DNA of 64,000 nucleotides from Zophobihabitans entericus (GTDB lineage: Bacteria > Pseudomonadota > Gammaproteobacteria > Enterobacterales > Orbaceae): the NCBI RefSeq assembly GCF_011745665.1, contig NZ_CP050253.1:161418-225417 (forward strand). The letters run 5' to 3'. The notes under the pieces are model-generated. The model saw only the letters and a program-made list of their open reading frames with translations, was not told where the DNA came from and did no database searches. Of this stretch, positions 1-64,000 are shown piece by piece. Positions within the stretch are counted from its first letter, which is position 1. Each line of letters opens with the position of its first letter. The position numbers and the translations under genes were made by a program.

Positions 1-1
1 A

Positions 2-379
2 ACCGGTGGTATTGCTATCGTCTCTGACTGGCTAAAAACCCACTTAAGTATCTATGGACCGCACGTTGTGCTGATGTTTATCTTCTTACTTTGTTCAACG
101 GTAGGATTATTTCTATCAAACACAGCTACAGCTATTTTAGTAGCGCCTATTGCGATTAATATCGCCTTAGATTTTGGCTATTCACCTTATCCATTTGCCA
201 TGACGGTTGCGATTGCAACATCAGCATCATTTATTACCCCGGTTTCCTCACCAGTGAAAACCATGATAGTTGCTCCGGGCGGTTATACCTTTGGTGATTT
301 TGTTAAAATAGGCATTCCACTGACCTTCCTGGTGATGGCTGCTGATATTTTACTGGTTCCGGTCTTTTTCCCGTTTTAA
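2..379 (+). CDS. SLC13/DASS-family anion permease, C-terminal part
   Basis: This is the last ~125 residues of a membrane carrier whose reading frame is open to the left edge. A GTG at 68 lies inside the frame and is probably not the start. The segment contains the SLC13 signature SNTAT followed by a hydrophobic helix, then TPVSSPVKTMIVAPGGY, typical of the second substrate/sodium-binding half of SLC13 (divalent anion:sodium symporter) proteins of the YfbS type. Known members import dicarboxylates, sulfate or related anions across the inner membrane; the substrate cannot be told from this part. It is followed by 73 bases before fmt, with no clear terminator. Confidence 0.8.
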   Translation, partial: TGGIAIVSDWLKTHLSIYGPHVVLMFIFLLCSTVGLFLSNTATAILVAPIAINIALDFGYSPYPFAMTVAIATSASFITPVSSPVKTMIVAPGGYTFGDFVKIGIPLTFLVMAADILLVPVFFPF

Positions 380-452
380 TATGACGGGTCTTAATTAATA
401 AGTTAAATAACGACGACTAAATAGCGACAATTGAATAACTACAGGAGTAATC

Positions 453-1403
453 ATGAATCAAGGCAAACTACGTATCATCTTTGCAGGTACACCAGATTTT
501 GCGGCTAAGCACCTTGAAGCTTTATTGCAATCAAATCATGAAGTGATTGCTGTGTTTACTCAACCAGACAGACCTGCAGGGCGTGGTAATAAGCTAACAC
601 CAAGTCCGGTTAAAATCTTAGCTGAACAGCATAATATACCAGTACTACAACCAGCAACGTTAAAAAAACCAGAAAACCAACAACTGGTCGCTGATTTAAA
701 CGCAGATATTATGATCGTTGTCGCCTATGGGCTAATCTTGCCTCAGGCAGTACTGGACATGCCTAAAATGGGATGTTTAAATGTTCACGGCTCACTACTA
801 CCAAAGTGGCGCGGTGCTGCACCAATTCAGCGTGCCTGCTGGGCAGGTGACACCCAAACAGGTATTACTATTATGCAGATGGATGCAGGACTGGATACCG
901 GTGATATGTTATATAAACTGACTTGTGCCATTGAACCAACAGATACCAGCGCCAGTCTTTATGACAAGTTAGCGCGGCTTGGTCCCAAAGCGTTACTGGA
1001 CACTCTTACTCTTTTAATAGCTGGTAAAATTGCTCCTGAAAAACAAGATGATACTCTGGCTACTTATGCACAAAAGCTCTCAAAACAGGAAGCAAAACTG
1101 GACTGGTCTTTATCAGCAGAGCAGTTAGAGCGTTGTATCCGAGCGTTTAATCCATGGCCGGTCAGCTACTTTGAAATCGATGAACAGATGGTAAAAGTCT
1201 GGAACAGTAATGTGGTTAATACCGACACCAATCAAGCCCCCGGCACCATTATTAAGGCGGATAAAACCGGTATTCAAATTGCTACGGCAAAAGGGATTTT
1301 AAATATCACTCAGCTACAACCAGCTGGTAAAAAACCTATGTCTGCACAGGATTTATTAAATTCTAAAAAAGAATGGTTTATCATTGGAAATAAAATTATT
1401 TAA
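453..1403 (+). CDS. fmt: Methionyl-tRNA formyltransferase
   Basis: Transfers a formyl group from 10-formyl-THF to Met-tRNAfMet for translation initiation in the cytosol. At 316 residues it is the usual length. The N-terminal Rossmann domain carries the FAGTPDF start and the catalytic [17 protein letters not shown] block (Asn, His, and a downstream Asp in [10 protein letters not shown]). The C-terminal OB-like domain follows from about residue 205. AGGAG at 443-447 supports the ATG. It lies 9 bases ahead of rsmB as in many proteobacteria, but the usual upstream partner def (peptide deformylase) is absent here and an SLC13 carrier takes its place. Confidence 0.97.
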
Positions 1404-1412
1404 ATAAATCAA

Positions 1413-2696
1413 ATGATTATGAAAAAAGAAAACTTACGTGCTATCTCTGCACAAGCCATTTATCAGGTACTGGAACAGGGGCAATCTTTGAGCTCTATCT
1501 TACCTGCATTACAAAAAAATTTAGATGGTAAAGATAGTGCCTTAGTGCAGGAGATCTGCTTTGGTATTATGCGAGTTCTTCCACAATTAGAGTTCTTTAT
1601 TCGTCAGTTAATGGATAAAGTCCTGACCGGTAAAAGTCGTGTTTTACATTATGTCATCATGGTCGGACTTTATCAGCTGCTTTATACTCGTATTCCGGCT
1701 CACGCAGCACTGTCAGAAACAGTTGATGCAGCTATGGTCCTTAAAAAACCTCAGCTTAAAGGCTTAATTAATGGTGTGTTAAGACAATTCCAAAGACAAC
1801 AACCAGAACTAATGATCCAATTCGAGCAAACTCAGGAATACTATTTTCACCCAAGCTGGCTACTTAAGCGTTTACAAAGTGCCTACCCAGAGCAGTGGCA
1901 AGATATCATCAATGCCAATAATCAGCGCCCACCGATGTGGCTGCGAATTAATCAACAGTACCACTCTGCTGAACAATATTTAACATTACTCACAGAACAT
2001 GGGATTGAAGGCAAGTTACATCCAGAGTTACCTGAAGCTTTACAGCTGGTCACTCCTGCTGCTGTGTCTAAGCTACCCGGTTTTGATCAGGGCTGGGCGA
2101 CAGTACAAGACCTATCAGCACAATATGCAGCTCGTTTACTGGCACCTGAAAATAGTGATCATATCTTAGATATGTGTGCAGCTCCAGGTGGTAAAACCAC
2201 CCATATTTTAGAGGTTGCGCCAAAGGCTCAGATTTTAGCTGTAGATGTTGATAGTCAGCGGGTAAAACGTATTACAGAAAATCTGACCCGCTTAAAACAG
2301 CAGGCTGAAGTAAAAGTTGGCGATGGTCGCTACCCAGAACAGTGGCTTGATCAACACCAACAATTTGATCGCATTCTGCTTGATGCTCCCTGCTCAGCAA
2401 CAGGTGTTATTCGTCGTCATCCTGATATAAAATGGCTAAGACGAGATAGCGATATTGCAGAACTGGTAACATTGCAGGCAGAAATTCTCACTAACATTTG
2501 GCCTTATTTAAAAACGGGTGGGATACTGGTTTATGCAACTTGCTCAGTATTACCTGATGAAAATATCAGGCAAATTGAACAATTTTTATCTGTACAAAAA
2601 AATGCTCAGTTAATAGGTGAGCCTTTGCAGTTCCTGCCCGCTCTTGATAGTGGTGACGGCTTCTTCTATGCTAAATTAACTAAAAATTCTGCTTAA
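1413..2696 (+). CDS. rsmB: 16S rRNA m5C967 methyltransferase RsmB
   Basis: Methylates C967 of 16S rRNA using S-adenosylmethionine. At 427 residues it has the expected RsmB architecture: an N-terminal NusB-like RNA-binding domain (about 1-140), then a Rossmann methyltransferase domain with the SAM motif [15 protein letters not shown] (about 251-265). Both catalytic cysteines are visible, in DAPCSATGV and YATCSVLP. It follows fmt by 9 bases and is probably cotranscribed. Two in-frame ATGs (1413 and 1419) are possible; neither has a strong ribosome site, so the first six bases are uncertain. The usual downstream trkA is not present. Confidence 0.96.
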
Positions 2697-2795
2697 ACAA
2701 AAAATGAATGAAACCAGTTCACCCGATAAAGATCGACTTATGCTTTAAAAGTCATTTATAATCAAAGCTACTTTTATTTTGTAAACGATTGAGTT

Positions 2796-4154
2796 ATGGC
2801 TTGTTGCTACCAACAGATAAAAATCATTCTATTGACCTCGCTAATTACCCTGCTTAGTGGTTGTTCTGCGTTTGTCGGTCATAAGGAGACTCTGGATGAG
2901 TATGAGCAACAACTCATTAATACTGATTGCAGCTTTACTAATATTAATTCTCAAATTAAGAGTGACCCTCTGCTCTGGTCATTAAATGGTGGGGCTCTCG
3001 CTCGCAACTGCTTACAGTACGAGAAAAGTATTACGTACTTCGATCAGGCAGAAGCCATTATTAAAGAGCAGGAAGAGGCACTCGAACTTATAGGAATGGG
3101 CCGCTCAATCAATTCCATACTAGTTAACAATAATATCAATGATTACCAAAGTCAGAATTACGAAAAGATTATGATCAATGTCTATAAGGCATTAAATTTC
3201 ATGTCGCTTGATGACTTTGATAATGCCCGGGTTGAGTTTCATCGCGCACTGGACAGACAGCGCCGAGCCAAAGAATACTTTGAAGATGAGATTTTAGCCG
3301 CCACAGAAAAGCTGGAAGAATCACAATACGCTTACTCATCTGATCATCTTCAGGCAGAATCTGTCGTATTACAAAACTATCAGGGGAATCTAACTCCTGC
3401 TGTCGTCTATCCTGATTTTGTCAATCCATTAGCGACTTACCTAAGTGCTATTTTCTTCTATATTGAAGGCGATTACGATCTGGCCAGCCAATACTTTAAA
3501 GAAACTCAGTCGATGCTACCAGGTCACGCACAGGTAACACAAGATTACCAGCTGGCTGATAAAGCAGATAACAGCAGACAAAAACCTCAGCAACGTTATG
3601 TCTGGATCGTCTATGAGAATGGTCTTGGCATGATTAAGGGTTCTTTCTATTATTCATTCCCAAGCTTTTTATTCACCGATAAGATTATTGCGACATCGAT
3701 AAATTTACCCACTATCTATAAACGCTCTGGCTCTTATCCTTATTTATCAATTGGTAAAACGAAAACATCTGAAATTGCCAATATGGATAGTATTGTTCAG
3801 TTAGAATTTAATAAACGCCTGCCGGCGATTGCTGCGGAAGCGATACTCAATATGATTGCTAAATCAGTGATCCAATATACGCTTGAAGAAGAACTTGGCG
3901 ATTTTGGTGGAAAATGGATCGGCTTTTTCTATCAACTCGCTACAGATACTACCGATATTCGCCAGTGGCGTGCTTTGCCTAAGGACTTTCAGGTCAGCAG
4001 AGTAGCGCTTGATGGTTCGCCAATATACATATATTCACCACAAGGTGATATGATTGCGAATATTGATACACTTTCACCTGAACATGATGCTATTATCTAC
4101 ATCAGATCAGATAGACAAAACCATAACATTATTCATGTTATACAAAAGCAATAA
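2796..4154 (+). CDS. COG3014-type lipoprotein
   Basis: A predicted lipoprotein of 452 residues. The N-terminus has a short signal peptide ending in the lipobox LLSGC (Cys at about 23). The next ~200 residues are alpha-helical with TPR-like character (NARVEFHRALDRQRRAKEYF; GDYDLASQYFKETQSMLPGHAQ), and the rest is a mixed region with an INLPTIYKRSG-like stretch. It resembles the uncharacterised COG3014 family, which in many proteobacteria is found next to an LpoB homologue and a CsgG-like lipoprotein, exactly as here (22 and 28 base gaps). A role in cell-envelope assembly is inferred from the neighbours. The true function is unknown. Confidence 0.75.
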   Translation: MACCYQQIKIILLTSLITLLSGCSAFVGHKETLDEYEQQLINTDCSFTNINSQIKSDPLLWSLNGGALARNCLQYEKSITYFDQAEAIIKEQEEALELIGMGRSINSILVNNNINDYQSQNYEKIMINVYKALNFMSLDDFDNARVEFHRALDRQRRAKEYFEDEILAATEKLEESQYAYSSDHLQAESVVLQNYQGNLTPAVVYPDFVNPLATYLSAIFFYIEGDYDLASQYFKETQSMLPGHAQVTQDYQLADKADNSRQKPQQRYVWIVYENGLGMIKGSFYYSFPSFLFTDKIIATSINLPTIYKRSGSYPYLSIGKTKTSEIANMDSIVQLEFNKRLPAIAAEAILNMIAKSVIQYTLEEELGDFGGKWIGFFYQLATDTTDIRQWRALPKDFQVSRVALDGSPIYIYSPQGDMIANIDTLSPEHDAIIYIRSDRQNHNIIHVIQKQ

Positions 4155-4176
4155 ACCTTTAATGAGGCTGTAAAAT

Positions 4177-4800
4177 ATGGTAACCAAAACATTCTCACGC
4201 ATCACAGCACTAATCACACTAAGCGCTGCGATTATTTTATCAGGATGTTCAAACAATATTGAATATATCAATGAAGACAATGCTGACCAGGCAATTTCTT
4301 TAGGACTTGACCGTAAAGACTTTGAAAACGCAGCACAAGATGCACTTGAGTCATTACTGGCAAGCAATGCATTAAATAAAGCTGGCGGTGGTCGCTATGT
4401 TGTCGCTATTGGTAAAGTTGTAAACAATACCACACTACGTATTGATACCGACATGTTAATCAAAAAAATCCGTATTGGTATGCTGCAATCAGGTAAAGCG
4501 GTAATCACTTCTGCCGTGAGTGCCAATGGTACCGCTGACGAATTAATTTTTGATGTGCGTGAACTACGTGATAATGACGAATTTAAACAAGATACTATCG
4601 CGCAAAAAGGAACTTTATATGCTCCTGACTTCTCATTAACAGGTAAAATTTTACAACGTATCGCACGTACTGGTAATGATAAGCAAATGGTTGAATACTA
4701 CTTCCAGTTAACTTTAACTGAACTTCGCAGTGGTTTAGTGTACTGGGAAAGTGAAAGTACAGTGGGTAAACTTGGCAGTAACAAAAGCGCAATCTGGTAA
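4177..4800 (+). CDS. lpoB: Penicillin-binding protein activator LpoB-like lipoprotein
   Basis: In Enterobacterales LpoB is an outer-membrane lipoprotein that reaches through the peptidoglycan and stimulates the synthase PBP1B. This 207-residue protein has a signal peptide ending in ILSGC (Cys at about 24). The rest matches the LpoB fold: the YVVAIGKVVNNTTLRIDTD strand-loop, a helix with MLQSGKAVITSA, and a C-terminal YYFQLTLTELRSGLVYWESE. The proline-rich linker of the E. coli protein is lacking, so the reach would be shorter. GAGG about 8 bases upstream supports the ATG at 4177. It sits second in the three-lipoprotein cluster. Confidence 0.85.
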   Translation: MVTKTFSRITALITLSAAIILSGCSNNIEYINEDNADQAISLGLDRKDFENAAQDALESLLASNALNKAGGGRYVVAIGKVVNNTTLRIDTDMLIKKIRIGMLQSGKAVITSAVSANGTADELIFDVRELRDNDEFKQDTIAQKGTLYAPDFSLTGKILQRIARTGNDKQMVEYYFQLTLTELRSGLVYWESESTVGKLGSNKSAIW

Positions 4801-4828
4801 GTTCTGACTTGTTGAAAGGAAAATAAAG

Positions 4829-5830
4829 ATGAATAAACGACTTGCTCTGCTTGGCTTATGTGCAGGTGTCTTTCTGTCTGCTTGTAGCTCATCAGCAAAC
4901 AATGCTGATGAGAATAATACACAAGCAACAACTGAACCAACCACACAGCCAACAACGATAAATGGTTTTGGTGAAGCACAAACACAACGCTATAAAGTCG
5001 CGGTACTGCCAACTCGTGTTGATGCAGCTAACTTACCTATCCCGTCGCTATCACAAAATATTTTGTCTCAGTCTATTTCTCATGAACTATCAAGAGCGCT
5101 GAATGAGACACATAAATTTGATATCGTGGTACCTAATGCCATTCAACAGCCTGTGGCAGAAAATGTCACAGACGATGAAGAAGTGACTGAAGGTGATAAT
5201 GCAGTAACTCCTGCACCAAAAGATGACAGTATTGCTGATTATCTACTGCACAGTACTTTGACTCAAATCGACGCTTCTGAGACATTACGTATCCTCAAAG
5301 CGACGGGTCAGGGAGTGAACGAGAAAGTTGTCTTTATTGCTCTGAACTATCAAATAGTTAATGCTAAAACTAATCAAGTGGCACTAACTAAAACTGTTCG
5401 TTATCAGTTAAAAGATACAGGTTACAATACTTCAGTCAAACAAACAGTTGAAAACGCAATTGGTAAAGTGGCAGATATCGTTAAAGATCAAATTATCAAT
5501 GATATCTACCCGGTTCGTGTCGTGGCTGTGCTTGAAAATGGTGAAATCGTTTTAGACCAACCATTAACAGTGAACTCACAATGCCAGCTATTTACAACAG
5601 GTGCTAAAATTACCGATACCTATAGCAATCGTCTGCTGGGACATGAAGAAAAACTGGTAGGTTTAGCAACCATCTCTCGCACGACGGATGTGTTCTCATT
5701 CGCTAAAGTCAATGAAGGCCAAGCCACTAAAGAGAATATCTGTAAACTGATCCCAATTGATCAAAAAGTTGCTCTTGAGTATGTCAAACAGACAGAAGGC
5801 GGAGGCGTTCTGTTACCTTTTGATCGCTAA
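4829..5830 (+). CDS. CsgG/LpoB-superfamily lipoprotein
   Basis: A 333-residue predicted lipoprotein. The signal peptide ends in FLSAC (Cys at about 19) and is followed by an Asn/Thr/Gln-rich linker. From about residue 50 (YKVAVLPTRVDAANLP; LSQNILSQSISHELSRALNET) it looks like the N-terminal fold shared by CsgG, FlgO and LpoB. An acidic loop around residues 112-132 interrupts the domain. GAAAGGAAAATAAAG just before the ATG is a strong ribosome site. It is last of the three-gene lipoprotein cluster; the set is conserved in several gammaproteobacteria but its joint task is unknown. I assign no specific function. Confidence 0.65.
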   Translation: MNKRLALLGLCAGVFLSACSSSANNADENNTQATTEPTTQPTTINGFGEAQTQRYKVAVLPTRVDAANLPIPSLSQNILSQSISHELSRALNETHKFDIVVPNAIQQPVAENVTDDEEVTEGDNAVTPAPKDDSIADYLLHSTLTQIDASETLRILKATGQGVNEKVVFIALNYQIVNAKTNQVALTKTVRYQLKDTGYNTSVKQTVENAIGKVADIVKDQIINDIYPVRVVAVLENGEIVLDQPLTVNSQCQLFTTGAKITDTYSNRLLGHEEKLVGLATISRTTDVFSFAKVNEGQATKENICKLIPIDQKVALEYVKQTEGGGVLLPFDR

Positions 5831-5839
5831 TCAATAATC

Positions 5840-5872
5840 ATTCTGCGGTGATTTTATCGGTCATCGCAGAAT
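5840..5872 (+). terminator. Hairpin after the lipoprotein cluster, possible terminator
   Basis: ATTCTGCGGTGA (5840-5851) pairs with TCATCGCAGAAT (5861-5872), a 12-bp stem with one G-U pair and a 9-base loop, just after the third lipoprotein gene. There is no clean U-tract, so it may be a weak terminator or an mRNA 3'-end stabiliser. Confidence 0.45.
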
Positions 5873-5991
5873 ATGCTTCAATCTCTGACGAGTAATAATT
5901 TATTATCCGGCCGTTTTCCAGTATACTTTCCGCTTTCCGTAATTCTAATTGTCACTTAAGCTCTTCGCTTCATAACTAAAAGAGAAAAACA

Positions 5992-7302
5992 ATGAACGCT
6001 GTTTTACTTGCTGTTTTTTGTATGCTCGTGCTTTCACTTTGCCGGGTTAATGTTGTTATCAGTCTTATCATTGGTGCGTTTGTCGGTGGTCTTTGCAGTA
6101 ACCTCTCTTTAGATCAAACTCTGACGGCCTTTAATAATGGTATCAGTAACGGTGCAACTATCGCCCTGTCTTATGCCATGCTTGGTGCTTTTGCTGTTGC
6201 TATTTCAAAAGCCGGGCTACCTCAAGCCTTAGCGGATATCGCAATTAAGCAACTGGTTAATGATAGTGCCAAAACTAAGATTAAATGGATTCTGATCATG
6301 GTGATTGCTGCCATGAGTATTTTCTCACAAAATCTGATCCCTATTCATATCGCCTTCATTCCGTTATTAATTCCACCACTACTTTATGTGATGTCTCGCC
6401 TGCATCTGGATAGACGAATGATCGCCTGTATCATGACTTTTGGCTTAATTACGCCGTACATGTTCTTACCGGTTGGCTTTGGTAATATTTTCTTAAATCA
6501 AATTCTGTTAAAAAATATCACTAACGCGGGAATGAGTGTTGAAGGTATCAACGTGATGCACGCCATGGCGATTCCTGCACTGGGAATGTTTGCCGGACTC
6601 CTGTTTGCTATCTTTGTCAGCTATAGAAAGCCAAGAAATTATGAGTTGAATCACGTCAAAAATAGTGAATCACAGCCTAAGCTAAATCGTTCTTCCCTGA
6701 TTGTTTCACTGATTGCTATTGTTCTCTCTTTTATTATTCAACTTTATACCGGTTCTATGATCCTGGGTGCATTAGTTGGATTTATCTGTTTTATTGCCAC
6801 CGGGACCGTTAAGTGGGGAGAAGCAGACGTTGTGTTCACTGATGGTATTAAGATGATGGCGATGATCGGCTTTGTGATGATCTCAGCTCAGGGCTTTGCT
6901 GAAGTATTAAAAGCAACTGATGAGATTACCCCACTGGTTAATCAAAGCGTTGAACTGTTTGGTAGCAATAAAGTAGTCGCTTCTTTTGCGATGATGCTGG
7001 TTGGTTTAATTATCACGCTGGGTATCGGTTCATCATTCTCAACCGTTCCAATTATTGCCGCTATTTATGTGCCACTTTGTATGCAACTGGGTTTCTCTCC
7101 TATGGCAACTGTTTGTCTAATCGGAGCTTCTGGCGCCATTGGTGATGCCGGTTCACCGCCGTCTGATACCATCCTTGCAACCACTGCCGGTTTAAATGCT
7201 GATGGACAACACGATCATATTCGTGATAGCGTTATTCCAACGTTTCTTCATTTTAATATTCCGCTTTTTATTGCAGGATGGGCAGGATCACTAATTCTGT
7301 AG
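5992..7302 (+). CDS. NhaC-like Na+/H+ antiporter-family carrier (HI0325 type)
   Basis: A 436-residue inner-membrane carrier with about 11-12 hydrophobic segments. The sequence resembles the NhaC/YuiF-like family represented by the uncharacterised H. influenzae HI0325. Visible family features are the early NNGISNGATIALSYAMLGAFA, the discontinuous helix around FSQNLIPIHIAFIP, and the late GASGAIGDAGSPPSDTILATTAGL. Members have been annotated as sodium/proton antiporters or amino-acid (for example histidine) carriers, so substrate and coupling ion are open. AGAGAAAAACA precedes the ATG. The next gene, dacB, begins 6 bases after the stop. Confidence 0.82.
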   Translation: MNAVLLAVFCMLVLSLCRVNVVISLIIGAFVGGLCSNLSLDQTLTAFNNGISNGATIALSYAMLGAFAVAISKAGLPQALADIAIKQLVNDSAKTKIKWILIMVIAAMSIFSQNLIPIHIAFIPLLIPPLLYVMSRLHLDRRMIACIMTFGLITPYMFLPVGFGNIFLNQILLKNITNAGMSVEGINVMHAMAIPALGMFAGLLFAIFVSYRKPRNYELNHVKNSESQPKLNRSSLIVSLIAIVLSFIIQLYTGSMILGALVGFICFIATGTVKWGEADVVFTDGIKMMAMIGFVMISAQGFAEVLKATDEITPLVNQSVELFGSNKVVASFAMMLVGLIITLGIGSSFSTVPIIAAIYVPLCMQLGFSPMATVCLIGASGAIGDAGSPPSDTILATTAGLNADGQHDHIRDSVIPTFLHFNIPLFIAGWAGSLIL

Positions 7303-7308
7303 AATATA

Positions 7309-8751
7309 ATGAACAGAGTCATTTACTTCATCGCAATCAGTTTTTTTAGCGGCGTTATCACATTCAGTCAGGCTGCTCAGATCGAGCCTGACCTGTCGCT
7401 ACTACCTGCAGGCACCAATACCGCTTTATTGGTGCAACCTGTTGGAGAAGAAAGTAAACCGATTCTGGCTTATCACAACCAGCAGATGTTCTCACCCGCT
7501 AGTACCCAAAAAGTAGTAACAGCACTGGCAGCCCTGCTCGAGCTTGGTCCTGATTTTCAGTTTGTTACTTATATGAAGACCGATGGCAAAATTGAACAGG
7601 GTAAGCTCAAAGGTAATTTGATTTTACAAATGAGTGGTGACCCAACTCTGACTCGTCAAAAAGTCAGTGAAATGCTTAATGTGCTTAAGCTAAAAGGTGT
7701 GTCACGTATTGAGGGGGATATTATTATCGACACCTCAATCTTTACCAGTCATGACAAAGCTCCGGGCTGGTCATGGGATAATCTGACTTATTGCTACAAC
7801 ACACCACCTTCTGCAGCAACTATTGATGGTAACTGTTTCTATGCCGGTTTAGAGCCCACCAAAGTAGGAGAAAAAGCCAAAGTCACTGTTGCTGCGCAAT
7901 ATCCGGTCACACTAACCAGTCAGGTGATTACGACGAGTAAAGAAAGTGATGATAAGTATTGTGAACTGGATATTATTGCTAAAGATCACAATCACTATCA
8001 GCTCACCGGTTGTGTAAAGCAAGGGGAAAATAAACGCTATTTTCAATTTGCCGTACAGGACGGGGTTGATTACTTTACCGCTATTTTCCAGTCATTGCTC
8101 AAGCAGCATAATCTGACATTTACTGGTAAGTTTGTAGAAAATAAACCGTATGATCAAAAACGTCTGACACCTATTGCCGTTGCTCAGTCAGCAAAACTGC
8201 CAGATCTATTAACTGAGATGCTGAAAAAATCGAATAACCAGATTGCTGATACTGTGTTCAGAACGATAGGACATCAATATTTTAAGATGTCCGGTAGTTG
8301 GCGCAATGGTGGCGACGCGGTGAAATTAATTCTGAACGATAAAGCGGGCATTGATCTGCAAAATAGTGTCATCGTTGATGGCTCTGGCCTGTCCAGACTT
8401 AATCTGCTAAGTGCGGACAAGATGATGCAAATTCTGCAATATATCGCTGCTCATGATAAAGAGCTGCATCTTATTGCAATGTTACCCGTTTCCGGTGTTG
8501 ATGGTACATTACAACACCGCAATAGCGTGCGCTATACACCACTAAAATCAGTGATTCAGGCCAAAACAGGTTATCTGCAGGGAACGTATAATCTTGCCGG
8601 TTATCTCACTACAGAAAGCGGGCAAACCTTTGCCTTTGTTCAATTCATTACTGGCTACAGCCATCCGGTAGAAGATGAAAAATTAACTAATGAAGCTGTG
8701 ATGAAGTTTGAAGAAGATTTATACAAAAATTTATTTAATAAAATCAAATAG
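7309..8751 (+). CDS. dacB: D-Ala-D-Ala carboxypeptidase/endopeptidase PBP4
   Basis: A periplasmic class C low-molecular-mass penicillin-binding protein that trims pentapeptides and cuts D-Ala-mDAP crosslinks. At 480 residues it matches E. coli DacB (477). It has a signal peptide (cleavage near SQAAQ, about 22-23) and all three active-site motifs: SxxK as S65-T-Q-K68, SNN in KKSNNQIAD, and KTG in QAKTGYLQG. The large insertion between SxxK and SNN that forms domains II and III is present. It begins 6 bases after the carrier gene and may be cotranscribed with it. Confidence 0.95.
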   Translation: MNRVIYFIAISFFSGVITFSQAAQIEPDLSLLPAGTNTALLVQPVGEESKPILAYHNQQMFSPASTQKVVTALAALLELGPDFQFVTYMKTDGKIEQGKLKGNLILQMSGDPTLTRQKVSEMLNVLKLKGVSRIEGDIIIDTSIFTSHDKAPGWSWDNLTYCYNTPPSAATIDGNCFYAGLEPTKVGEKAKVTVAAQYPVTLTSQVITTSKESDDKYCELDIIAKDHNHYQLTGCVKQGENKRYFQFAVQDGVDYFTAIFQSLLKQHNLTFTGKFVENKPYDQKRLTPIAVAQSAKLPDLLTEMLKKSNNQIADTVFRTIGHQYFKMSGSWRNGGDAVKLILNDKAGIDLQNSVIVDGSGLSRLNLLSADKMMQILQYIAAHDKELHLIAMLPVSGVDGTLQHRNSVRYTPLKSVIQAKTGYLQGTYNLAGYLTTESGQTFAFVQFITGYSHPVEDEKLTNEAVMKFEEDLYKNLFNKIK

Positions 8752-8944
8752 TTATATTTATCTTTGTTACACCTGTTTTTAGCGCATGGCTAGCACATCG
8801 CTGAATTTTGTATTATTAAAAGTTATCATCCCAGCTCTATTATGAATTAATCGAATGCACGCATTAAAAAACGTAATCCTCTCTGTACAAAGCTGCTCAT
8901 ATTAGTTTACATTGTAATATTCTCTACTGATTGGAAATTTTATA

Positions 8945-9949
8945 ATGAAAAGATCGCCGTTTCGTTACTCTATCACTTTGCTTGCATCACTATTTATGGG
9001 TACGGTTTTCAGTGCTTCTGCTGCGCTAAATACCGACAACATTCAACCAGAATCACCAACCTTTAAAATGGGTATTCAACCATGGCTTGGCTATGGTCAG
9101 TGGTATGTTGCTCAGGAAAAAGGCCTGTTTAGTGATAATGGTTTGACTCAGGTAGAAATGCTTAATTTCTCCGAAGATAAAGACATTAATGCCGCACTTG
9201 CCAGTGGGCAGATTGATGGCGCCAATGTGGCAACTCACACAGCAATGAGTATGGTATCAGCTGGTTTACCAGTTAAAATCGTTCTGCTTCTTGATACCAG
9301 CCAAACTGCCGATGCACTGATTGTTGATAGCAGCATCAAAGCCCTTGCCGATTTAAAAGGTAAACAAGTGGCTTATGAAGAAGGCACGACTAGTGATATT
9401 CTGTTACGCAGTGCCATAGAACAAGCTGGTCTGTCATGGAGTGATATCATTCCGGTACCAATGCCTGCAGCTTCTGCTGGTTCTGCTTTAATTGCTAAAC
9501 GTGTTCCTGCAGCAGTAACTTATGAGCCTTATTTAACAGTTGCCCATAATACTGACCCGACTGTTGTCACTCTGTTTAGTGGCAATGATGCTCCGGGTAT
9601 TATTAGTGATGTCTTTGTTGTCAGAGATGAAGTGATCGAGAAAAGACCAAATCAGGTTCTGGCTCTAATTAAAAGCTGGGATAGTGCTGTCAATTACTAT
9701 AACTCTCATAATGCAGACGGACGCAATATTATTGCTAAAGGCGTAGGTGCAGAGCCGGAAGAAGTCAGCAGTGCATTTGACGGTGTGCGTTTCTACTCAG
9801 TAGCGGATAATAAAGCAGAATTCAGTGGTCATTTTAAACAAGATATCTTCTCCCAAATTCTAAAAGCCGCCACCGATGCTGAAATGATGATGAGTCCGGT
9901 GACTTTTGAGACAGTTGTAGATAGCCAATTTGTTGAAGCATTTAAATAA
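8945..9949 (+). CDS. ABC importer substrate-binding protein (SsuA/TauA/NrtA type)
   Basis: A periplasmic ligand-binding protein of 334 residues. The N-terminal signal peptide is predicted to be cut near SASA/AL (about residue 27). The NMT1/SsuA-like fold is visible from KMGIQPWLGYGQWYVAQEKGLF and LADLKGKQVAYEEGTTSDILL. Relatives bind sulfonates, taurine, nitrate or thiamine precursors. No ssuD, tauD, nitrate reductase or thiamine gene is linked here, so the ligand is not known. It is first in an importer operon with permease and ATPase. The 193 bases upstream hold an imperfect palindrome centred on GCTAGC (8779-8800) that could be an operator, but the match is poor. Confidence 0.85.
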   Translation: MKRSPFRYSITLLASLFMGTVFSASAALNTDNIQPESPTFKMGIQPWLGYGQWYVAQEKGLFSDNGLTQVEMLNFSEDKDINAALASGQIDGANVATHTAMSMVSAGLPVKIVLLLDTSQTADALIVDSSIKALADLKGKQVAYEEGTTSDILLRSAIEQAGLSWSDIIPVPMPAASAGSALIAKRVPAAVTYEPYLTVAHNTDPTVVTLFSGNDAPGIISDVFVVRDEVIEKRPNQVLALIKSWDSAVNYYNSHNADGRNIIAKGVGAEPEEVSSAFDGVRFYSVADNKAEFSGHFKQDIFSQILKAATDAEMMMSPVTFETVVDSQFVEAFK

Positions 9950-9969
9950 AAATACACTCATCTTATTGT

Positions 9970-9998
9970 GATAAGTTGCCATTTATGGCAACTTTATC
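9970..9998 (+). terminator. Intra-operon hairpin between binding protein and permease genes
   Basis: AAGTTGCCA (9973-9981) and TGGCAACTT (9986-9994) form a 9-bp stem with a 4-base loop, flanked by GATA and TATC that could extend it. It lies between the binding-protein and permease genes. Such hairpins often attenuate or stabilise mRNA so that the binding protein is made in excess. Only a short mixed T-stretch follows, so full termination is unlikely. Confidence 0.55.
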
Positions 9999-10032
9999 TT
10001 TGGTAATTTGTACGGAAAAAATATAAGTAGCT

Positions 10033-10884
10033 ATGACCAGCCATTATCCACCCTCAAAAAAAGCGGTGACGACACCCATAAGAAAACATCGCTATAATCG
10101 CTTGTTTGTCATCGGTCGTCCCTTAAATCGACGCACTATGTTATCGATTACTATCACCGTGTTTACTGTTCTTTTTCTGCTTTGGTGGGCGACAACAACA
10201 TCAGGTCTGGTAAAACCAATCTTTATGCCAACACCTACCGCTGTCTGGAATAAGCTCACTCAACTCTTGCAAAACGGAACTCTTTGGAGTGATATTAAAG
10301 TCAGTATCTACCGCATTATGGTCGCTTTTTTAATTTCTTCTGTTATGGCAATTATTGTTGGTGTACTTGCAGGATGTTTTAGTTTTTGCAAAGCTATTGT
10401 TGAACCTTTTGTTGATTTCATTCGTTATATGCCGGTAGTCGCTTTTGTTCCACTCTCTATTCTTTGGATCGGGACAGGTGATGAACAGAAATTCCTGATC
10501 ATCTGGATTGGTACTTTCTTCCAGCAGGTACTCATGGTTATTGATGCAACTAAACGTGTACCAGCCGATTTTATTGGCCTTGGGCGCACATTGGGGATGA
10601 GTGAAAGTAAGATTCTGTTTAAAATTGTTCTGCCATCAGCGTTTCCAGCTATCTGGGATACACTCAGAATTAGTTTAGGCTGGGCATGGACCTGGCTTGT
10701 CCTTGCTGAACTGGTCGCGGCTCAATCAGGTCTTGGCTACCGTATTGTATTATCACAGCGCTATTTCCAGACAGATACCATTATTGGTTATATTCTGCTG
10801 CTTGGATTACTTGGACTATTTACCGATCAGATGATGCGTTTATGTGAGAAAGTCCTCTTTCGTTACAATGTGAGGGCTAAGTAA
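10033..10884 (+). CDS. ABC importer permease (SsuC/TauC type)
   Basis: The inner-membrane permease of the importer, 283 residues with about six transmembrane segments. It shows the BPD_transp_1 features: an FMPTPTAVWNKLTQLL opening typical of SsuC/TauC, and the EAA-like cytoplasmic loop GLGRTLGMSESKILFKIVLP that docks on the ATPase. A 35-residue basic N-terminal extension precedes the first helix. The stop codon shares one base with the ATG of the ATPase gene (TAATG at 10882-10886), indicating translational coupling. Substrate is unassigned, as for the binding protein. Confidence 0.9.
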   Translation: MTSHYPPSKKAVTTPIRKHRYNRLFVIGRPLNRRTMLSITITVFTVLFLLWWATTTSGLVKPIFMPTPTAVWNKLTQLLQNGTLWSDIKVSIYRIMVAFLISSVMAIIVGVLAGCFSFCKAIVEPFVDFIRYMPVVAFVPLSILWIGTGDEQKFLIIWIGTFFQQVLMVIDATKRVPADFIGLGRTLGMSESKILFKIVLPSAFPAIWDTLRISLGWAWTWLVLAELVAAQSGLGYRIVLSQRYFQTDTIIGYILLLGLLGLFTDQMMRLCEKVLFRYNVRAK

Positions 10885-11660
10885 TGGCAAATTTAACCAT
10901 CCATCAATTAAATAAAAGCTTTGCGTTTGAAAAAACTCGCCGTGAAGTTTTAAAATCCCTCTCTTTATCGATTAAAGATAATGAATTTGTCTCCGTGGTT
11001 GGTGCATCCGGTTGTGGTAAAAGCACCTTACTGTCAATCATCGCAGGACTTGAAGATACTGATAGTGGTCAGATTCTGGTAGATGATGTACCAATTAATG
11101 GTCCGGGGCTTGATCGTGGAGTGGTATTTCAGACTTATACATTACTGCCATGGCTCACAGCGTTACAAAATATCGAGTTTGCCTTAAAAGCAGCAGGCTA
11201 CTCAGCGGCAGCAAGTCGAAAAGTCGCTAGGGAGCATCTTGAACTGGTTAAACTCTCTAAATTTGCTAACGTGTATCCAAATCAACTTTCCGGTGGGATG
11301 AAGCAGCGCGTGGCAATCGCCAGGGCGATCTCTTATCGTCCTAAAATCTTGTTAATGGATGAACCTTTTGGCGCGCTCGACGCCATTACCCGTTATCAGA
11401 TGCAGGAACTGTTGACCAAAATCTGGGAACAGCATCGTTTAACGGTAATGTTTATCACTCATGATGTGGAAGAAGCGATTTATCTCTCGGACAGAGTCAT
11501 TATGCTGTCAGTGAAAGAGAAAGGGATTAAACAGATTTTTGATGTGAATTTACCGCGCCCAAGAGATAAAGAAGTGATGTCCAGTCAGGCATTTATTCAA
11601 CTACATCGGGAAATTTTAGACAATATTCATCAGGACATCGACAGTGAGTCGCTGCTTTAG
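10884..11660 (+). CDS. ABC importer ATPase (SsuB/TauB type)
   Basis: The nucleotide-binding subunit, 258 residues, drives the importer with ATP. All ABC motifs are intact: Walker A GASGCGKST, Q-loop in VVFQTYTLLPWL, signature LSGGMKQR, Walker B ILLMDEPFGALD and the switch histidine in FITHDVEEA. Its closest family resemblance is to SsuB/TauB/NrtD. It overlaps the permease stop by one base and ends the operon. The gene finishes inside a hairpin that probably terminates transcription against the convergent lysE-type gene. Confidence 0.93.
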   Translation: MANLTIHQLNKSFAFEKTRREVLKSLSLSIKDNEFVSVVGASGCGKSTLLSIIAGLEDTDSGQILVDDVPINGPGLDRGVVFQTYTLLPWLTALQNIEFALKAAGYSAAASRKVAREHLELVKLSKFANVYPNQLSGGMKQRVAIARAISYRPKILLMDEPFGALDAITRYQMQELLTKIWEQHRLTVMFITHDVEEAIYLSDRVIMLSVKEKGIKQIFDVNLPRPRDKEVMSSQAFIQLHREILDNIHQDIDSESLL

Positions 11661-11667
11661 CGACTCA
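11645..11667. terminator. Hairpin between convergent ABC ATPase and LysE-type genes
   Basis: TGAGTCGCT (11645-11653) and AGCGACTCA (11659-11667) form a perfect 9-bp stem with a 5-base loop, overlapping the ATPase stop codon and lying just past the convergent LysE-family stop. It is short of a strong T-run on either side. Its position suggests bidirectional termination. Confidence 0.55.
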
Positions 11668-11671
11668 TACT

Positions 11672-12301
11672 TTAAAAGCCAATAGCCACTTTAATTCCAA
11701 GTAAAATCAATATGATACCTAGTAATTTATCAATAAAAAATTGTATTTTAAAAAAGCGACGCTGTACCCATTGTGACTGGAATAAATAAACTACACACGG
11801 CCACCAAACCAGTGCCTGAGCAGTAATAATAAAGGCAATCCAGAGCTTATCACCCATAGACGAATCAGCATTCAACACTTGAGTAAAAATAGATAAAAAG
11901 AACAGTGTTGCCTTAGGATTTAACAAGTTACATAAATATCCCTGCATAAAAGCCGATTTTAGTGGCACGTCTTCTCTGACTGCTGATTCATTGTAATACG
12001 TTGCCCCACTTGCTTTGGCAAACAACGCTTTTAAACCAATCCAGATCAAATAAGCAGCCCCTGCATAACGCAGCAGAGTAAACAACCAAGGTGTGGCGGT
12101 AATAATAATAGCAATACCGGCTACACAATAAATCATATGTGTCATCACACCCATCCAGACGCCAAAAGCAGTCATCATGGCTGGTTTGCGGGTATATCTC
12201 AGACTATTTTTTAGAACGATAAAAAAATCAGGCCCGGGTGAAATCATCGCCAGTAAAGCGATAGTAAAAACAAACGCGGACATTTCCCAAAATGATTGCA
12301 T
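11672..12301 (-). CDS. LysE/RhtB-family exporter
   Basis: An inner-membrane exporter of 209 residues with about six hydrophobic helices. The family hallmark is the N-terminal MISPGPDFFIVLKNSL segment, followed by GVWMGVMTHMIYC and CNLLNPKATLFF. LysE/RhtB proteins export amino acids or their derivatives (lysine, threonine, homoserine, leucine); the exact substrate cannot be read from sequence. It lies 4 bases after the LtaS-like sulfatase gene and is probably cotranscribed with it, although a functional link is not obvious. Confidence 0.9.
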   Translation of the reverse strand: MQSFWEMSAFVFTIALLAMISPGPDFFIVLKNSLRYTRKPAMMTAFGVWMGVMTHMIYCVAGIAIIITATPWLFTLLRYAGAAYLIWIGLKALFAKASGATYYNESAVREDVPLKSAFMQGYLCNLLNPKATLFFLSIFTQVLNADSSMGDKLWIAFIITAQALVWWPCVVYLFQSQWVQRRFFKIQFFIDKLLGIILILLGIKVAIGF

Positions 12302-12305
12302 AGTC

Positions 12306-13775
12306 TTATTCCTGTTTTACATCATCAGGCAGAACTTCTGCTGAATAGTTAATGGTTGCAATCGTATTTTTATAATGTTGAATAAATGATTGTTTATCAG
12401 TATCTTTCCCTAAATAATCGGTTAAGAATCTGGCATTAGTTTTAATCTGAGCACCATTTAAAATCAGCCTCGGTAAATCAATCTGATAAATAATATGATT
12501 AGTTTGTGCCTTTAGCTGCTCTTCCGTGGCATTAGTCATCAGGTAAAGCTGACGGGAACGTTCTGAAAGCTGTTCAATCGTTTTTGTCCCGGCGCCCATC
12601 ATTAAGTGATCAGGGAAAATATAAAACACAGTATTTGCCAGTAATTTCTCTTTTTCTAAATAGTTAATAAACTGACCTAAACTATGGTCAAGAGAAGCCG
12701 CTACAAAATCCATACCTGTGTACTTATTATTAATGATTTGCGTCATGCGCTCATCTGCAAAACCATCCGGCGCATGAGTTGAAACGGTTGAAATAAATAA
12801 AGCAAAAGGCTGTTTAGCCGTACGCATCTTTTCAACTTCAAGTTTAGCGATATCAAAAATATCCCGGTCGTATAATCCAAACGGTGCTTCCGGATAAGCA
12901 TTTGGGTAGTCAGCTTCAGAGATAACCGAAATCCCAAACATAGAAATAATATGCCCCATACCAGCAAAATGAGGATTACCCATAATATACCCGGTCTGAT
13001 AACCTGCTTTATGCAGCACATCACCAATGCTGACTAGCTGTGTCTTTTGTGCACCAGTCAATGGAGAAGTAGTCAATCCACCAACCAAAAATGGCATTCC
13101 CGTCATATACGTATACATAGAGGCGGTCGTCCACGAGCTCCCCATTGTCATCGGAATATGGTCAAAGAAAGTATATTTATAGGACAAACGATTTAAATTA
13201 GGCGTGACCCCAAAATTAGCCAGGAATCCTCGTTCAAAGGATTCAAGAGAGATCACTACAATATTCTTACCCTTGCTTGCCTGCAAGTCTGCTTTCATCA
13301 CATAATCTGTCATCCCCAGCTGCTCTAAAGCGGGCACAAAATCAGTACGACTTACAGTGGTAATCTGCCAAATCTGATATAACTTATTAATCGGACCATC
13401 TTTGTAAGAAATACTGGCAATAGCTATCACAATCAATGTACAGCGGAAAAAGATATTCGTTTTTCTGCGTAGTAAACGTGTCAATAAATAAAGCAGACAA
13501 ACTAAAACAACAAAGCTACCAATAGCCAACGCAGCCTGTAATTTAAAGATAAACAGACCTGCAAAAATATCATGCAGATTAAGATTTACATAAAACTGAT
13601 AGTCAACAAAACCACCACTAAAGTAGATGGAAACAAGCTCAGTCACTGAAATCACAGTAAAAAATACAATGATTGGAATTTGTATCTTTTTCTGCTTAAA
13701 GAAAGCGGCCAAAAGTGGTGCCAAAAGCAGAATAGGCAACACAAACCAGGCTGAAAATGGGATCATAGAAAACAT
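12306..13775 (-). CDS. LtaS-like membrane sulfatase (phosphoglycerol/phosphoethanolamine transferase type)
   Basis: 489 residues: four N-terminal transmembrane helices (to about 135) and a periplasmic alkaline-phosphatase-fold domain. Catalytic elements seen are the first metal-binding block VVISLESFERG, a likely nucleophile Thr in SSWTTASMYTYMTG, and the late YIFPDHLMMG block. LTA synthase-family enzymes transfer phosphoglycerol or phosphoethanolamine from phospholipids to glycans. In Gram-negatives they modify osmoregulated glucans or LPS. It is divergent from a glycosyltransferase of the MJ1255/VC2487 family (177-base gap), suggesting that both act on one envelope glycan. The acceptor is unknown. 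Confidence 0.82.
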   Translation of the reverse strand: MFSMIPFSAWFVLPILLLAPLLAAFFKQKKIQIPIIVFFTVISVTELVSIYFSGGFVDYQFYVNLNLHDIFAGLFIFKLQAALAIGSFVVLVCLLYLLTRLLRRKTNIFFRCTLIVIAIASISYKDGPINKLYQIWQITTVSRTDFVPALEQLGMTDYVMKADLQASKGKNIVVISLESFERGFLANFGVTPNLNRLSYKYTFFDHIPMTMGSSWTTASMYTYMTGMPFLVGGLTTSPLTGAQKTQLVSIGDVLHKAGYQTGYIMGNPHFAGMGHIISMFGISVISEADYPNAYPEAPFGLYDRDIFDIAKLEVEKMRTAKQPFALFISTVSTHAPDGFADERMTQIINNKYTGMDFVAASLDHSLGQFINYLEKEKLLANTVFYIFPDHLMMGAGTKTIEQLSERSRQLYLMTNATEEQLKAQTNHIIYQIDLPRLILNGAQIKTNARFLTDYLGKDTDKQSFIQHYKNTIATINYSAEVLPDDVKQE

Positions 13776-13952
13776 AATATCTTTATTATTTTATTTATAT
13801 AAGAATAGATAGGTGCGTAGTATAAAACCAATCTCACAATTTGTCTTGATCAATAAATCTCAGCTGATAAAAATCACGCAAAAATTCTTATAATTCGATA
13901 CCGCGTCTGGTATGATATTTGCCACAATATCAGGTTAGGTAGAATAAAAATA

Positions 13953-15017
13953 ATGCGTATTCTTTTTGGAGTACAAGGAACAGGAAACGGACATATCAGT
14001 CGCTGCCGGACACTTGCGGTAGCCTTAAAAACTGCGGGAGCAGATGTAGACTACATTTTTAGTGGTCGCCCACCAGAAGATTACTTTGATATGGAGGCTT
14101 TTGGTCACTATCGTACCTTTCGTGGTATGAGTTTTGCCACGCAAAATGGCAAAATTAACTTAAGAAAAACCGTCCAACGTATCAGGGCTTTCCGTTTAAT
14201 CAAAGATGTTAAAGAACTCGATCTGTCAGAATATGACTGCATTATCAGTGATTTTGAGCCTGTTAGTGCGTGGTCAGCACGCCATCAGCATTTAGATTGT
14301 CTGGGGATTAGTAATCAGGCTAGTTGCTTATATATGCAACCAAAACAATACGGGCTGATCGCTAAAGCGATTATGAAATTCTACGCACCGGTTACCAGGC
14401 CAATTGGTTTACACTGGTTTCATTTCGGTCATCCAATTATGCCACCAATGATCGATCCGCTGGAAGCACAAGGAGAAAACGGTAGTATTGTCGTTTATCT
14501 GCCTTTTGAATCACTGCAAGATATCAAAGAATTATTAAAACATTTCCCAGGTTACTCATTTATCTGTTTCCACCCGGAGATAAAACAATATTCAGTCGAG
14601 AAGAATATTACTCTTCATCCCCTTAGCCGAACCTCTTTCACGACCGCAGTGTCTTGTTGCTCTGGTATTATCTCTAATACCGGTTTTGCTCTTATTTCAG
14701 AGGCTCTCGTGCTGGGTAAAAAGATTCTGACTAAGCCTCTGAGCGGACAATTTGAACAACTTTACAATGCTGAGTGTTTAGAACAACTAGGTATGGCAAC
14801 GGTGATGTCATCGCTGGATGAACAAATCGTTACTCAGTGGTTAGCACAACCTTCTCAGGAAGCGATTATCTATCCTGACGTTGCAACTGAACTGGCTAAA
14901 TGGATTGTATCCGGTCAAAAAGAGGAATTACAGGAACTCAGCCAGCGCTTATGGAAGCAAGTTAAGTTTCCTAAACATGTAGCAGAAAAGATTCAGGCAC
15001 TGGGATTTAATCAATAG
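13953..15017 (+). CDS. MJ1255/VC2487-family glycosyltransferase
   Basis: 354 residues with a GT-B-like fold. The N-terminus MRILFGVQGTGNGHISRCRT is a UDP-glycosyltransferase/MurG-like glycine-rich loop. The C-terminal half has SNTGFALISEALVLGKKILTKPL, the donor-binding region typical of this family. The family is named after Methanocaldococcus MJ1255 and Vibrio VC2487; no reaction has been firmly assigned that I know of. The start ATG has only a weak A-rich upstream site. It is transcribed away from the LtaS-like gene, and folA begins 31 bases after its stop. Confidence 0.8.
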   Translation: MRILFGVQGTGNGHISRCRTLAVALKTAGADVDYIFSGRPPEDYFDMEAFGHYRTFRGMSFATQNGKINLRKTVQRIRAFRLIKDVKELDLSEYDCIISDFEPVSAWSARHQHLDCLGISNQASCLYMQPKQYGLIAKAIMKFYAPVTRPIGLHWFHFGHPIMPPMIDPLEAQGENGSIVVYLPFESLQDIKELLKHFPGYSFICFHPEIKQYSVEKNITLHPLSRTSFTTAVSCCSGIISNTGFALISEALVLGKKILTKPLSGQFEQLYNAECLEQLGMATVMSSLDEQIVTQWLAQPSQEAIIYPDVATELAKWIVSGQKEELQELSQRLWKQVKFPKHVAEKIQALGFNQ

Positions 15018-15048
15018 TCTTTAATCAGTAACTATCAGAGAGAATGAC

Positions 15049-15555
15049 ATGATAATTAGTATTATTGTTGCAATGGCAAATAATCGCGTTATTGGGCTAA
15101 ATAACCAGATGCCGTGGCATCTGCCAGCTGATCTGGCCTGGTTTAAAAAAAATACTTTAAATAAACCGGTGATTATGGGTCGTAAAACCTTTGAATCGAT
15201 TGGCCGTCCTCTGCCCCATCGTCACAATATTATTATCAGTCGTCAGCCAGCTACTGAACCAAAACAAACAACAGCCAATGCTGAAATTACCTGGGTCACA
15301 TCCATTAATGAAGCACTACAAGTTGCGGGCAATGTACCGGAAGTGTTTATCATTGGTGGCGGTAACATTTACCAGCAAGCTCTGCCAAAGGTTAATCGTT
15401 TATATCTGACACATATTTGTGCTGATTTAGAGGGTGACACTCATTTCCCTGATTATCATGCTGAGCAGTGGCAGGTCATCACTCAGGAAAATCATCAGGC
15501 TGATGATAAAAACCCGTATAACTACCAATTTGAAATTCTGGAAAAAAATCGTTAG
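15049..15555 (+). CDS. folA: Dihydrofolate reductase
   Basis: Reduces dihydrofolate to tetrahydrofolate with NADPH, supplying one-carbon units for thymidylate, purine and fMet synthesis. 168 residues, slightly longer than E. coli FolA (159). Seen are the Met20-type loop region [14 protein letters not shown] with the catalytic Asp (D28), the NADPH-binding [16 protein letters not shown], and [27 protein letters not shown] precedes the ATG. It lies between a glycosyltransferase and a purine permease, and all three could share one transcript. Confidence 0.96.
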
Positions 15556-15564
15556 AGGAAAAGC

Positions 15565-16923
15565 ATGTCTAATCTATCTTCACAAAGTTCCTTAGTAGAA
15601 CGTCTGTTTAAAGTCTCTGCCAGAGGCTCAACAGTACGTCAGGAAGTTATCGCTGGTTTAACTACATTTTTAGCGATGGTTTATTCGGTCATCGTGGTGC
15701 CGGGTATGCTTGAGCATGCTGGCTTTCCGTCAGATGCCGTCTTTATTGCTACATGTTTAATCGCCGGTGTGGGCTCTATTCTGATGGGAATGTGGGCAAA
15801 TTTACCAATGGCAATTGGGTGTGCGATCTCCCTTGCCGCATTTACCGCTTATAGTTTAGGGATTGGTAAAACGATCACTCTGCCGGAAGCACTTGGCGCA
15901 GTATTCTTTATGGGGGTTATTTTCACCTTAATCTCAATTACCGGACTACGTAGCTGGATCCTGCGCAATATTCCAATTGGCATTGCTCATGGTACAGGTA
16001 TTGGTATCGGGCTTTTCCTGCTGATTATTGCTGTCACCAATAGTCAGGTTGGGCTGGTGATTAAAAATACCACTTCTGATATTCCGGTCGCTTTTGGTAA
16101 TTTCACCTCTTTCCCGGTGCTGTGTTCACTGTTTGGACTGGCTGCAATCATTGGTCTTGAAAAGAAGAAGGTACCCGGCGCTATTTTGCTGGTCATTATT
16201 GCCATCTCAATTATTGGTTTAATCTTTGACCCTAACGTGCAATATACCAGTTTATTTGCAGTCCCTTCTTTAACTGACAGTAACGGACAGTCGCTACTGA
16301 TGAGTTTAGATTTTTCTGTCATTCTCAAACTATCACTATTGCCAACTATTTTAGCACTGGTAATGACCGCTATTTTTGATGCGACAGGCACCATCCGCGC
16401 TGTTGCTGGTCAGGCTAATTTAATTGATAAAGACGGCCAAATTATCGATGGTGGTAAGGCATTAACTGCCGACTCAGTCAGCAGCATTTTTGCCGGACTA
16501 CTTGGTACCTCTCCTGCTGCTGTCTATATTGAATCAGCAACAGGTACAGCAGCTGGTGGTCGTACCGGTTTAACCGCTGTTGTCGTTGGCGTACTATTTT
16601 TACTGATTATCTTTTTCTCACCACTATCTTATTTAGTCCCGGCTTATGCTACTGCTCCGGCTCTGATGTATGTCGGTTTACTGATGTTATCTAACGTCAC
16701 GAAATTAGATTTCAGTGATTTTGTCGGCGCCATGTCTGGACTAGTTTGTGCGGTATTTATTGTCTTTACCTGTAATATCGTGACGGGAATTATGCTGGGT
16801 TACGCTACGCTGGTTGTTGGCAGAATTTTCTCTGGTGAAGTGAAAAAGCTTAATGTCGGTACAGTGATTATCGCTATTGTACTGGTAGTATTCTATGCCA
16901 GTGGCTGGGCTAACTTAGGTTAG
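15565..16923 (+). CDS. NCS2-family purine permease (AzgA/AdeP-like)
   Basis: A 452-residue inner-membrane nucleobase:proton symporter. The AzgA branch of NCS2 is recognisable from the soluble N-terminus ending in [18 protein letters not shown], the [14 protein letters not shown] segment, and [20 protein letters not shown], which contains the substrate-site glutamate. E. coli members AdeP/PurP carry adenine and GhxP/GhxQ carry guanine and hypoxanthine; the specificity here is not resolved. AGAGGAAAAGC precedes the ATG at 15565. The gene ends at a strong bidirectional hairpin shared with mutT. Confidence 0.92.
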
Positions 16924-16943
16924 AAAAGAAAAAATATAAAAAT

Positions 16944-16983
16944 AAATCAAAGAGTTACAATTAAAAATATAACTCTTTGATTT
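16944..16983. terminator. Bidirectional terminator between purine permease gene and mutT
   Basis: AAATCAAAGAGTTA (16944-16957) pairs perfectly with TAACTCTTTGATTT (16970-16983), a 14-bp stem with a 12-base loop and A/T-runs on both sides. It sits between two convergent stop codons. Confidence 0.85.
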
Positions 16984-16985
16984 TA

Positions 16986-17390
16986 TTAAAGTTTTTTATC
17001 AAGATTTTTAAGCATCTCAATCAGTGAACGATTTGCATCCGGGAACTCATCTGAATTCAAATCATCCAGTTCAACCCAGCGACTATGCTGACCCTCTTTA
17101 GCAAAAGGCACACCATCCCAGTGTTCAACTAAATAAGCGTGGATAGTGATATCACGATCATCATAGCTATGCTTAACGGTTTTCAGAAAGTGCCCGTCAT
17201 GTACATGAATATCGACTTCTTCAGCCAGTTCACGTACCAGAGTGTCGTACACACTTTCATTCGGTTCAACTTTGCCTCCGGGAAATTCCCAAAACCCGGC
17301 GAGGTGAGAATTTTCACCGCGCTGAGTAATAAAAATCTTACAATCCTGAGAACGAATAATACCTATCGCAATTTCAATATGTTTTCTCAT
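16986..17390 (-). CDS. mutT: 8-oxo-dGTP diphosphatase MutT
   Basis: Removes 8-oxo-dGTP from the nucleotide pool by hydrolysis, preventing A:T to C:G mutations. 134 residues, near E. coli MutT (129). The Nudix box is visible as GGKVEPNE then VRELAEEVDI. The glycine usually found near its end (EEVGI) is Asp here, a small deviation in a position that is not a metal ligand. It lies downstream of secA in the same direction (68 bases), the arrangement found in E. coli. Confidence 0.93.
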   Translation of the reverse strand: MRKHIEIAIGIIRSQDCKIFITQRGENSHLAGFWEFPGGKVEPNESVYDTLVRELAEEVDIHVHDGHFLKTVKHSYDDRDITIHAYLVEHWDGVPFAKEGQHSRWVELDDLNSDEFPDANRSLIEMLKNLDKKL

Positions 17391-17458
17391 ATCAATGATT
17401 ATCTTCCATTATGGCGCACAACACACCAAATAACTTACCAATAATTTTGCCATGCTAC

Positions 17459-20164
17459 CTATTGAACTTGTCCATGACAATGTTTGTATTTCTTACCAGA
17501 ACCACAAGGACATGGCTCGTTACGTCCGACTTTTACGCCCTGACGGACTACCGGCTGACCATTGTTATCCAGATTATCAACTTCACTATGGCTTAACTTT
17601 TGCTTTTCAGCCAGCTTTTCCATTTCAGCAATACGTTGACGCTCTGCTTCTTCCACTTCTTCCTGAGAACGAATACGTACACGGCTTAGCACACCAATTA
17701 CATCATATTTCAGAGCTTCAAGCATATTAGCAAACAGCGCGAACGATTCACGTTTAAACTCTTGTTTAGGATCTTTTTGTGCATAACCACGTAAGTGAAT
17801 ACCCTGACGCAGGTGATCAACCGCAGCCAGATGCTCTTTCCAAAGAGTATCCAGTGTTTGTAGCATCACGCTCTTCTCAAAATTACGCAGCGCTGCTTCA
17901 CCTACAATCGCTTCTTTTTCACGGTAGCGTTCAATGGCAGTATTGAGAATTCTTTCTCGGAGTGTCTCTTCATGCAGATTTGGCTCTTTATCCAGCCAGT
18001 CAGAAACAGGTAAATCTAAATCAAAGTCAGTTTTTAGTGCCTGCTCAAGCCCCGGAACATCCCACATCTCTTCCACTGATTGCGGTGGAATATATTGGCT
18101 AACCACAGTTTCAAACACGTCACGACGGATTGAGTCGATAGTATCTTTAACATCAGAATTATCTAACAGATCATTACGCTGACTGTAAATAGCACGACGC
18201 TGATCGTTGGCTACATCATCATATTCAAGTAGTTGTTTACGAATATCAAAGTTACGGCTTTCTACTTTACGCTGCGCGTTAGAAATCGCTTTGGTTACCC
18301 ATGGATGCTCAATCGCTTCGCCTTCTTTCATGCCCAGCTTACGCATCATATTACCAACACGTTCAGAAGCAAAGATACGCATTAAGGAGTCTTCTAAAGA
18401 CAAGTAGAAACGAGAAACACCCGGATCCCCCTGACGACCCGCACGACCACGTAACTGGTTATCGATACGACGGGATTCATGGCGCTCAGTACCTAAAATA
18501 TATAAACCGCCTAACGCTAAGATCTCATCATGACGAATTTGCCATTCACGCTTGATCTCTTCAATTTGTGCTTCAGTCGGAGATTCAAGTTTAGCAATCT
18601 CCATCTGCCAGTTACCACCAAGCATAATATCGGTACCACGACCCGCCATATTAGTGGCAATTGTTACCGCACCTTTTTGACCAGCATTGGCAATAATTTC
18701 TGCTTCTTTAGCATGGAACTTTGCATTCAGTACATTATGTTTGATACCGGCTTTATCCAGCGCATGAGAAACCATCTCGGATTTTTCAATTGAAGCAGTA
18801 CCTACAAGCACTGGCTGACCAGTTTTCACACAGGCCTGAATATCCGCAATAATTGCGTCGATCTTCTCTTTCTCAGTCATAAAGACTAAGTCAGGTAAAT
18901 CTTTACGTACCATCGGTTTATTGGTTGGTACTACGATGGTATCTAAACCATAGATTTGGTTAAATTCGAACGCTTCAGTATCAGCAGTACCTGTCATCCC
19001 GGCTAGTTTCTCATACAGACGGAAGTAGTTCTGGAATGTAATAGAGGCTAAAGTCTGGTTCTCATTTTGAATATCCACTTTCTCTTTCGCTTCAACAGCC
19101 TGATGTAAACCATCTGACCAGCGACGACCTTCCATTGTACGACCAGTATGTTCATCAACGATGATGACTTCACCCTCTTTCACGATATAATCAACATCAC
19201 GGTGGAACAAGTGGTGTGCTCTTAGCGCTGCATTGATGTGATGCATCAGGATAATATTGGATGGTGCGTAAAGTGAATCCTCTGCTTTCATCAGTCCTGC
19301 TTTAATCAGAAGTTCTTCAACTTTAATCAGACCACGCTCTGTTAAGTTAACCTGACGAGATTTTTCATCAATAGAGAAGTCACCTTCACCCTGAAACTCT
19401 TCTGAGTCTTCTTTCTCCTGACGAACTAAACCTGGGACTACTTTATTGATACGAATATATAGATCTGAACTATCTTCAGCCGGACCAGAGATAATTAAAG
19501 GTGTACGTGCTTCATCGATTAAAATGGAGTCGACCTCATCCACCAGCGCATAACTAAGCGGACGTTGCACACGAGACTCTTTAGAAAACACCATGTTGTC
19601 ACGCAGGTAGTCAAAACCGTATTCGTTGTTTGTACCATAGGTGATATCGGCACCGTAAGCTTCACGCTTGGCAACCGGAGGCATATTAGGTAAGTTAATA
19701 CCAACAGTTAAACCTAAAAATTCAAATAACGGGCGGTTATTTTCGGCATCACGTTGTGCTAAGTAATCATTGACGGTAACAATATGTACGCCTTTACCTG
19801 TTAGCGCATTTAAATAAGCAGGGAGTGTTGCAGTTAAGGTTTTACCTTCACCTGTACGCATCTCTGCAATACAGCGATTATTTAGTACCATACCACCAAT
19901 AAGCTGCACATCGAAATGACGCATACCAAATACACGTTTACTTGCTTCACGGACAACTGCGTAAGCTTCTTCTAAAATGCCATCTAATTTTTGCCCGCTC
20001 GCTAAACGCTCTTTAAATTCGGCCGTTTTTTGCTTTAACTCGTCATCAGATAGTGCTTCCATCTGAGGTTCTAAACGGTTGATTCGCTCAACACGTTTTT
20101 TCATGGAGTTTAAAACACGGTCATTACGGCTACCAAAAACTTTTGTCAGTAATTTTAAAAACAT
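17459..20164 (-). CDS. secA: Preprotein translocase ATPase SecA
   Basis: The cytosolic motor that pushes unfolded preproteins through SecYEG. Walker [15 protein letters not shown]-like [16 protein letters not shown] and the [13 protein letters not shown] helicase motif are all present, as is the C-terminal zinc/SecB-binding tail with [13 protein letters not shown]. Two ATGs open the frame (20170 and 20164). I choose 20164 because AAAGAG lies 6 bases upstream of it and directly abuts the other, and because the product (901 residues, [13 protein letters not shown]) then matches E. coli exactly in length. Translation is probably controlled by the upstream secM arrest switch. mutT follows. Confidence 0.98.
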
Positions 20165-20165
20165 A

Positions 20166-20309
20166 ATCATCTCTTTTTAGTGATTACTCATCCGTTGAGT
20201 AATTTATGATAAGGAATTTTGTCAATTAACCGCTAAACGACAAAATCTAAAACATCAATATTTCAATAAAATATTCTGTTGCTGCTTATATAAAAGTTAT
20301 AGAGATGAT
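20166..20309 (-). promoter_or_regulatory. secM-secA translational switch: secA ribosome site pairs with the secM arrest codons
   Basis: In the secM-secA mRNA, AUCAUCUCU (minus strand, 20309 to 20301) is perfectly complementary to AGAGAUGAU (20174 to 20166), which contains the secA ribosome-binding site. The first segment encodes the end of SecM, immediately after the GIRAGP arrest codons. A ribosome stalled there would cover it and free the secA start. A small hairpin ATTACTCA/TGAGTAAT at about 20183-20203 and a GTC..GAC-flanked stem further out lie between the arms. This is the same logic as the E. coli secM-secA switch. The pairing is seen in the sequence; the regulation is inferred. Confidence 0.8.
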
Positions 20310-20653
20310 GGGCCGGCTCGAATGCCGTGAGCGATAGAAAACCAGAAACAAATAGCCAGCACAACAATTGAGAACTGGCTAACATAGCTTTGTGACAATA
20401 AAGTCTGGCTGCTAATCAGTTTAGGTTGTGTTAAATAAAATGGTTCTGCTTGAGTAGACTGGGTAGACAGTGATTCCTGCAAATGCGCTTTAGCAATTGA
20501 GGCAATCGTAATAATATTGACAGGCTGACCAGTAATTTGATTTGGCAGTGCCGACGGATTCATGGATAATCCGAAGCCAGCAGCAATCACACCTAATAAT
20601 AAGTGCGATAAAAAGTAACGCTTGCTGATTTGTTGCCAATAATTAATAATCAT
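20297..20653 (-). CDS. secM: SecM translation-arrest monitor of secretion
   Basis: A 118-residue secretion monitor. The N-terminal hydrophobic segment (FLSHLLLGVIAAGFGLS, about 14-30) serves as the export signal. The protein ends with WFSIAHGIRAGPSSL. GIRAGP and the Trp six residues before it are the core of the E. coli arrest sequence. The E. coli Ile beside that Trp is Phe here, and the Phe 11 residues before GIRAGP is Leu. The arrest segment follows a second hydrophobic stretch (FSIVVLAICFWF). SecM stalls its own ribosome until SecA pulls on the chain, raising secA translation. It is immediately upstream of secA and divergent from dciA. Confidence 0.9.
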   Translation of the reverse strand: MIINYWQQISKRYFLSHLLLGVIAAGFGLSMNPSALPNQITGQPVNIITIASIAKAHLQESLSTQSTQAEPFYLTQPKLISSQTLLSQSYVSQFSIVVLAICFWFSIAHGIRAGPSSL

Positions 20654-20747
20654 AACGACAATATGTTACCCCATTTTTACTAGTTTGGACATGGTTATTT
20701 TTTGATCCCGTTGATATCATAAACCAACTTAATTAACGAGACTTTAT

Positions 20748-21218
20748 ATGCGCAGTAGCACACCTCAATCGCTGGAAAATCTGATTAGTGACGACTCGTC
20801 ACTCAAAGCGATCCAACAACGTGCCATAGCTTTGATGAAAATTGAGCAGGAAGTAAAAAAACATCTGCCTGAACAATTACGCGCTGCATGTCGTGTTGCT
20901 AATTATCGTAATTATGTCCTGATCATCGAAGTTTCAAGTGCCGGCTGGTTAACTCGATTACGTTATGAGCAGGAAAAGCTCCTTTCGAACCTAAGACAAA
21001 GCCTGTTGCCATCGATATCTTCCATTAGTTATGTAATTAATCCGGAATTACAGACTGTAAAGCACATTATGCAAAATACTCAACTGGAAAAAGAGCGTAC
21101 GCTCAGTCCACAAAGTGCCGCCATTCTGGAAGAAATTGCTAAAAATAGTCCTGCCCGCTTACAAACTCAGTTACTAAAACTGGCAAAACATGCAAAAAAA
21201 TCTGATAATAAGGACTAG
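20748..21218 (+). CDS. dciA: DciA-like replicative helicase loader (DUF721)
   Basis: 156 residues of the DUF721 family. The N-terminal domain (about 10-100) shows the KH-like pattern with LPEQLRAACRVANYRNYVLIIEV and WLTRLRYEQEKLLSNLR; the C-terminal third is a basic helical tail. DciA proteins help load the DnaB helicase at the origin in most bacteria. E. coli lacks DciA and uses DnaC instead, so this gene suggests that the host keeps the ancestral loader. It is divergent from secM (94-base gap), as in several gammaproteobacteria where DUF721 sits beside secA. Confidence 0.85.
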   Translation: MRSSTPQSLENLISDDSSLKAIQQRAIALMKIEQEVKKHLPEQLRAACRVANYRNYVLIIEVSSAGWLTRLRYEQEKLLSNLRQSLLPSISSISYVINPELQTVKHIMQNTQLEKERTLSPQSAAILEEIAKNSPARLQTQLLKLAKHAKKSDNKD

Positions 21219-21284
21219 CCGAGAGCGGACAAGTAGGCTAATCTACACGCAAATCTATAAAGAGTAATGCAAGGAGTAAAAATA

Positions 21285-21698
21285 ATGACAACAGAGATGA
21301 TCCAATATCTGGTAATTGGTGCAGTGGTAGGTCTGTTAGTTGGACTGATTTTATCTAACATCTTAAATCCTAAATTACGTAAATATCGTAAAATTAAAAA
21401 AGAGCTAGATGATACGAAACAAGAACTGGTTAATCAGAAACAAGTAATTGCTAAACATTTTTCTCACAGTGCTGAACTACTTGATAATATGGCCAGAGAT
21501 TTCCGTCGCCTTTATCAACATATGGCAGAAAACTCAAGCCAGTTATTATCTGATGCAGAGTTAAAAGAGCCAACTTATGATGGTATTGAAATTGCAGAAA
21601 CTCATAAATTAGAAGAGCCTGCACTGGAAGAAGCACCAAAAGATTATTCAGGAAATCCATCAGGATTATTAAAACCTGATACAGAACATAAATCCTAA
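21285..21698 (+). CDS. zapG: ZapG/YhcB cell-division and envelope protein
   Basis: An inner-membrane protein (DUF1043) of 137 residues with one N-terminal helix (LVIGAVVGLLVGLILSN), then a long coiled coil (about 35-85) containing FSHSAELLDNMARDFRRLYQ, which closely matches E. coli YhcB/ZapG. The C-terminus is acidic and proline-containing and ends in YSGNPSGLL, also like E. coli. ZapG links division with envelope synthesis. The frame opens at 21267, but AAGGAG at 21271-21276 lies 8 bases before the ATG at 21285, which I take as the start. degQ follows, as yhcB and degQ are neighbours in E. coli. Confidence 0.93.
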   Translation: MTTEMIQYLVIGAVVGLLVGLILSNILNPKLRKYRKIKKELDDTKQELVNQKQVIAKHFSHSAELLDNMARDFRRLYQHMAENSSQLLSDAELKEPTYDGIEIAETHKLEEPALEEAPKDYSGNPSGLLKPDTEHKS

Positions 21699-21823
21699 TC
21701 TTGTTTTTTTAAGATCCATCCCCATAATTCTATCATTACGCCAGAGAAATCTGGCGCAATCTCAACTTTACTTTATTTAGTTTAGTTAATATTGAGTTAA
21801 GTTAATTTATGAGAGAGTGATTA

Positions 21824-23206
21824 ATGATGAATAATTCTAACCGCAAAGGAAAACTACTCAGTGTTTTAGCATTGAGTATCGGATTAAGTTTTACTGCCCT
21901 GCCTTCTGCTTATGCATCGCTACCAGCTTTTTTAACTGGTGAAGATGGAACAGAACAAGCTATGCCAAGTCTGGCGCCTATGCTTGAACACGTACTACCT
22001 TCAGTAGTGAGTATTCAGGTAGAAGGAACCGCTCAGATGCAACCCAATATTCCGGAAGAATTTCGTCAATTCTTTGGTTATCGTGGCAATCAAGAGCGTG
22101 CCTTTGTAGGACAAGGCTCCGGGGTGATTATTAACGCAGATAAGGGCTATGTCGTCACCAATAATCACGTGATCGATAATGCCAATAAAATCAAAATCTC
22201 CTTAAATGACGGACGGGAATTTACCGCTAAACTGATTGGTCGTGATCCGCAGTCAGATATTGCCTTACTGCAAATTGAAGATGGTAAGCGTTTAACCGCC
22301 ATTAAAGTGTCTGATTCCGATAAATTAAAAGTCGGTGACTTCGCTGTTGCTATCGGTAATCCTTTTGGTATCGGTCAAACGGTAACATCAGGGATTATTT
22401 CTGCCCTTGGCCGTAGCGGTTTAAATATGAATGGTTTTGAAAACTTCATTCAAACCGATGCTTCAATTAACCGTGGTAACTCTGGTGGCGCGTTAATCAA
22501 CTTAAAAGGTGAGCTGATCGGTATCAATACTGCAATTATTGCCCCGGGTGGTGGTAACGTTGGTATCGGCTTTGCTATCCCAAGTAACATGGTAGAGAAC
22601 CTAACCTCTCAGCTAATTGAGTTTGGTGAAGTGAAACGTGGAGTCCTTGGTATTAAAGGTAATGAGTTAACATCTGATATCGCTAAAGCCTTTGATCTGG
22701 ATGTACAAAAAGGTGCGTTTGTCAGTGAAGTGATTGAAAACTCCTCTGCAGCAGATGCTGGTGTTAAAGCAGGTGACGTGATTATCTCTTTAGATGGTAA
22801 AGCCATTGATAGCTTTGCTGAGTTGCGCGCTAAAATTGCCACTATGGGTGCCGGACGTGACGTATCACTAGGTATTATCCGTGATGGTAAACAACAAACT
22901 TTAACGGCAAAACTAAAAAATAGTGATGAAGCAGTAACAGAGGCAAAATCTCTTCATCCATCTTTAGAAGGTGCCACACTGGTAAATGGTGACGCGACCG
23001 GTCAATCTGGTGTTGTCATTGAGAATGTTGCTCAGGGCTCACCGGCAGCACGTTTAAGTTTACAGGCTGGTGATGTCATTACTGGTGTTAACCGTGAACG
23101 TATTGATAACATCGCTGATTTAAGAAAAATCATCGACAGTAAACCATCTGCTATCGCGTTAAACATTGTGCGCGGCAATAGCCGGGTTTACCTCATCTTA
23201 CGTTAA
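21824..23206 (+). CDS. degQ: Periplasmic serine endoprotease DegQ/DegP (Do family)
   Basis: A 460-residue HtrA protease that degrades or refolds damaged periplasmic proteins. A signal peptide ends near SAYAS (about residue 31). The trypsin-like domain has the triad His115 (TNNHVI), Asp145 (SDIALL) and Ser220 (RGNSGGAL). Two PDZ domains follow (about 265-355 and 375-460). Its length and the short Q-linker region favour DegQ over the longer DegP, as does its place after zapG/yhcB, the E. coli order. Two ATGs (21824 and 21827) are possible. A strong terminator follows. Confidence 0.94.
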   Translation: MMNNSNRKGKLLSVLALSIGLSFTALPSAYASLPAFLTGEDGTEQAMPSLAPMLEHVLPSVVSIQVEGTAQMQPNIPEEFRQFFGYRGNQERAFVGQGSGVIINADKGYVVTNNHVIDNANKIKISLNDGREFTAKLIGRDPQSDIALLQIEDGKRLTAIKVSDSDKLKVGDFAVAIGNPFGIGQTVTSGIISALGRSGLNMNGFENFIQTDASINRGNSGGALINLKGELIGINTAIIAPGGGNVGIGFAIPSNMVENLTSQLIEFGEVKRGVLGIKGNELTSDIAKAFDLDVQKGAFVSEVIENSSAADAGVKAGDVIISLDGKAIDSFAELRAKIATMGAGRDVSLGIIRDGKQQTLTAKLKNSDEAVTEAKSLHPSLEGATLVNGDATGQSGVVIENVAQGSPAARLSLQAGDVITGVNRERIDNIADLRKIIDSKPSAIALNIVRGNSRVYLILR

Positions 23207-23222
23207 TTAATTTTTGCATTAA

Positions 23223-23250
23223 AAAAGCCCTCTTATGAGGGCTTTTCTTT
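23223..23250. terminator. Rho-independent terminator after degQ
   Basis: AAAAGCCCTC (23223-23232) and GAGGGCTTTT (23237-23246) form a 10-bp stem with a TTAT loop, then TCTTTT. Poly-A on the other flank lets it serve the convergent DUF3597 gene as well. Confidence 0.93.
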
Positions 23251-23261
23251 TAGCTATAAAC

Positions 23262-23672
23262 TTATTTTAAGCTATCCGGCACTTTACCGCCGTTTTCAGC
23301 TAATTTACGCATCACTTGTTTGTGTAACCAAATATTCATTGATGCAGAATCGTTAGTATCGCCCTGATAATGTAATTCAGCTGCTAATTGTTTACGTGCA
23401 GGCAGGCTGCTGTCTAAGCCTAATAATTTCATCAGGTCAACGATAGATACACGCCAGTTTAATTTTTGGCCGCTTTGTTTAAGCATACCATCTAAAATAC
23501 TTTCAACATCAACGACAGTTGCTGGTTGTTCAGCTTGCGGAGCTTGTTCTGCTGGTGCAGGCGCTACAGCTTCTTCGGTTTGATTGCCTTTATTTACTTT
23601 ATCCGCGATATCTTTCATTGAACCAAAAGCTGGGGTAAAAATTTTAGACATAATGTCTTTAAAAATACTCAT
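23262..23672 (-). CDS. DUF3597 domain protein
   Basis: 136 residues, apparently cytosolic (no signal peptide or membrane helix). The N-terminus MSIFKDIMSKIF and a Pro/Ala/Glu-rich linker (about 30-52) precede a compact C-terminal domain with VDVESILDGMLKQSGQKLNW, SIVDLMKLLGLDSSLPARK and a Trp-containing helix. This matches the DUF3597 family, known from a structure but without an assigned biochemical role. The gene is alone between a terminator and tRNA-Ala. AAGGGAG upstream of the ATG is a good ribosome site. Confidence 0.85.
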   Translation of the reverse strand: MSIFKDIMSKIFTPAFGSMKDIADKVNKGNQTEEAVAPAPAEQAPQAEQPATVVDVESILDGMLKQSGQKLNWRVSIVDLMKLLGLDSSLPARKQLAAELHYQGDTNDSASMNIWLHKQVMRKLAENGGKVPDSLK

Positions 23673-23828
23673 GTAATAACTCCCTTTCTATTCTTATAAA
23701 ATATAATTTATAAATGATATAAATTCCTGCGCAATGTAGCGGGATTTTAAGAAATATTCAAGATTAAATGATAACTTATTGTGATAGGTGGAGTATTAAA
23801 ACAGCTTCCTGACTGAAAGATATTGATT

Positions 23829-23904
<76 letters not shown>

Positions 23905-23981
23905 ACTATAGAAGGGAAAACTGAGCGCAATGATATGCAACTCAGAGAAAACTGTCAACAACTTTACCTGATTAAATAACA

Positions 23982-24018
23982 ATTAAGCCGACAATCTGAG
24001 AGAATTTGTCGGCTTAAT
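23982..24018 (-). terminator. Terminator after secF
   Basis: ATTAAGCCGACAA (23982-23994) pairs perfectly with TTGTCGGCTTAAT (24006-24018), giving a 13-bp stem with an 11-base loop, 8 bases past the secF stop. It closes the yajC-secD-secF operon. The U-tract is weak. Confidence 0.8.
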
Positions 24019-24026
24019 ATACAGGC

Positions 24027-25055
24027 TTAACGCATAATTGGATCTTGATCCGCGCCTTCTGCTTCCACTTTTGGCGGCATGAAGTTTTCACGACGTGATC
24101 CTAATTTAAGTGCTGTATAAGCAGCAACATAAATAGACGATACGGTACCAAGAATAATACCAATACCCAATGTTTCAGAGAACCCTTTTAACATACTTCC
24201 ACCCCAAATATACAAACAGATAACAACTGCTAGTGTTGTTCCTGATGTCATTAAGGTACGGCTTAATGTTTGAGTCAGGGAAATATTAATCACGTCATAA
24301 GGTGATGCACGACGAATCTTGGTAAAGTTTTCACGAATACGGTCAAATACCACAATGGTATCATTCAGTGAGTAACCAATGATCGACAGCAGTGCTGCAA
24401 TGATGGTTAAATCCAGCTCTCTTTGGAAAAGAGATAAATAACCCACTGTAATAACAACGTCATGGGCTAGACCAATAACAGCACCAGTACCAAAGCGCCA
24501 TTCAAAACGGAACCAGATATAAATAAGGATACAAACCAGTGCAGCAATAATTGCCAGTACACCGTCCTGAGCCAGTTCAGCACCAACGCTTGGACCAACA
24601 AACTCAACACGTTTTACCACTGCATCTGGATCGATATCACGATGCATCAAATTAGATAACTCCGTACCTAATTGATTACTTTCTCTCATTACCTGACTTG
24701 CATCATTCGCATCTTTTGCAACTACCGGAGGCAAGCGAATAATAATGTCACGACTACTACCATAATACTGCACGATAGGGTCATGATATCCCGCATTGCT
24801 CATGGTGCTGCGAATTTGTTCAAGTTCAACTGGTTGGCTTAATGTGATCTCAACCGATGTACCACCAGTGAAATCTAGACCTAAGTTAAACCCTTTTTGC
24901 CAGACAATAATAATAGAAGCTACCACAAGTATCATCGAAATGATAAAAGCAGGTGCCCCAATTTTTAGAAAATCAAATACACGGCGCCCGTGATTTAAAT
25001 CTTCAACACTGACTGGACCTTGTTGTTCTGTTTCAGTTAACTGTGTCTTAGCCAC
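24027..25055 (-). CDS. secF: Protein translocase accessory subunit SecF
   Basis: An inner-membrane subunit which with SecD uses the proton gradient to pull exported proteins out of SecYEG. 342 residues with six transmembrane helices. The first periplasmic domain begins GFNLGLDFTGGTSVEITL. The TM4 region contains IIALLSIIGYSLNDTIVVFDRIREN, the conserved SecF block with the proton-pathway Asp. It starts 9 bases after secD. The C-terminus ends in an acidic charged tail (PKVEAEGADQDPIMR). Confidence 0.97.
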   Translation of the reverse strand: MAKTQLTETEQQGPVSVEDLNHGRRVFDFLKIGAPAFIISMILVVASIIIVWQKGFNLGLDFTGGTSVEITLSQPVELEQIRSTMSNAGYHDPIVQYYGSSRDIIIRLPPVVAKDANDASQVMRESNQLGTELSNLMHRDIDPDAVVKRVEFVGPSVGAELAQDGVLAIIAALVCILIYIWFRFEWRFGTGAVIGLAHDVVITVGYLSLFQRELDLTIIAALLSIIGYSLNDTIVVFDRIRENFTKIRRASPYDVINISLTQTLSRTLMTSGTTLAVVICLYIWGGSMLKGFSETLGIGIILGTVSSIYVAAYTALKLGSRRENFMPPKVEAEGADQDPIMR

Positions 25056-25064
25056 AATAAACTC

Positions 25065-26921
25065 CTAAATAGATAATTTCTCAACCCGACGGCCACCATA
25101 AACAAGGTTAGCGAGTGCACGCGTACCAACGATAGAGGTAAACATTGATGTCATAACACCAATACCCAGCGTGATAGCAAAGCCTTTAATCGAGCCTGTA
25201 CCTACTGCATAAAGAATCACAGCAGTAATTAATGTGGTAATATTGGCATCAAAGATACTGTTCCAGGCACCAGCATAACCTTCATTGATCGCTTGCTGTA
25301 CACCGCGTCCATTACGGAGCTCTTCTTTAATACGTTCATTAATCAGTACGTTGGCATCCACCGCCATACCAACGGTCAATACAATACCAGCAATACCTGG
25401 CATACTCAGTGTAGCCCCCGGTAACAGTGACATCACACCAACAATTAGTACCAAGTTAGCGACTAAAGCCAAGCTCGCAAATACACCAAACAGACGATAC
25501 ATCAGTAACATAAAGACAACTGAGATCATGAGACCCCAGAAACAAGACTCCAAACCTTGAGTAATATTTTCTTGCCCCATAGTTGGTCCAACTGTACGCT
25601 CTTCAACAATTTGAATTGGTGCAATGAGCGCACCAGCACGTAGTAGTTGTGATAATTGTGAGGCTTCTGCAGCTGAATCTAAACCTGAAATCTGGAAACG
25701 ATCGCTAAAATAGTCCCGGATACGAGCAACGTTAATCACTTCCTCTGTTTTTTCCAGAATTGCTTTCCCGTTTTCATCACGACGTCCACTATCTTTATAC
25801 TCAACAAAAAGTGTCGCCATAAAGCTACCCTTATTGTTTTGAGTAAAGTTAAACATCGTCTTACCACCGGCGCTATCTAAAACGATATCAACCACAGGCT
25901 GACCATATTCATTAACACGAGACTGCGCTTCACGAATGTGATCACCAGTTAAAACAACACGTTTATAAACTAAAACCGCACCACCAGTACGATCATATTT
26001 GACCTCAGAACCAAATGGCGCAGTTGCACGGCCAGCAGCAATCGCATTCATATCAACTGATGTTGAAGGATTAACCTGACGAAACTCAAGGGTTGCCGTT
26101 GCACCTAAAATTTGTTTTGCCAGCGCAGTATCCTGAATACCAGGTAATTCAACAATAATACGTTCTGCACCCTGGCGCTGAACAATGGGCTCTGCTACAC
26201 CTAACTGGTTCACACGATTACGCAAAATCGTAGTATTTTGTTGTACTGCTTCTGTTTTTGCGGCTTGTAAGCGCGCTTCACTCAGACTGATGACAAGTCC
26301 TGTAGTATCTTGCGAGGTTACATTAAAATCTCTTAATAAATCAATTCGTTGAGCCACTTCCTGTCTGGCTTCTGAGGTTGCAAAACGGACAATAATTTGT
26401 TGATTATTACCTTTTGCAATCGAGGTATAAGCTAATTTGTTTTCTTTAAAATCCGCTTTTAAATTTTCGATAGCTTGTGTTAGTAAATTATCGATCGCCG
26501 TCGTCATATCCACTTCCATTAAGAAGTGTACACCACCACGTAAATCGAGCCCCAGCTTCATTGGCTCTGCACCAAACATTCTTAGCCAATCAGGCGTTGC
26601 CGGAGCAAGGTTAAGTGCCACAACATAATCATCACCAAGGGCTTGTGAAAGAACTTCTTTGGCCAGTAGCTGAGTATCGTTGTTACTAACACGAATCAGA
26701 ATTGTATTATTTTCAAATACGATGGATTTAGCATCAATTAGCTCTTTATCAAGGATCTGCTTGACCTTGTCTTGAGTCTCTACATTGACTTCTAAACCTC
26801 GGGTACCTGAAATTTGAACTGCGGGATCTTCACCGTAGATATTTGGAAGTGCATAAAGGAGGCCGGCGCAAATTACGACGACCAACATAATATACTTCCA
26901 CAAAGGATAACGATTTAACAC
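25065..26921 (-). CDS. secD: Protein translocase accessory subunit SecD
   Basis: Partner of SecF in the proton-driven late step of Sec export. 618 residues, near E. coli SecD (615). The N-terminal helix MLNRYPLWKYIMLVVVICAGLLYALPNIYGEDPAVQ is followed by a large periplasmic region (P1), including LGLDLRGGVHFLMEVD. The six-helix membrane part holds GIAGIVLTVGMAVDANVLINERIKEE, with the conserved Asp needed for proton use. It sits between yajC and secF as in E. coli; queA and tgt, which usually precede yajC, are replaced by nuoN. Confidence 0.97.
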   Translation of the reverse strand: MLNRYPLWKYIMLVVVICAGLLYALPNIYGEDPAVQISGTRGLEVNVETQDKVKQILDKELIDAKSIVFENNTILIRVSNNDTQLLAKEVLSQALGDDYVVALNLAPATPDWLRMFGAEPMKLGLDLRGGVHFLMEVDMTTAIDNLLTQAIENLKADFKENKLAYTSIAKGNNQQIIVRFATSEARQEVAQRIDLLRDFNVTSQDTTGLVISLSEARLQAAKTEAVQQNTTILRNRVNQLGVAEPIVQRQGAERIIVELPGIQDTALAKQILGATATLEFRQVNPSTSVDMNAIAAGRATAPFGSEVKYDRTGGAVLVYKRVVLTGDHIREAQSRVNEYGQPVVDIVLDSAGGKTMFNFTQNNKGSFMATLFVEYKDSGRRDENGKAILEKTEEVINVARIRDYFSDRFQISGLDSAAEASQLSQLLRAGALIAPIQIVEERTVGPTMGQENITQGLESCFWGLMISVVFMLLMYRLFGVFASLALVANLVLIVGVMSLLPGATLSMPGIAGIVLTVGMAVDANVLINERIKEELRNGRGVQQAINEGYAGAWNSIFDANITTLITAVILYAVGTGSIKGFAITLGIGVMTSMFTSIVGTRALANLVYGGRRVEKLSI

Positions 26922-26969
26922 GATGTATTCTCTTGTGGGTTTGTTATAACTTTAATTAACGATTGTTAA

Positions 26970-27299
26970 TTAAAGTGATTTCATTGTGCCTTTTGGAAGA
27001 ACAGCAGCGATAAAATCTCTTTTAATTACAACTTCAGTTGTGTCATTAAGTTCTAATGAAACATAACCGCTTTCGCTAACTTTTGCTACACGACCGATTA
27101 ATCCACCATTTGTCAGAACTTCATCACCTTTAGCAATTGAAGACATAAGCTCTCTATGAGATTTCGCACGTTTTTGTTGTGGGCGAAGAATCATGAAGTA
27201 GAAAAACAGACCAAAAACAACCAACATAATTGGGAAGAAATATGGGTTAGTTTCAGCAGCACCAGTGTCCGCATAAGCGTTAGAAATTAAAAAATCCAT
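26970..27299 (-). CDS. yajC: Sec translocon accessory protein YajC
   Basis: A small single-span inner-membrane protein (109 residues) that associates with SecDF and AcrB. The helix FFPIMLVVFGLFFYFMILRPQQKRAKSHRELM and the C-terminal LTNGGLIGRVAKVSESGYVSLELND are typical. It opens the yajC-secD-secF operon. The gap to the upstream nuoN is 151 bases, so a separate promoter is likely, although none is clear. Confidence 0.95.
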   Translation of the reverse strand: MDFLISNAYADTGAAETNPYFFPIMLVVFGLFFYFMILRPQQKRAKSHRELMSSIAKGDEVLTNGGLIGRVAKVSESGYVSLELNDTTEVVIKRDFIAAVLPKGTMKSL

Positions 27300-27450
27300 T
27301 ACTATTCCTCTTAAATCGAATTATTTAAAAAACAGCTGAGACATAATACATGAAAAAGACTATGAATGCATAACTATCCTGTCTGAATTTGTTATGAGTC
27401 AATGCGTTTTAATCATCACATCTCAATAATTGGGATCAACTACCAGTAAA

Positions 27451-29316
27451 TCAAGGTACTAAATAATGTGCAGCACTCACCAAAGTAAATAGTGGCTGAG
27501 GATAAATACCGCAGAACAAAATTAACAATGCCGATAATACAATGATTGTTTCACTAAAACCGATATTTTTTAATCTTAATACAACGTTATGTTCCATCCC
27601 CGGTTCTGGTGTATCAGTCGCATCGGGTTTTAGATATAAGTTAATAACCAGACGTAAATAGAAATAGAGCCCAAAAGCACTACCAATAACAATCGCTGTA
27701 GCCAGCCACCAAAATTCAGCTGTCACACTTAAAATAATCAGAGCAAATCGACTCATAAAGCCAATAGTCAGTGGAATACCTGCCAGTGATAACAGACCCA
27801 CAGCAATAGACAGTGCCATTACCGGACGTCGCCAGAATAAACCTTTTAAGTCAGTATCCTGTTCCCTGTCATGACGATGGCTTGAACTTGACTCCAGACT
27901 AATCACACCAAAGACACAAATATTAGCCAGAACATAGCTCACCAGATAGATGCCGATAGTTTCCAGCGCTAAGACCTGATACTGAACAGCAATTAATGCA
28001 ATAAACAGATAGCCGAAGTTAGCAATAGATGAATAAGCTAACAGGCGTTTGGTATTTGTTTGCATCAGTGCAAAGAAGTTACCCCAAATAATAGAACAAA
28101 ATGCCATTAATATAAGGATGAGTCTCATCGCTTCATGATTGACAATCGGAGCAAGTAAAAATAGGCGTGCAACGGCACAGAAAATAGCCATCTTAGCCAT
28201 CGTCGCCAGCAGTAAAGATACCGCTGTTGGCGCTCCCTGAAATACATCAGGTAACCAAAGCTGGAACGGTACTAAAGAGAGCTTAAACCCAACGCCGACC
28301 AGCATCAAACAAACACCGGTTAACAGTAATAAGTCAGGATGTGCCAGAATAGATAATTGATAGCTTAATCCACTAAATGTCAGCTCTCCGGTCGCCGCAT
28401 AGTAAAATGCGATACCAAGTAGTAAGAACATGGTAGCAACAGCTGAGAGGATCATATATTTAATCGCCGCTTCTATCGCATTGGACTGACTATACTGGAA
28501 GCCAATAAGCCCAACCAGTGGAATAGAGATCAACTCAATACCAATAAAGAGTGAGATTAAATGACTGGCATAAACCAGAATAATGCCACCAAGTGAAGCA
28601 AATAATAAAATTAAATAGAATAACCCCTGGTCATCGGAATCCGCTTTAAACCATTGAAATGCCAATGCTGCCACAATAATACAGATGATTAAGATTAAAC
28701 CAGTATAAAGCAGGCCGTAGCCATCACAGGTAAATAAGATAGTAACGTAAGAAGCCTTCCAGATATGAGCAGAAACTAGCTCAACATCACTAGTCGTTAC
28801 AGAATCCTGTGTCGTTTGTGCAACAGTATCATCTGTTGCATCTAATAAATTAGTACCGACTTCTTCAGACACATTCCCTGAATTTACAATATTTTGATTT
28901 ATTTGAATATTTTCAGGGTCATTAGTCTCAGTACTATCTATCACTGATTCTTCGGTAGTCGCCACCGGCAGCTCATCAGAAATCACTGTCTCAGTATCGT
29001 CAGCCACAGGTGCTGTTAGTGCAGGTGTCGGTGCAGGAATCAGTGAACCCGGATGCGTAATCTGATCCGCATCATTAAATAGATTGATTTGATAATTCTG
29101 CTGCTGAACTTCAACTGTTTTTGGAAAAGTAATAATCTGATAACCTAAAATAACAGTAGCAGCTAAAGCCGCACACAAACTGATGACTGAGAAGATAGCA
29201 CAAACTTTAGTACCAACTCTTAGCAGCAATAATAAGAACAGTAAAATAACAATCGCCAACCCAATAATCAGAATGGGAGATAAATAGTAGAAATCAGAGA
29301 GTGCTATGCTCATCAT
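27451..29316 (-). CDS. nuoN: NADH-quinone oxidoreductase subunit N with a large extra segment
   Basis: An antiporter-like membrane subunit of complex I. 621 residues, about 135 more than E. coli NuoN (485). After two N-terminal helices there is an insertion (about residues 70-192) rich in Thr, Val, Asp, Glu, Asn and Pro, with almost no Lys or Arg. The subunit then continues normally at FTCDGYGLLYTG. Key charged residues align with E. coli at a constant offset of 128: E133 (E261), K158 (K286), K217 (K345) and K247 (K375) are kept; K395 is Arg523, H224 is Gln352 and H305 is Asn433. Last gene of the nuoJKLMN operon, 2 bases after nuoM. Confidence 0.93.
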   Translation of the reverse strand: MMSIALSDFYYLSPILIIGLAIVILLFLLLLLRVGTKVCAIFSVISLCAALAATVILGYQIITFPKTVEVQQQNYQINLFNDADQITHPGSLIPAPTPALTAPVADDTETVISDELPVATTEESVIDSTETNDPENIQINQNIVNSGNVSEEVGTNLLDATDDTVAQTTQDSVTTSDVELVSAHIWKASYVTILFTCDGYGLLYTGLILIICIIVAALAFQWFKADSDDQGLFYLILLFASLGGIILVYASHLISLFIGIELISIPLVGLIGFQYSQSNAIEAAIKYMILSAVATMFLLLGIAFYYAATGELTFSGLSYQLSILAHPDLLLLTGVCLMLVGVGFKLSLVPFQLWLPDVFQGAPTAVSLLLATMAKMAIFCAVARLFLLAPIVNHEAMRLILILMAFCSIIWGNFFALMQTNTKRLLAYSSIANFGYLFIALIAVQYQVLALETIGIYLVSYVLANICVFGVISLESSSSHRHDREQDTDLKGLFWRRPVMALSIAVGLLSLAGIPLTIGFMSRFALIILSVTAEFWWLATAIVIGSAFGLYFYLRLVINLYLKPDATDTPEPGMEHNVVLRLKNIGFSETIIVLSALLILFCGIYPQPLFTLVSAAHYLVP

Positions 29317-29318
29317 AA

Positions 29319-30947
29319 TTACACCCCTCCCTCAATTAATGCCGGTTGGGCAGTATTATAGAATTGCTGAATCTTATAAATAACTGAATAAGATGTATCC
29401 AGAATAGGTTGAGGATAAACACCTATAGCCACAAGCAGAATCAGTAAAGTAATTAATAAAAAGAGATCCCGACGACTAAGCTCACGGTAAATCACCGCGA
29501 TTTTGATCGGCTCAGCAGTAGTGAGTCCATAGAATATGGGTTGCATACGCACGAGTACAGCAACGGCAATTAAAATTAATCCAATTGTCAGTAATACACT
29601 AACTAAAGAGAAATCAGCATAGCTACCAAACAGTAACATCAGATTACCGGAAAAGTTTGCCGTACCTGGCACACCAAGCACTGCTAAAGCAAAAAAGATA
29701 GTAAATGCCGGCAGATAGCGCACGTGTCCACGTAGACCGACAAATTTCTTAATATTACGGGTCAGATAACGTTCAGCCAGTAAGCCACCAATAATAAATA
29801 AGCCTACAATTGACAGACTCATTGCAATAGTCTGAATAATAATACCCTGATAAGTCAGAACATTACCAATATAGATCGCAACAGTGATAAACCCGAGTAA
29901 AGCAATATGAGTATAAGCCAGTAAACGCTTAATATCATTTTGTGAGAAAGCCAGTAACGCTGCATAAAACAAGGTACACATTCCTAAACTCACTGCAACA
30001 GGCATAAAAGCCAGAGAAGCATTTGGGAACATAGGAATAACAAAGCGTAACATACCGTAAATGGCAGTATTGGTGAGCAGACCACTAATAATCATTGAGC
30101 CTGTGGTTGAAGACTCAATATGTGCTGTTACAAACCAGCCATGGAACGGAATAAGTGGAATTCTCACCATAAATGCCACAAAGAATCCCAACATTAGGAA
30201 GAATTCAGTAAAACTGGAGATAGGTGTTTTAGTCAACAGGTAATAATCAAATGTCCATTTATTAGTTAAGCGCCAGTTGATAAGTACCAAAGAGATAATT
30301 GAAATCAACATTAACAGGCTGCTGACTTGAGTAAAGATTAAGAATTTTGTCGCACCATTAAATCGTAACTGAGCACTGGAATCCCGACGCCCCCAAAGAG
30401 CGATCAGAAAATAAAGCGGAATAGCCACCATCTCCCAAAAGAGGAAGAACAGGAACATATCCATCGCCATGAATAAGCCAATAACACCAGCTGCCATCCA
30501 TAAAATACAGAAATAATAAAGCCCGATATTGGTGTGCTTCTCTTTTCTTGAATAGACAATAGTCAGTATGGTTAAAATCACCGTCAGAGTAATAAAGACT
30601 AGCGAGAAACCATCCAGTAACAGGTGGAATCGGATATTTAAGAAAGCAATCCAGGCTGTATCTTGTATCATCAACCAGGATTGTCCGGTTTTGATCACTG
30701 AGAGATTATCAACCCACAACATTGCTACCAGCGCTAAAACCACCAGCATAGTCAGCAGGGCTATCAGTGATGCGCAATGGTATATCAGATGAGTTTTCAA
30801 TCTCGCCATAACAGGAAGAGTACTGACTTCTATTGAAACGAGTTTTTCAGACAATGCGGTGCGTGCTTTTAGTGTTGCAATAACACTAAACCAGCCAATA
30901 AAACCACCTATAATCGGTACAAAAATTAATAATGATAACACGATCAA
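29319..30947 (-). CDS. nuoM: NADH-quinone oxidoreductase subunit M, lacking most proton-path residues
   Basis: An antiporter-like subunit of complex I, 542 residues with about 14 helices, clearly orthologous to E. coli NuoM (FLFFLFWEMVAIPLYFLIALWG; NAS near FPN; YPQPILDTS near the end). It aligns with a constant offset of 28. E144 is kept (E172). However, K234 is Arg262, K265 is Asn293, H322 is Leu350, H348 is Met376, E407 is Asn435, and the Asp of LPDAH is Thr. These are the residues that form the central hydrophilic axis in E. coli. The fold seems intact while the proton path seems lost. It begins 40 bases after nuoL and ends 2 bases before nuoN. Confidence 0.95.
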   Translation of the reverse strand: MIVLSLLIFVPIIGGFIGWFSVIATLKARTALSEKLVSIEVSTLPVMARLKTHLIYHCASLIALLTMLVVLALVAMLWVDNLSVIKTGQSWLMIQDTAWIAFLNIRFHLLLDGFSLVFITLTVILTILTIVYSRKEKHTNIGLYYFCILWMAAGVIGLFMAMDMFLFFLFWEMVAIPLYFLIALWGRRDSSAQLRFNGATKFLIFTQVSSLLMLISIISLVLINWRLTNKWTFDYYLLTKTPISSFTEFFLMLGFFVAFMVRIPLIPFHGWFVTAHIESSTTGSMIISGLLTNTAIYGMLRFVIPMFPNASLAFMPVAVSLGMCTLFYAALLAFSQNDIKRLLAYTHIALLGFITVAIYIGNVLTYQGIIIQTIAMSLSIVGLFIIGGLLAERYLTRNIKKFVGLRGHVRYLPAFTIFFALAVLGVPGTANFSGNLMLLFGSYADFSLVSVLLTIGLILIAVAVLVRMQPIFYGLTTAEPIKIAVIYRELSRRDLFLLITLLILLVAIGVYPQPILDTSYSVIYKIQQFYNTAQPALIEGGV

Positions 30948-30987
30948 AAAAATCCTTATCTTCTGTCAAAAAACACACTTAATAGAA

Positions 30988-32832
30988 CTATAAAAATACC
31001 AGTAATAATAAAATCAATACGCCGCCACCAACAATCGAGGCCAGATACCAACGCAGATGACCATTCTCGAGCGGTACAATCACCCCGTTAATACGGTCTA
31101 TTCCCCAGGTAATTGAGGTATTCCAGTTAGCCAGCGGATCTTTATGAATACGTTTAGTAATATATAAATAAGGCACCACAAAAATCGCGTGATATAACCA
31201 CTCAATACGCCAGCCATGATACCAAAATTGCGTCAGTGTCTTACCTATCGGACTATTAGAAATCTCATGTATTTCTGCATGTTTACCCGCATACAACATA
31301 TAGGTAATCAAAATACCCAGCGTCGTCACTGCGGCAAGTAAAATCTGAAAGCCAAATTTACCATCTTCCGGAACTTCTGTAATCGGTAAGACACCTTGTA
31401 TAGGTAGAGGTAAGTACACTAAGAAACCGGTAGAAAGGAGCACCAAAATAAATAATGGGATAGTTTTTAGTCTGGTCGCAGGAACTAGCGTCTCAACTTT
31501 GGATTTATTATGAAACACTAAAAAGACCAGTCTAAACACAAATAAAGCTGACAGTAATACGCCAACTAGCCCTAGTGTACCAAAGCCCAAGCGCCCTTCA
31601 CTAATCGTTTGCCAGATGATATCACCTTTAGTAAAGAAGCTGGCCGTTAACCACGGAACTGCACTTAATGACGCCCCGGCTACAATAAAGCAGAAATAGA
31701 TAAATGGTAAACGTCTGGCCAGACCACCCATTTTGGTAATATCTCGCTCTCCACCACAAGCTCTGATGACAGAAGCAGACGCTAAAAAGAGTAAGGTACT
31801 GAAGGCCGCGTAATTAATTAAGTAAATGAGTGCTAACTGCCATGCCTGAACTGAAATCGCCATAAAGACATAACTAATCTGACTGAGGCTGGCATAGATA
31901 ACAATACGTTTGATATCCTGTTGTACCAGTGCACAGCAACTGGCAAAGAGCATCGTCAGACAGGATAGAACCCCGATAATTAAAAAGAGGTCTGTCGACA
32001 TCATAAACAAGCTATTTAAACGTAAAATTAAGTAAATGCCTACTAACATTGTCGATGCACAATGAATAAGAGTTAATGCCGGCATTGGGGCAGCGGTCGT
32101 ATCTGTTAACCAGGTTTGTAGTGGCATTTGTACCGATTTACCAATAGCACCTAAAAATAGCAGGAATGTGATCCAGAAAATAATTTCAGAATCGATCGCC
32201 AGTTTATCTTTAGCGACAATAAGCAAATCCCGAATATTTAATGTCTGCAGCTCACTATAAACCAGAAATAGTCCTATCAGTAGGAAGATATCACTAATAT
32301 GCATCACAATAAATGTTCTGGCTGCAGCATAACTATTTTTTAATTGTTTATGATAGAAACCCACCAGCAGGTAGGAACATAAGGTAATACCCTCCCAGCC
32401 AAGTAACATCACAAATAAGTTATCTGCCAGTAACACTATCACCATACAGGCGATCAATAAGTTACCATAAGCAAAGAAGGTATAAGCCTCTTGCTTACTG
32501 ATATAGTTCACCGCATAAAGGTGTACTAAGAAACCAATCAGAATAACAACCAACAGAAAGACCAGAGAAAGTCCGTCTAATAACAGGGAAATCGAAATAA
32601 CAAAGCTATCTACTGAGATCCAGCTCCATAAATAACGAGTATAAATCAAACTTGAATCTGGCTGATTATTAGCATAAAAATCGATCATCACAAAAATAGA
32701 CAGAAGCAGCACTAGCCCGACAGCACTAACGCCAATAACAGCTACGCTTTCTGCACGCCAGCGTCGACCACTACACGCCAGAATCAAAAAAGAGATTAAG
32801 GGGATTAAGATTGTAAAATAGAGTAGATTCAT
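30988..32832 (-). CDS. nuoL: NADH-quinone oxidoreductase subunit L with altered central proton site
   Basis: The distal antiporter-like subunit of complex I, 614 residues, like E. coli NuoL (613), including the C-terminal lateral-helix region and final [11 protein letters not shown]. With a constant offset of 3, E144 (E147), D178 (D181), K229 (K232), H254 (H257) and K399 (K402) are kept. The TM11 block differs: E. coli H334, H338 and K342 are Tyr337, Tyr341 and Ser345 in [18 protein letters not shown]. Its start overlaps the nuoK stop (ATGA), indicating coupling. Confidence 0.95.
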
Positions 32833-33131
32833 CCTTTCATCTCACTTAATGCATCAATATTGAGTGTTTTACGTCGATGATATAACTGTAATAACAAAGC
32901 AAGACCAACACAAGCTTCCGCTAAAGCAGCACTCACCGCAAGAATTGACATAATCTGCCCATCATGTTGTTGCCAATAAATACCAGCTGAAACTAAAGCT
33001 AAAATAGCTCCATTCATCATTACCATCAGGCTAAATAGCATAAATAATAAATTTCTACGGATCATGACACCAAATAAACCAATCACAAATAATCCTGTTG
33101 ATAGCATGATACTGTGCATGAGAGGAATCAT
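32829..33131 (-). CDS. nuoK: NADH-quinone oxidoreductase subunit K with Glu36 replaced by Met
   Basis: A small three-helix membrane subunit, 100 residues as in E. coli. The alignment is gap-free: IRRNLLFML leads into SLMVMMNG where E. coli has GLEIMINA, so the conserved Glu36 is Met36 (codon ATG, 33024-33026). No acidic residue occurs anywhere from 32 to 40, positions where a relocated Glu can still work in E. coli. Glu72 is kept ([14 protein letters not shown]). The gene overlaps nuoJ and nuoL by four bases on each side. Confidence 0.95.
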
Positions 33132-33697
33132 AGTTTCTCCCCCAGTTGTTCATCTGTCATATCTTTATCTTCTTCATTTTTTTCTATCATTTCATCGTGT
33201 GCAGCATAAACTTCACGCGCAAAATGGTAAGCGATCACGAGCGCACCTAACAAAAGTAGTACCGCAAGTTCAATAACCAGAATATAAGGAGCCATCAGCA
33301 TTTCGCCCAGTGACTCTTCTCCTGCAACAGGTACTGCATTAATTTGACCATAATCGGTATGAACAATGCTATACAGTAAAATAACTAACAGTACAAAAGC
33401 TAACATTAAAGGACCTAACCAGACTTTAGGTGTTAAACTCTTTTTTTCCTGTTCGATGGCATCTTTAGTAATATTGAGTAATGAAATGGCGGAAATAAAT
33501 AAAATGGCAACAGCACCAATAAAGACAATAACCTGTAAAGCAGCAGTAAAATAAGCACCTAAGGTAAATAACACCACTGATGTTGCCAGTAATGAAACAA
33601 CCAAATAGAGCAATGCGCTAAAAGGTATTGAGCTACTGATGACTTTAAAACTAGTCAGTATAGCGATGATTGCAGCGATGTAAAAAACTGATAGCAT
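33128..33697 (-). CDS. nuoJ: NADH-quinone oxidoreductase subunit J
   Basis: A membrane subunit of complex I, 189 residues with five helices. It is recognisable from [24 protein letters not shown] and [21 protein letters not shown]. In the TM3 region of E. coli (EIIVYAGA) this protein has QVIVFIGA, so E55 is Gln and Y59 is Phe. The C-terminus is acidic. It is the first gene of the operon here: nuoI, its normal neighbour, is missing, and 221 bases upstream lies the divergent ppc gene. The product may be made in small amount, as no strong ribosome site is visible. Confidence 0.93.
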
Positions 33698-33772
33698 GGA
33701 TTAATCCGAACCATTTTAATTTCCTATGACGTCTATTTTTATGCTTATTCGTTGAAATGTCTAGCTTATTGC

Positions 33773-33791
33773 GAAGATAATTATCATTCTT
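33773..33791 (-). promoter_or_regulatory. Fur-box-like sequence upstream of nuoJ
   Basis: Read on the minus strand, 33791-33773 matches the E. coli 19-base Fur consensus at 14 positions, with core AATGATAATTATC. It lies about 76-95 bases upstream of nuoJ and about 130 upstream of ppc, in the divergent promoter region. Complex I is iron-rich, so iron control would make sense. The match is moderate. Confidence 0.4.
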
Positions 33792-33918
33792 AACAAAAAA
33801 ATATAATAAAAATAACTAACAGAAAGACTTGTATAAAATATTATAATTTAACCTTATGTGTGCTATATAGTAGAGTATTATACTTTCATCGTTACAAAAC
33901 CAATCATTCGAGGCAATA

Positions 33919-36558
33919 ATGGATAAACAATATTTATCTATGCGAAGTAATGTCAATATGCTGGGAACATTACTCGGAGACGCAATTACACGCGCAACAG
34001 GTAAAGAGACCCTAAACTTGGTCGAAAAAATTCGTCAGCTATCCAAAGTCTCACAGCAAGAAGGTGATGAAAAAGCACATGATGAGCTTCTTGAAACCAT
34101 CAAAAATTTAACTGATGATGAGCTGTTACCGGTTTCTCGTGCTTTCAACCAATTTTTAAACTTAGCGAATACTGCTGCCGAATATTACGGTATTTCACCT
34201 CATGGTGAAGCAGCCAATAGCCCAAAACAACTTGCATCACTATTTACTTCATTAAGTGAGTTGAAGTTCTCTAAAGAGAATATTACTCAAGCAATTGAAA
34301 ATCTTTCTATTGAGTTAGTACTTACTGCGCATCCGACAGAAATTAATCGTCGTACCCTAATTAATACCCATACATCAATTAATAATTGTCTGGCTCAACT
34401 CGATCACAATGATCTGGCTGATTATGAAAGAGATCGTATTATGCGTCGTTTACGTCAGTTGGTTTGTCAGGCCTGGTATACTGACGAAATCCGTAAGCAT
34501 CGTCCGACACCACTGGATGAGGCGAAATGGGGCTTCTCTGTTATTGAAGACAGTCTGTGGGAAGGTGTGCCTCTGTTCTTAAGAGAATTCAACGATCAGT
34601 TAGTCCATGCTTTTGACCAACAACTCCCTGTTGAGCTGGTACCAGTAAAATTTACTTCCTGGATGGGTGGTGACCGTGATGGTAACCCAAATGTTACCGC
34701 CAGAATTACAGCCAGAGTGATGCTGCAAGCACGCTTAAAAGCAGTAGAATTATTTTTAGGTGATATTCATACCTTAGTGCGTGAGCTTTCCATGAGTGAG
34801 TGCTCACAAGATGTTTTAGATCTCCTTAGCAATCCTGAAGTATCAGAGCCTTATCGTGCAGTGATGAAACAACTCAGAGCCCGGTTAGTAACCACTCACG
34901 ATTATCTGATTGCACTGATTAACGGTGAGTCTGTTGTTCAGCCAAAAGATATTCTTATTCATAATGATCAACTCTGGTCGCCACTTTATACTTGCTACCA
35001 GTCGCTGATTGATTGCGGTATGTCGACAATTGCCCATGGTCCACTACTTGATACATTACGCCGTATTCGTTGTTTTGGTCTACAGCTCTTACGTTTAGAT
35101 GTACGTCAGGATAGCTCATTCCATACCGAAGCGTTAGATGCACTAACTAAAGAGCTTGGCCTTGGTAGTTATCAATCATGGTCAGAAAAAGAACGCCAGG
35201 CATTTTTAATTCAGGAACTACAATCAAAACGTCCGTTGTTACCACATGACTGGCAGCCGGAAGAGAGTGTTAAAGAGGTCTTTGATACCTGCCGAGTTAT
35301 TGCGCTATCAGAAGCTGATTCAATTGCCGCTTATGTGATCTCAATGGCAAAATCGCCATCAGATGTGCTGGCTGTTTATCTGCTACTAAAATCTGTTGGT
35401 TGCACTAAACATATCCCGGTAGTTCCACTATTTGAAACACTCGAAGACCTGAATAATGCTAATGACATTATGAAGCAGCTACTTGATATCCCATGGTACC
35501 GTGAAAAAATTAACGGTAAACAAATGGTGATGATAGGTTACTCTGATTCTGCCAAAGATGCCGGAACCTTTGCTGCTTCATGGGCACAGTACCGTTCTCA
35601 GGAAGAACTGGTTAAAACATTTGAAGAAGAGAAGATCGATCTGACACTGTTCCACGGACGTGGTGGTACAATTGGTCGAGGTGGTGCACCTGCTCATGCT
35701 GCGTTACTTTCTCAGCCACCAGGATCATTAAAAGGTGGTTTGCGTGTCACAGAACAAGGTGAGATGATCCGCTTCAAACTGGGTCTGCCTGAAGTTGCTC
35801 TGAGTAGCTTAATGCTATACGCATCCGCTATTTTACAAGCTAATTTATTACCGCCACCGGAGCCAAAACAGAGCTGGCGGGATATCATGGACAAGATGTC
35901 TGATTCATCTTGTGCTTGCTACCGACACTTTATTCGGGAAGAACCTCAATTCGTACCTTATTTTAGAGCAGTGACACCAGAAGCAGAACTTGGTCGTTTA
36001 CCTCTGGGTTCAAGACCACAAAAACGTCGTACTGGTGGCGGCGTTGAAAGTTTACGTGCTATTCCATGGATCTTCGCCTGGACACAAAACCGTCTGATGC
36101 TGCCATCATGGCTTGGGGCTGGTACTGCTCTGCAACAAGCTTTTGATGAGGGTTCTGCACCGCTATTAAAAGAGATGTACCATGACTGGCCATTCTTTAC
36201 CACACGTATGGGTATGCTGGAAATGGTTTATGCTAAAGCAGATCCAAAAATCAATGCTTACTATGAGCAGCGTCTGGTAGATAAATCATTATGGCCACTG
36301 GGTGATCAGTTACGTGAACAACTGGAAAAAGATATTCAGGTCGTGCTCAGAATTACTGATGATGACAGTTTAATGGCAGACCTGCCATGGATCGCAGAGT
36401 CTGTTGCATTACGTAATACTTATATTGAGCCTCTTAACTTATTACAAGTTGAGCTGCTTGAGCGTTCACGCAATGCGAAAGAGCCTAATCCAATTGTGGA
36501 ACAAGCATTGATGATTACCATCTCAGGTATTGCTGCAGGTATGCGTAACTCAGGTTAA
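33919..36558 (+). CDS. ppc: Phosphoenolpyruvate carboxylase
   Basis: Carboxylates PEP with bicarbonate to oxaloacetate, feeding the TCA cycle. 879 residues, near E. coli Ppc (883). The catalytic blocks are intact: [13 protein letters not shown] with the essential His, [20 protein letters not shown] with the catalytic Lys, [14 protein letters not shown] with the arginines, and the C-terminal [12 protein letters not shown] that binds aspartate. GAGGCAATA precedes the ATG. The upstream region shared with nuoJ holds a TATTAT that could be the -10. The gene ends at a strong terminator. Confidence 0.98.
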
Positions 36559-36574
36559 TCTAAAACTAGTTAAC

Positions 36575-36601
36575 AAAAAAGCCCTTAACCGGGCTTTTTT
36601 T
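36575..36601 (+). terminator. Rho-independent terminator after ppc
   Basis: AAAAAAGCCC (36575-36584) and GGGCTTTTTT (36591-36600) form a 10-bp stem with a TTAACC loop and a U-run. It can also act on the convergent Sel1-repeat gene. Confidence 0.94.
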
Positions 36602-36636
36602 ATTTACTATGATTCTGATAAGAAAAGAGTTCTTGG

Positions 36637-37761
36637 TTACTCTTCACTCTCGGTATCTTCTTTAAGTAGCTCAATCAGATACTCTTTTGCATCCGTATCA
36701 CCCTGATCGGCAGCCTTAGTAAACCAGTAAATAGCACGACCTTTATTTTTACCAACACCTTCACCGCTCAGATATTTAACCGCCAGATTGTACTGTGCAT
36801 CAACACTACCTTGCTCTGCGGCTTCCATATACCATTTAGCTGCGGTTTCATGACTCTTAGGCACACCACCACCTACATCGTACATCACGCCAATATTGTA
36901 TTGAGCATCAACGTTACCTGCTTCAGCGGCTTTAGTAAACCAGTACGCCGCTTTAGAATTATCTAAGCGGGTACCAATTCCCATTGCATACATGATACCC
37001 AGATTATACATAGATTGGACGTAGCCACGCTCTGCAGATTCAGTGTAAAAATAGATAGCAGCAATGGTGTCTTCGGTAATACCATCACCTTTTTCAGACA
37101 TTGTCCCTAAATAGTACTGTGCCTCAGCATTACCTTCACTTGCCGCTTTACTAAACCAGTCAGCTGCTGTTGCTTTATTTTGACGCACACCATCACCAAA
37201 GTAGTACATCAGACCAAGATTTAACAGTGCATCAATATCACCTTGAGCGCCGGCTAACTGGAATAATTCCATCGCTTTAAAGGTATCTTTTGGTGTACCT
37301 TCACCATTTTTATACATTAGACCTAAATTAAACTGTGCCATGGCCAGCTTCTGGTCAGCAGCTGATTTATATAAATTAAATGCCTGTATTAAATCGCGAC
37401 TCACACCTAAACCATTTTGATACATATAAGCCAGGTTATTCTGCGCAATTGCTGAATTTTGTTCTGCCGCTTTACGGTACCAAAAAACAGCACGCACATC
37501 GCTGACTTCAACACCAATTCCTTGCTTATACATATTGGCTAAAGAATATTGCGCCTCAATATCCCCTTTTTCAGCAGCACTTCTAAGCATAGGGATGAGT
37601 ACTGATGGATCTTCAATAACCAGTTCAGTCGTTGCCTGATCTTTACTTGGAATAACTGAATCGAGCCCAATCCGACCAGTATTGGCAGTAAGTGTAAAAG
37701 ATAATATGGCTCCACCAACCAAAATTGCTGGCTTTAACCATAAAGATTGCAGGTGAATCAT
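36637..37761 (-). CDS. Exported Sel1-repeat (tetratricopeptide-like) protein
   Basis: 374 residues. The N-terminus has a hydrophobic signal or anchor (ILVGGAILSFTLTAN, about 13-28). From about residue 60 there are eight full Sel1-like repeats of 36 residues plus one partial, each with the pattern A.AQYNLG.MY..G.GV and FWYRKAAEQG. It ends in an acidic tail. Sel1 repeats are protein-interaction solenoids; in bacteria they act in envelope or stress signalling, but no specific role is assigned. It stands alone. The RyhB-like RNA gene lies about 200 bases upstream on the same strand. Confidence 0.88.
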   Translation of the reverse strand: MIHLQSLWLKPAILVGGAILSFTLTANTGRIGLDSVIPSKDQATTELVIEDPSVLIPMLRSAAEKGDIEAQYSLANMYKQGIGVEVSDVRAVFWYRKAAEQNSAIAQNNLAYMYQNGLGVSRDLIQAFNLYKSAADQKLAMAQFNLGLMYKNGEGTPKDTFKAMELFQLAGAQGDIDALLNLGLMYYFGDGVRQNKATAADWFSKAASEGNAEAQYYLGTMSEKGDGITEDTIAAIYFYTESAERGYVQSMYNLGIMYAMGIGTRLDNSKAAYWFTKAAEAGNVDAQYNIGVMYDVGGGVPKSHETAAKWYMEAAEQGSVDAQYNLAVKYLSGEGVGKNKGRAIYWFTKAADQGDTDAKEYLIELLKEDTESEE

Positions 37762-37952
37762 TCAACCTTCCCCAAGAATCAGTCCTAATTATCATTACAT
37801 CAATGTACTAGATTATACACAATAATTTATAAATAACACACGTTGTACCATGGATATTCACTATTACTGAGATAATTTATATTGTTATTTATTTTAGGCG
37901 GGTAGAGAAAAAGGCTTTATTTTATTGAATCTACAAAATATAGATCACTAAA

Positions 37953-38046
37953 AGAAAAAAGCCAGCCTAAATTAGGCTGGCGAAAACATTGGAAGCAATG
38001 TTGAGCAATGTCATACTTTTCAGGATCCTGAAGAATACTGGAAAGT
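37953..38046 (-). ncRNA. ryhB: RyhB-like iron-responsive small RNA
   Basis: Read on the minus strand, this ~94-base segment contains CCTGAAAAG, then GACATTGCTCAACATTGCTT, almost identical to the conserved E. coli RyhB core (one extra A). It ends in a GCCAGCCT/AGGCTGGC hairpin followed by TTTTTTCTTT, again like RyhB. A 5' palindrome TTCAGGATCCTGAA gives a first stem. Under iron limitation RyhB pairs with mRNAs of iron-using proteins through Hfq and lowers them. The position between obgE and the Sel1 gene, without an ORF, and a Fur-controlled promoter support the call. The start is inferred from the promoter. Confidence 0.88.
37961..37981 (-). terminator. Terminator of the RyhB-like RNA (also downstream of obgE)
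   Basis: GCCAGCCT (37961-37968) and AGGCTGGC (37974-37981) form an 8-bp GC-rich stem with a 5-base loop. On the minus strand it is followed by a U-run (complement of 37951-37960). Confidence 0.92.
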
Positions 38047-38047
38047 T

Positions 38048-38081
38048 TTTAAATGATAATCATTATCATTTAAAATGGCAA
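38048..38081 (-). promoter_or_regulatory. Fur box and promoter of the RyhB-like RNA
   Basis: The sequence TGATAATCATTATCA at 38054-38068 is a perfect 7-1-7 Fur inverted repeat, and the palindrome extends further with A/T bases. On the minus strand a -35 TTGCCA (38081-38076) and a -10 TATCAT (38058-38053) are separated by 17 bases, predicting transcription from about 38046. The Fur box covers the -10 and spacer, so iron-loaded Fur would block the promoter. Confidence 0.88.
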
Positions 38082-38099
38082 GTGTTATTTTATCTTTAT

Positions 38100-39305
<1,206 letters not shown>

Positions 39306-39402
39306 TCATCAGGCTTTTACTACAGTAATAGACCTATCCTGATAATGATATCTCATTACACAGTTTAGCCAATTGTCTGCCAAGATCAATCTTACTACAA
39401 AC

Positions 39403-39431
39403 AAAAAGCCCCACAACAAATTGCGGGGCTT
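39403..39431 (-). terminator. Terminator after rpmA
   Basis: On the minus strand GCCCCGCAA and TTGTGGGGC (39429-39421 and 39416-39408, one G-U pair) form a stem with a 4-base loop followed by TTTTTGT. It lies 21 bases past the rpmA stop and before obgE, which therefore probably has its own promoter. Confidence 0.88.
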
Positions 39432-39451
39432 ATCATTAATTCGATTCGAAA

Positions 39452-39709
39452 TTAGTTAGCTACTACGCTAATATAACGACGGTTTTTAGGACCTTTAACT
39501 TCGAATTTAACCTGACCATCAACTAGTGCAAATAGAGTATGGTCACGACCACAACCTACGTTATCACCTGCGTGGAATTGAGTTCCACGTTGACGAACTA
39601 AGATATTACCAGCAAGAATTTCTTGACCACCATAACGTTTAACACCTAAACGTTTACTTTGGGAATCACGACCATTACGTGATGAACCACCAGCCTTCTT
39701 ATGAGCCAT
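39452..39709 (-). CDS. rpmA: 50S ribosomal protein L27
   Basis: 85 residues, the standard L27 length. The N-terminus [20 protein letters not shown] reaches the peptidyl-transferase centre, and the rest forms a small beta-barrel ([21 protein letters not shown]). It starts 15 bases after rplU, the universal order. GGAGT precedes the ATG. Basic composition and strong conservation make the call certain. Confidence 0.98.
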
Positions 39710-39724
39710 TGTTCGTTACTCCTA

Positions 39725-40033
39725 TTAAGCGATTGCAGTGATCTTCACATCAGTGAACCACTGACGGTGACCTTGTTGTTTACGATAGTGCTTACGGCGA
39801 CGGAATTTAACGATCTTAATTTTGTCACCACGACCATGTTCAACAATCTCTGCTTTAATTGTTGCGCCATCAACAAACGGAGCACCAACTTGGATGTTCT
39901 CACCATTTGCTACCATTAAAACTTTGTCGAATACGATCTCTGAACCTGTTTCGACTTCTAATTTTTCCAAGCGAACGACTTGTCCTTCGCTAACTCGGTG
40001 TTGTTTACCACCACTTTGGAAAACTGCGTACAT
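39725..40033 (-). CDS. rplU: 50S ribosomal protein L21
   Basis: 102 residues (E. coli 103). [25 protein letters not shown] and the basic [19 protein letters not shown] segment are typical of L21, which binds 23S rRNA. First gene of rplU-rpmA. GGAGTCAGGT precedes the ATG. Its leader carries an inverted repeat GCAGAC (40055-40060)/GTCTGC (40076-40081) that could fold into a hairpin, with an AT-rich loop. Confidence 0.98.
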
Positions 40034-40413
40034 ACCTGACTCCGCAATATATAAGCAGACTATTTTTCACTTTTTGTCTGCATGGATTAATCATATAGGG
40101 CGTGAATTTTACGAAAAATTAAATAGACTTGCAAGCAATGTTTACGAAAAGATCAGAAAATAAATAAAAAGATCACTTATTAAGATATTTTTTTGATTCT
40201 CAGTTATATTTATCTGGCAAAGACGCATGTCTCCCATTTATGCCATTTTTTTGATCATAATTAAAATAATGCCTAAAAATAAATATTATTAGCGGACACG
40301 CGTCCTATCTTTAATAGTTATTATTTCCTATTCTATGCTTACATCATAGGTAGGTCATAATTATTTTTATTAATAATAAAAGAGATTCCAAACCTTAACT
40401 TGGGAATATCATT
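40034..40413. promoter_or_regulatory. Divergent control region between rplU and the Crp/Fnr-family gene
   Basis: A 380-base gene-free stretch. The rplU leader hairpin is at 40055-40081. Two short palindromes of the form GAC-N4-GTC occur at 40222-40231 (in AGACGCATGTCT) and 40295-40304 (in GGACACGCGTCC), 73 bases apart. A near-match to the FNR/Crp-type site, TTGATCATAATTAA, is at 40251-40264. These lie 110-190 bases before the regulator gene and could be its operators. No open frame of coding quality is seen on either strand. Confidence 0.5.
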
Positions 40414-41091
40414 ATGATAAAGAAAGAAAATAATCATTGGCTGCTTATTCTGGACAAACTGGAAAGTGAGTCTGAGCTTTTCGAACTGGTAAAACGTTGC
40501 CCTTTAGAAGTGATGCAACACTGGAAAGTAAATTATTTCAGTAAAGGTACCGTGATTTTTGAACAGAATAAAATCTATGATGAATTTAACATTGTTATTG
40601 ACGGTAAAATAAATGTGTATGTGCAATCTGCTGATGACAGAAAGTATCTGCAAGCACAATACCAAACTGGCGATATTATTGGTGAATTAGAGATTTTTGA
40701 GCGTAAACCTTATGTTAGTACAGTCGAAGCAGCTGATGATTTGACTTTATTAAACATATCACGGGAACATTTCCTGCGTTGGATTGAGCTTGATAGTCAC
40801 TTTAATCGACAACTTCTTTTAAAGTTTAGCCAACAATATTACCAGCTCGCTAAAAAAGCAGCCGAAGACAGTTTATATAGCTTACAACAAAGAGTATGCC
40901 AATACTTACTACAAGAAATGAAGCTTTCTAAACAGTCAACAATCTTTGTTAATAAGAAAAATCTCAGCGATCAATATGCTGTGACAATACGCAGCATCAA
41001 CCGTGTCTTACAACAATTAAAAGAATCAGGGGCAATTGGGATCAACGGGGATAAAGTAACTATTATTAATCAACACAGACTAGAAGAATAA
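40414..41091 (+). CDS. Crp/Fnr-family transcriptional regulator
   Basis: 225 residues. The N-terminal cNMP-binding-like beta-barrel (about 30-140) includes FSKGTVIFEQNKIYDEFNIVIDGKI and YQTGDIIGELEIFERKPYVSTVEA. A dimer helix follows, then a winged helix (about 165-220) with LSDQYAVTIRSINRVLQQLKESGAI as the recognition region. The N-terminal cysteine cluster of Fnr is absent, and the cAMP pocket residues of Crp are not clearly kept, so the ligand is unknown. It resembles YeiL, which lies beside nucleoside genes in E. coli. The next three genes handle nucleosides and NAD precursors, suggesting local control. Confidence 0.85.
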   Translation: MIKKENNHWLLILDKLESESELFELVKRCPLEVMQHWKVNYFSKGTVIFEQNKIYDEFNIVIDGKINVYVQSADDRKYLQAQYQTGDIIGELEIFERKPYVSTVEAADDLTLLNISREHFLRWIELDSHFNRQLLLKFSQQYYQLAKKAAEDSLYSLQQRVCQYLLQEMKLSKQSTIFVNKKNLSDQYAVTIRSINRVLQQLKESGAIGINGDKVTIINQHRLEE

Positions 41092-41165
41092 GAAAACTCA
41101 CAATAAGAAGAAGAAAGTCTATGTTGATTAAATTACTTCTTGGTAATACATCATAGGAAACAATT

Positions 41166-41918
41166 ATGAACAACGTACAACCTCACATCTTATTAAGTGA
41201 TACGATGACTGCGGCAAAATATGTACTTTTGCCTGGTGATCATAAGCGTCTGGATAGTGTTGTGCCTTATTTAGAAAATGTTGAGCATCTTACTTTTAAT
41301 CGTGAATTTCGCTCTTTACGCGGTTGGTATCACGGTATTGAAGTTCTGGTTGTATCAACCGGAATCGGTGGTCCTTCAACAGCAATAGCCTTACATGAGT
41401 TATACAATATTGGCGTCAGAAATGCGATTCGTATCGGTAGCTGCGGTGCATTACAACCCTCTTTACAACTGGGCGACTTAGTTTTAGCATGTGGAGCTGT
41501 GCGCGATGAGGGAACATCAAAGACCTACATGGATATCCAATATCCTGCCGTTCCTTGTCCTGAACTACTCCATCATCTAAGAAGCAATAGTAAAAAGAAT
41601 AATTTTTCTTCTGTTACTGGCATTGTTCGTAGCCACGATAGTTTTTATACCACTAAAGAAGATAAAATTTGTGATTATTGGTCTGCTCATGGGGTACTGG
41701 CTGCAGATATGGAAACCGCGCCACTATTTGTCATTGGGCAAATGCTTGGCATGCGCACTGCTTCCATTTTAAATGTTGTGGTACGTTATCAGGAAAAAGT
41801 TGAAGAAGGTATTAGTAACTACGTCGATCAACAAAATAGCTGCCTGCAAGGCGAAAAAAATGAAATTATATTGGCATTAGACTCTATTTTGTCTGATTCA
41901 AAATCAACCACCAAATAA
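41166..41918 (+). CDS. Nucleoside phosphorylase (uridine phosphorylase family)
   Basis: 250 residues of the PNP/UDP family, which split nucleosides with phosphate into base and ribose-1-phosphate. Visible blocks are VLLPGDHKRLDSV (phosphate-binding), VVSTGIGGPSTAIALHEL, AIRIGSCGALQPSLQLGDLVLA, and ADMETAPLFVIG with the ribose-binding Glu. It is nearest to Udp in layout. The purine/pyrimidine preference is not resolved, and the pnuC neighbour raises nicotinamide riboside as a possible substrate. AGGAAACAATT precedes the ATG; pnuC starts 24 bases after the stop. Confidence 0.88.
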   Translation: MNNVQPHILLSDTMTAAKYVLLPGDHKRLDSVVPYLENVEHLTFNREFRSLRGWYHGIEVLVVSTGIGGPSTAIALHELYNIGVRNAIRIGSCGALQPSLQLGDLVLACGAVRDEGTSKTYMDIQYPAVPCPELLHHLRSNSKKNNFSSVTGIVRSHDSFYTTKEDKICDYWSAHGVLAADMETAPLFVIGQMLGMRTASILNVVVRYQEKVEEGISNYVDQQNSCLQGEKNEIILALDSILSDSKSTTK

Positions 41919-41942
41919 ACTCTCTTTTAAGAGGAATATGAA

Positions 41943-42677
41943 ATGATAGATTTACTAAGTACAAGCAATATTTTAGTCCATATACCGGTTGGTTCTGGTG
42001 GCTATGACCTGTCTTATATCGAAGCCATTGGTACTATCTGTGGGTTATTATGTATTTATTTAGCAAGTATCGAAAAAACCATTAACTATTTATTTGGTTT
42101 ACTTAACGTTAGTTTATTCGCCATTATTTTCTTCCAAATCAATTTATACGCTAGCTTAATGCTACAAGTTTTCTTCTTTATTGCTAATATCTATGGCTGG
42201 TATGCATGGACCCGAGTGAAAGAAGGTACCCAAGAAGTTGAACTAAAAACTCGCTGGATGTCAGCTCCTAAACTAATTACTACCATCATTATCTGTGCAG
42301 TATTCATTGGTCTGTTAACTGTTTACATCGATCCGGTATTTAAAGTATTAACCGATATCGTCGTAAATGGCTTAAATGCGGTTGGCTTTAACATCACTAT
42401 GCCTGAACTTGAGCCTGATGCTTATCCATTCTGGGACTCAACAATGATGGTTCTTTCTATTGTGGCACAAATTCTGATGACACGTAAATATGTTGAGAAC
42501 TGGATCATTTGGGTTATCATTAATCTGATCTCAATTGTTATCTTCTCTCTACAAGGTGTTTACGCGATGGCAATTGAATATGCAATCCTGACATTCATCG
42601 CTCTAAATGGTGTTAAGATGTGGCAAAAATCAGCTAAAGAAAATGGCTCTAAACCACTTTCTTCAATAAATAGCTAA
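41943..42677 (+). CDS. pnuC: Nicotinamide riboside transporter PnuC
   Basis: A 244-residue inner-membrane facilitator with about seven helices that takes up nicotinamide riboside for NAD synthesis. The family signatures are YIEAIGTICGLLCIYLAS, the tryptophan motif NIYGWYAWTR, and MTRKYVENWIIWVIINL. In known systems trapping depends on phosphorylation by NadR, which is not in this window. AAGAGGAATATGAA precedes the ATG. A hairpin terminator follows and separates it from ushA, so ushA may have partial independence. Confidence 0.94.
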   Translation: MIDLLSTSNILVHIPVGSGGYDLSYIEAIGTICGLLCIYLASIEKTINYLFGLLNVSLFAIIFFQINLYASLMLQVFFFIANIYGWYAWTRVKEGTQEVELKTRWMSAPKLITTIIICAVFIGLLTVYIDPVFKVLTDIVVNGLNAVGFNITMPELEPDAYPFWDSTMMVLSIVAQILMTRKYVENWIIWVIINLISIVIFSLQGVYAMAIEYAILTFIALNGVKMWQKSAKENGSKPLSSINS

Positions 42678-42698
42678 GAATTAATTAAGTATGAGTCA

Positions 42699-42725
42699 AA
42701 CCGGCAGATCACCTGCCGGTCTTCT
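42699..42725 (+). terminator. Hairpin between pnuC and ushA
   Basis: ACCGGCAG (42700-42707) and CTGCCGGT (42713-42720) form an 8-bp GC-rich stem with a 5-base loop, followed by CTTCTATAT. The U-tract is broken, so read-through into ushA is plausible. Confidence 0.7.
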
Positions 42726-42771
42726 ATATATAAACATAGATATATTTATTAACAAACAGAGGGCTTTTATT

Positions 42772-44430
42772 ATGGCAATTCGTTGGCGTAAACCTTGTTT
42801 AGGTTTAATCTCGACGCTTGTGATGTTAGTCTCAATGGGTACCCAGGCGTGGGAAAAAGACAAACTTTATCAAATCACTATTTTGCATACCAATGATCAT
42901 CACGGTCATTTCTGGCAAAGCGAGATCGGTGAATATGGCTTAGCAGCACAAAAAACCGTGATCGATAATATCCGTGAAGAAGTCAAAGCAAACGATGGCA
43001 TCTTATTTGTGCTCTCTGGTGGTGATATTAATACAGGTGTGCCTGAGTCAGATATTCAGGACGCTGAGCCTGATTTTATGGGTATGAATCTGATAGGTTA
43101 TGACGCGATGGCTGTTGGTAACCACGAATTTGATAACGATATTTCAGTGATTCGTCAGCAACAAAAATGGGCGATCTTCCCGTTTTTATCAGCCAATATT
43201 TATGAAAAAAGTACCGGTATTCGGGTTTTTGAACCTTATGCACTATTTAACCAACAAGATATTAAATTCGCGATTATCGGTTTAACCACTGAAGATACAC
43301 CAGTTATCAGTGATATTAAATATACACAAGATTTCGACTTCCGTTTACCTGCGCCTGAAGCAAAAAATGTGATTGAAGACTTACGTCAGACTCAAGCGCC
43401 AGATATCACTATTGCGGTTACCCATATGGGACATTACGATAATGGTGAACACGGTTCGAATGCACCAGGTGACGTAGAACTGGCTCGTACATTACCAGCA
43501 GGTTATCTTAATATGATCATCGGTGGGCATTCACAAGATCCGGTCTGTATGGTTGCTGAAAACGTGAAAGATGCCAACTATGTTCCGGGTACTGAGTGTA
43601 AACCTGACCAACAAAATGGAACATGGATTATGCAAGCTCATGAATGGGGTAAATACGTTGGCCGTGCTGACTTTACTTTCATCAATGGCGAGCTAACACT
43701 TAACAGCTATAAACTAGTTCCAATCAATCTGATGAAAGAAGTTCAGGATGAAAATGGTGTAGGTAAACTACAATACTATACTGAACAAATTTCACAAAAT
43801 CAGGATATGCTTGAACTCCTGACTCCATATCAGGAAAAAGGAAAAGAGAAGTTACTTATCGTTGTAGGTAGTATTGACGGACGCTTTGAAGGTGAGCGCA
43901 GTAAAGTTCGTTCTGAACAAACTAACTTAGGTGAACTAATTCTTGCTTCTCATATCGAAAGAACTAATGCTGATGTTGGTATTGTGACCGGTGGTATGAT
44001 TCGTGATTCATTAATCGAAGGTAACATTACTTATCGTGATATTTTACGTGTTCAACCATTTGCTAATACTGTCGTTTATGCCGATATGAAAGGTAGTGAA
44101 CTATTTGATTATTTAACCGTTGCTGCAAACAAATCAAAAGGTTCTGGTGCCTATGCCCAGTTTGCTAATGTCAGTTTAGTCGCTGACGGACAAAATATTA
44201 GTGATGTTAAAATCAAAGGTGAGCCACTTGATCTAAATAAAACTTACCGCTTAGTAACACAAAACTTTATCGGTTTAGGCGGTGATGGTTATCCAGCGAT
44301 CAATACTCTTTCAACTTATGTTGACACCGGCTTTATGGAAGCAGATGTCATCAAACAATACTTTGAAAAACATTCGCCAATTAAAGTAAGTGATTTTGAG
44401 CCAAAAGGTGAAATCATCTATACCGAATAA
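42772..44430 (+). CDS. ushA: Periplasmic 5'-nucleotidase/UDP-sugar hydrolase UshA
   Basis: Hydrolyses nucleotides and UDP-sugars in the periplasm; related enzymes (NadN of H. influenzae) cleave NAD. 552 residues, near E. coli UshA (550), with very high apparent similarity. A signal peptide ends near TQAW (about residue 27). The metallophosphatase blocks are HTNDHHGHF, GGDINTGVPES, GNHEFDND, THMGHYDNGEHGSN and GGHSQDP. The C-terminal nucleotide-binding domain ends with NFIGLGGDGYP. The frame opens at 42691, but the ATG at 42772 has AGAGGG upstream and starts the signal peptide. It could supply nucleosides and nicotinamide riboside to the upstream genes. Confidence 0.95.
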   Translation: MAIRWRKPCLGLISTLVMLVSMGTQAWEKDKLYQITILHTNDHHGHFWQSEIGEYGLAAQKTVIDNIREEVKANDGILFVLSGGDINTGVPESDIQDAEPDFMGMNLIGYDAMAVGNHEFDNDISVIRQQQKWAIFPFLSANIYEKSTGIRVFEPYALFNQQDIKFAIIGLTTEDTPVISDIKYTQDFDFRLPAPEAKNVIEDLRQTQAPDITIAVTHMGHYDNGEHGSNAPGDVELARTLPAGYLNMIIGGHSQDPVCMVAENVKDANYVPGTECKPDQQNGTWIMQAHEWGKYVGRADFTFINGELTLNSYKLVPINLMKEVQDENGVGKLQYYTEQISQNQDMLELLTPYQEKGKEKLLIVVGSIDGRFEGERSKVRSEQTNLGELILASHIERTNADVGIVTGGMIRDSLIEGNITYRDILRVQPFANTVVYADMKGSELFDYLTVAANKSKGSGAYAQFANVSLVADGQNISDVKIKGEPLDLNKTYRLVTQNFIGLGGDGYPAINTLSTYVDTGFMEADVIKQYFEKHSPIKVSDFEPKGEIIYTE

Positions 44431-44458
44431 CAATAATAAAAATGAACCATCATATTGA

Positions 44459-44482
44459 GGGCCAGTAATCTGGCCTTTTTTA
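44459..44482 (+). terminator. Rho-independent terminator after ushA
   Basis: GGCCAG (44460-44465) and CTGGCC (44470-44475) form a GC-rich stem with a TAAT loop, followed by TTTTTT. Confidence 0.92.
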
Positions 44483-44545
44483 TTTCTACCTGACCTAAAT
44501 TCCGTTAAAATAACTGCTGATAATTGTTGTTACTGGAAAGTATGC

Positions 44546-46357
44546 ATGAACAAAAAAGCCGCTTCTTCTGTTTCTATCGTCAATCGGCTCACCTTATTAG
44601 TGTTGCTGCTGGGCGCTATCGCCTTGGCTGCGCTATTTATTTCTGCTCGTATCGCTAACGAGACTAAAGGCAGTGCATACATGATCAATCAGCTGGGCTT
44701 GCTCAGAATGAAAAGTTATCAATTGCTCTCTCTGGTACCTTTAAAGCCTGATGATTATCACTATATTTCACTTTTTACCGATATTCCGCTTGAGACAGAA
44801 TATCAAGAGTTACTCAGTCGTTATGAACTAATGGACGACTTTAATCAATTACAATCAGAGTGGCGTAATCAACTGGCTACTAAGATTCAAAACGCGACCA
44901 GTATCACAGAAGTCAGGAGTGAAATCGTCAGCTTCGTCGCACAAGTTGATCGTCTGGTACATGCTATTGACCAAAAAACCGAACAGCAGATCGAAACCAT
45001 CCGACAGGTACAAATTGGTTTCATTATTTTTATCGTGTTATTTTTAATCGCGCTGCTTTACTATTTAAGACAGCACCTGCTTAGCCCATTAAAACATTTG
45101 ATGTATCTGGCTGAGTCGATCACAAAGCACGATTTTAAGTCTCGTTTTCAAATTACTCATAAAAGACAAGATGAGTTTGATTCACTGGGACAAGCCTTCA
45201 ACCGTATGTCAGACGAAATTGAGTCACAATACTCTCTTTTAGAACAACGAGTTAATGAGAAAACCAATGAACTACAAACTAAAAATGATATTGTAACGTT
45301 CTTATATCGTTCTATTCAGCAGCTACATACTCAACAGCCTATCTGTGAACGTTTTTTAGTAATTCTGCAAAACCTGGAACAACTGACACCACTAAGCCGT
45401 TTTCAGATTCGTTTTTACGAATCTAATGATCCTGAGGAATATCACTTAATCCGCTATGACCAGGATAAGAAAGAATCTTACTGTCAAAATCAACATTGTT
45501 CTGCATGCTTAATTCACTCTAAACCCTTGCCTGAGAGAGTAATAAAACGCAGCTGGTATCTACAGGATAATGACGAAAAATATGGCTTAGTCACAGCTCT
45601 ACAACCAGAAGAAATGTCATTAAGTGAAGAACAAGAGCAGCTAATAACCACTGTTATCGAACAGATGACAATGACTCTCATGCTTGAACGTCAAACTGAA
45701 TACCAAACACAGTTGCTACTGATGAAAGAACGCTCGGCTATCGCCAGAGAGCTACATGACTCCATTGCTCAGTCCCTTTCCTGTTTAAAAATAAATATTA
45801 GCTGCCTGCAAATGCAAAAAAGTGTTACTGATGAAGAAAGTGAACGTTTATTACAAACCATGCGTAAAGAGATCAATGTCGCTTATTCTCAATTGAGAGA
45901 ATTAATCACAACCTTCAGGTTAAAAGTAAATCGCACAGGCTTTTTGGCCAGTTTACAGGACATTATTCATGAGTTTAATCAAAAGCTGGGTTTTCAAATT
46001 AATCTGGATTATCAATTACCGTTACAAATTATTGATAGTCAGCATGCAATTCACTTACTACAGATTATCCGTGAAGCACTGAATAATATTTATAAACATG
46101 CCAAGGCCACTACAGTTAATATTAAATTTACAGTGCAAGATAACCACATTATGGCACTGACCATTCAGGATAACGGTACAGGGTTACCACAAAATTGGAA
46201 AAAAGATGATCACTATGGTTTAATCATCATGAAGGATAGAACCGAACTGCTACAGGGTTTCTTTAATATTGATAGCGCACCAAATAAAGGTACAACTATT
46301 ACTATTACCTTTAAAGAGCACCCTGAGCCAACCCTGATCCCGGTCAATCTTATTTAG
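44546..46357 (+). CDS. narX: Nitrate/nitrite sensor histidine kinase NarX/NarQ
   Basis: A membrane sensor that phosphorylates NarL-type regulators when nitrate or nitrite is bound. 603 residues (NarX 598). TM1 (about 14-34), a periplasmic helical bundle with the P-box YMINQLGLLRMKSYQLL carrying the nitrate-binding Arg54, TM2 (about 157-174), HAMP (about 175-230), a central module with a Cys cluster (CQNQHCSAC, about 313-321), then a HisKA_3 domain with His404 in RELHDSIAQS and an ATPase domain (NNIYKHAK; DNGTGLP). It fits both NarX and NarQ; the neighbouring response-regulator gene favours narX. narL follows after 8 bases. Confidence 0.92.
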   Translation: MNKKAASSVSIVNRLTLLVLLLGAIALAALFISARIANETKGSAYMINQLGLLRMKSYQLLSLVPLKPDDYHYISLFTDIPLETEYQELLSRYELMDDFNQLQSEWRNQLATKIQNATSITEVRSEIVSFVAQVDRLVHAIDQKTEQQIETIRQVQIGFIIFIVLFLIALLYYLRQHLLSPLKHLMYLAESITKHDFKSRFQITHKRQDEFDSLGQAFNRMSDEIESQYSLLEQRVNEKTNELQTKNDIVTFLYRSIQQLHTQQPICERFLVILQNLEQLTPLSRFQIRFYESNDPEEYHLIRYDQDKKESYCQNQHCSACLIHSKPLPERVIKRSWYLQDNDEKYGLVTALQPEEMSLSEEQEQLITTVIEQMTMTLMLERQTEYQTQLLLMKERSAIARELHDSIAQSLSCLKINISCLQMQKSVTDEESERLLQTMRKEINVAYSQLRELITTFRLKVNRTGFLASLQDIIHEFNQKLGFQINLDYQLPLQIIDSQHAIHLLQIIREALNNIYKHAKATTVNIKFTVQDNHIMALTIQDNGTGLPQNWKKDDHYGLIIMKDRTELLQGFFNIDSAPNKGTTITITFKEHPEPTLIPVNLI

Positions 46358-46365
46358 GACATAAC

Positions 46366-47013
46366 ATGGAACAATTAGAAACCACTATTTTGCTTATCGA
46401 CGACCACCCAATGCTACGTAATGGTGTTAAGCAGCTGATTAGTTCAGCCAGTCAGTTTCATGTGATTGGTGAGGCAGGGACAGGGCAAGAAGGCATTATT
46501 CAGGCAGAACAATTAGAACCGGATATCATTCTGCTGGACATTAATTTGCATGATATCAGTGGACTGGATGTTATTCTGGCATTAAGAGAAAAAAATATCA
46601 CCAGCCGCATTATTATGTTTACGGTGTCTGATGATAAGCAGGATATTATTACCGCACTTAAAAACGGCGCTGATGGCTACTTATTAAAAGATATGGAGCC
46701 GGAAGACTTCTTACTTTCACTACAAAAAGTCGCTGACGGAAAAGTGATGATGAATGAAACTATCTCACAAATCATCTTTAATCATATTCGTAATAAAGAA
46801 GACCAGGAAGACGCTCACGATCTAAACCTGTTAACACCAAGAGAGCAGGAAATTTTTGATTTACTGACACAAGGCCTCTCCAATAAACTCATTGGTCGTC
46901 AGTTAAATATTATGGATAGTACTGTCAAAGTACATGTGAAAAGTTTATTGAAAAAATTAAACTTTAAATCACGTATGGAAATTACGGTCTGGTACTTACA
47001 AAATAAGAACTAA
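46366..47013 (+). CDS. narL: Nitrate/nitrite response regulator NarL/NarP
   Basis: 215 residues. The receiver domain has the acidic pair in LIDDHPML, the phosphoryl-accepting Asp58 in LLDINLHD, and Lys108 in GYLLKDM. The C-terminal LuxR-type helix-turn-helix (about 150-210) reads LTPREQEIFDLLTQG and DSTVKVHVKSLLKKL. It is cotranscribed with the sensor. NarL and NarP cannot be separated by eye. A NarP-type 7-2-7 site is present upstream of nirB in this window, a likely target. Confidence 0.92.
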   Translation: MEQLETTILLIDDHPMLRNGVKQLISSASQFHVIGEAGTGQEGIIQAEQLEPDIILLDINLHDISGLDVILALREKNITSRIIMFTVSDDKQDIITALKNGADGYLLKDMEPEDFLLSLQKVADGKVMMNETISQIIFNHIRNKEDQEDAHDLNLLTPREQEIFDLLTQGLSNKLIGRQLNIMDSTVKVHVKSLLKKLNFKSRMEITVWYLQNKN

Positions 47014-47020
47014 CCTATTC

Positions 47021-47059
47021 TAATTTGCTTTAGGAGAGGGTTCCGCCTAAAGCAAATTA
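47021..47059. terminator. Bidirectional terminator between narL and cysG
   Basis: TAATTTGCTTTAGG (47021-47034) pairs perfectly with CCTAAAGCAAATTA (47046-47059): a 14-bp stem, 11-base loop, T/A-rich flanks on both sides. Confidence 0.88.
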
Positions 47060-47086
47060 AAACAAGTTATTTATCTTCAAAAACGA

Positions 47087-48454
47087 CTATGAAAACCAGT
47101 TCAGTTTCTCTCTTAAACTTACAACAGAACCAATAATCATCAAACTTGGACTATTTGCCTGTTTTGCCAGTATCGATAGCTCACTAAGTATCCCGGAAAC
47201 CACTTTCTGATTAACCGAGGTGCCTTGCTCAACTATCGCGACGGGTACATCAGCAGGCATACCGCGTTTGATTAATTCTTGCTGAATAGTGCCCGCCTGA
47301 GAAAGTCCCATATAAAATACCAGCGTTTGCCTTTCACCGGCCAGACTGTCCCAATCCAGTTCTGTGCCATCTTTCACATGACCGGTCACCAATCTGACAC
47401 TGTGGGCATAATCACGATGTGTCAACGGAATACCGCTATAAGCAGAACAGCCTGATGCAGCAGTAATTCCGGGTACCACCGAGAAAGGAATATCGGCATT
47501 ATAGAGCGTTTCCAGTTCTTCACCGCCACGGCCAAAAATAAACGGATCACCACCTTTTAAACGTACCACGCGTTTACCTTTTTTAGCCTGTTCCAGCAAA
47601 ATCTGATTAATCTGTTCCTGCGGAACACAGTGATAACCGGCACGTTTACCGACAAAAATACGTTCAGCATCCCGTCTGACCAGATTCATAATATCGTCAG
47701 AAACTAAGCGATCATAAACCACAATATCTGCCTGCTGAATCTGTTGCAGCCCCTTCAATGTTAAAAGACCCGCATCTCCTGGACCTGCACCGACTAAAAC
47801 CACTTCGCCACGAGCATCTAAAGGTTGTTCAAACAGGTTTTCAGTCAGTTGTTCCACCTGATCAGCATCTTTATTTGCCAACGCCTGCGCTAATCTGTCC
47901 TGAATAAAAAGCTTTTCCCAAAAACGTCTGCGCTCAGTCACAGTCGAATAAAACTGCTTAACTTTTTGTCGTAGATGCCCGGCATATTCGGCTAACTTAC
48001 CCAAATGCTGGGGTAACGTTGCTTCCAGTTTCTCGCGTAGTAATCTGGCAAGAACCGGTGAACGACCACCAGAGGACACAGCAACAATAAGTGGTGAACG
48101 ATCAATAATTGACGGCATGATAAAACTGGCTTTCTCCGGCGCATCAACCACGTTACAAAATATGCGTCTTTGCTCTGCTGCCAGACTAACCTGCTTATTG
48201 ACTTCATCATCGTCTGTGGCTGCTATCACCAGCCACTGCTCATCAAGCAATTCAGGAGAAAAGCTCCCCTGAACCAGTGATAATTGTTTTAGATCGCCCC
48301 AGCACTGAAACTGTTCATGAAAATCCAGCGCATTAACAGTGATTTTAGCACCTGCTTCCATCAGTAAACGGGCTTTACGTACCGCTATTTCACCACCACC
48401 AACGAGCAGGCATGAGCGGTTTTGTAATTGACAGAAAATCGGTAAGTAATCCAT
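47087..48454 (-). CDS. cysG: Siroheme synthase CysG (trifunctional)
   Basis: Makes siroheme, the cofactor of NirB, from uroporphyrinogen III by two methylations, oxidation and iron insertion. 455 residues (E. coli 457). The N-terminal dehydrogenase/ferrochelatase part (about 1-200) has [16 protein letters not shown] and [16 protein letters not shown] with the conserved serine. The C-terminal methyltransferase has [15 protein letters not shown] and [16 protein letters not shown]. It follows nirC in the same order as E. coli nirBDC-cysG and so provides the cofactor with the enzyme. Confidence 0.97.
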
Positions 48455-48474
48455 CAGCTACCTCCAATTTTCAG

Positions 48475-49260
48475 TTACTTAGTCGAGGCAGGGAAAATAC
48501 GTTCAGCTTTTGGCGTTGCATACCAATAACCCAGTCCCATAAATACTGCTCCGGATACTAAGTTACCAATAGAAACCCAAAGTAAATTATGGCCAATACC
48601 TGCTAAAGTATAGCTTTCACTATGATTACCAAACCAAGATAAAGCAAATAGTGTCATGTTTGCCACGGAGTGCTCATAACCACTGGCAATAAAGGCAAGC
48701 AGACACCACCAGATAGCGATGAACTTAGCTGCACCTTCAACACGCACTGCCATCCAGATAGCCAGGCAAACTAGCCAGTTACATAAAATACCTTTAAAAA
48801 ATAGCATCATTGCTGGTTGAGTTGTTTTTGCCAGCGCTGCACTATGTACCAGACTGGTATCAAACGATAACAGGCTACTACCACCCCAATAATATAAAGC
48901 AGCAACAAAAATCGAACCAAGTAAATTACCCAGCCATGTTTGAGGCAGTACACACCACATTTGTGCATGAGTAATCGTTTTAGTTTTAATCCCGAAGGTT
49001 AAAAACATGGTATGGCCAGTAAAAAGCTCTGAACCGGCAATAATTACTAAAGTTAATGCAATACCAAAGGTTGCCCCCATAACCAGCGGACGAACAGAGG
49101 GATCAAGTAAGTTACCTAAAGTAAAAATTAAAATAATCCCCAGCCCGACATAAGCACCAGCCATAGCGGAACTTATCCAAAAACCAAACGGATTTTCTTT
49201 TGATAAACGAACGATACGTGCAGCGTTAGCTCCACATTTTTGAATTGTGTCTGTAAACAT
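48475..49260 (-). CDS. nirC: Nitrite transporter NirC
   Basis: A pentameric inner-membrane channel of the formate/nitrite transporter (FNT) family. 261 residues with six helices. Family features are SSAMAGAYVGLGIILIFTLG, the central GSELFTGHTMFLTFG and LGNLLGSIFVAALYYW, and ASGYEHSVANMTLFAL, which carries the conserved His of the pore. It imports nitrite for NirBD. It lies between nirD and cysG; GGAAGAGATATT precedes the ATG. Confidence 0.95.
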   Translation of the reverse strand: MFTDTIQKCGANAARIVRLSKENPFGFWISSAMAGAYVGLGIILIFTLGNLLDPSVRPLVMGATFGIALTLVIIAGSELFTGHTMFLTFGIKTKTITHAQMWCVLPQTWLGNLLGSIFVAALYYWGGSSLLSFDTSLVHSAALAKTTQPAMMLFFKGILCNWLVCLAIWMAVRVEGAAKFIAIWWCLLAFIASGYEHSVANMTLFALSWFGNHSESYTLAGIGHNLLWVSIGNLVSGAVFMGLGYWYATPKAERIFPASTK

Positions 49261-49284
49261 AATATCTCTTCCTTAAAAATGAAA

Positions 49285-49614
49285 TTAATTGGACTTAATC
49301 TGGACCGAACCATTCTCAACACGTACTTCATAAGAAGTCACAGAATGGCTTTGATCTTCAAGACAATATCCATCTTTAAGTCGGAACCGCTGTTTTTTCA
49401 GCGGACTGGCAACCCATAGTTCATTTTGATGCTCAGCAATCAGTCCTCGGGAAAGGACGCTTGCCTGAGCAAAAGGATCAATATTACTTATTGCATATAG
49501 TTGATCATCGCTACGCGGGCGGAAGATCGCAATATGTTTATCATCAACTAATGCACAAACCCCGGTTTGTGGCACAATGTCGTCAAGTTGACATACAGTT
49601 ACCCATTGAGTCAT
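49285..49614 (-). CDS. nirD: Nitrite reductase small subunit NirD
   Basis: 109 residues, partner of NirB in the NADH-dependent reduction of nitrite to ammonium in the cytosol. It has a Rieske-like beta fold (VTVCQLDDIVPQTGVCALV; IFRPRSDDQLYAISNIDPF) but, like E. coli NirD, lacks the Cys/His pairs for a [2Fe-2S] centre. It starts 11 bases after nirB and is cotranscribed with it. Confidence 0.95.
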   Translation of the reverse strand: MTQWVTVCQLDDIVPQTGVCALVDDKHIAIFRPRSDDQLYAISNIDPFAQASVLSRGLIAEHQNELWVASPLKKQRFRLKDGYCLEDQSHSVTSYEVRVENGSVQIKSN

Positions 49615-49625
49615 GACGGTATCTC

Positions 49626-52154
49626 CTACGAATTAGAATGAGCGATAGTTCTTCTTTCTGACGGCGTAGCCGGTCGGTGCTGATCCCGTTCAGGTACAAC
49701 CTGTACATTCTCATCACGTAAAGAACTATTGATAAAGTGAGCAAATCGGCGCTGAGCTTCAGTGTTTTCAACTGTCTCTTTCCATTCACAAATGACTAAC
49801 TTGCGAGCACGCTCCATCTCTTTTTCTAACTCGGCATTAATACCTAATTTATCGTCAACAATCACGCTACGTAGATAATCAATACCACCATCCATACTCT
49901 CAAGCCACAGCGAAGTACGCTGCAATTTATCACCGGTACGGATATAAAACATCATAAAGCGATCAAGATAACGAACCAGAGTATCATGATCCAGATCACT
50001 GGCTAACAAATCAGCATGACGTGGTGTCATACCACCATTACCGCAAACATAAAGGTTCCAGCCTTTATCAGTTGCAATAATACCGACATCTTTACCTTGT
50101 GCTTCTGCACATTCACGGGTACAACCTGATACACCAAACTTCATTTTATGCGGAGTACGAATACCCTTATAACGATGCTCAAACTCCACACCAAGTCCGA
50201 CACTATCACCAACACCATAACGGCACCATGTGCTACCCACACACGTTTTAGCCATGCGTAGTGCTTTGGCATATGCCTGACCGGTTTCAAAGCCTGCCTC
50301 AATCAGCGCCTTCCATATTGCCGGTAAATCATCTTTTTGTGCACCAAACATCGCCAGGCGCTGAGAGCCGGTGATTTTGGTATATAAATTATATTGTCTG
50401 GCAATTTTACCAACGGCGATTAAGCCTTCTGGTGTGATTTCCCCACCTGGGGAACGTGGAATGACAGAATAAGTACCATCTTTTTGGATATTGCCAAGGA
50501 AAGCATCATTAGTATCCTGCAGTGAGACAACGGCTGGTTTTAATACATATTCACCCCAGCAGGAAGCTAAGATTGAACCCACCGCTGGTTTACAGATTTC
50601 ACACCCGTAACCGCTACCGTGCTTTGCCAGTACTTCACCAAAGTTTTTCAGTCCTTCCACACGGATTAAATGGAATAACTCCTGACGAGAAAACTTAAAG
50701 TGTTCACAAAGATTGTTATTAACTGCAATACCCTGTTTTGCCAGTTCAGCATTCAGAACCTGTGTAATTAAAGGCACACAACCGCCACAACCAGTACCGG
50801 CTTTAGTCACAGCTTTAATCGCAGCTACTGTATGGTTACCTTCATTAACCGCCTGAATAATATGACCTTTAGTCACATCAAAACAGGAACAGATTTGTGC
50901 TGAATCAGGTAGTGCTTCAACCCCCATAGTTGGCTTAGCACCAGCATGAGCAGGCAGGATCAAAGTATCCGGATGTTTAGGCAGATCCATATTATTTAAC
51001 ATCAGCTGTAATAAATTGCCATAATCAGACGTATCACCAACTAAAACGGCACCAAGTAGTTTTTGATTATCTGCGCTGACGATTAAACGTTTGTAGATTG
51101 AGTGATTTTCATCTAAATACACATAACTACGCGAACCAGCAGTACGACCTTTAGCATCACCAATGCTACCAACATCAACACCAAGTAGTTTTAATTTAGC
51201 GCTCATATCTGCACCAAGGAAGGCATTCTCTTCACCAAGAAGATGAGATACCACAACCTGAGCCATTTTATAGCCCGGTGCCACTAAACCGAACACGCGT
51301 CCGCCCCAACAGGCACACTCACCAATTGCGTAAATATCCTGATCAGAAGTCTGACAGATGTCATTAATCACAATCCCGCCGCGTGGACCGATTTCCAGTT
51401 CACACTCTTTTGCCAGTTTGTCCTGCGGACGAATACCGGTTGAGAACACGATAAAATCGATATCAAGTGAAGACCCATCAGCAAACTGCATGGTTTTGCC
51501 TTGCTTATGATGAATAATCTCCTGAGTATTTTTACTGGTATGAACAGTTACACCCATCTCTTCGATTTTGCGACGTAGCTGTTCACCGCCCATGGCATCA
51601 AGTTGCTCAGCCATCAGAACTGGCGCAAACTCAACAACATGAGCTTCCATACCTAAGTTTTTCACTGCGCCCGCAGCTTCAAGACCCAGTAGTCCACCAC
51701 CGACTACAGCACCTTTTTTACTACGTTTAGCGCAAGCTTCAATCGCATCTAAATCTTCAATGGTACGATAAACAAAACAATCAGGACCATCAGAACCTTT
51801 AATTGGCGGAGTCCATGGATAGGAACCTGTTGCCATGACTAGTTTGTCATAAGCAACAATACGACCTGTTTGTGAATGAACCTCTTTACGAGCGCGATTA
51901 ACCAAAATCGCTTCTTCACCGATTAAAATATTCACGCCATGTTTTGCGTAAAAGCCTTCTTTAACTAGTGTGAGTTCTTCAATGGTGTGATCAGAAAAGT
52001 AAGATGAAAGATGAACGCGATCGTATGCTACACGAGGTTCCTGACAGAAAATGGTAATTTCGAATTGATCAGACGATGCTTTGCCGAGAAGTTCCTCTAC
52101 AAAACGGTGTCCAACCATCCCGTTACCAATGACAACGAGTCTGGTTTTACCCAT
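49626..52154 (-). CDS. nirB: NADH-dependent nitrite reductase large subunit NirB
   Basis: 842 residues (E. coli 847). The order is an FAD/NAD-binding domain (GNGMVGHRFVEEL; GGGLLGLEAAGAV), a BFD-like [2Fe-2S] domain (CSCFDVTKGHI; GCGGCVPL), a sulfite/nitrite reductase ferredoxin-like part, and the siroheme-[4Fe-4S] site with its four cysteines in CVGSTWCRYGVG and SGCTRECAEAQGKD. All cofactor cysteines are present. It reduces nitrite to ammonium with six electrons from NADH. First gene of nirBDC-cysG; the upstream region has NarP/NarL- and FNR-like motifs. Confidence 0.98.
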   Translation of the reverse strand: MGKTRLVVIGNGMVGHRFVEELLGKASSDQFEITIFCQEPRVAYDRVHLSSYFSDHTIEELTLVKEGFYAKHGVNILIGEEAILVNRARKEVHSQTGRIVAYDKLVMATGSYPWTPPIKGSDGPDCFVYRTIEDLDAIEACAKRSKKGAVVGGGLLGLEAAGAVKNLGMEAHVVEFAPVLMAEQLDAMGGEQLRRKIEEMGVTVHTSKNTQEIIHHKQGKTMQFADGSSLDIDFIVFSTGIRPQDKLAKECELEIGPRGGIVINDICQTSDQDIYAIGECACWGGRVFGLVAPGYKMAQVVVSHLLGEENAFLGADMSAKLKLLGVDVGSIGDAKGRTAGSRSYVYLDENHSIYKRLIVSADNQKLLGAVLVGDTSDYGNLLQLMLNNMDLPKHPDTLILPAHAGAKPTMGVEALPDSAQICSCFDVTKGHIIQAVNEGNHTVAAIKAVTKAGTGCGGCVPLITQVLNAELAKQGIAVNNNLCEHFKFSRQELFHLIRVEGLKNFGEVLAKHGSGYGCEICKPAVGSILASCWGEYVLKPAVVSLQDTNDAFLGNIQKDGTYSVIPRSPGGEITPEGLIAVGKIARQYNLYTKITGSQRLAMFGAQKDDLPAIWKALIEAGFETGQAYAKALRMAKTCVGSTWCRYGVGDSVGLGVEFEHRYKGIRTPHKMKFGVSGCTRECAEAQGKDVGIIATDKGWNLYVCGNGGMTPRHADLLASDLDHDTLVRYLDRFMMFYIRTGDKLQRTSLWLESMDGGIDYLRSVIVDDKLGINAELEKEMERARKLVICEWKETVENTEAQRRFAHFINSSLRDENVQVVPERDQHRPATPSERRTIAHSNS

Positions 52155-52659
52155 ACATTACTCCCAATTTATAATTTAAATATCAAAACTAAATCTATCA
52201 ATTAAGAGTTATTCTATTAGAACCCTTGGAAAATATAACTTCCTCTAAGGTATTACCACCAAAGTGGTAGATATTAAACTGTATTGCTATGTTGATGAAT
52301 TACAAATAGTATTTCTGGTAAATCATAAAAAGTAAAGGAATAAAATATGAACAAATCCAATAAGGAGATCGTCAGTTTGTGATTCAGCTCTCAGATAATT
52401 AGAATTTGGCACAATTATTTCTAGTCAGACTCCTCTTTTTATTGTGCAAATTCCCCATGTTTTTTATACACAATACCGATAACCTCTACCAATAAATTTT
52501 TATCTCGCTTCAAATTTTCTAATCTACACCAGCTCGTTTGTAATGATTGTTCGACCCGATTTGTTGATTATCAGAACAAAACTGTTGTACCTCACCCTGA
52601 TAATCATTAAGTAAATTAATACGTTAAATATTAACTAGTTATTTTATCAGGAGTTGCTC
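52155..52659. promoter_or_regulatory. Control region between nirB and the hydroxyacid dehydrogenase gene
   Basis: A 505-base non-coding region. A 7-2-7 inverted repeat TACCACC-AA-AGTGGTA at 52254-52269 matches the NarL/NarP site design, about 100-115 bases upstream of nirB. TTGATGAATTACAA at 52292-52305 is a partial FNR-like site. A short frame ATG...TGA at 52347-52382 (11 codons, preceded by AAAGG) is on the plus strand; its coding status is unproven. The rest is AT-rich, with no other structure that I can support. Confidence 0.55.
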
Positions 52660-53628
52660 ATGACAAAGAAGAAAGTGGTTGTTATCTCAGAATTCCATCC
52701 CGCAGGTATTAAGCTCTTACAAGCCAGAGAAGATATCGATCTGGTGATCGTTAAAGATCCGACGCCCGAAAATATATCAAAGGCTGTCGTAAATGCTGAT
52801 GTGATCACCATCAGGACTCAAAAAATAACCCGAGAACAACTTGCTTTAGCACCAAATCTAAAGCTGATTTCCCGCTATGGAGTAGGCACAGATAATATCG
52901 ATATGGCGTATTGTAATGAGAAGAAGATTCCGGTCGCGATTACTGTTGGTGGAAACGATAAATCAGTTGCCGAGCACGCTTTTACCTTAATAATGAGTCT
53001 GGCAAAAGATATGAAAATGAGTGACAAAGCGATTCAGGATAGCAACTGGAAATATCGTGACACACGTAGTATTCATGATTTATATGATAAAAATGTATTA
53101 ATTCTTGGTTTTGGCCGTATTGGTCAGCGTGTTGCACGTTTTTGTCAGGCCTTTAGTATGAATGTCACCGCCTATGATCCTTACCTGCCAAAATCACCAG
53201 TAGAAAATGTGAAGCTGGTGAAAGACTTTCATTCAGAGCTTGCTCACGCTGATTTTGTCACTTTACATTTACCACTGACTAAAGAGACCAACGGTTTATT
53301 TGGTAAGAGAGAACTTTCTATGATGAAAGATGGATCATTCTTTATTAATACTGCGCGCGGAGAACTGGTACATGAAGATGACCTGCTTGAGGCTTTAAAC
53401 AGTAAAAAGCTCAAGGGTGTGGGGCTGGATGTTTTCTCTCATGAACCACCAGATCCTAGCCACCCATTGTTTAAACATGATCGCTCGTTCTTTACCCCAC
53501 ACGCAGGCGGCATGTCTGAGGAATGCACCTCCAATCTGGCTGTTATGACAGTACAACGTATTTTTGAATGTTTTGAGGGTAAGCTGGATCTTTCTTATGT
53601 GTTTAATCGCAAAGAGATAGGATCATAA
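52660..53628 (+). CDS. D-isomer-specific 2-hydroxyacid dehydrogenase (phosphoglycerate dehydrogenase-like)
   Basis: 322 residues, NAD-dependent. The N-terminal substrate domain contains ITIRTQKITREQL and SRYGVGTDNIDM; the NAD domain has the Rossmann motif ILGFGRIGQRVARF. The catalytic triad is visible as Arg in NTARGELVHEDDL, Glu in VFSHEPPDP and His in TPHAGGMSEE. It is shorter than SerA (no ACT domain), so it may act on phosphoglycerate, hydroxypyruvate or another 2-keto acid. A TTG at 52654 also opens the frame, but CAGGAG lies 6 bases before the ATG at 52660. No linked pathway genes. Confidence 0.88.
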   Translation: MTKKKVVVISEFHPAGIKLLQAREDIDLVIVKDPTPENISKAVVNADVITIRTQKITREQLALAPNLKLISRYGVGTDNIDMAYCNEKKIPVAITVGGNDKSVAEHAFTLIMSLAKDMKMSDKAIQDSNWKYRDTRSIHDLYDKNVLILGFGRIGQRVARFCQAFSMNVTAYDPYLPKSPVENVKLVKDFHSELAHADFVTLHLPLTKETNGLFGKRELSMMKDGSFFINTARGELVHEDDLLEALNSKKLKGVGLDVFSHEPPDPSHPLFKHDRSFFTPHAGGMSEECTSNLAVMTVQRIFECFEGKLDLSYVFNRKEIGS

Positions 53629-53636
53629 AAACTCTA

Positions 53637-53683
53637 AATAAATCAATGGGTTAAAAAATAATTAAATTTATAGCCCTTTGATT
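53637..53683. terminator. Imperfect hairpin after the hydroxyacid dehydrogenase gene
   Basis: AAATCAATGGGTTA and TAGCCCTTTGATTT form an imperfect 14-bp stem around an AT-rich loop, just past the stop codon. It resembles the permease/mutT terminator at 16944-16983 in sequence and design. Confidence 0.65.
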
Positions 53684-53751
53684 TAAATGAAGAAAATAGT
53701 TTTAGTTGTAAACTATGACTGATAAGGACAGTGGCTTGGGATGAATTCTGG

Positions 53752-53837
53752 TTGCGCGACACTGTCGCGCTTTTACGTTCTTAGAACAGTGGGATATTAG
53801 TAGGGGTTTGTTTGTATTGCGCGACGTCGTCGCGCTC
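53752..53837. repeat. Pair of REP-like GCGCGAC hairpins
   Basis: Two copies of TTGCGCGAC-N3-GTCGCGCT occur at 53752-53771 and 53817-53836. Each forms a perfect 7-bp GC stem with a 3-base loop (ACT in the first, GTC in the second), 65 bases apart. They stand out from the AT-rich surroundings and resemble REP/BIME palindromes; copy number elsewhere cannot be seen. Confidence 0.7.
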
Positions 53838-53874
53838 TAGAGATCTTAGAGTGGTGCCGGAATTAACCTGCGTG

Positions 53875-53950
53875 TGAGCTTACCGGTACTATTCCGATGC
53901 GCTGAACATGCAAGCCATGTAACGCTTACTCCATAGCACCGATAAGCTCA
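53875..53950. repeat. 76-base imperfect palindrome (cruciform or structured RNA)
   Basis: TGAGCTTACCGGTACTAT (53875-53892) and ATAGCACCGATAAGCTCA (53933-53950) pair over 18 bases with two wobble/mismatch positions. The interior has a second stem ACATG/CATGT around CAAGC. It may be a mobile repeat (MITE-like) or a structured RNA; no ORF explains it. Confidence 0.6.
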
Positions 53951-53973
53951 GGCTACATCCAATAGGATTCACT

Positions 53974-54015
53974 GATAAAAGATAAAAGATAAAAGATAAA
54001 AGATAAAAGATAAAA
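53974..54015. repeat. Six tandem copies of the heptamer GATAAAA
   Basis: A perfect 42-base array of six GATAAAA units, followed by a G that begins a seventh. Such short tandem arrays change length by slippage. It is intergenic between convergent genes, so no promoter or frame is obviously switched by it. Confidence 0.9.
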
Positions 54016-54202
54016 GTTTGGTCTAAATTTTATTGATAGTTTTAAGATTAAAATTAGTTAAAAGATTTCTTTTTAGTTCTGATGTTATTTTGAAGATTAA
54101 GGTTTTAAGGTGTTTGATATGCCCTTATTCCATCCAGAATGCCGTGATTGATGGAGAGCGTACCTTATAGGTCTTAGTGAGCCGGACGAACGGGCGCCTA
54201 TA

Positions 54203-54442
54203 GGGTGCGCTAGGCCATCAAGTCCCATTGAACCAGCAACCACTCCAAAAATATTGCGTACGGGCGGCGCAGTCCGCCCCAATCCCAATCCCAATGCTAA
54301 TAACAAACAACGACACAAAAACACACCAAGCGGGGTGCACCAGGTCATCAAGTCCCACTGAACCAGCAACCACTCCAAAAACATTGCGTACGGGCGGCGC
54401 AGTCCGCCCCAATCCCAATGCTAATAACAAACAACGACACAA
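54203..54442. repeat. Two direct copies of a ~115-base GC-rich repeat
   Basis: Copy 1 (54203-54318) and copy 2 (54333-54442) are nearly identical, with a period of 130. Each contains the palindrome GGGCGG-CGCAGT-CCGCCC (54262-54279 in copy 1). Copy 1 has one more AATCCC unit than copy 2. The flanks (54121-54202) hold further GC-rich sequence, and a third degenerate trace with hairpin GTGGGG/CCCCAC occurs at about 54457-54474. Short minus-strand frames across the copies are repetitive and look non-coding. Confidence 0.85.
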
Positions 54443-54512
54443 GAAATACACGCTCAGTGGGGCATGTTCCCCACGCCATCACCCTGCTAATAGCAGCACT
54501 AATACTTTAAAT

Positions 54513-54542
54513 AAAAAAGCACCAACATTAGTTGATGCTTTT
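54513..54542 (-). terminator. Terminator after lysS
   Basis: AAAAGCACCAAC and GTTGATGCTTTT form a hairpin (one mismatch) with an A-run on the left that becomes a U-run on the minus strand. It lies 25 bases past the lysS stop. Confidence 0.85.
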
Positions 54543-54567
54543 ACAATCTACAAAAATAATTTATATA

Positions 54568-56079
54568 TTATTTCGCTACAGGTCTCATCGCCGGGAATAG
54601 AATCACGTCACGAATTGTATGACTGTTAGTAAATAGCATTACTGTGCGATCAATTCCGATTCCCAGACCTGCTGTTGGCGGTAAGCCATGTTCAAGTGCG
54701 ACAACATAATCTTCATCGTAGAACATCGCTTCATCATCACCACTATCTTTTTGACGTACCTGATCAGCAAAACGTTCAGCCTGATCTTCAGCATCATTTA
54801 ATTCCGAGAAACCATTACCGATTTCACGACCACCAATAAAGAACTCAAAACGGTCGGTCACAAATGGATTTTCATCATTACGACGCGCCAGCGGAGAAAC
54901 CTCTGCCGGGTATTCAGTAATAAAGGTTGGTTGAATTAAGTTAGCTTCTGCCACTTCTTCAAAAATCTCAGTCACAACCCGACCCAGTCCCCAGCCTTTT
55001 TCAATTTCAATCCCAACTGATTTTGCAATCGCGCTCGCTTTATCAAAATCATCTAAATCAGCAACATTCGTTTCCGGGCGATAATGACAGATGGCCTCTT
55101 TCATGGTCATTTTGATAAATGGTTTGCCAAAGTCAAATGAATGCTCACCATACTGAACCACAGGAGAACCTGTTATAGATACCGCTAAACGGCGGAATAA
55201 CGCTTCAGTTAAATTGATAAGATCACGATAATCTGCGTACGCCATATACATTTCCATCATAGTAAATTCCGGATTATGACGCGGTGAAACACCTTCATTA
55301 CGGAAGTTACGATTGATTTCAAATACCCGCTCAAAACCACCAACCACAAGGCGTTTTAAGTAAAGCTCTGGTGCAATACGTAAATACATATCCAGATCCA
55401 GCGCATTATGGTGAGTTACAAATGGTTTAGCTGAAGCACCGCCAGGAATTACCTGCATCATTGGTGTCTCAACTTCCATAAAGTGCTGTTCAGTCATGAA
55501 ATTACGGATTTCAGATACGATTTTAGAACGCGCAGCAAAGGTTTTACGTGATTCTTCATTGGTAATCAGGTCAAGGTAACGTTGACGGTAACGTGTTTCC
55601 TGATCTGCCAGACCATGGAATTTATCAGGTAATGGACGTAGTGCCTTGGTTAATAAGCGGATCTCTTCACAATGAATAGAAAGCTCACCTGTTTTAGTTT
55701 TAAACAAATAACCTTTAGCTGCTAAGATGTCACCCAGATCCCACTTTTTAAAGTGTTCATTATATAAACCTTCCGGCAAATCATCACGCGTGACATATAA
55801 CTGAATTTGACCACCAACGTCTTGCAGAGAAACGAAAGAGGCTTTACCCATAATACGGCGCATCATCATACGACCAGCAACTGCAACACGAACCTTCAGA
55901 CTTTCAAGTTCTTCGTTACTCTTATCACCATACTGCTTATGTAAATCAGCTGAAATCGCATCACGACGAAAATCGTTCGGGAATGCAATCCCCTGTTCAC
56001 GGATAGCGGCTAGTTTTTCACGACGCGCTTGTAGTTCATTGTTTAGTTCGGTTTGATCTAGTTGTTGTTCTGTTGACAT
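54568..56079 (-). CDS. lysS: Lysyl-tRNA synthetase (class II)
   Basis: Attaches lysine to tRNA-Lys. 503 residues (E. coli LysS 505). The N-terminal OB-fold anticodon-binding domain spans about 60-150. Class II motifs are motif 2 in [20 protein letters not shown] and motif 3 in [19 protein letters not shown]. Lysine-site residues occur in [14 protein letters not shown]. It begins 10 bases after prfB, the same prfB-lysS operon as in E. coli. Confidence 0.98.
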
Positions 56080-56089
56080 GTTAATTATC

Positions 56090-57188
56090 CTATAGCCCTG
56101 CTTTTAAGCTTTCTTCAATAAATTGGTCTAAGTCACCGTCAAGTACGGCTTGAGTATTGCGTGTTTCAACGCCTGTGCGTAAATCTTTAATCCGGGAGTC
56201 ATCCAGTACATAAGAGCGAATCTGACTTCCCCAACCAATATCGGACTTATTATCCTCCATTTGTTGCTTGTCTGCATTCTTCTTCTGCATTTCCAGCTCA
56301 TATAATTTCGCTTTCATCTGCTTCATGGCCTGATCTTTATTCTTATGCTGGGAACGATCGTTCTGACATTGGGTCACTGTTCCGGTTGGAATATGGGTAA
56401 TACGTACCGCAGATTCTGTTTTATTAACGTGCTGACCACCCGCACCAGACGCACGGTAAACATCAATACGTAAATCAGCCGGATTGATTTCAATATCAAT
56501 ATCATCATCCACTTCTGGATAGATAAACACGGCACTAAATGAGGTATGACGACGATTACCTGAATCAAACGGGCTTTTACGTACCAATCGGTGCACACCA
56601 GTCTCAGTACGCAACCAACCAAAAGCATATTCACCCATCACTTTAATAGTCGCTGATTTAATACCAGCTACGTCACCATCCGACACTTCAATCACTTCTG
56701 TGGTAAAGCCTTTTGCTTCTGCCCAGCGCAGATACATACGCAACAGCATTTCAGCCCAGTCCTGAGCCTCTGTACCCCCAGACCCCGCCTGAATATCCAG
56801 GTAACAATCAGCACTATCATATTCACCAGAGAACATACGTCGAAACTCAAGCTGAGCAAGTTTTTCCTCAAGCTCCGCAACTTCCACATTGACTTCGTCA
56901 AATGTGTCCTGATCTTCAGCTTCAACAGCCAGTTCAAGTAGTCCTTCCACGTCATCAAGACCCTGAGTTAAAGAGTCTATCGTTTTGATCACTTCTTCCA
57001 GCGCCACGCGCTCTTTACCCAATGCCTGAGCTTTTTCCGGATTAGACCAGACATCGGCCTGTTCTAATTCACCGTTGACCTCTTCCAGACGCTCTTTTTT
57101 TAATTCGTAGTCAAAGATACCCCCGAATCACGGCGGTTCTCTCTGAAAGTTCTAGTATTTTATTTTTAACAGGATTAATTTCAAACAT
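56090..57188 (-). CDS. prfB: Peptide chain release factor 2, with programmed +1 frameshift
   Basis: Terminates translation at UGA and UAA. The gene is in two frames: codons 1-25 from the ATG at 57188-57186 ([14 protein letters not shown]... RGYL), then an in-frame TGA at 57113-57111 inside CGG-GGG-TAT-CTT-TGA-C. Skipping the T and continuing from GAC (57112) gives DYELKKERL and the rest, 365 residues in all, as in E. coli. The internal G-run acts as a ribosome-binding element that promotes the shift. The SPF codon-recognition motif and GGQ hydrolysis motif are intact. The residue before SGAGGQ (Thr246 in E. coli K-12) is Ala. lysS follows by 10 bases. Confidence 0.97.
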
Positions 57189-57295
57189 ATCTTTATGAAT
57201 AAAAAGTAGTATAATTAAAAGATTAGCTGACGACACCAAAACGCCAGTTTATCGAATTTAGCAGATAGAATATAGCGTGTCTCAAAAATAATCAA

Positions 57296-59332
57296 ATGAC
57301 TAATGGGATTTACTCTATGCGGTACGCGAAATTTAAGCAGATTTTTATCATCCTTCTCGTCGCATGGCTAATCTCATTGCTTATTCAATCTATTGCTCGC
57401 TTCTACTTTGTTAACGCCTATATCACCACTGAATTTTTCCCGCTTTCCTGTCCACATCAACTCCCTATGCTATTTTTGACAGGTTTAAAAATCGATGTGA
57501 AAATTTCTTCCCTTATTTACAGCGTGATATTGTTACTCTTACTATTACCGTTGCTCTTTTCACCAGTCAGCATTTTTAATCGCCTGTTAAAATATATCCC
57601 TATTTTACTGACACTCATTACACTGACCTTTCTATTGCTAGCTGTAATTAATATTTATAATTATACTTCATATGATAACTATATTGATGTGTTGTTATTT
57701 GGTTTATTTGGCAATACTTCCGCTATTTTGATGTCTTTTGGACAAAACTATCCTATCTTACAAGGGCTAGTCATATTTACGGTGCTTGCTTTTGGGTTAC
57801 GCTTTTTTTATGCCCGCTTACAGCACTATATCACCAGGCTTACCAGACGTATGTCTTCTGCCGTTTTATTTTCAATTATCTTTATCACCTGTTTTGGTAT
57901 CGCGATTTGTGTCGTTACTCCAAATAATGGTTTCCCACTCAATAAAACAGATTCTCACGTGTCCCGTTATGCGGTACTAAATATGTTTATTCCAAATGGT
58001 CAAGTTACCCTTGGCAATACTTGTAAAGATAATAAGCTAAAAACTGAATTTAAAGATATTGATGAAGAAACCGGGGCTCAATTACTCACCAACTTTTATG
58101 GTGAGGAGAAACCCGCTTCTTTAGAAATATTTCAGGATATTACTCCAGCGAACGAGTTTGTCGCTCAAAAACCACCACATATTGTCTTTTCTATTATGGA
58201 AAGTATGAGTTCTCATCTGCTTGAGCTTAGCCGTATTAATAATGATCTGTTAGGCGATTTACGCATGCACTTTCAGCAGGACTGGCGTTTTACTCGTTTT
58301 GTCTCTGAAGGTGACGGCACTATCGATTCTTTATCCCGCCTGCTCGTACGTAGCCCAATCAGTAAAATCAGTGAATCGTATCCTCCAGATATCACTTTTG
58401 AGAGCAATATGCTCAAACCATTTTTAGATCAGGGATATAAAATTGTCTTTATTACTTCTGGCAGTGGAACATGGCGTAATATAGGGAATTTTCTGCGTTA
58501 TTTAGGTGTATCAGAAATTATCGAACAGGGTGATTTACACCAGAAATATCCGGAGAGCGAAATCACAACAACCGGTATACCTGATGAATATATGTTCCGC
58601 TACGCACAAGAACGTTTATCTCTGGCGGAGCAACAAGGCGAACATGTGATGATTATGATGCTCTCTTCAACAAATCATCCACCATTTAGAATTCCTCCTG
58701 GCTATCCTTATTTTAATTATCAATTAACGTCAGGTGAGCTGGAAAGATTATCGGCTCTTGGCTCACAACAAACAGTAAGTAATATTTTAAATGTGTTTCG
58801 TTATAGCAATCATAAACTGGGGCAATTTATTAGCTGGGTTAAGCAGCAGCCTTTGGGTGATAAAACCATTATTGCGGTAACAGGCGATCATAATATGCGC
58901 AGTATTAGTTATTCAAACCCTCGAGAAAAAGTGCTGGGTCACGCAGTACCATTTTATCTGTATGTACCAACCTACTACCAGATAAATACCATATTTGATC
59001 CAACCAGAGTGGGGAGCCATAAAGACATATTCCCGACACTCTATCATTTGGCGTTATCAGAAACACCTTACTACAAAATGGGATGTAATCTGGTTGGAAA
59101 AGAGTTAGATCCACTGTGGTGTAACTCAGGTTATAACCCAAATGTCGCGATAAATCAGTCCGGGGCATTCTTTTTAAAAGAAAACGAATTTAGACCATGG
59201 AATAGTAGTGGAACCTTGCAACTAGGGCAGATAACAGCCGTGGCAGGAGAAAACCATATTTTCTTACATCGCTGGCAGGATTTTACTAAAATCCAGCAAT
59301 GGCAAATATTACAACAGATAAAAAATCCCTAG
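57296..59332 (+). CDS. Second LtaS-like membrane sulfatase (phosphoglycerol-transferase family)
   Basis: 678 residues. Five hydrophobic helices fill the first ~220 residues, then a periplasmic alkaline-phosphatase-fold domain: IVFSIMESMSSHLLE (first metal ligand), a probable nucleophile Thr in EGDGTIDSLSRLL, MMLSSTNHPPF, and VTGDHNMR plus GSHKDIFPTLYHLAL (late metal ligands). It belongs to the LTA synthase-like family; its substrate in this Gram-negative could be osmoregulated glucan or another envelope glycan. It differs strongly from the LtaS-like gene at 12306. The start could be the ATG at 57296 or at 57317, both with weak ribosome sites. Convergent with sodA. Confidence 0.82.
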   Translation: MTNGIYSMRYAKFKQIFIILLVAWLISLLIQSIARFYFVNAYITTEFFPLSCPHQLPMLFLTGLKIDVKISSLIYSVILLLLLLPLLFSPVSIFNRLLKYIPILLTLITLTFLLLAVINIYNYTSYDNYIDVLLFGLFGNTSAILMSFGQNYPILQGLVIFTVLAFGLRFFYARLQHYITRLTRRMSSAVLFSIIFITCFGIAICVVTPNNGFPLNKTDSHVSRYAVLNMFIPNGQVTLGNTCKDNKLKTEFKDIDEETGAQLLTNFYGEEKPASLEIFQDITPANEFVAQKPPHIVFSIMESMSSHLLELSRINNDLLGDLRMHFQQDWRFTRFVSEGDGTIDSLSRLLVRSPISKISESYPPDITFESNMLKPFLDQGYKIVFITSGSGTWRNIGNFLRYLGVSEIIEQGDLHQKYPESEITTTGIPDEYMFRYAQERLSLAEQQGEHVMIMMLSSTNHPPFRIPPGYPYFNYQLTSGELERLSALGSQQTVSNILNVFRYSNHKLGQFISWVKQQPLGDKTIIAVTGDHNMRSISYSNPREKVLGHAVPFYLYVPTYYQINTIFDPTRVGSHKDIFPTLYHLALSETPYYKMGCNLVGKELDPLWCNSGYNPNVAINQSGAFFLKENEFRPWNSSGTLQLGQITAVAGENHIFLHRWQDFTKIQQWQILQQIKNP

Positions 59333-59340
59333 ATATAAAA

Positions 59341-59361
59341 AATGGCGCTATCAGCGCCATT
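59341..59361 (-). terminator. Terminator after sodA
   Basis: AATGGCGCT (59341-59349) and AGCGCCATT (59353-59361) form a perfect 9-bp stem with a 3-base loop; the A-run on the left is a U-run for the minus strand. It can also help the convergent sulfatase gene. Confidence 0.9.
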
Positions 59362-59382
59362 CTTCATTTACTATCTTACTTA

Positions 59383-60006
59383 TTATTTTTGAGATTCAAA
59401 ACGTTGTGCAACATAATCCCAGTTCACAATGTTCCAGAATGCACCAATATAATCAGCACGACGATTTTGATATTTTAAGTAATAAGCATGTTCCCACACA
59501 TCTAGTGTTAATAGAGGGTAACCAGAAACACCAGCAAATTTATCACCCATGATTGGTGTATCTTGATTTGGTGTAGAAACAACAGAAAGTTTACCATTTT
59601 TAACAACTAACCAAGCCCAACCAGAACCAAAACGAGTTAACGCTGCTTTAGTGAACTCTTCTTTAAATTTATCAACAGAACCAAAATCTCTGATAATTGC
59701 ATCTTTAAGCGCACCTTTTAATTCTGTACCTACTTTTAATAAATTCCAGAACAGAGTATGGTTTGCATGACCACCAACGTTATTCTTAATACCAGCTAAT
59801 TTATCAGCAGGTACTTTATCCAGATTAACAAGCAGTTCTAGCTCAGACATTTTTTGTAATTCAGCTGGTAAAGTTTCCAGTAATCCGTTAGCGTTATTTA
59901 CATAAGTCAGATGATGTTTATCATGATGTAAATGCATTGTTTCTGAATCGATATATGGTTCTAATGCTTCATATGCATATGGTAGTGGCGGAAGAGTGTA
60001 AGCCAT
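59383..60006 (-). CDS. sodA: Manganese superoxide dismutase
   Basis: Converts superoxide to hydrogen peroxide and oxygen in the cytosol. 207 residues (E. coli SodA 206). Metal ligands are His27 ([16 protein letters not shown]), His in [13 protein letters not shown], and Asp and His in [20 protein letters not shown]. The sequence is nearer SodA (Mn) than SodB (Fe). AAAGGAGTAATGTC precedes the start. Upstream, an inverted repeat AGCTTGA...TCAAGCT is present, and no convincing Fur or SoxS site is seen. Confidence 0.95.
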
Positions 60007-60152
60007 GACATTACTCCTTTAATTGATTTTGTTTGATATAGGTTATCCAGCTTGAAGTATATGCTTTCATACCAATTCAGCTCAAGCTATCAATCCTATA
60101 GCCCCGGTCTATCTTTTTTATGCATTACTACGTTGTTAAATCACACTTATGA

Positions 60153-60188
60153 GGCACTTTTAAGTACGTTTTAAATACTAAAAGTGCC
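60153..60188. repeat. 10-bp inverted repeat between ppnN and sodA
   Basis: GGCACTTTTA (60153-60162) pairs perfectly with TAAAAGTGCC (60179-60188) around a 16-base AT-rich loop, directly after the ppnN stop. It lacks a U-run, so termination is uncertain. Confidence 0.6.
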
Positions 60189-60197
60189 CTGAAGTCA

Positions 60198-61565
60198 TTA
60201 TAAAATGATTTCGTAGCAAGGTTTATAAGCCGTTGAGCCGGGTAGTTTCATACGATCTTGTTCAACAAAGCTACGTAATAACTTATCCAGTTGTGCCATT
60301 AACGCCGGATCACCATGTAACTTATAAGGGCCATTGGCTTCAATCTCTTTCATACCTGACTCTTTAACATTACCGGCAACAATACCAGAGAAAGCACGAC
60401 GCAGCGCTGCAGCAAGCGCATCTACTGGTTGATCTTTATGTAAATCCAAAGCTGCCATATTTTCATGAGTCGGTTCAAAAGGGTGTTGCAACGCTTCATC
60501 AATTTTAAGCAGCCAGTTAAAGCCATAGGCATCACTGGTCGCTAAACGACTGGCTTTTACCGCACTGACACCTTTAACCATCACACGAGCAACTTCTTCC
60601 GGATCATCGATAATAATTTGATAATGTTTTCTGGCTTCTTCACCCAGTGTATTACAGATAAAGCTATCTAAAGCGTCGAAATATTCACGGCTCTCTTTTG
60701 GTCCGGTTAACACTAGAGGGAACACTAAATGATGATTTTCCGGATTAAGCAGAATACCCAGTACATACAATAACTCTTCAGCAGTACCCGGACCGCCAGG
60801 GAAAATAACTACACCATGTGCCATACGCACAAAGGCTTCCAGACGTTTTTCAATATCAGGCATGATAAGCAGTTCATTCACCAGAGCATTCGGTGGTTCT
60901 GCGGCAATGATTGACGGTTCAGTCATACCAATAAAACGACTTTCATGGTAACGCTGCTGCGCATGACCAACGGCAGCACCTTTCATCGGTGCTTCCATCA
61001 CTCCCGGGCCGCAGCCAGTACAGATATTTAGCTCACGTAGCCCTAACTGTAAACCAACCTGACGGGCATAGTAATACTCAGTCTCATTAATTGAGTGACC
61101 ACCCCAGCAAACAATCAGATTTGGCTCTTCACCAACGTGTAGTGCATTAGCATTACGTAGAATAGAGAAAACCAGGTTAGTAATGTAAGCAGAATGGTTC
61201 GAATTAAAGTTAGTGATGCCGCTAACTGCTGCAATTTGACTATTTACGAATAAAATATCACGCAAAACAGCAAACAAGTTAGCCTGAATAGAGCGAATAA
61301 TTTTACCATCAACAAAAGCGGTTTCTGGTGGATTGATCAACTCTAGCTTAACGCCGCGTTCACGACTAAGTACGTTAATATCAAATGTTTTAAATTTTTC
61401 AAGAATGGCTTTACTGTCATCTGTTTGACTACCGGCATTAAGGGTAGCTAAAGAACAGTTACGAAATAGCTGATAAAGTTCACTATTGGCGGAACCTTTT
61501 AACATCGTTACTTCAATTTGAGAAAGTAAATCCATTGATCCTAATGGATTAATTGTTGTAATCAA
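60198..61565 (-). CDS. ppnN: Pyrimidine/purine nucleotide 5'-monophosphate nucleosidase PpnN
   Basis: Cleaves nucleoside monophosphates to base and ribose-5-phosphate, and is known to bind (p)ppGpp in E. coli. 455 residues (E. coli 454) with a LOG-type Rossmann domain: [16 protein letters not shown], the [14 protein letters not shown] motif and [16 protein letters not shown]. The start is a TTG: AAAAGGAG lies 6 bases before TTG at 61565, whose product begins [11 protein letters not shown] and aligns with the E. coli start MITHISPLGSM. Another TTG at 61571 directly touches the ribosome site and is less likely. It is divergent from aspC. Confidence 0.95.
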
Positions 61566-61871
61566 AATCAACTCCTTTTATAAACAACTAACATTCACAA
61601 TATCATTGTGTAATTGGTTTAATCTAACACAATTTTTGTGAGATCATCATATTCTCAATAAATAATTTTAGTAGAAAATAGCATAAAGCATTTTATGTCT
61701 TCTCCTATGTTTGAAATTGATAAGAAACTCACTAATTTTCGATAAAATCGGATCCTTTCTCTATTCAGTAATTATGATAAAGCGTATAATAGGAAAATTA
61801 TGCTTATTACCGTCATATTTATAACTTATTAACCAATGACGGTGTTTTTATTACTACTTAAAGGGTGGAAT
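61566..61871 (+). promoter_or_regulatory. aspC promoter with attenuator-like leader hairpin
   Basis: The 306-base divergent region holds a -10-like TATAAT at 61785-61790 (weak -35). About 20 bases downstream, ACCGTCAT (61809-61816) pairs with ATGACGGT (61836-61843), and GTTTTTATT follows at once, looking like a terminator in the aspC leader. A CACAAT/ATTGTG inverted repeat lies near 61595. No leader peptide with a regulatory codon run is seen. Confidence 0.5.
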
Positions 61872-63062
61872 ATGTTTGAAGATTTAACCGCCGCTCCCGC
61901 AGATCCTATTCTTGGTCTGGCTGATCTATTTAATGCAGATGAGCGCAGCAATAAAATAAATTTGGGTATTGGTGTATATAAAGATGAAACAGCAAAGACA
62001 CCAATCTTAAGCTGTGTAAAAAAAGCAGAATCATTTTTACTGGAGACAGAACAATCTAAAAATTATTTAGGGATTGATGGTCTGTCACTATTTGCCAGCG
62101 CTACGCAAGAATTATTATTTGGCTTAGATAGTTCAATTATCACTGAACAACGCGCTAAAACAGCACAAGCCCCAGGTGGAACGGGCGCACTGCGCATTGC
62201 CGCAGACTTTTTAGCTCGCAGAACTAAAGTAAGACGTATCTGGGTCAGTAACCCGACGTGGCCAAACCATAAAAGTGTCTTTCAGGCTGCAGGTTTAGAA
62301 GTACGTGAATATAGCTATTACAATGCTCAAAATCATAATTTAGATTTTGATGCCATGATCAGTAGCTTAAGTCAGGTTTCAGCTGGTGAAGCTGTTGTGC
62401 TACACGGTTGTTGTCATAACCCAACAGGTATTGACCCAACACCTGAACAGTGGAAGATCATCTCTGATCTGTCACTAAAAAATGGCTGGTTACCAATATT
62501 TGACCTTGCATACCAAGGGTTTGGTAATGGTCTTGAAGAAGACGTGCAAGGGCTACGTACTTTTGCGGAATCTCATCCGGAGTTATTAATTGCCAGTTCT
62601 TATTCAAAGAACTTTGGCTTATATAATGAACGTGTAGGTGCATTTACACTTCTGGCTGCAAACCATGATATTGCTGAACGTGCAGCAAGTCAGGTGAAAG
62701 CAATTATTCGGGCAAACTACTCAAGCCCACCGGCACATGGTGCCATGATCGTTTCTCATATCTTAAACGATCTCGATTTACGTGAAGAGTGGATTGATGA
62801 ATTAACCCATATGCGTCAACGTATTCACAGAATGCGTCAGCTATTTGTTAAGACATTACAAGAAAAAGGGGCACAACAGGATTTTAGCTTTATAACACAA
62901 CAAAATGGTATGTTCTCTTTCAGTGGGCTCACTGAAGCGCAGGTACTGGCATTACGTAATGACTTTGGTATTTATATCGTGAATTCAGGGCGTATTAACG
63001 TTGCCGGCATCACGCTGGATAACATGTCTGTTCTGTGTGAATCTATCATAAAAGTTCTATAA
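61872..63062 (+). CDS. aspC: Aspartate aminotransferase
   Basis: PLP-dependent transfer between aspartate and 2-oxoglutarate. 396 residues, equal to E. coli AspC, and very similar in sequence ([20 protein letters not shown]). Substrate residues appear in [12 protein letters not shown] and HGCCHNPTG, the PLP lysine in [16 protein letters not shown], and the C-terminal carboxylate-binding Arg in NSGRINVAG. The frame opens at 61836, but the conserved start is the ATG at 61872 with AAAGGGTGGA upstream. It is more like AspC than TyrB. Hairpins follow. Confidence 0.96.
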
Positions 63063-63074
63063 TCCTTCCCTATA

Positions 63075-63101
63075 GAGACCTCATCAAAACGATGTGGTCT
63101 C
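63075..63101 (+). terminator. Hairpin after aspC
   Basis: GAGACC (63075-63080) pairs with GGTCTC (63096-63101) and CATC with GATG inside, around AAAAC. It lies 12 bases after the aspC stop; the U-run is poor. Confidence 0.55.
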
Positions 63102-63126
63102 ATATCACTCTTATTTGTTACATGAT

Positions 63127-63157
63127 ATTTTGTAGCTATATTATATAGCTACAAAAT
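63127..63157. terminator. Long AT-rich hairpin between aspC and the MATE gene
   Basis: ATTTTGTAGCTATA (63127-63140) and TATAGCTACAAAAT (63144-63157) form a perfect 14-bp stem with a 3-base loop. It could terminate transcription or be a small repeat element. Confidence 0.6.
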
Positions 63158-63205
63158 AAGACTGTTATTTATCTCTATTTAAGGACAGCCTGTTTAGGTA
63201 TTACC

Positions 63206-64000
63206 ATGAAAAACTCGAATTCAGTGACAGAACAATCACTATTTTCACTTAGTTGGCCAATATTCATAGATATTTTTCTACATCTGGCCACATTATTTAT
63301 TAACACCTATATGATCAGCCATGTGTCATTACTGATGGTTTCAGCCACGACAGTAGGTAACCAATTTTTTGATATTTTTATTCCGATTTTTAACTTCATT
63401 GGGATCGGTTGTAGTGTGGTTATCGCTCAGTACTTAGGGGCAGGTAATCGGGAACAAGCCAGAAAAGCGATTCATATCTCTATCGCCTTCAACTTTATTC
63501 TAAGTCTTTTCTGTTATCTGTTTATTTCACTCTGTGGCTATCAGGTACTGATCTGGATGAACACTCCAGCTAATCTGTTACAGATGAGTTATGACTATTT
63601 CCATATTCTGGGTATCTGTTTAATTTTTGAGGCAATCGTCATTATTATTGCTTCTTGTATCCGGGTGTACGGAAAATCCAAAGCAGTTATGTACGTATCA
63701 CTGATAATGAACGTGGTAACTGTGTTTGGTAATATCTTAGTTCTTTATGGATTCTTTGGTATCCCACAAATGGGGCTAGTGGGGGTTGCGTGGTCAACAG
63801 TCATTGGACGAATTATTGGTATTATCTTACTCTTCTGCTTACTGGTATATGGGCTACGCATTAAACTGGAAATTTCACTCTTTTTCCACTGGAGTAAAGA
63901 TCTTCTTAAGAAAATCTTTAAAATTGGCTTACCTTCAGCGGGTGAGAACCTGTCATGGTCAGGGCAATGTCTGGTAATGACGGCATTTATCGGTCTAATG
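63206..64000 (+). CDS. MATE-family efflux transporter, N-terminal part
   Basis: The frame is open from the ATG at 63206 to the right edge (265 residues shown). It has repeated hydrophobic helices with MATE features: an early LSWPIFIDIFLHLATLFINTYMISHVS, VVIAQYLGAGNREQARKA (typical TM2-TM3 loop), and MGLVGVAWSTVIGRIIG (TM6). Such proteins export cationic drugs or metabolites using Na+ or H+. Without the C-terminal half the subgroup is not resolved. AAGGACAGCC lies too far upstream to be its ribosome site; the start region TTTAGGTATTACC is modest. Confidence 0.85.
   Translation, partial: MKNSNSVTEQSLFSLSWPIFIDIFLHLATLFINTYMISHVSLLMVSATTVGNQFFDIFIPIFNFIGIGCSVVIAQYLGAGNREQARKAIHISIAFNFILSLFCYLFISLCGYQVLIWMNTPANLLQMSYDYFHILGICLIFEAIVIIIASCIRVYGKSKAVMYVSLIMNVVTVFGNILVLYGFFGIPQMGLVGVAWSTVIGRIIGIILLFCLLVYGLRIKLEISLFFHWSKDLLKKIFKIGLPSAGENLSWSGQCLVMTAFIGLM

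Follow-up and report, generated by a model that had tools for sequence, protein, structure and literature searches.

According to the accessible parts of the cited reports, Escherichia coli SecM terminates in an IRAGP arrest end (PMC10987492) in which Arg163, Gly165, and Pro166 are essential (PMC4737659), and changes at Phe150, Trp155, and Ile156 weaken the arrest (PMC4373844). A stem-loop at the stalling site is described as hiding the secA ribosome site, with the stalled ribosome opening that stem-loop, in the portions available of three further papers (PMC10951299, PMC7897499, PMC10501990). Ahead of secDF2, a ribosome stalled on uDF_RQH_Enterobacterales is similarly believed to open a stem in which the Shine-Dalgarno of the following gene is partly hidden, and the available text reports an experimental test of this disruption (PMC10987492). 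That system has in common with the locus described here the use of an arrest peptide and differs from it in its target gene, secDF2, and in its arrest motif.

In our calculations, CCTCAACGCCTCA, which encodes E. coli K-12 SecM from Pro166 onward, pairs with GGGGCGTTTGAGA, the holder of the secA Shine-Dalgarno; this helix was absent from the single minimum-energy fold of the stretch folded and was seen in duplex and ensemble calculations. The early papers on the RNA structure in E. coli, McNicholas 1997 among them, may have drawn this exact helix. Since the arrest codons of E. coli pair with the secA Shine-Dalgarno, direct coupling of arrest point and ribosome site is a known layout, and the claim in a preliminary description of the present locus that its coupling is tighter than that of a separate helper hairpin had to be dropped.

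The DNA analysed here, referred to as the window, is a stretch of 64,000 nucleotides from what we take to be a gut-symbiont-type bacterium. It very probably carries a SecM-secA translational switch, and the locus looks like a clean new example of the known system with its own helix sequence and an unusually hydrophobic arrest peptide.

The secM-secA locus and its arrest peptide

The window locus shares with E. coli SecM-secA the order of secM before secA, a signal sequence (putative here), the IRAGP arrest end, and the pairing of the codons from the arrest Pro onward with the secA Shine-Dalgarno (Table 1). It differs in the helix, the sequence of which is unrelated, in an intergenic stretch of 132 nt vs 61 nt, in a target that includes the spacer, in the hydrophobic character of the arrest segment, and in a protein length of 118 vs 170 aa. 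The window SecM ends in ...AICFWFSIAHGIRAGPSSL, with the terminal layout FSIVVLAICFWFSIAH-GIRAGP-SSL. As a whole protein it scores below every curated Pfam and NCBIfam cut-off, at 57.6 bits for the NCBIfam SecM model (cut-off 100), which aligns to residues 2-44, 21.1 for a second NCBIfam score (cut-off 45), 19.7 bits for PF10818, SecM_small (cut-off 26.1), and 14.9 for PF06558 (cut-off 25). For a SecM secretion monitor, a curated cut-off is diagnostic and not defining. The NCBIfam match over residues 2-44, together with the signal-like appearance of the sequence, points to a putative export signal at the N-terminus.

Table 1 Features of the window locus (coordinates are positions in the window)
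Feature	Coordinates	Strand	Basis or remark
secM	20297..20653	-	ORF directly upstream of secA, same strand
N-terminal export-signal-like region of SecM (MIINYWQQISKRYFLSHLLLGVIAAGFG...)	20522..20653	-	best-matching part against SecM model; sequence appearance
Hydrophobic arrest segment, 16 residues (FSIVVLAICFWFSIAH)	20327..20374	-	Trp155-equivalent codon at 20342-20344
GIRAGP arrest motif codons	20309..20326	-	sequence; motif known from E. coli SecM (PMC10987492, accessible parts)
Anti-start strand (AUCAUCUCU)	20301..20309	-	inside expected stalled-ribosome footprint; pair probabilities 0.81-1.0
Intergenic hairpin 1	20251..20280	-	predicted minimum-energy fold
Intergenic hairpin 2	20215..20247	-	predicted minimum-energy fold
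Intergenic hairpin 3	20183..20203	-	predicted fold; immediately ahead of Shine-Dalgarno
Target (AGAGAUGAU)	20166..20174	-	secA Shine-Dalgarno GAG plus spacer, upstream ATG included
secA	17459..20164	-	second ATG taken as start

Two in-frame ATGs, at 20170 and 20164, could open secA. The residue homologous to the second is the secA start in all 42 of 42 relatives, and the ATG at 20170 is thus probably not the true start. With the start at 20164, the Shine-Dalgarno GAG lies six bases ahead of it and the nine-base target at 20174-20166 corresponds to Shine-Dalgarno plus spacer. The preliminary description was therefore right that this target holds the secA ribosome site and probably mistaken in treating the first ATG as the start. 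No Rfam match reached the gathering score within 20000-21000, and no terminator was found in the secM-secA interval.

In the arrest peptide, GIRAGP and the upstream Trp that had been pointed out earlier are both intact in the translated ORF; the Trp155 equivalent is kept, the Phe150 equivalent is Leu, and the Ile156 equivalent is Phe. Trp occupies the 155 position in 108 of 114 Enterobacteriaceae-type loci. The SecM_small proteins of the Pasteurellaceae (PF10818) resemble the window SecM in length, in their place before secA, in carrying IRAGP and, in several members, in stall codons that pair with the secA start. They are unlike it in that 74 of 84 read PIRAGP and the six residues most often seen at the 155 position do not include Trp, and the window SecM, unlike them, falls under the PF10818 cut-off. 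Since Phe150 and Trp155 are absent from most Pasteurellaceae SecM, these residues do not define the family.

The segment ahead of GIRAGP had been called diverged and hydrophobic, and its mean hydropathy over 16 residues, 2.16, is indeed the highest of 242 loci, the runner-up having 1.17. The segment resembles a transmembrane stretch. At arrest it would sit within the ribosome exit tunnel, and it would test what the tunnel tolerates upstream of IRAGP. This outlying hydropathy and the altered Phe150 and Ile156 equivalents could also mean that SecM is decaying in the window lineage, the hydrophobic segment having replaced part of the arrest peptide so that arrest is weak or lost. We consider such decay very unlikely, given that GIRAGP and Trp are intact and that the window shows the largest masking effect (below) among the loci given the masking test.

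Pairing of the stall codons with the secA start and its modelled masking

The nine bases ATCATCTCT (20309-20301) are perfectly complementary to AGAGATGAT (20174-20166), as had been noted from the sequence. They start at the third base of the GIRAGP Pro codon and end at the second of the Leu codon, so that the Pro belongs to the motif, rather than following it as was first written. When the secA start region was compared with the 400 nt before the arrest codons and with the intergenic stretch, this was the sole Watson-Crick run of at least 8. When the 18-nt stall segment was shuffled 20000 times, 12 of the shuffles gave a run of at least 9.

The mRNA under a stalled ribosome extends to ~15 nt, counted from where the P-site codon begins, and with the Gly of GIRAGP in the P site this footprint would take in all nine pairing bases. 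The masking test compared the free energy needed to open secA positions -16 to +6 in the whole RNA and in the part outside the stalled ribosome, and all folding was equilibrium modelling. Opening the secA start was calculated to cost 8.9 kcal/mol free and 3.3 masked, a difference of 5.6, and this effect was stable from 25 to 37 C, when the upstream RNA was 30-350 nt long, and for three footprint lengths. Shuffling the masked bases gave an average effect of 0.4, with 0 of 100 shuffles attaining 5.6. E. coli K-12, the positive control, gave 1.8 kcal/mol (1 of 100 shuffles), so that modelled masking is stronger in the window than in E. coli. Among the 864 synonymous encodings of P-S-S-L, 10, the native one included, equalled or exceeded the native effect. 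An effect of at least 5.6 kcal/mol was found at 3 of 1200 random window ATGs given the same geometry, and the top effect among 44 long-ORF starts of the window was 5.4, a value that may belong to secA, taken with its first ATG as the start.

For 20130-20340, the minimum-energy fold is predicted at -41.6 kcal/mol (z -2.18), a value that 4 of 200 shuffles equalled or bettered, and in it the nine-base helix closes a loop that contains the intergenic hairpins; as modelled, hairpins 1-3 shorten the loop separating the pairing strands. In these folding models, the secA Shine-Dalgarno is hidden by mRNA structure and opened by the stalled ribosome. The RNA folding proposed earlier as a check on the secM-secA transcript thus bears out the pairing, with the helix predicted and the secA start freed by masking.

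In the switch that these models suggest, the secM Pro-Ser-Ser-Leu codons would pair with the secA Shine-Dalgarno and spacer whenever no stalled ribosome is present, the three intergenic hairpins would bring the strands together over ~130 nt, and secA translation would be low. When export is slow, the SecM chain would arrest the ribosome with the GIRAGP Gly in the P site and the Pro in the A site, and the footprint would then cover all nine bases, so that no helix could form and secA would be translated. Export of SecM would pull the chain and release the ribosome. That the ribosome arrests, that pulling on the chain frees it, and that SecA synthesis changes as a result, we infer from E. coli; the window supplies the ORF, the motif, the complementarity, the footprint geometry, the modelled effect, and comparative support through related families. 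The masking mechanism at this locus, which the preliminary description had proposed, is well supported in silico by the geometry, by folds computed for the whole RNA and for the part outside the footprint, and by comparative evidence in two other families. Counting against the switch are the nearest sampled relatives, which are without the pairing, the changed Phe150 and Ile156 equivalents, the sub-cut-off HMM scores, and the random ATGs that match the effect.

Comparison across SecM-secA junctions

In all, 242 loci were located, two genomes being included twice (L081, L082), and 211 were left after dropping identical segment-plus-start pairs. These comprise 97 Enterobacteriaceae-type loci, a set that includes L061 from another family, 75 Pasteurellaceae loci, a group resting partly on PF10818, 38 other Orbaceae loci, and the window. 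The Enterobacteriaceae-type sample was 60 by region plus search loci, out of 100 genomes with a match, and the Pasteurellaceae sample 40 by region plus search loci, out of 120. Dropped before the counts were G034 (no secA match) and L031, L060, and L260 (junction not located). A scan of the genome collection with the window SecM protein found no relative. A DciA scan gave 77 loci, of which L081-L107 (27) were examined, with 15 located and 12 not, and L108-L157 (50, Halomonas and relatives) were left out.

A 13-nt segment was moved from -63 to +63 relative to the arrest Pro codon, and the duplex it forms with the secA start region was tested against shuffles. The Enterobacteriaceae-type loci peaked once, at offset 0, where the mean Z was 1.48 and 44% of loci reached p<=0.05, and the Pasteurellaceae once, at +3 (mean Z 1.06, 29% at p<=0.05), with 0-12% of loci at p<=0.05 outside -3 to +9. 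At offset 0 the window locus reaches Z 4.6, a single, sharp peak. A helix at the end of secM would be disrupted by a terminating ribosome too, and the repressive helix could therefore be real and be controlled by ordinary secM translation, with arrest unnecessary. This translational coupling is the least probable of the alternatives weighed here, as the RAGP arrest end is kept in 43 of 43 Orbaceae junctions and it is around the arrest codon that the pairing peaks, while the codon count from there to the stop varies.

Own partners were then compared with swapped ones. As every arrest Pro codon reads CCN, this comparison also allows for the pairing of CC with GG. In 5000 permutations, none matched the own-partner pairing in either the Enterobacteriaceae-type (z 7.4) or the Pasteurellaceae (z 8.3) group, and the best pairing of the window segment among all 211 start regions was with its own (rank 1). 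Since related rows are not independent, mutually dissimilar rows were also drawn (71-79 from all groups, five draws), and the excess at offsets 0 and +3 persisted (z 3.6-5.8, 0-2 of 2000 per draw) and was absent at -60, -45, -30, and -15 (z -0.5 to 1.6). Among dissimilar rows the Enterobacteriaceae-type alone gave z 2.0-2.6 at offset 0 (10-47 of 2000), weaker than the Pasteurellaceae at z 3.6-4.9 (0-4 of 2000). At +15 and +30, own pairing in dissimilar rows was weaker than swapped pairing (z -0.9 to -2.8), as if avoided, a pattern that would follow from a need for RNA beyond the footprint not to keep the start shut.

Not every locus has a helix, own pairing reaching p<=0.05 in 34 of 97 Enterobacteriaceae-type and 19 of 75 Pasteurellaceae loci. 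Those found are of unrelated sequence: CCTCAACGCC/GGCGTTTGAG with its variant CCTCAACATCT/GATGTTTGAGA, and further TTACATTCTCA/TGAGAATGTA, CCTTTCGTATA/TATATGAAAGG, GCCTAATCG/CGATTAGG, and CCTCTCAGTT/GCTGAGAGA. In Proteus (L093, L095, L096, L098, L103, L104), the partner of TTACCTAACA is not the Shine-Dalgarno but TGTTAGGTAA, the AUG of secA together with its first codons.

We lean towards the view that, in Enterobacterales, the ~13 bases under the SecM-stalled ribosome have been selected as an anti-start strand, the letters and exact target of which were repeatedly reinvented (Shine-Dalgarno in E. coli, Shine-Dalgarno plus spacer in the window, AUG plus first codons in Proteus), while bases past the footprint avoid pairing with the start. 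The arrest point and not the sequence would then define the switch, and the window would be one such case, arisen independently or retained for long, in a family that has mostly lost the pairing. This suggests that the E. coli design, in which the arrest codons are the repressor strand, follows a rule of position rather than one of sequence. A fixed position with a free sequence is the most interesting outcome of this work; the accessible literature, a search with most subscription journals outside it, yielded neither a report of such a rule nor a cross-species comparative study of stall-codon pairing. Complementarity locked to the stall footprint offers a testable signature for true arrest-peptide switches in other genomes.

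Orbaceae relatives and gene neighbourhood

The window genome, the only member of its genus in the comparison, shares one family, presumably the Orbaceae, with Gilliamella, Frischella, and Schmidhempelia. In a SecA tree of 20 rows, it stands beside the genus of Schmidhempelia (98/95 support), and the two together are sister to the remaining family members. The SecM proteins of these genera share with that of the window the position before secA and the IRAGP end, retained in all of them (L002-L043). They are unlike it at the 155 position, which holds Arg or another residue (Trp in 0 of 43 loci), leaving the window as the only Orbaceae locus with the Trp155 equivalent, and in their pairing, which is only weak and found in one Gilliamella subclade.

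In the sliding test, the 38 other Orbaceae loci showed nothing at the arrest codon, with 0 of 38 at p<=0.05 for stall-codon pairing, and swapping their partners revealed no own-partner excess (z -1.0). Small bumps at -21/-18 and -63/-60 were seen among related rows. The masking test gave 5 of 42 relatives at <=2 of 40 shuffles, mostly from one Gilliamella subclade and with weak effects (L012, L023, and L038; 1.4-2.0 kcal/mol, 0-2 of 40 shuffles), and an RNAalifold consensus of 32 aligned Gilliamella-type sequences contained no conserved intergenic structure.

The lack of pairing in these 38 loci and of consensus structure in the 32 sequences, together with the equal effects at random ATGs, would fit a nine-base match that is mere coincidence, with SecM arresting and affecting secA by another route or scarcely, as may also hold for the relatives. 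We regard coincidence as unlikely, if less so than the other two alternatives, because the match is located exactly where two other families have theirs, because shuffles so seldom reproduce it or its masking effect, and because the own partner ranks first. Under the preferred reading of a genuine switch, long retention of the pairing in the window with loss in the other Orbaceae is favoured, and the pairing may instead have been regained in the window lineage.

The divergent neighbour of secM is DciA (55.3 bits, 20748-21218). In the flanks retrieved for the comparison, a DciA gene was also found at four other Orbaceae loci and at several of the Enterobacteriaceae-type and Pasteurellaceae loci, and at none of the Gilliamella-type loci. 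A mechanical ORF at 23776-23982 overlaps a tRNA-Ala gene (23829-23904, minus strand) and is probably not a protein gene. The neighbours across 21267-23672 are ordinary, namely a ZapG-like protein (109.8 bits), a trypsin-PDZ protease, and a DUF3597 protein (173 bits).

Follow-up and report, generated by a model that had tools for sequence, protein, structure and literature searches.

Orphan nuoJKLMN genes in Orbaceae, most likely encoding a complex I membrane arm kept without a redox role

The way in which the antiporter-like subunits of complex I carry protons, and the ability of each to work by itself, are still debated. These questions are raised here by a locus of Zophobihabitans entericus (Enterobacterales; Orbaceae, a family of insect-gut bacteria), which lies in a 64,000-nucleotide stretch of contig NZ_CP050253.1 (positions 161,418 to 225,417; the whole stretch is termed the window). 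This locus encodes a NuoM that, according to an earlier note made from the DNA letters alone, has lost nearly all residues of its proton channel, keeps its structure, and may no longer pump. We asked what such a protein belongs to and what it could still do.

NuoM of the window and of its relatives

The nuoM open reading frame (ORF) scored 382.7 bits against TIGR01972 (cut-off, 263.8), which places it in the NuoM/ND4 family; it remained under the cut-off of the equivalog NF004498 (491 versus 614), and its phmmer match to E. coli NuoM (3rko_M) had a value of 1.2e-130. Residue numbers below are those of E. coli MG1655 NuoM, to which the window protein is related by a constant offset of 28 (phmmer against 3rko_M and MAFFT against MG1655). 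The gene and the residues placed by alignment with MG1655 are as follows:

29319..30947, minus strand: nuoM, 542 amino acids (aa), TTG start, assigned with TIGR01972 and phmmer
30432-30434, minus strand: E144, retained as E172
30162-30164, minus strand: K234, replaced by R262
30126-30128, minus strand: D246, replaced by T274
30069-30071, minus strand: K265, replaced by N293
29907-29909, minus strand: S319, replaced by H347
29898-29900, minus strand: H322, replaced by L350
29820-29822, minus strand: H348, replaced by M376
29643-29645, minus strand: E407, replaced by N435

Both alignment methods reproduced the earlier assignments at K234, K265, H322, H348, E407, the Asp of the LPDAH motif, and E144, including the offset of 28. 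The accompanying statement that only E144 remains was too strong, as H241, K173, D135, and E108 are likewise retained in the alignment with MG1655. The description of the rest of the protein as well conserved holds in a relative sense, with a mean identity of 41% between the window NuoM and the outgroups versus 59-77% among three outgroups themselves.

We compared 24 NuoM sequences from 40 related genomes (five Orbaceae genera) with 81 other gammaproteobacterial NuoM sequences. All 24 Orbaceae proteins carry R234, L322, and N407, with Ile, Val, or Met at position 348 and Asn, Thr, Ser, or Gly at position 265; the outgroups retain the ancestral K234, K265, H322, and E407 in 81/81 sequences and H348 in 80/81. 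The pattern of loss read from one genome is thus common to the family, except at D246, where Thr is private to the window NuoM and the relatives have Asp, Glu, or Gln. The membrane region of NuoM has also gained two charges (i.e., H319 and R439), and H319 stands in place of Ser in 17 of the 18 Orbaceae sequences of one alignment and in 24/24 of another. Because K234R, H322L, and E407N occur in all 24 Orbaceae proteins while the outgroups are ancestral at these positions in 81 of 81, chance is excluded as the source of these replacements. A sequencing or assembly error was rejected, given the same changes in 24 independent genomes, and so was a second, normal NuoM copy, since the genome of the window encodes three Proton_antipo_M proteins in all, namely, NuoL, NuoM, and NuoN.

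The fold of NuoM is retained in an AlphaFold model (mean pLDDT, 75), in agreement with the earlier note; the model matches E. coli NuoM with a Z score of 42.9 over 483 residues (42% identity) and MrpD with a Z score of 38.5. The note had named other ionisable residues on the same axis as evidence that would speak against its reading. As placed by sequence and helix geometry, H319, one turn from the lost H322, would be the sole candidate substitute of this kind, and the central lysine and the distal glutamate appear to have no replacement at all.

Mutants of complex I indicate what such replacements do in a complete enzyme. In Paracoccus NuoM (Nqo13), catalysis is severely impaired by E141Q, K232Q, K263Q, and E405Q, whereas 57% is left with H320L (a His-to-Leu change identical to that of Orbaceae NuoM), water is able to replace the His relay, and the mutant enzymes stay coupled whenever they are active (PMC9802314). 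The E. coli NuoM mutation E407K lowers H+/e- to about 1.5 (PMC9271201). By analogy, five changes of this kind in NuoM should bring complex I to a halt, not leave it running without pumping. A complex that runs but no longer pumps would therefore be an unexpected outcome, since in real complex I changes of this type slow or stop catalysis and do not uncouple it (PMC9802314).

Gene content and layout of the locus

All five distal membrane-arm subunits (NuoJKLMN) were identified in the window; the cluster starts with nuoJ, and no nuoA-I lie ahead of it. The neighbouring genes are as follows:

33919..36558, plus strand: ppc, divergent neighbour
24027..27299, minus strand: yajC-secD-secF, co-directional and downstream of nuoN

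Searches of 18 family genomes showed that NuoH (PF00146) and NuoD (PF00346) are absent from the genome of the window and from 15 of its 17 relatives; in the remaining two (G004 and G008), the NuoH and NuoD matches are hydrogenlyase-like. These two genomes have separate loci (G004:C1:361332-369644 and G008:C1:1738514-1746649) with NuoH-like, NuoD-like, and antiporter-like genes that resemble formate hydrogenlyase (FHL). NuoA (PF00507) and NuoF (PF01512, Complex1_51K, which also covers RnfC) were absent from 44/44 family genomes with positive controls. A complex I encoded elsewhere in the genome was rejected on the basis of these four family searches with working controls: neither the NADH-oxidising module nor the quinone module with its membrane anchor was found. 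The earlier premise that this NuoM acts within a functional complex I, one with fewer pump strokes, is therefore not supported, and because NuoA, NuoD, NuoF, and NuoH are absent, there is no NADH-driven H+/e- ratio to measure. In an order-wide sample of 218 genomes, all 64 genomes outside Orbaceae whose NuoM passed the cut-off also carry NuoH (lists matched by eye), including two genomes of only 0.3 Mb. Both nuoH and nuoI lie beside nuoJ-N in 80/80 outgroup loci versus 0/18 Orbaceae loci. We are almost certain that nuoJKLMN is an orphan, non-redox module.

The order ppc (divergent), nuoJKLMN, yajC-secD-secF is common to all five family genera examined, although a few of the retrieved stretches yielded no ppc. 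Outside Orbaceae, nuoJKLMN and yajC-secD-secF are normally unlinked. Promoter-like sites were at or under the shuffled mean and terminator-like sites were above it but within 2 standard deviations, so both were set aside; the sole Rfam match was a tRNA.

The orphan gene content is already known: according to passages of PMC11325843 (2024), nuoJKLMN are the sole nuo genes of 95 Gilliamella genomes and of Orbaceae at large, and they are proposed there to be remnants of genome reduction. We found no report of the residue changes of NuoM and its partners in the open-licence literature or in the nuo passages of that paper, and these passages likewise contain no mention of purifying selection or of the NuoN insertion described below. 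According to the same source, most Orbaceae retain the frdCD membrane anchors without frdAB. With this parallel case, two respiratory complexes are cut back to their membrane parts, which suggests a common reason.

NADH oxidation is available through an Ndh-type enzyme, which was present in 12/12 genomes searched and was the sole NADH dehydrogenase found among those searched for; NqrA was not found in ten family genomes (the genome of the window and nine others). NhaA was also not found in ten family genomes tested, an absence that we set aside as weak support for an antiporter role, since a genome with complex I (G027) lacks NhaA as well.

Partner subunits, selection, and descent

The loss of residues extends past NuoM to NuoJ, NuoK, and NuoL. 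The genes and features compared are as follows:

33128..33697, minus strand: nuoJ; Y59 is Phe (33521-33523)
32829..33131, minus strand: nuoK; E36 is Met (33024-33026), E72 retained
30988..32832, minus strand: nuoL; E144, D178, K229, H254, and K399 retained, Tyr for H334 and H338, Ser for K342, Gly for D400
27451..29316, minus strand: nuoN, 621 aa versus about 485; E133, K158, K217, and K247 retained, Arg for K395, Gln for H224, Asn for H305
28741..29133, minus strand: acidic low-complexity insertion of NuoN, about residues 62-192, between TM2 and TM3

These positions, compared between 17-18 Orbaceae sequences and 81 outgroups, are essentially invariant in the outgroups. In NuoL, K342, H334, and D400 are each gone in 17/17 Orbaceae, Tyr replaces H338 in 17/17, and Gln replaces H254 in 14/17; D178 and K229 (Lys or Arg) stay, K399 is present in 16/17, and E144 is missing in 3/17. 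NuoK has Met, Ile, or Val for E36 in 18/18 Orbaceae and Gln for E72 in 5/18, and NuoJ has Phe for Y59 in 17/17. In the largest genus (probably Gilliamella), NuoJ is 163-165 aa long (L044, L049-L053, L056, and L057), versus 184-189 aa in other Orbaceae and E. coli.

NuoN retains E133, K158, K217, and K247 in 18/18 Orbaceae, with the distal K395 replaced by Arg in 17/18. A conserved proton axis of the complex I type through NuoK, NuoN, NuoM, and NuoL was not found, although the NuoN core is retained. NuoN also carries an insertion of 64-150 aa in all 17 Orbaceae measured, which is absent from the outgroups and very different in length and sequence among the 17 proteins, with conserved flanks; the total length is 553-642 aa in Orbaceae and at most 497 aa in the outgroups. 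The AlphaFold model of NuoN was of low confidence (pLDDT, 50) and was set aside apart from a predicted disordered stretch at 68-196. The insertion is possibly periplasmic.

The genes nuoJKLMN are under strong purifying selection. Among eight genomes of one genus, the median omega (dN/dS) by a counting method was 0.14 for nuoJ, 0.09 for nuoK, 0.09 for nuoL, 0.07 for nuoM, and 0.10 for nuoN (0.074-0.138 across the five genes), compared with 0.10 for yajC, 0.07 for secD, 0.04 for secF, and 0.04 for ppc (0.037-0.100 across these neighbours); many pairs had high dS, and the values are rough. In 17 genomes from five genera, none of the five ORFs is disrupted. In neutral simulations, 0.1 substitutions per site brought about 23 stops over the five genes, and at each divergence of 0.1 or more none of 50 runs left all five ORFs intact. 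Neither the relaxed selection nor the disrupted reading frames of a relic were thus observed, and these results bear out the view of the earlier note that nuoM is not in general decay. The five genes are very probably maintained for a present function.

In a tree of concatenated NuoL, NuoM, and NuoN, the Orbaceae group as a single clade (support, 1.0) whose stem measures 0.88 substitutions per site and which adjoins lineages with complete complex I. This topology is consistent with a single early burst of change and constraint thereafter; key relay residues of NuoM, NuoL, NuoK, and NuoJ were replaced before the Orbaceae diversified. A preferential loss of axis residues was rejected as non-significant: 11 of 24 conserved axis positions were kept on the stem versus 368 of 581 others (p = 0.09). 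The axis lost its special protection, and the stem also saw losses at conserved positions generally.

Possible function and comparison with known systems

These results indicate that nuoJKLMN most likely derives from the membrane arm of complex I and has been retained in a non-redox form. The best explanation overall, to which we assign a probability of roughly 0.4, is a stand-alone module with passive secondary ion movement via NuoN and NuoL and with NuoM as a linker. The five Nuo proteins would still assemble. They are not a redox-driven pump because there is no redox input, which would make NADH-driven proton pumping impossible; ion movement would instead be secondary, through a cation/proton exchanger or a gated proton path resembling the core of Mrp antiporters. 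NuoN, with its E133/K217/K247 core, and the partly retained NuoL would be the conducting units, and NuoM would be a non-transporting linker that keeps the E144-R234 pair as charge and has lost the central Lys, the His relay, and the distal Glu. Ion exchange or conduction is tentatively proposed as the function, and ion exchange centred on NuoN is our best guess, unproven, drawn from homology (PMC7419157) and the retained residues. With no central lysine in either NuoL or NuoM, and with Arg in place of the distal lysine in NuoN, a continuous proton path is doubtful. Two further observations speak against an exchanger: no EFG-type Mrp subunit, searched for as MrpG in ten family genomes, was found to provide a cation route, and axis residues are still eroding inside Orbaceae (NuoL E144 and NuoK E72).

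The strongest rival holds that the module conducts no ions and persists because it serves assembly or binds some other membrane machine (e.g., SecDF-YajC, encoded alongside). Such a scaffold or partner would suit a fold that is retained although four of the five subunits have lost relay residues, the conserved order from ppc to secF in all five genera examined, and the new acidic NuoN insertion, which could be a docking arm; it would not, however, need the E133/K158/K217/K247 core that is invariant in 18/18 NuoN, and gene order by itself is weak evidence, many neighbours being conserved among relatives. We consider it less likely than the preferred reading. A relic left from gene loss and decaying, as passages of PMC11325843 propose, is improbable: the remainder of complex I is gone, the axis is no longer protected (p = 0.09), and erosion is ongoing at NuoL E144 and NuoK E72, but the intact ORFs in 17 genomes, the omega of about 0.1, the new states N407, R234, and L322 fixed in 24/24 NuoM, and the neutral runs all argue against a remnant in the sense of neutral decay.

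Two further alternatives have the module still energised or still pumping. In favour of an unrecognised redox partner in place of nuoA-I are the survival of all three antiporter-like subunits and the quinone chemistry of Orbaceae described in passages of PMC11325843; yet the coupling residues facing the redox side (NuoK E36 and NuoJ Y59) are gone, no new gene lies inside the cluster, neither Complex1_51K (NuoF/RnfC) nor NqrA was found in the family genomes searched, and Ndh already provides NADH oxidation, which makes such a partner quite improbable. It is more improbable still that NuoM passes protons via substitutes (H319, water wires, or R234) and that the module still pumps. In 17 of 18 aligned sequences, Ser gives way to H319, a helical turn away from H322, and water can stand in for the His relay in Paracoccus, but the central Lys and the distal Glu are both gone, single K263Q and E405Q mutations severely diminish activity there (PMC9802314), and no redox input would drive the pumping.

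If the preferred reading, a stand-alone module with secondary ion movement, is widened to any new non-redox machine (an ion exchanger, a gated leak, or a partner to which another system is coupled), we give even odds that the Orbaceae made the membrane arm into such a machine, with NuoN as its basis and NuoM silenced to a linker, and kept by selection. This would be a natural reversal of the origin of complex I from antiporter-like modules. The Orbaceae offer a natural test of lone subunits, with the redox engine gone and the relay dismantled in NuoM and NuoL but not in NuoN, and the annotations "remnant" and "NADH dehydrogenase subunit" are put in question in dominant bee-gut symbionts.

The set is filed neither as complex I nor as Mrp because the defining features of each were looked for and not found. 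With the membrane arm of E. coli complex I it shares five genes in the same order, the NuoM fold, and direct phylogenetic descent; it differs in the absence of NuoA-I, the replaced relay residues of NuoJ, NuoK, NuoL, and NuoM, and the acidic NuoN insertion. NuoL is homologous to MrpA-N, NuoM and NuoN to MrpD, NuoK to MrpC, and NuoJ to MrpA-C (PMC7419157), and Mrp antiporters likewise are stand-alone and non-redox, with homologous antiporter-like subunits and NuoK/MrpC-like and NuoJ/MrpA-C-like parts. The Orbaceae set differs from them in that MrpG (PF03334) was not found in ten family genomes tested, its phylogeny is of the complex I type, and its NuoL and NuoM lack the central lysines. The FHL-like loci of G004 and G008 also encode NuoH-like, NuoD-like, and antiporter-like subunits, but they occur in only two family genomes, are unlinked to nuoJKLMN, and owe their type to the pattern of matches. 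The orphan nuoJKLMN of Gilliamella and other Orbaceae in passages of PMC11325843 is the same gene set in the same family, there termed a remnant.
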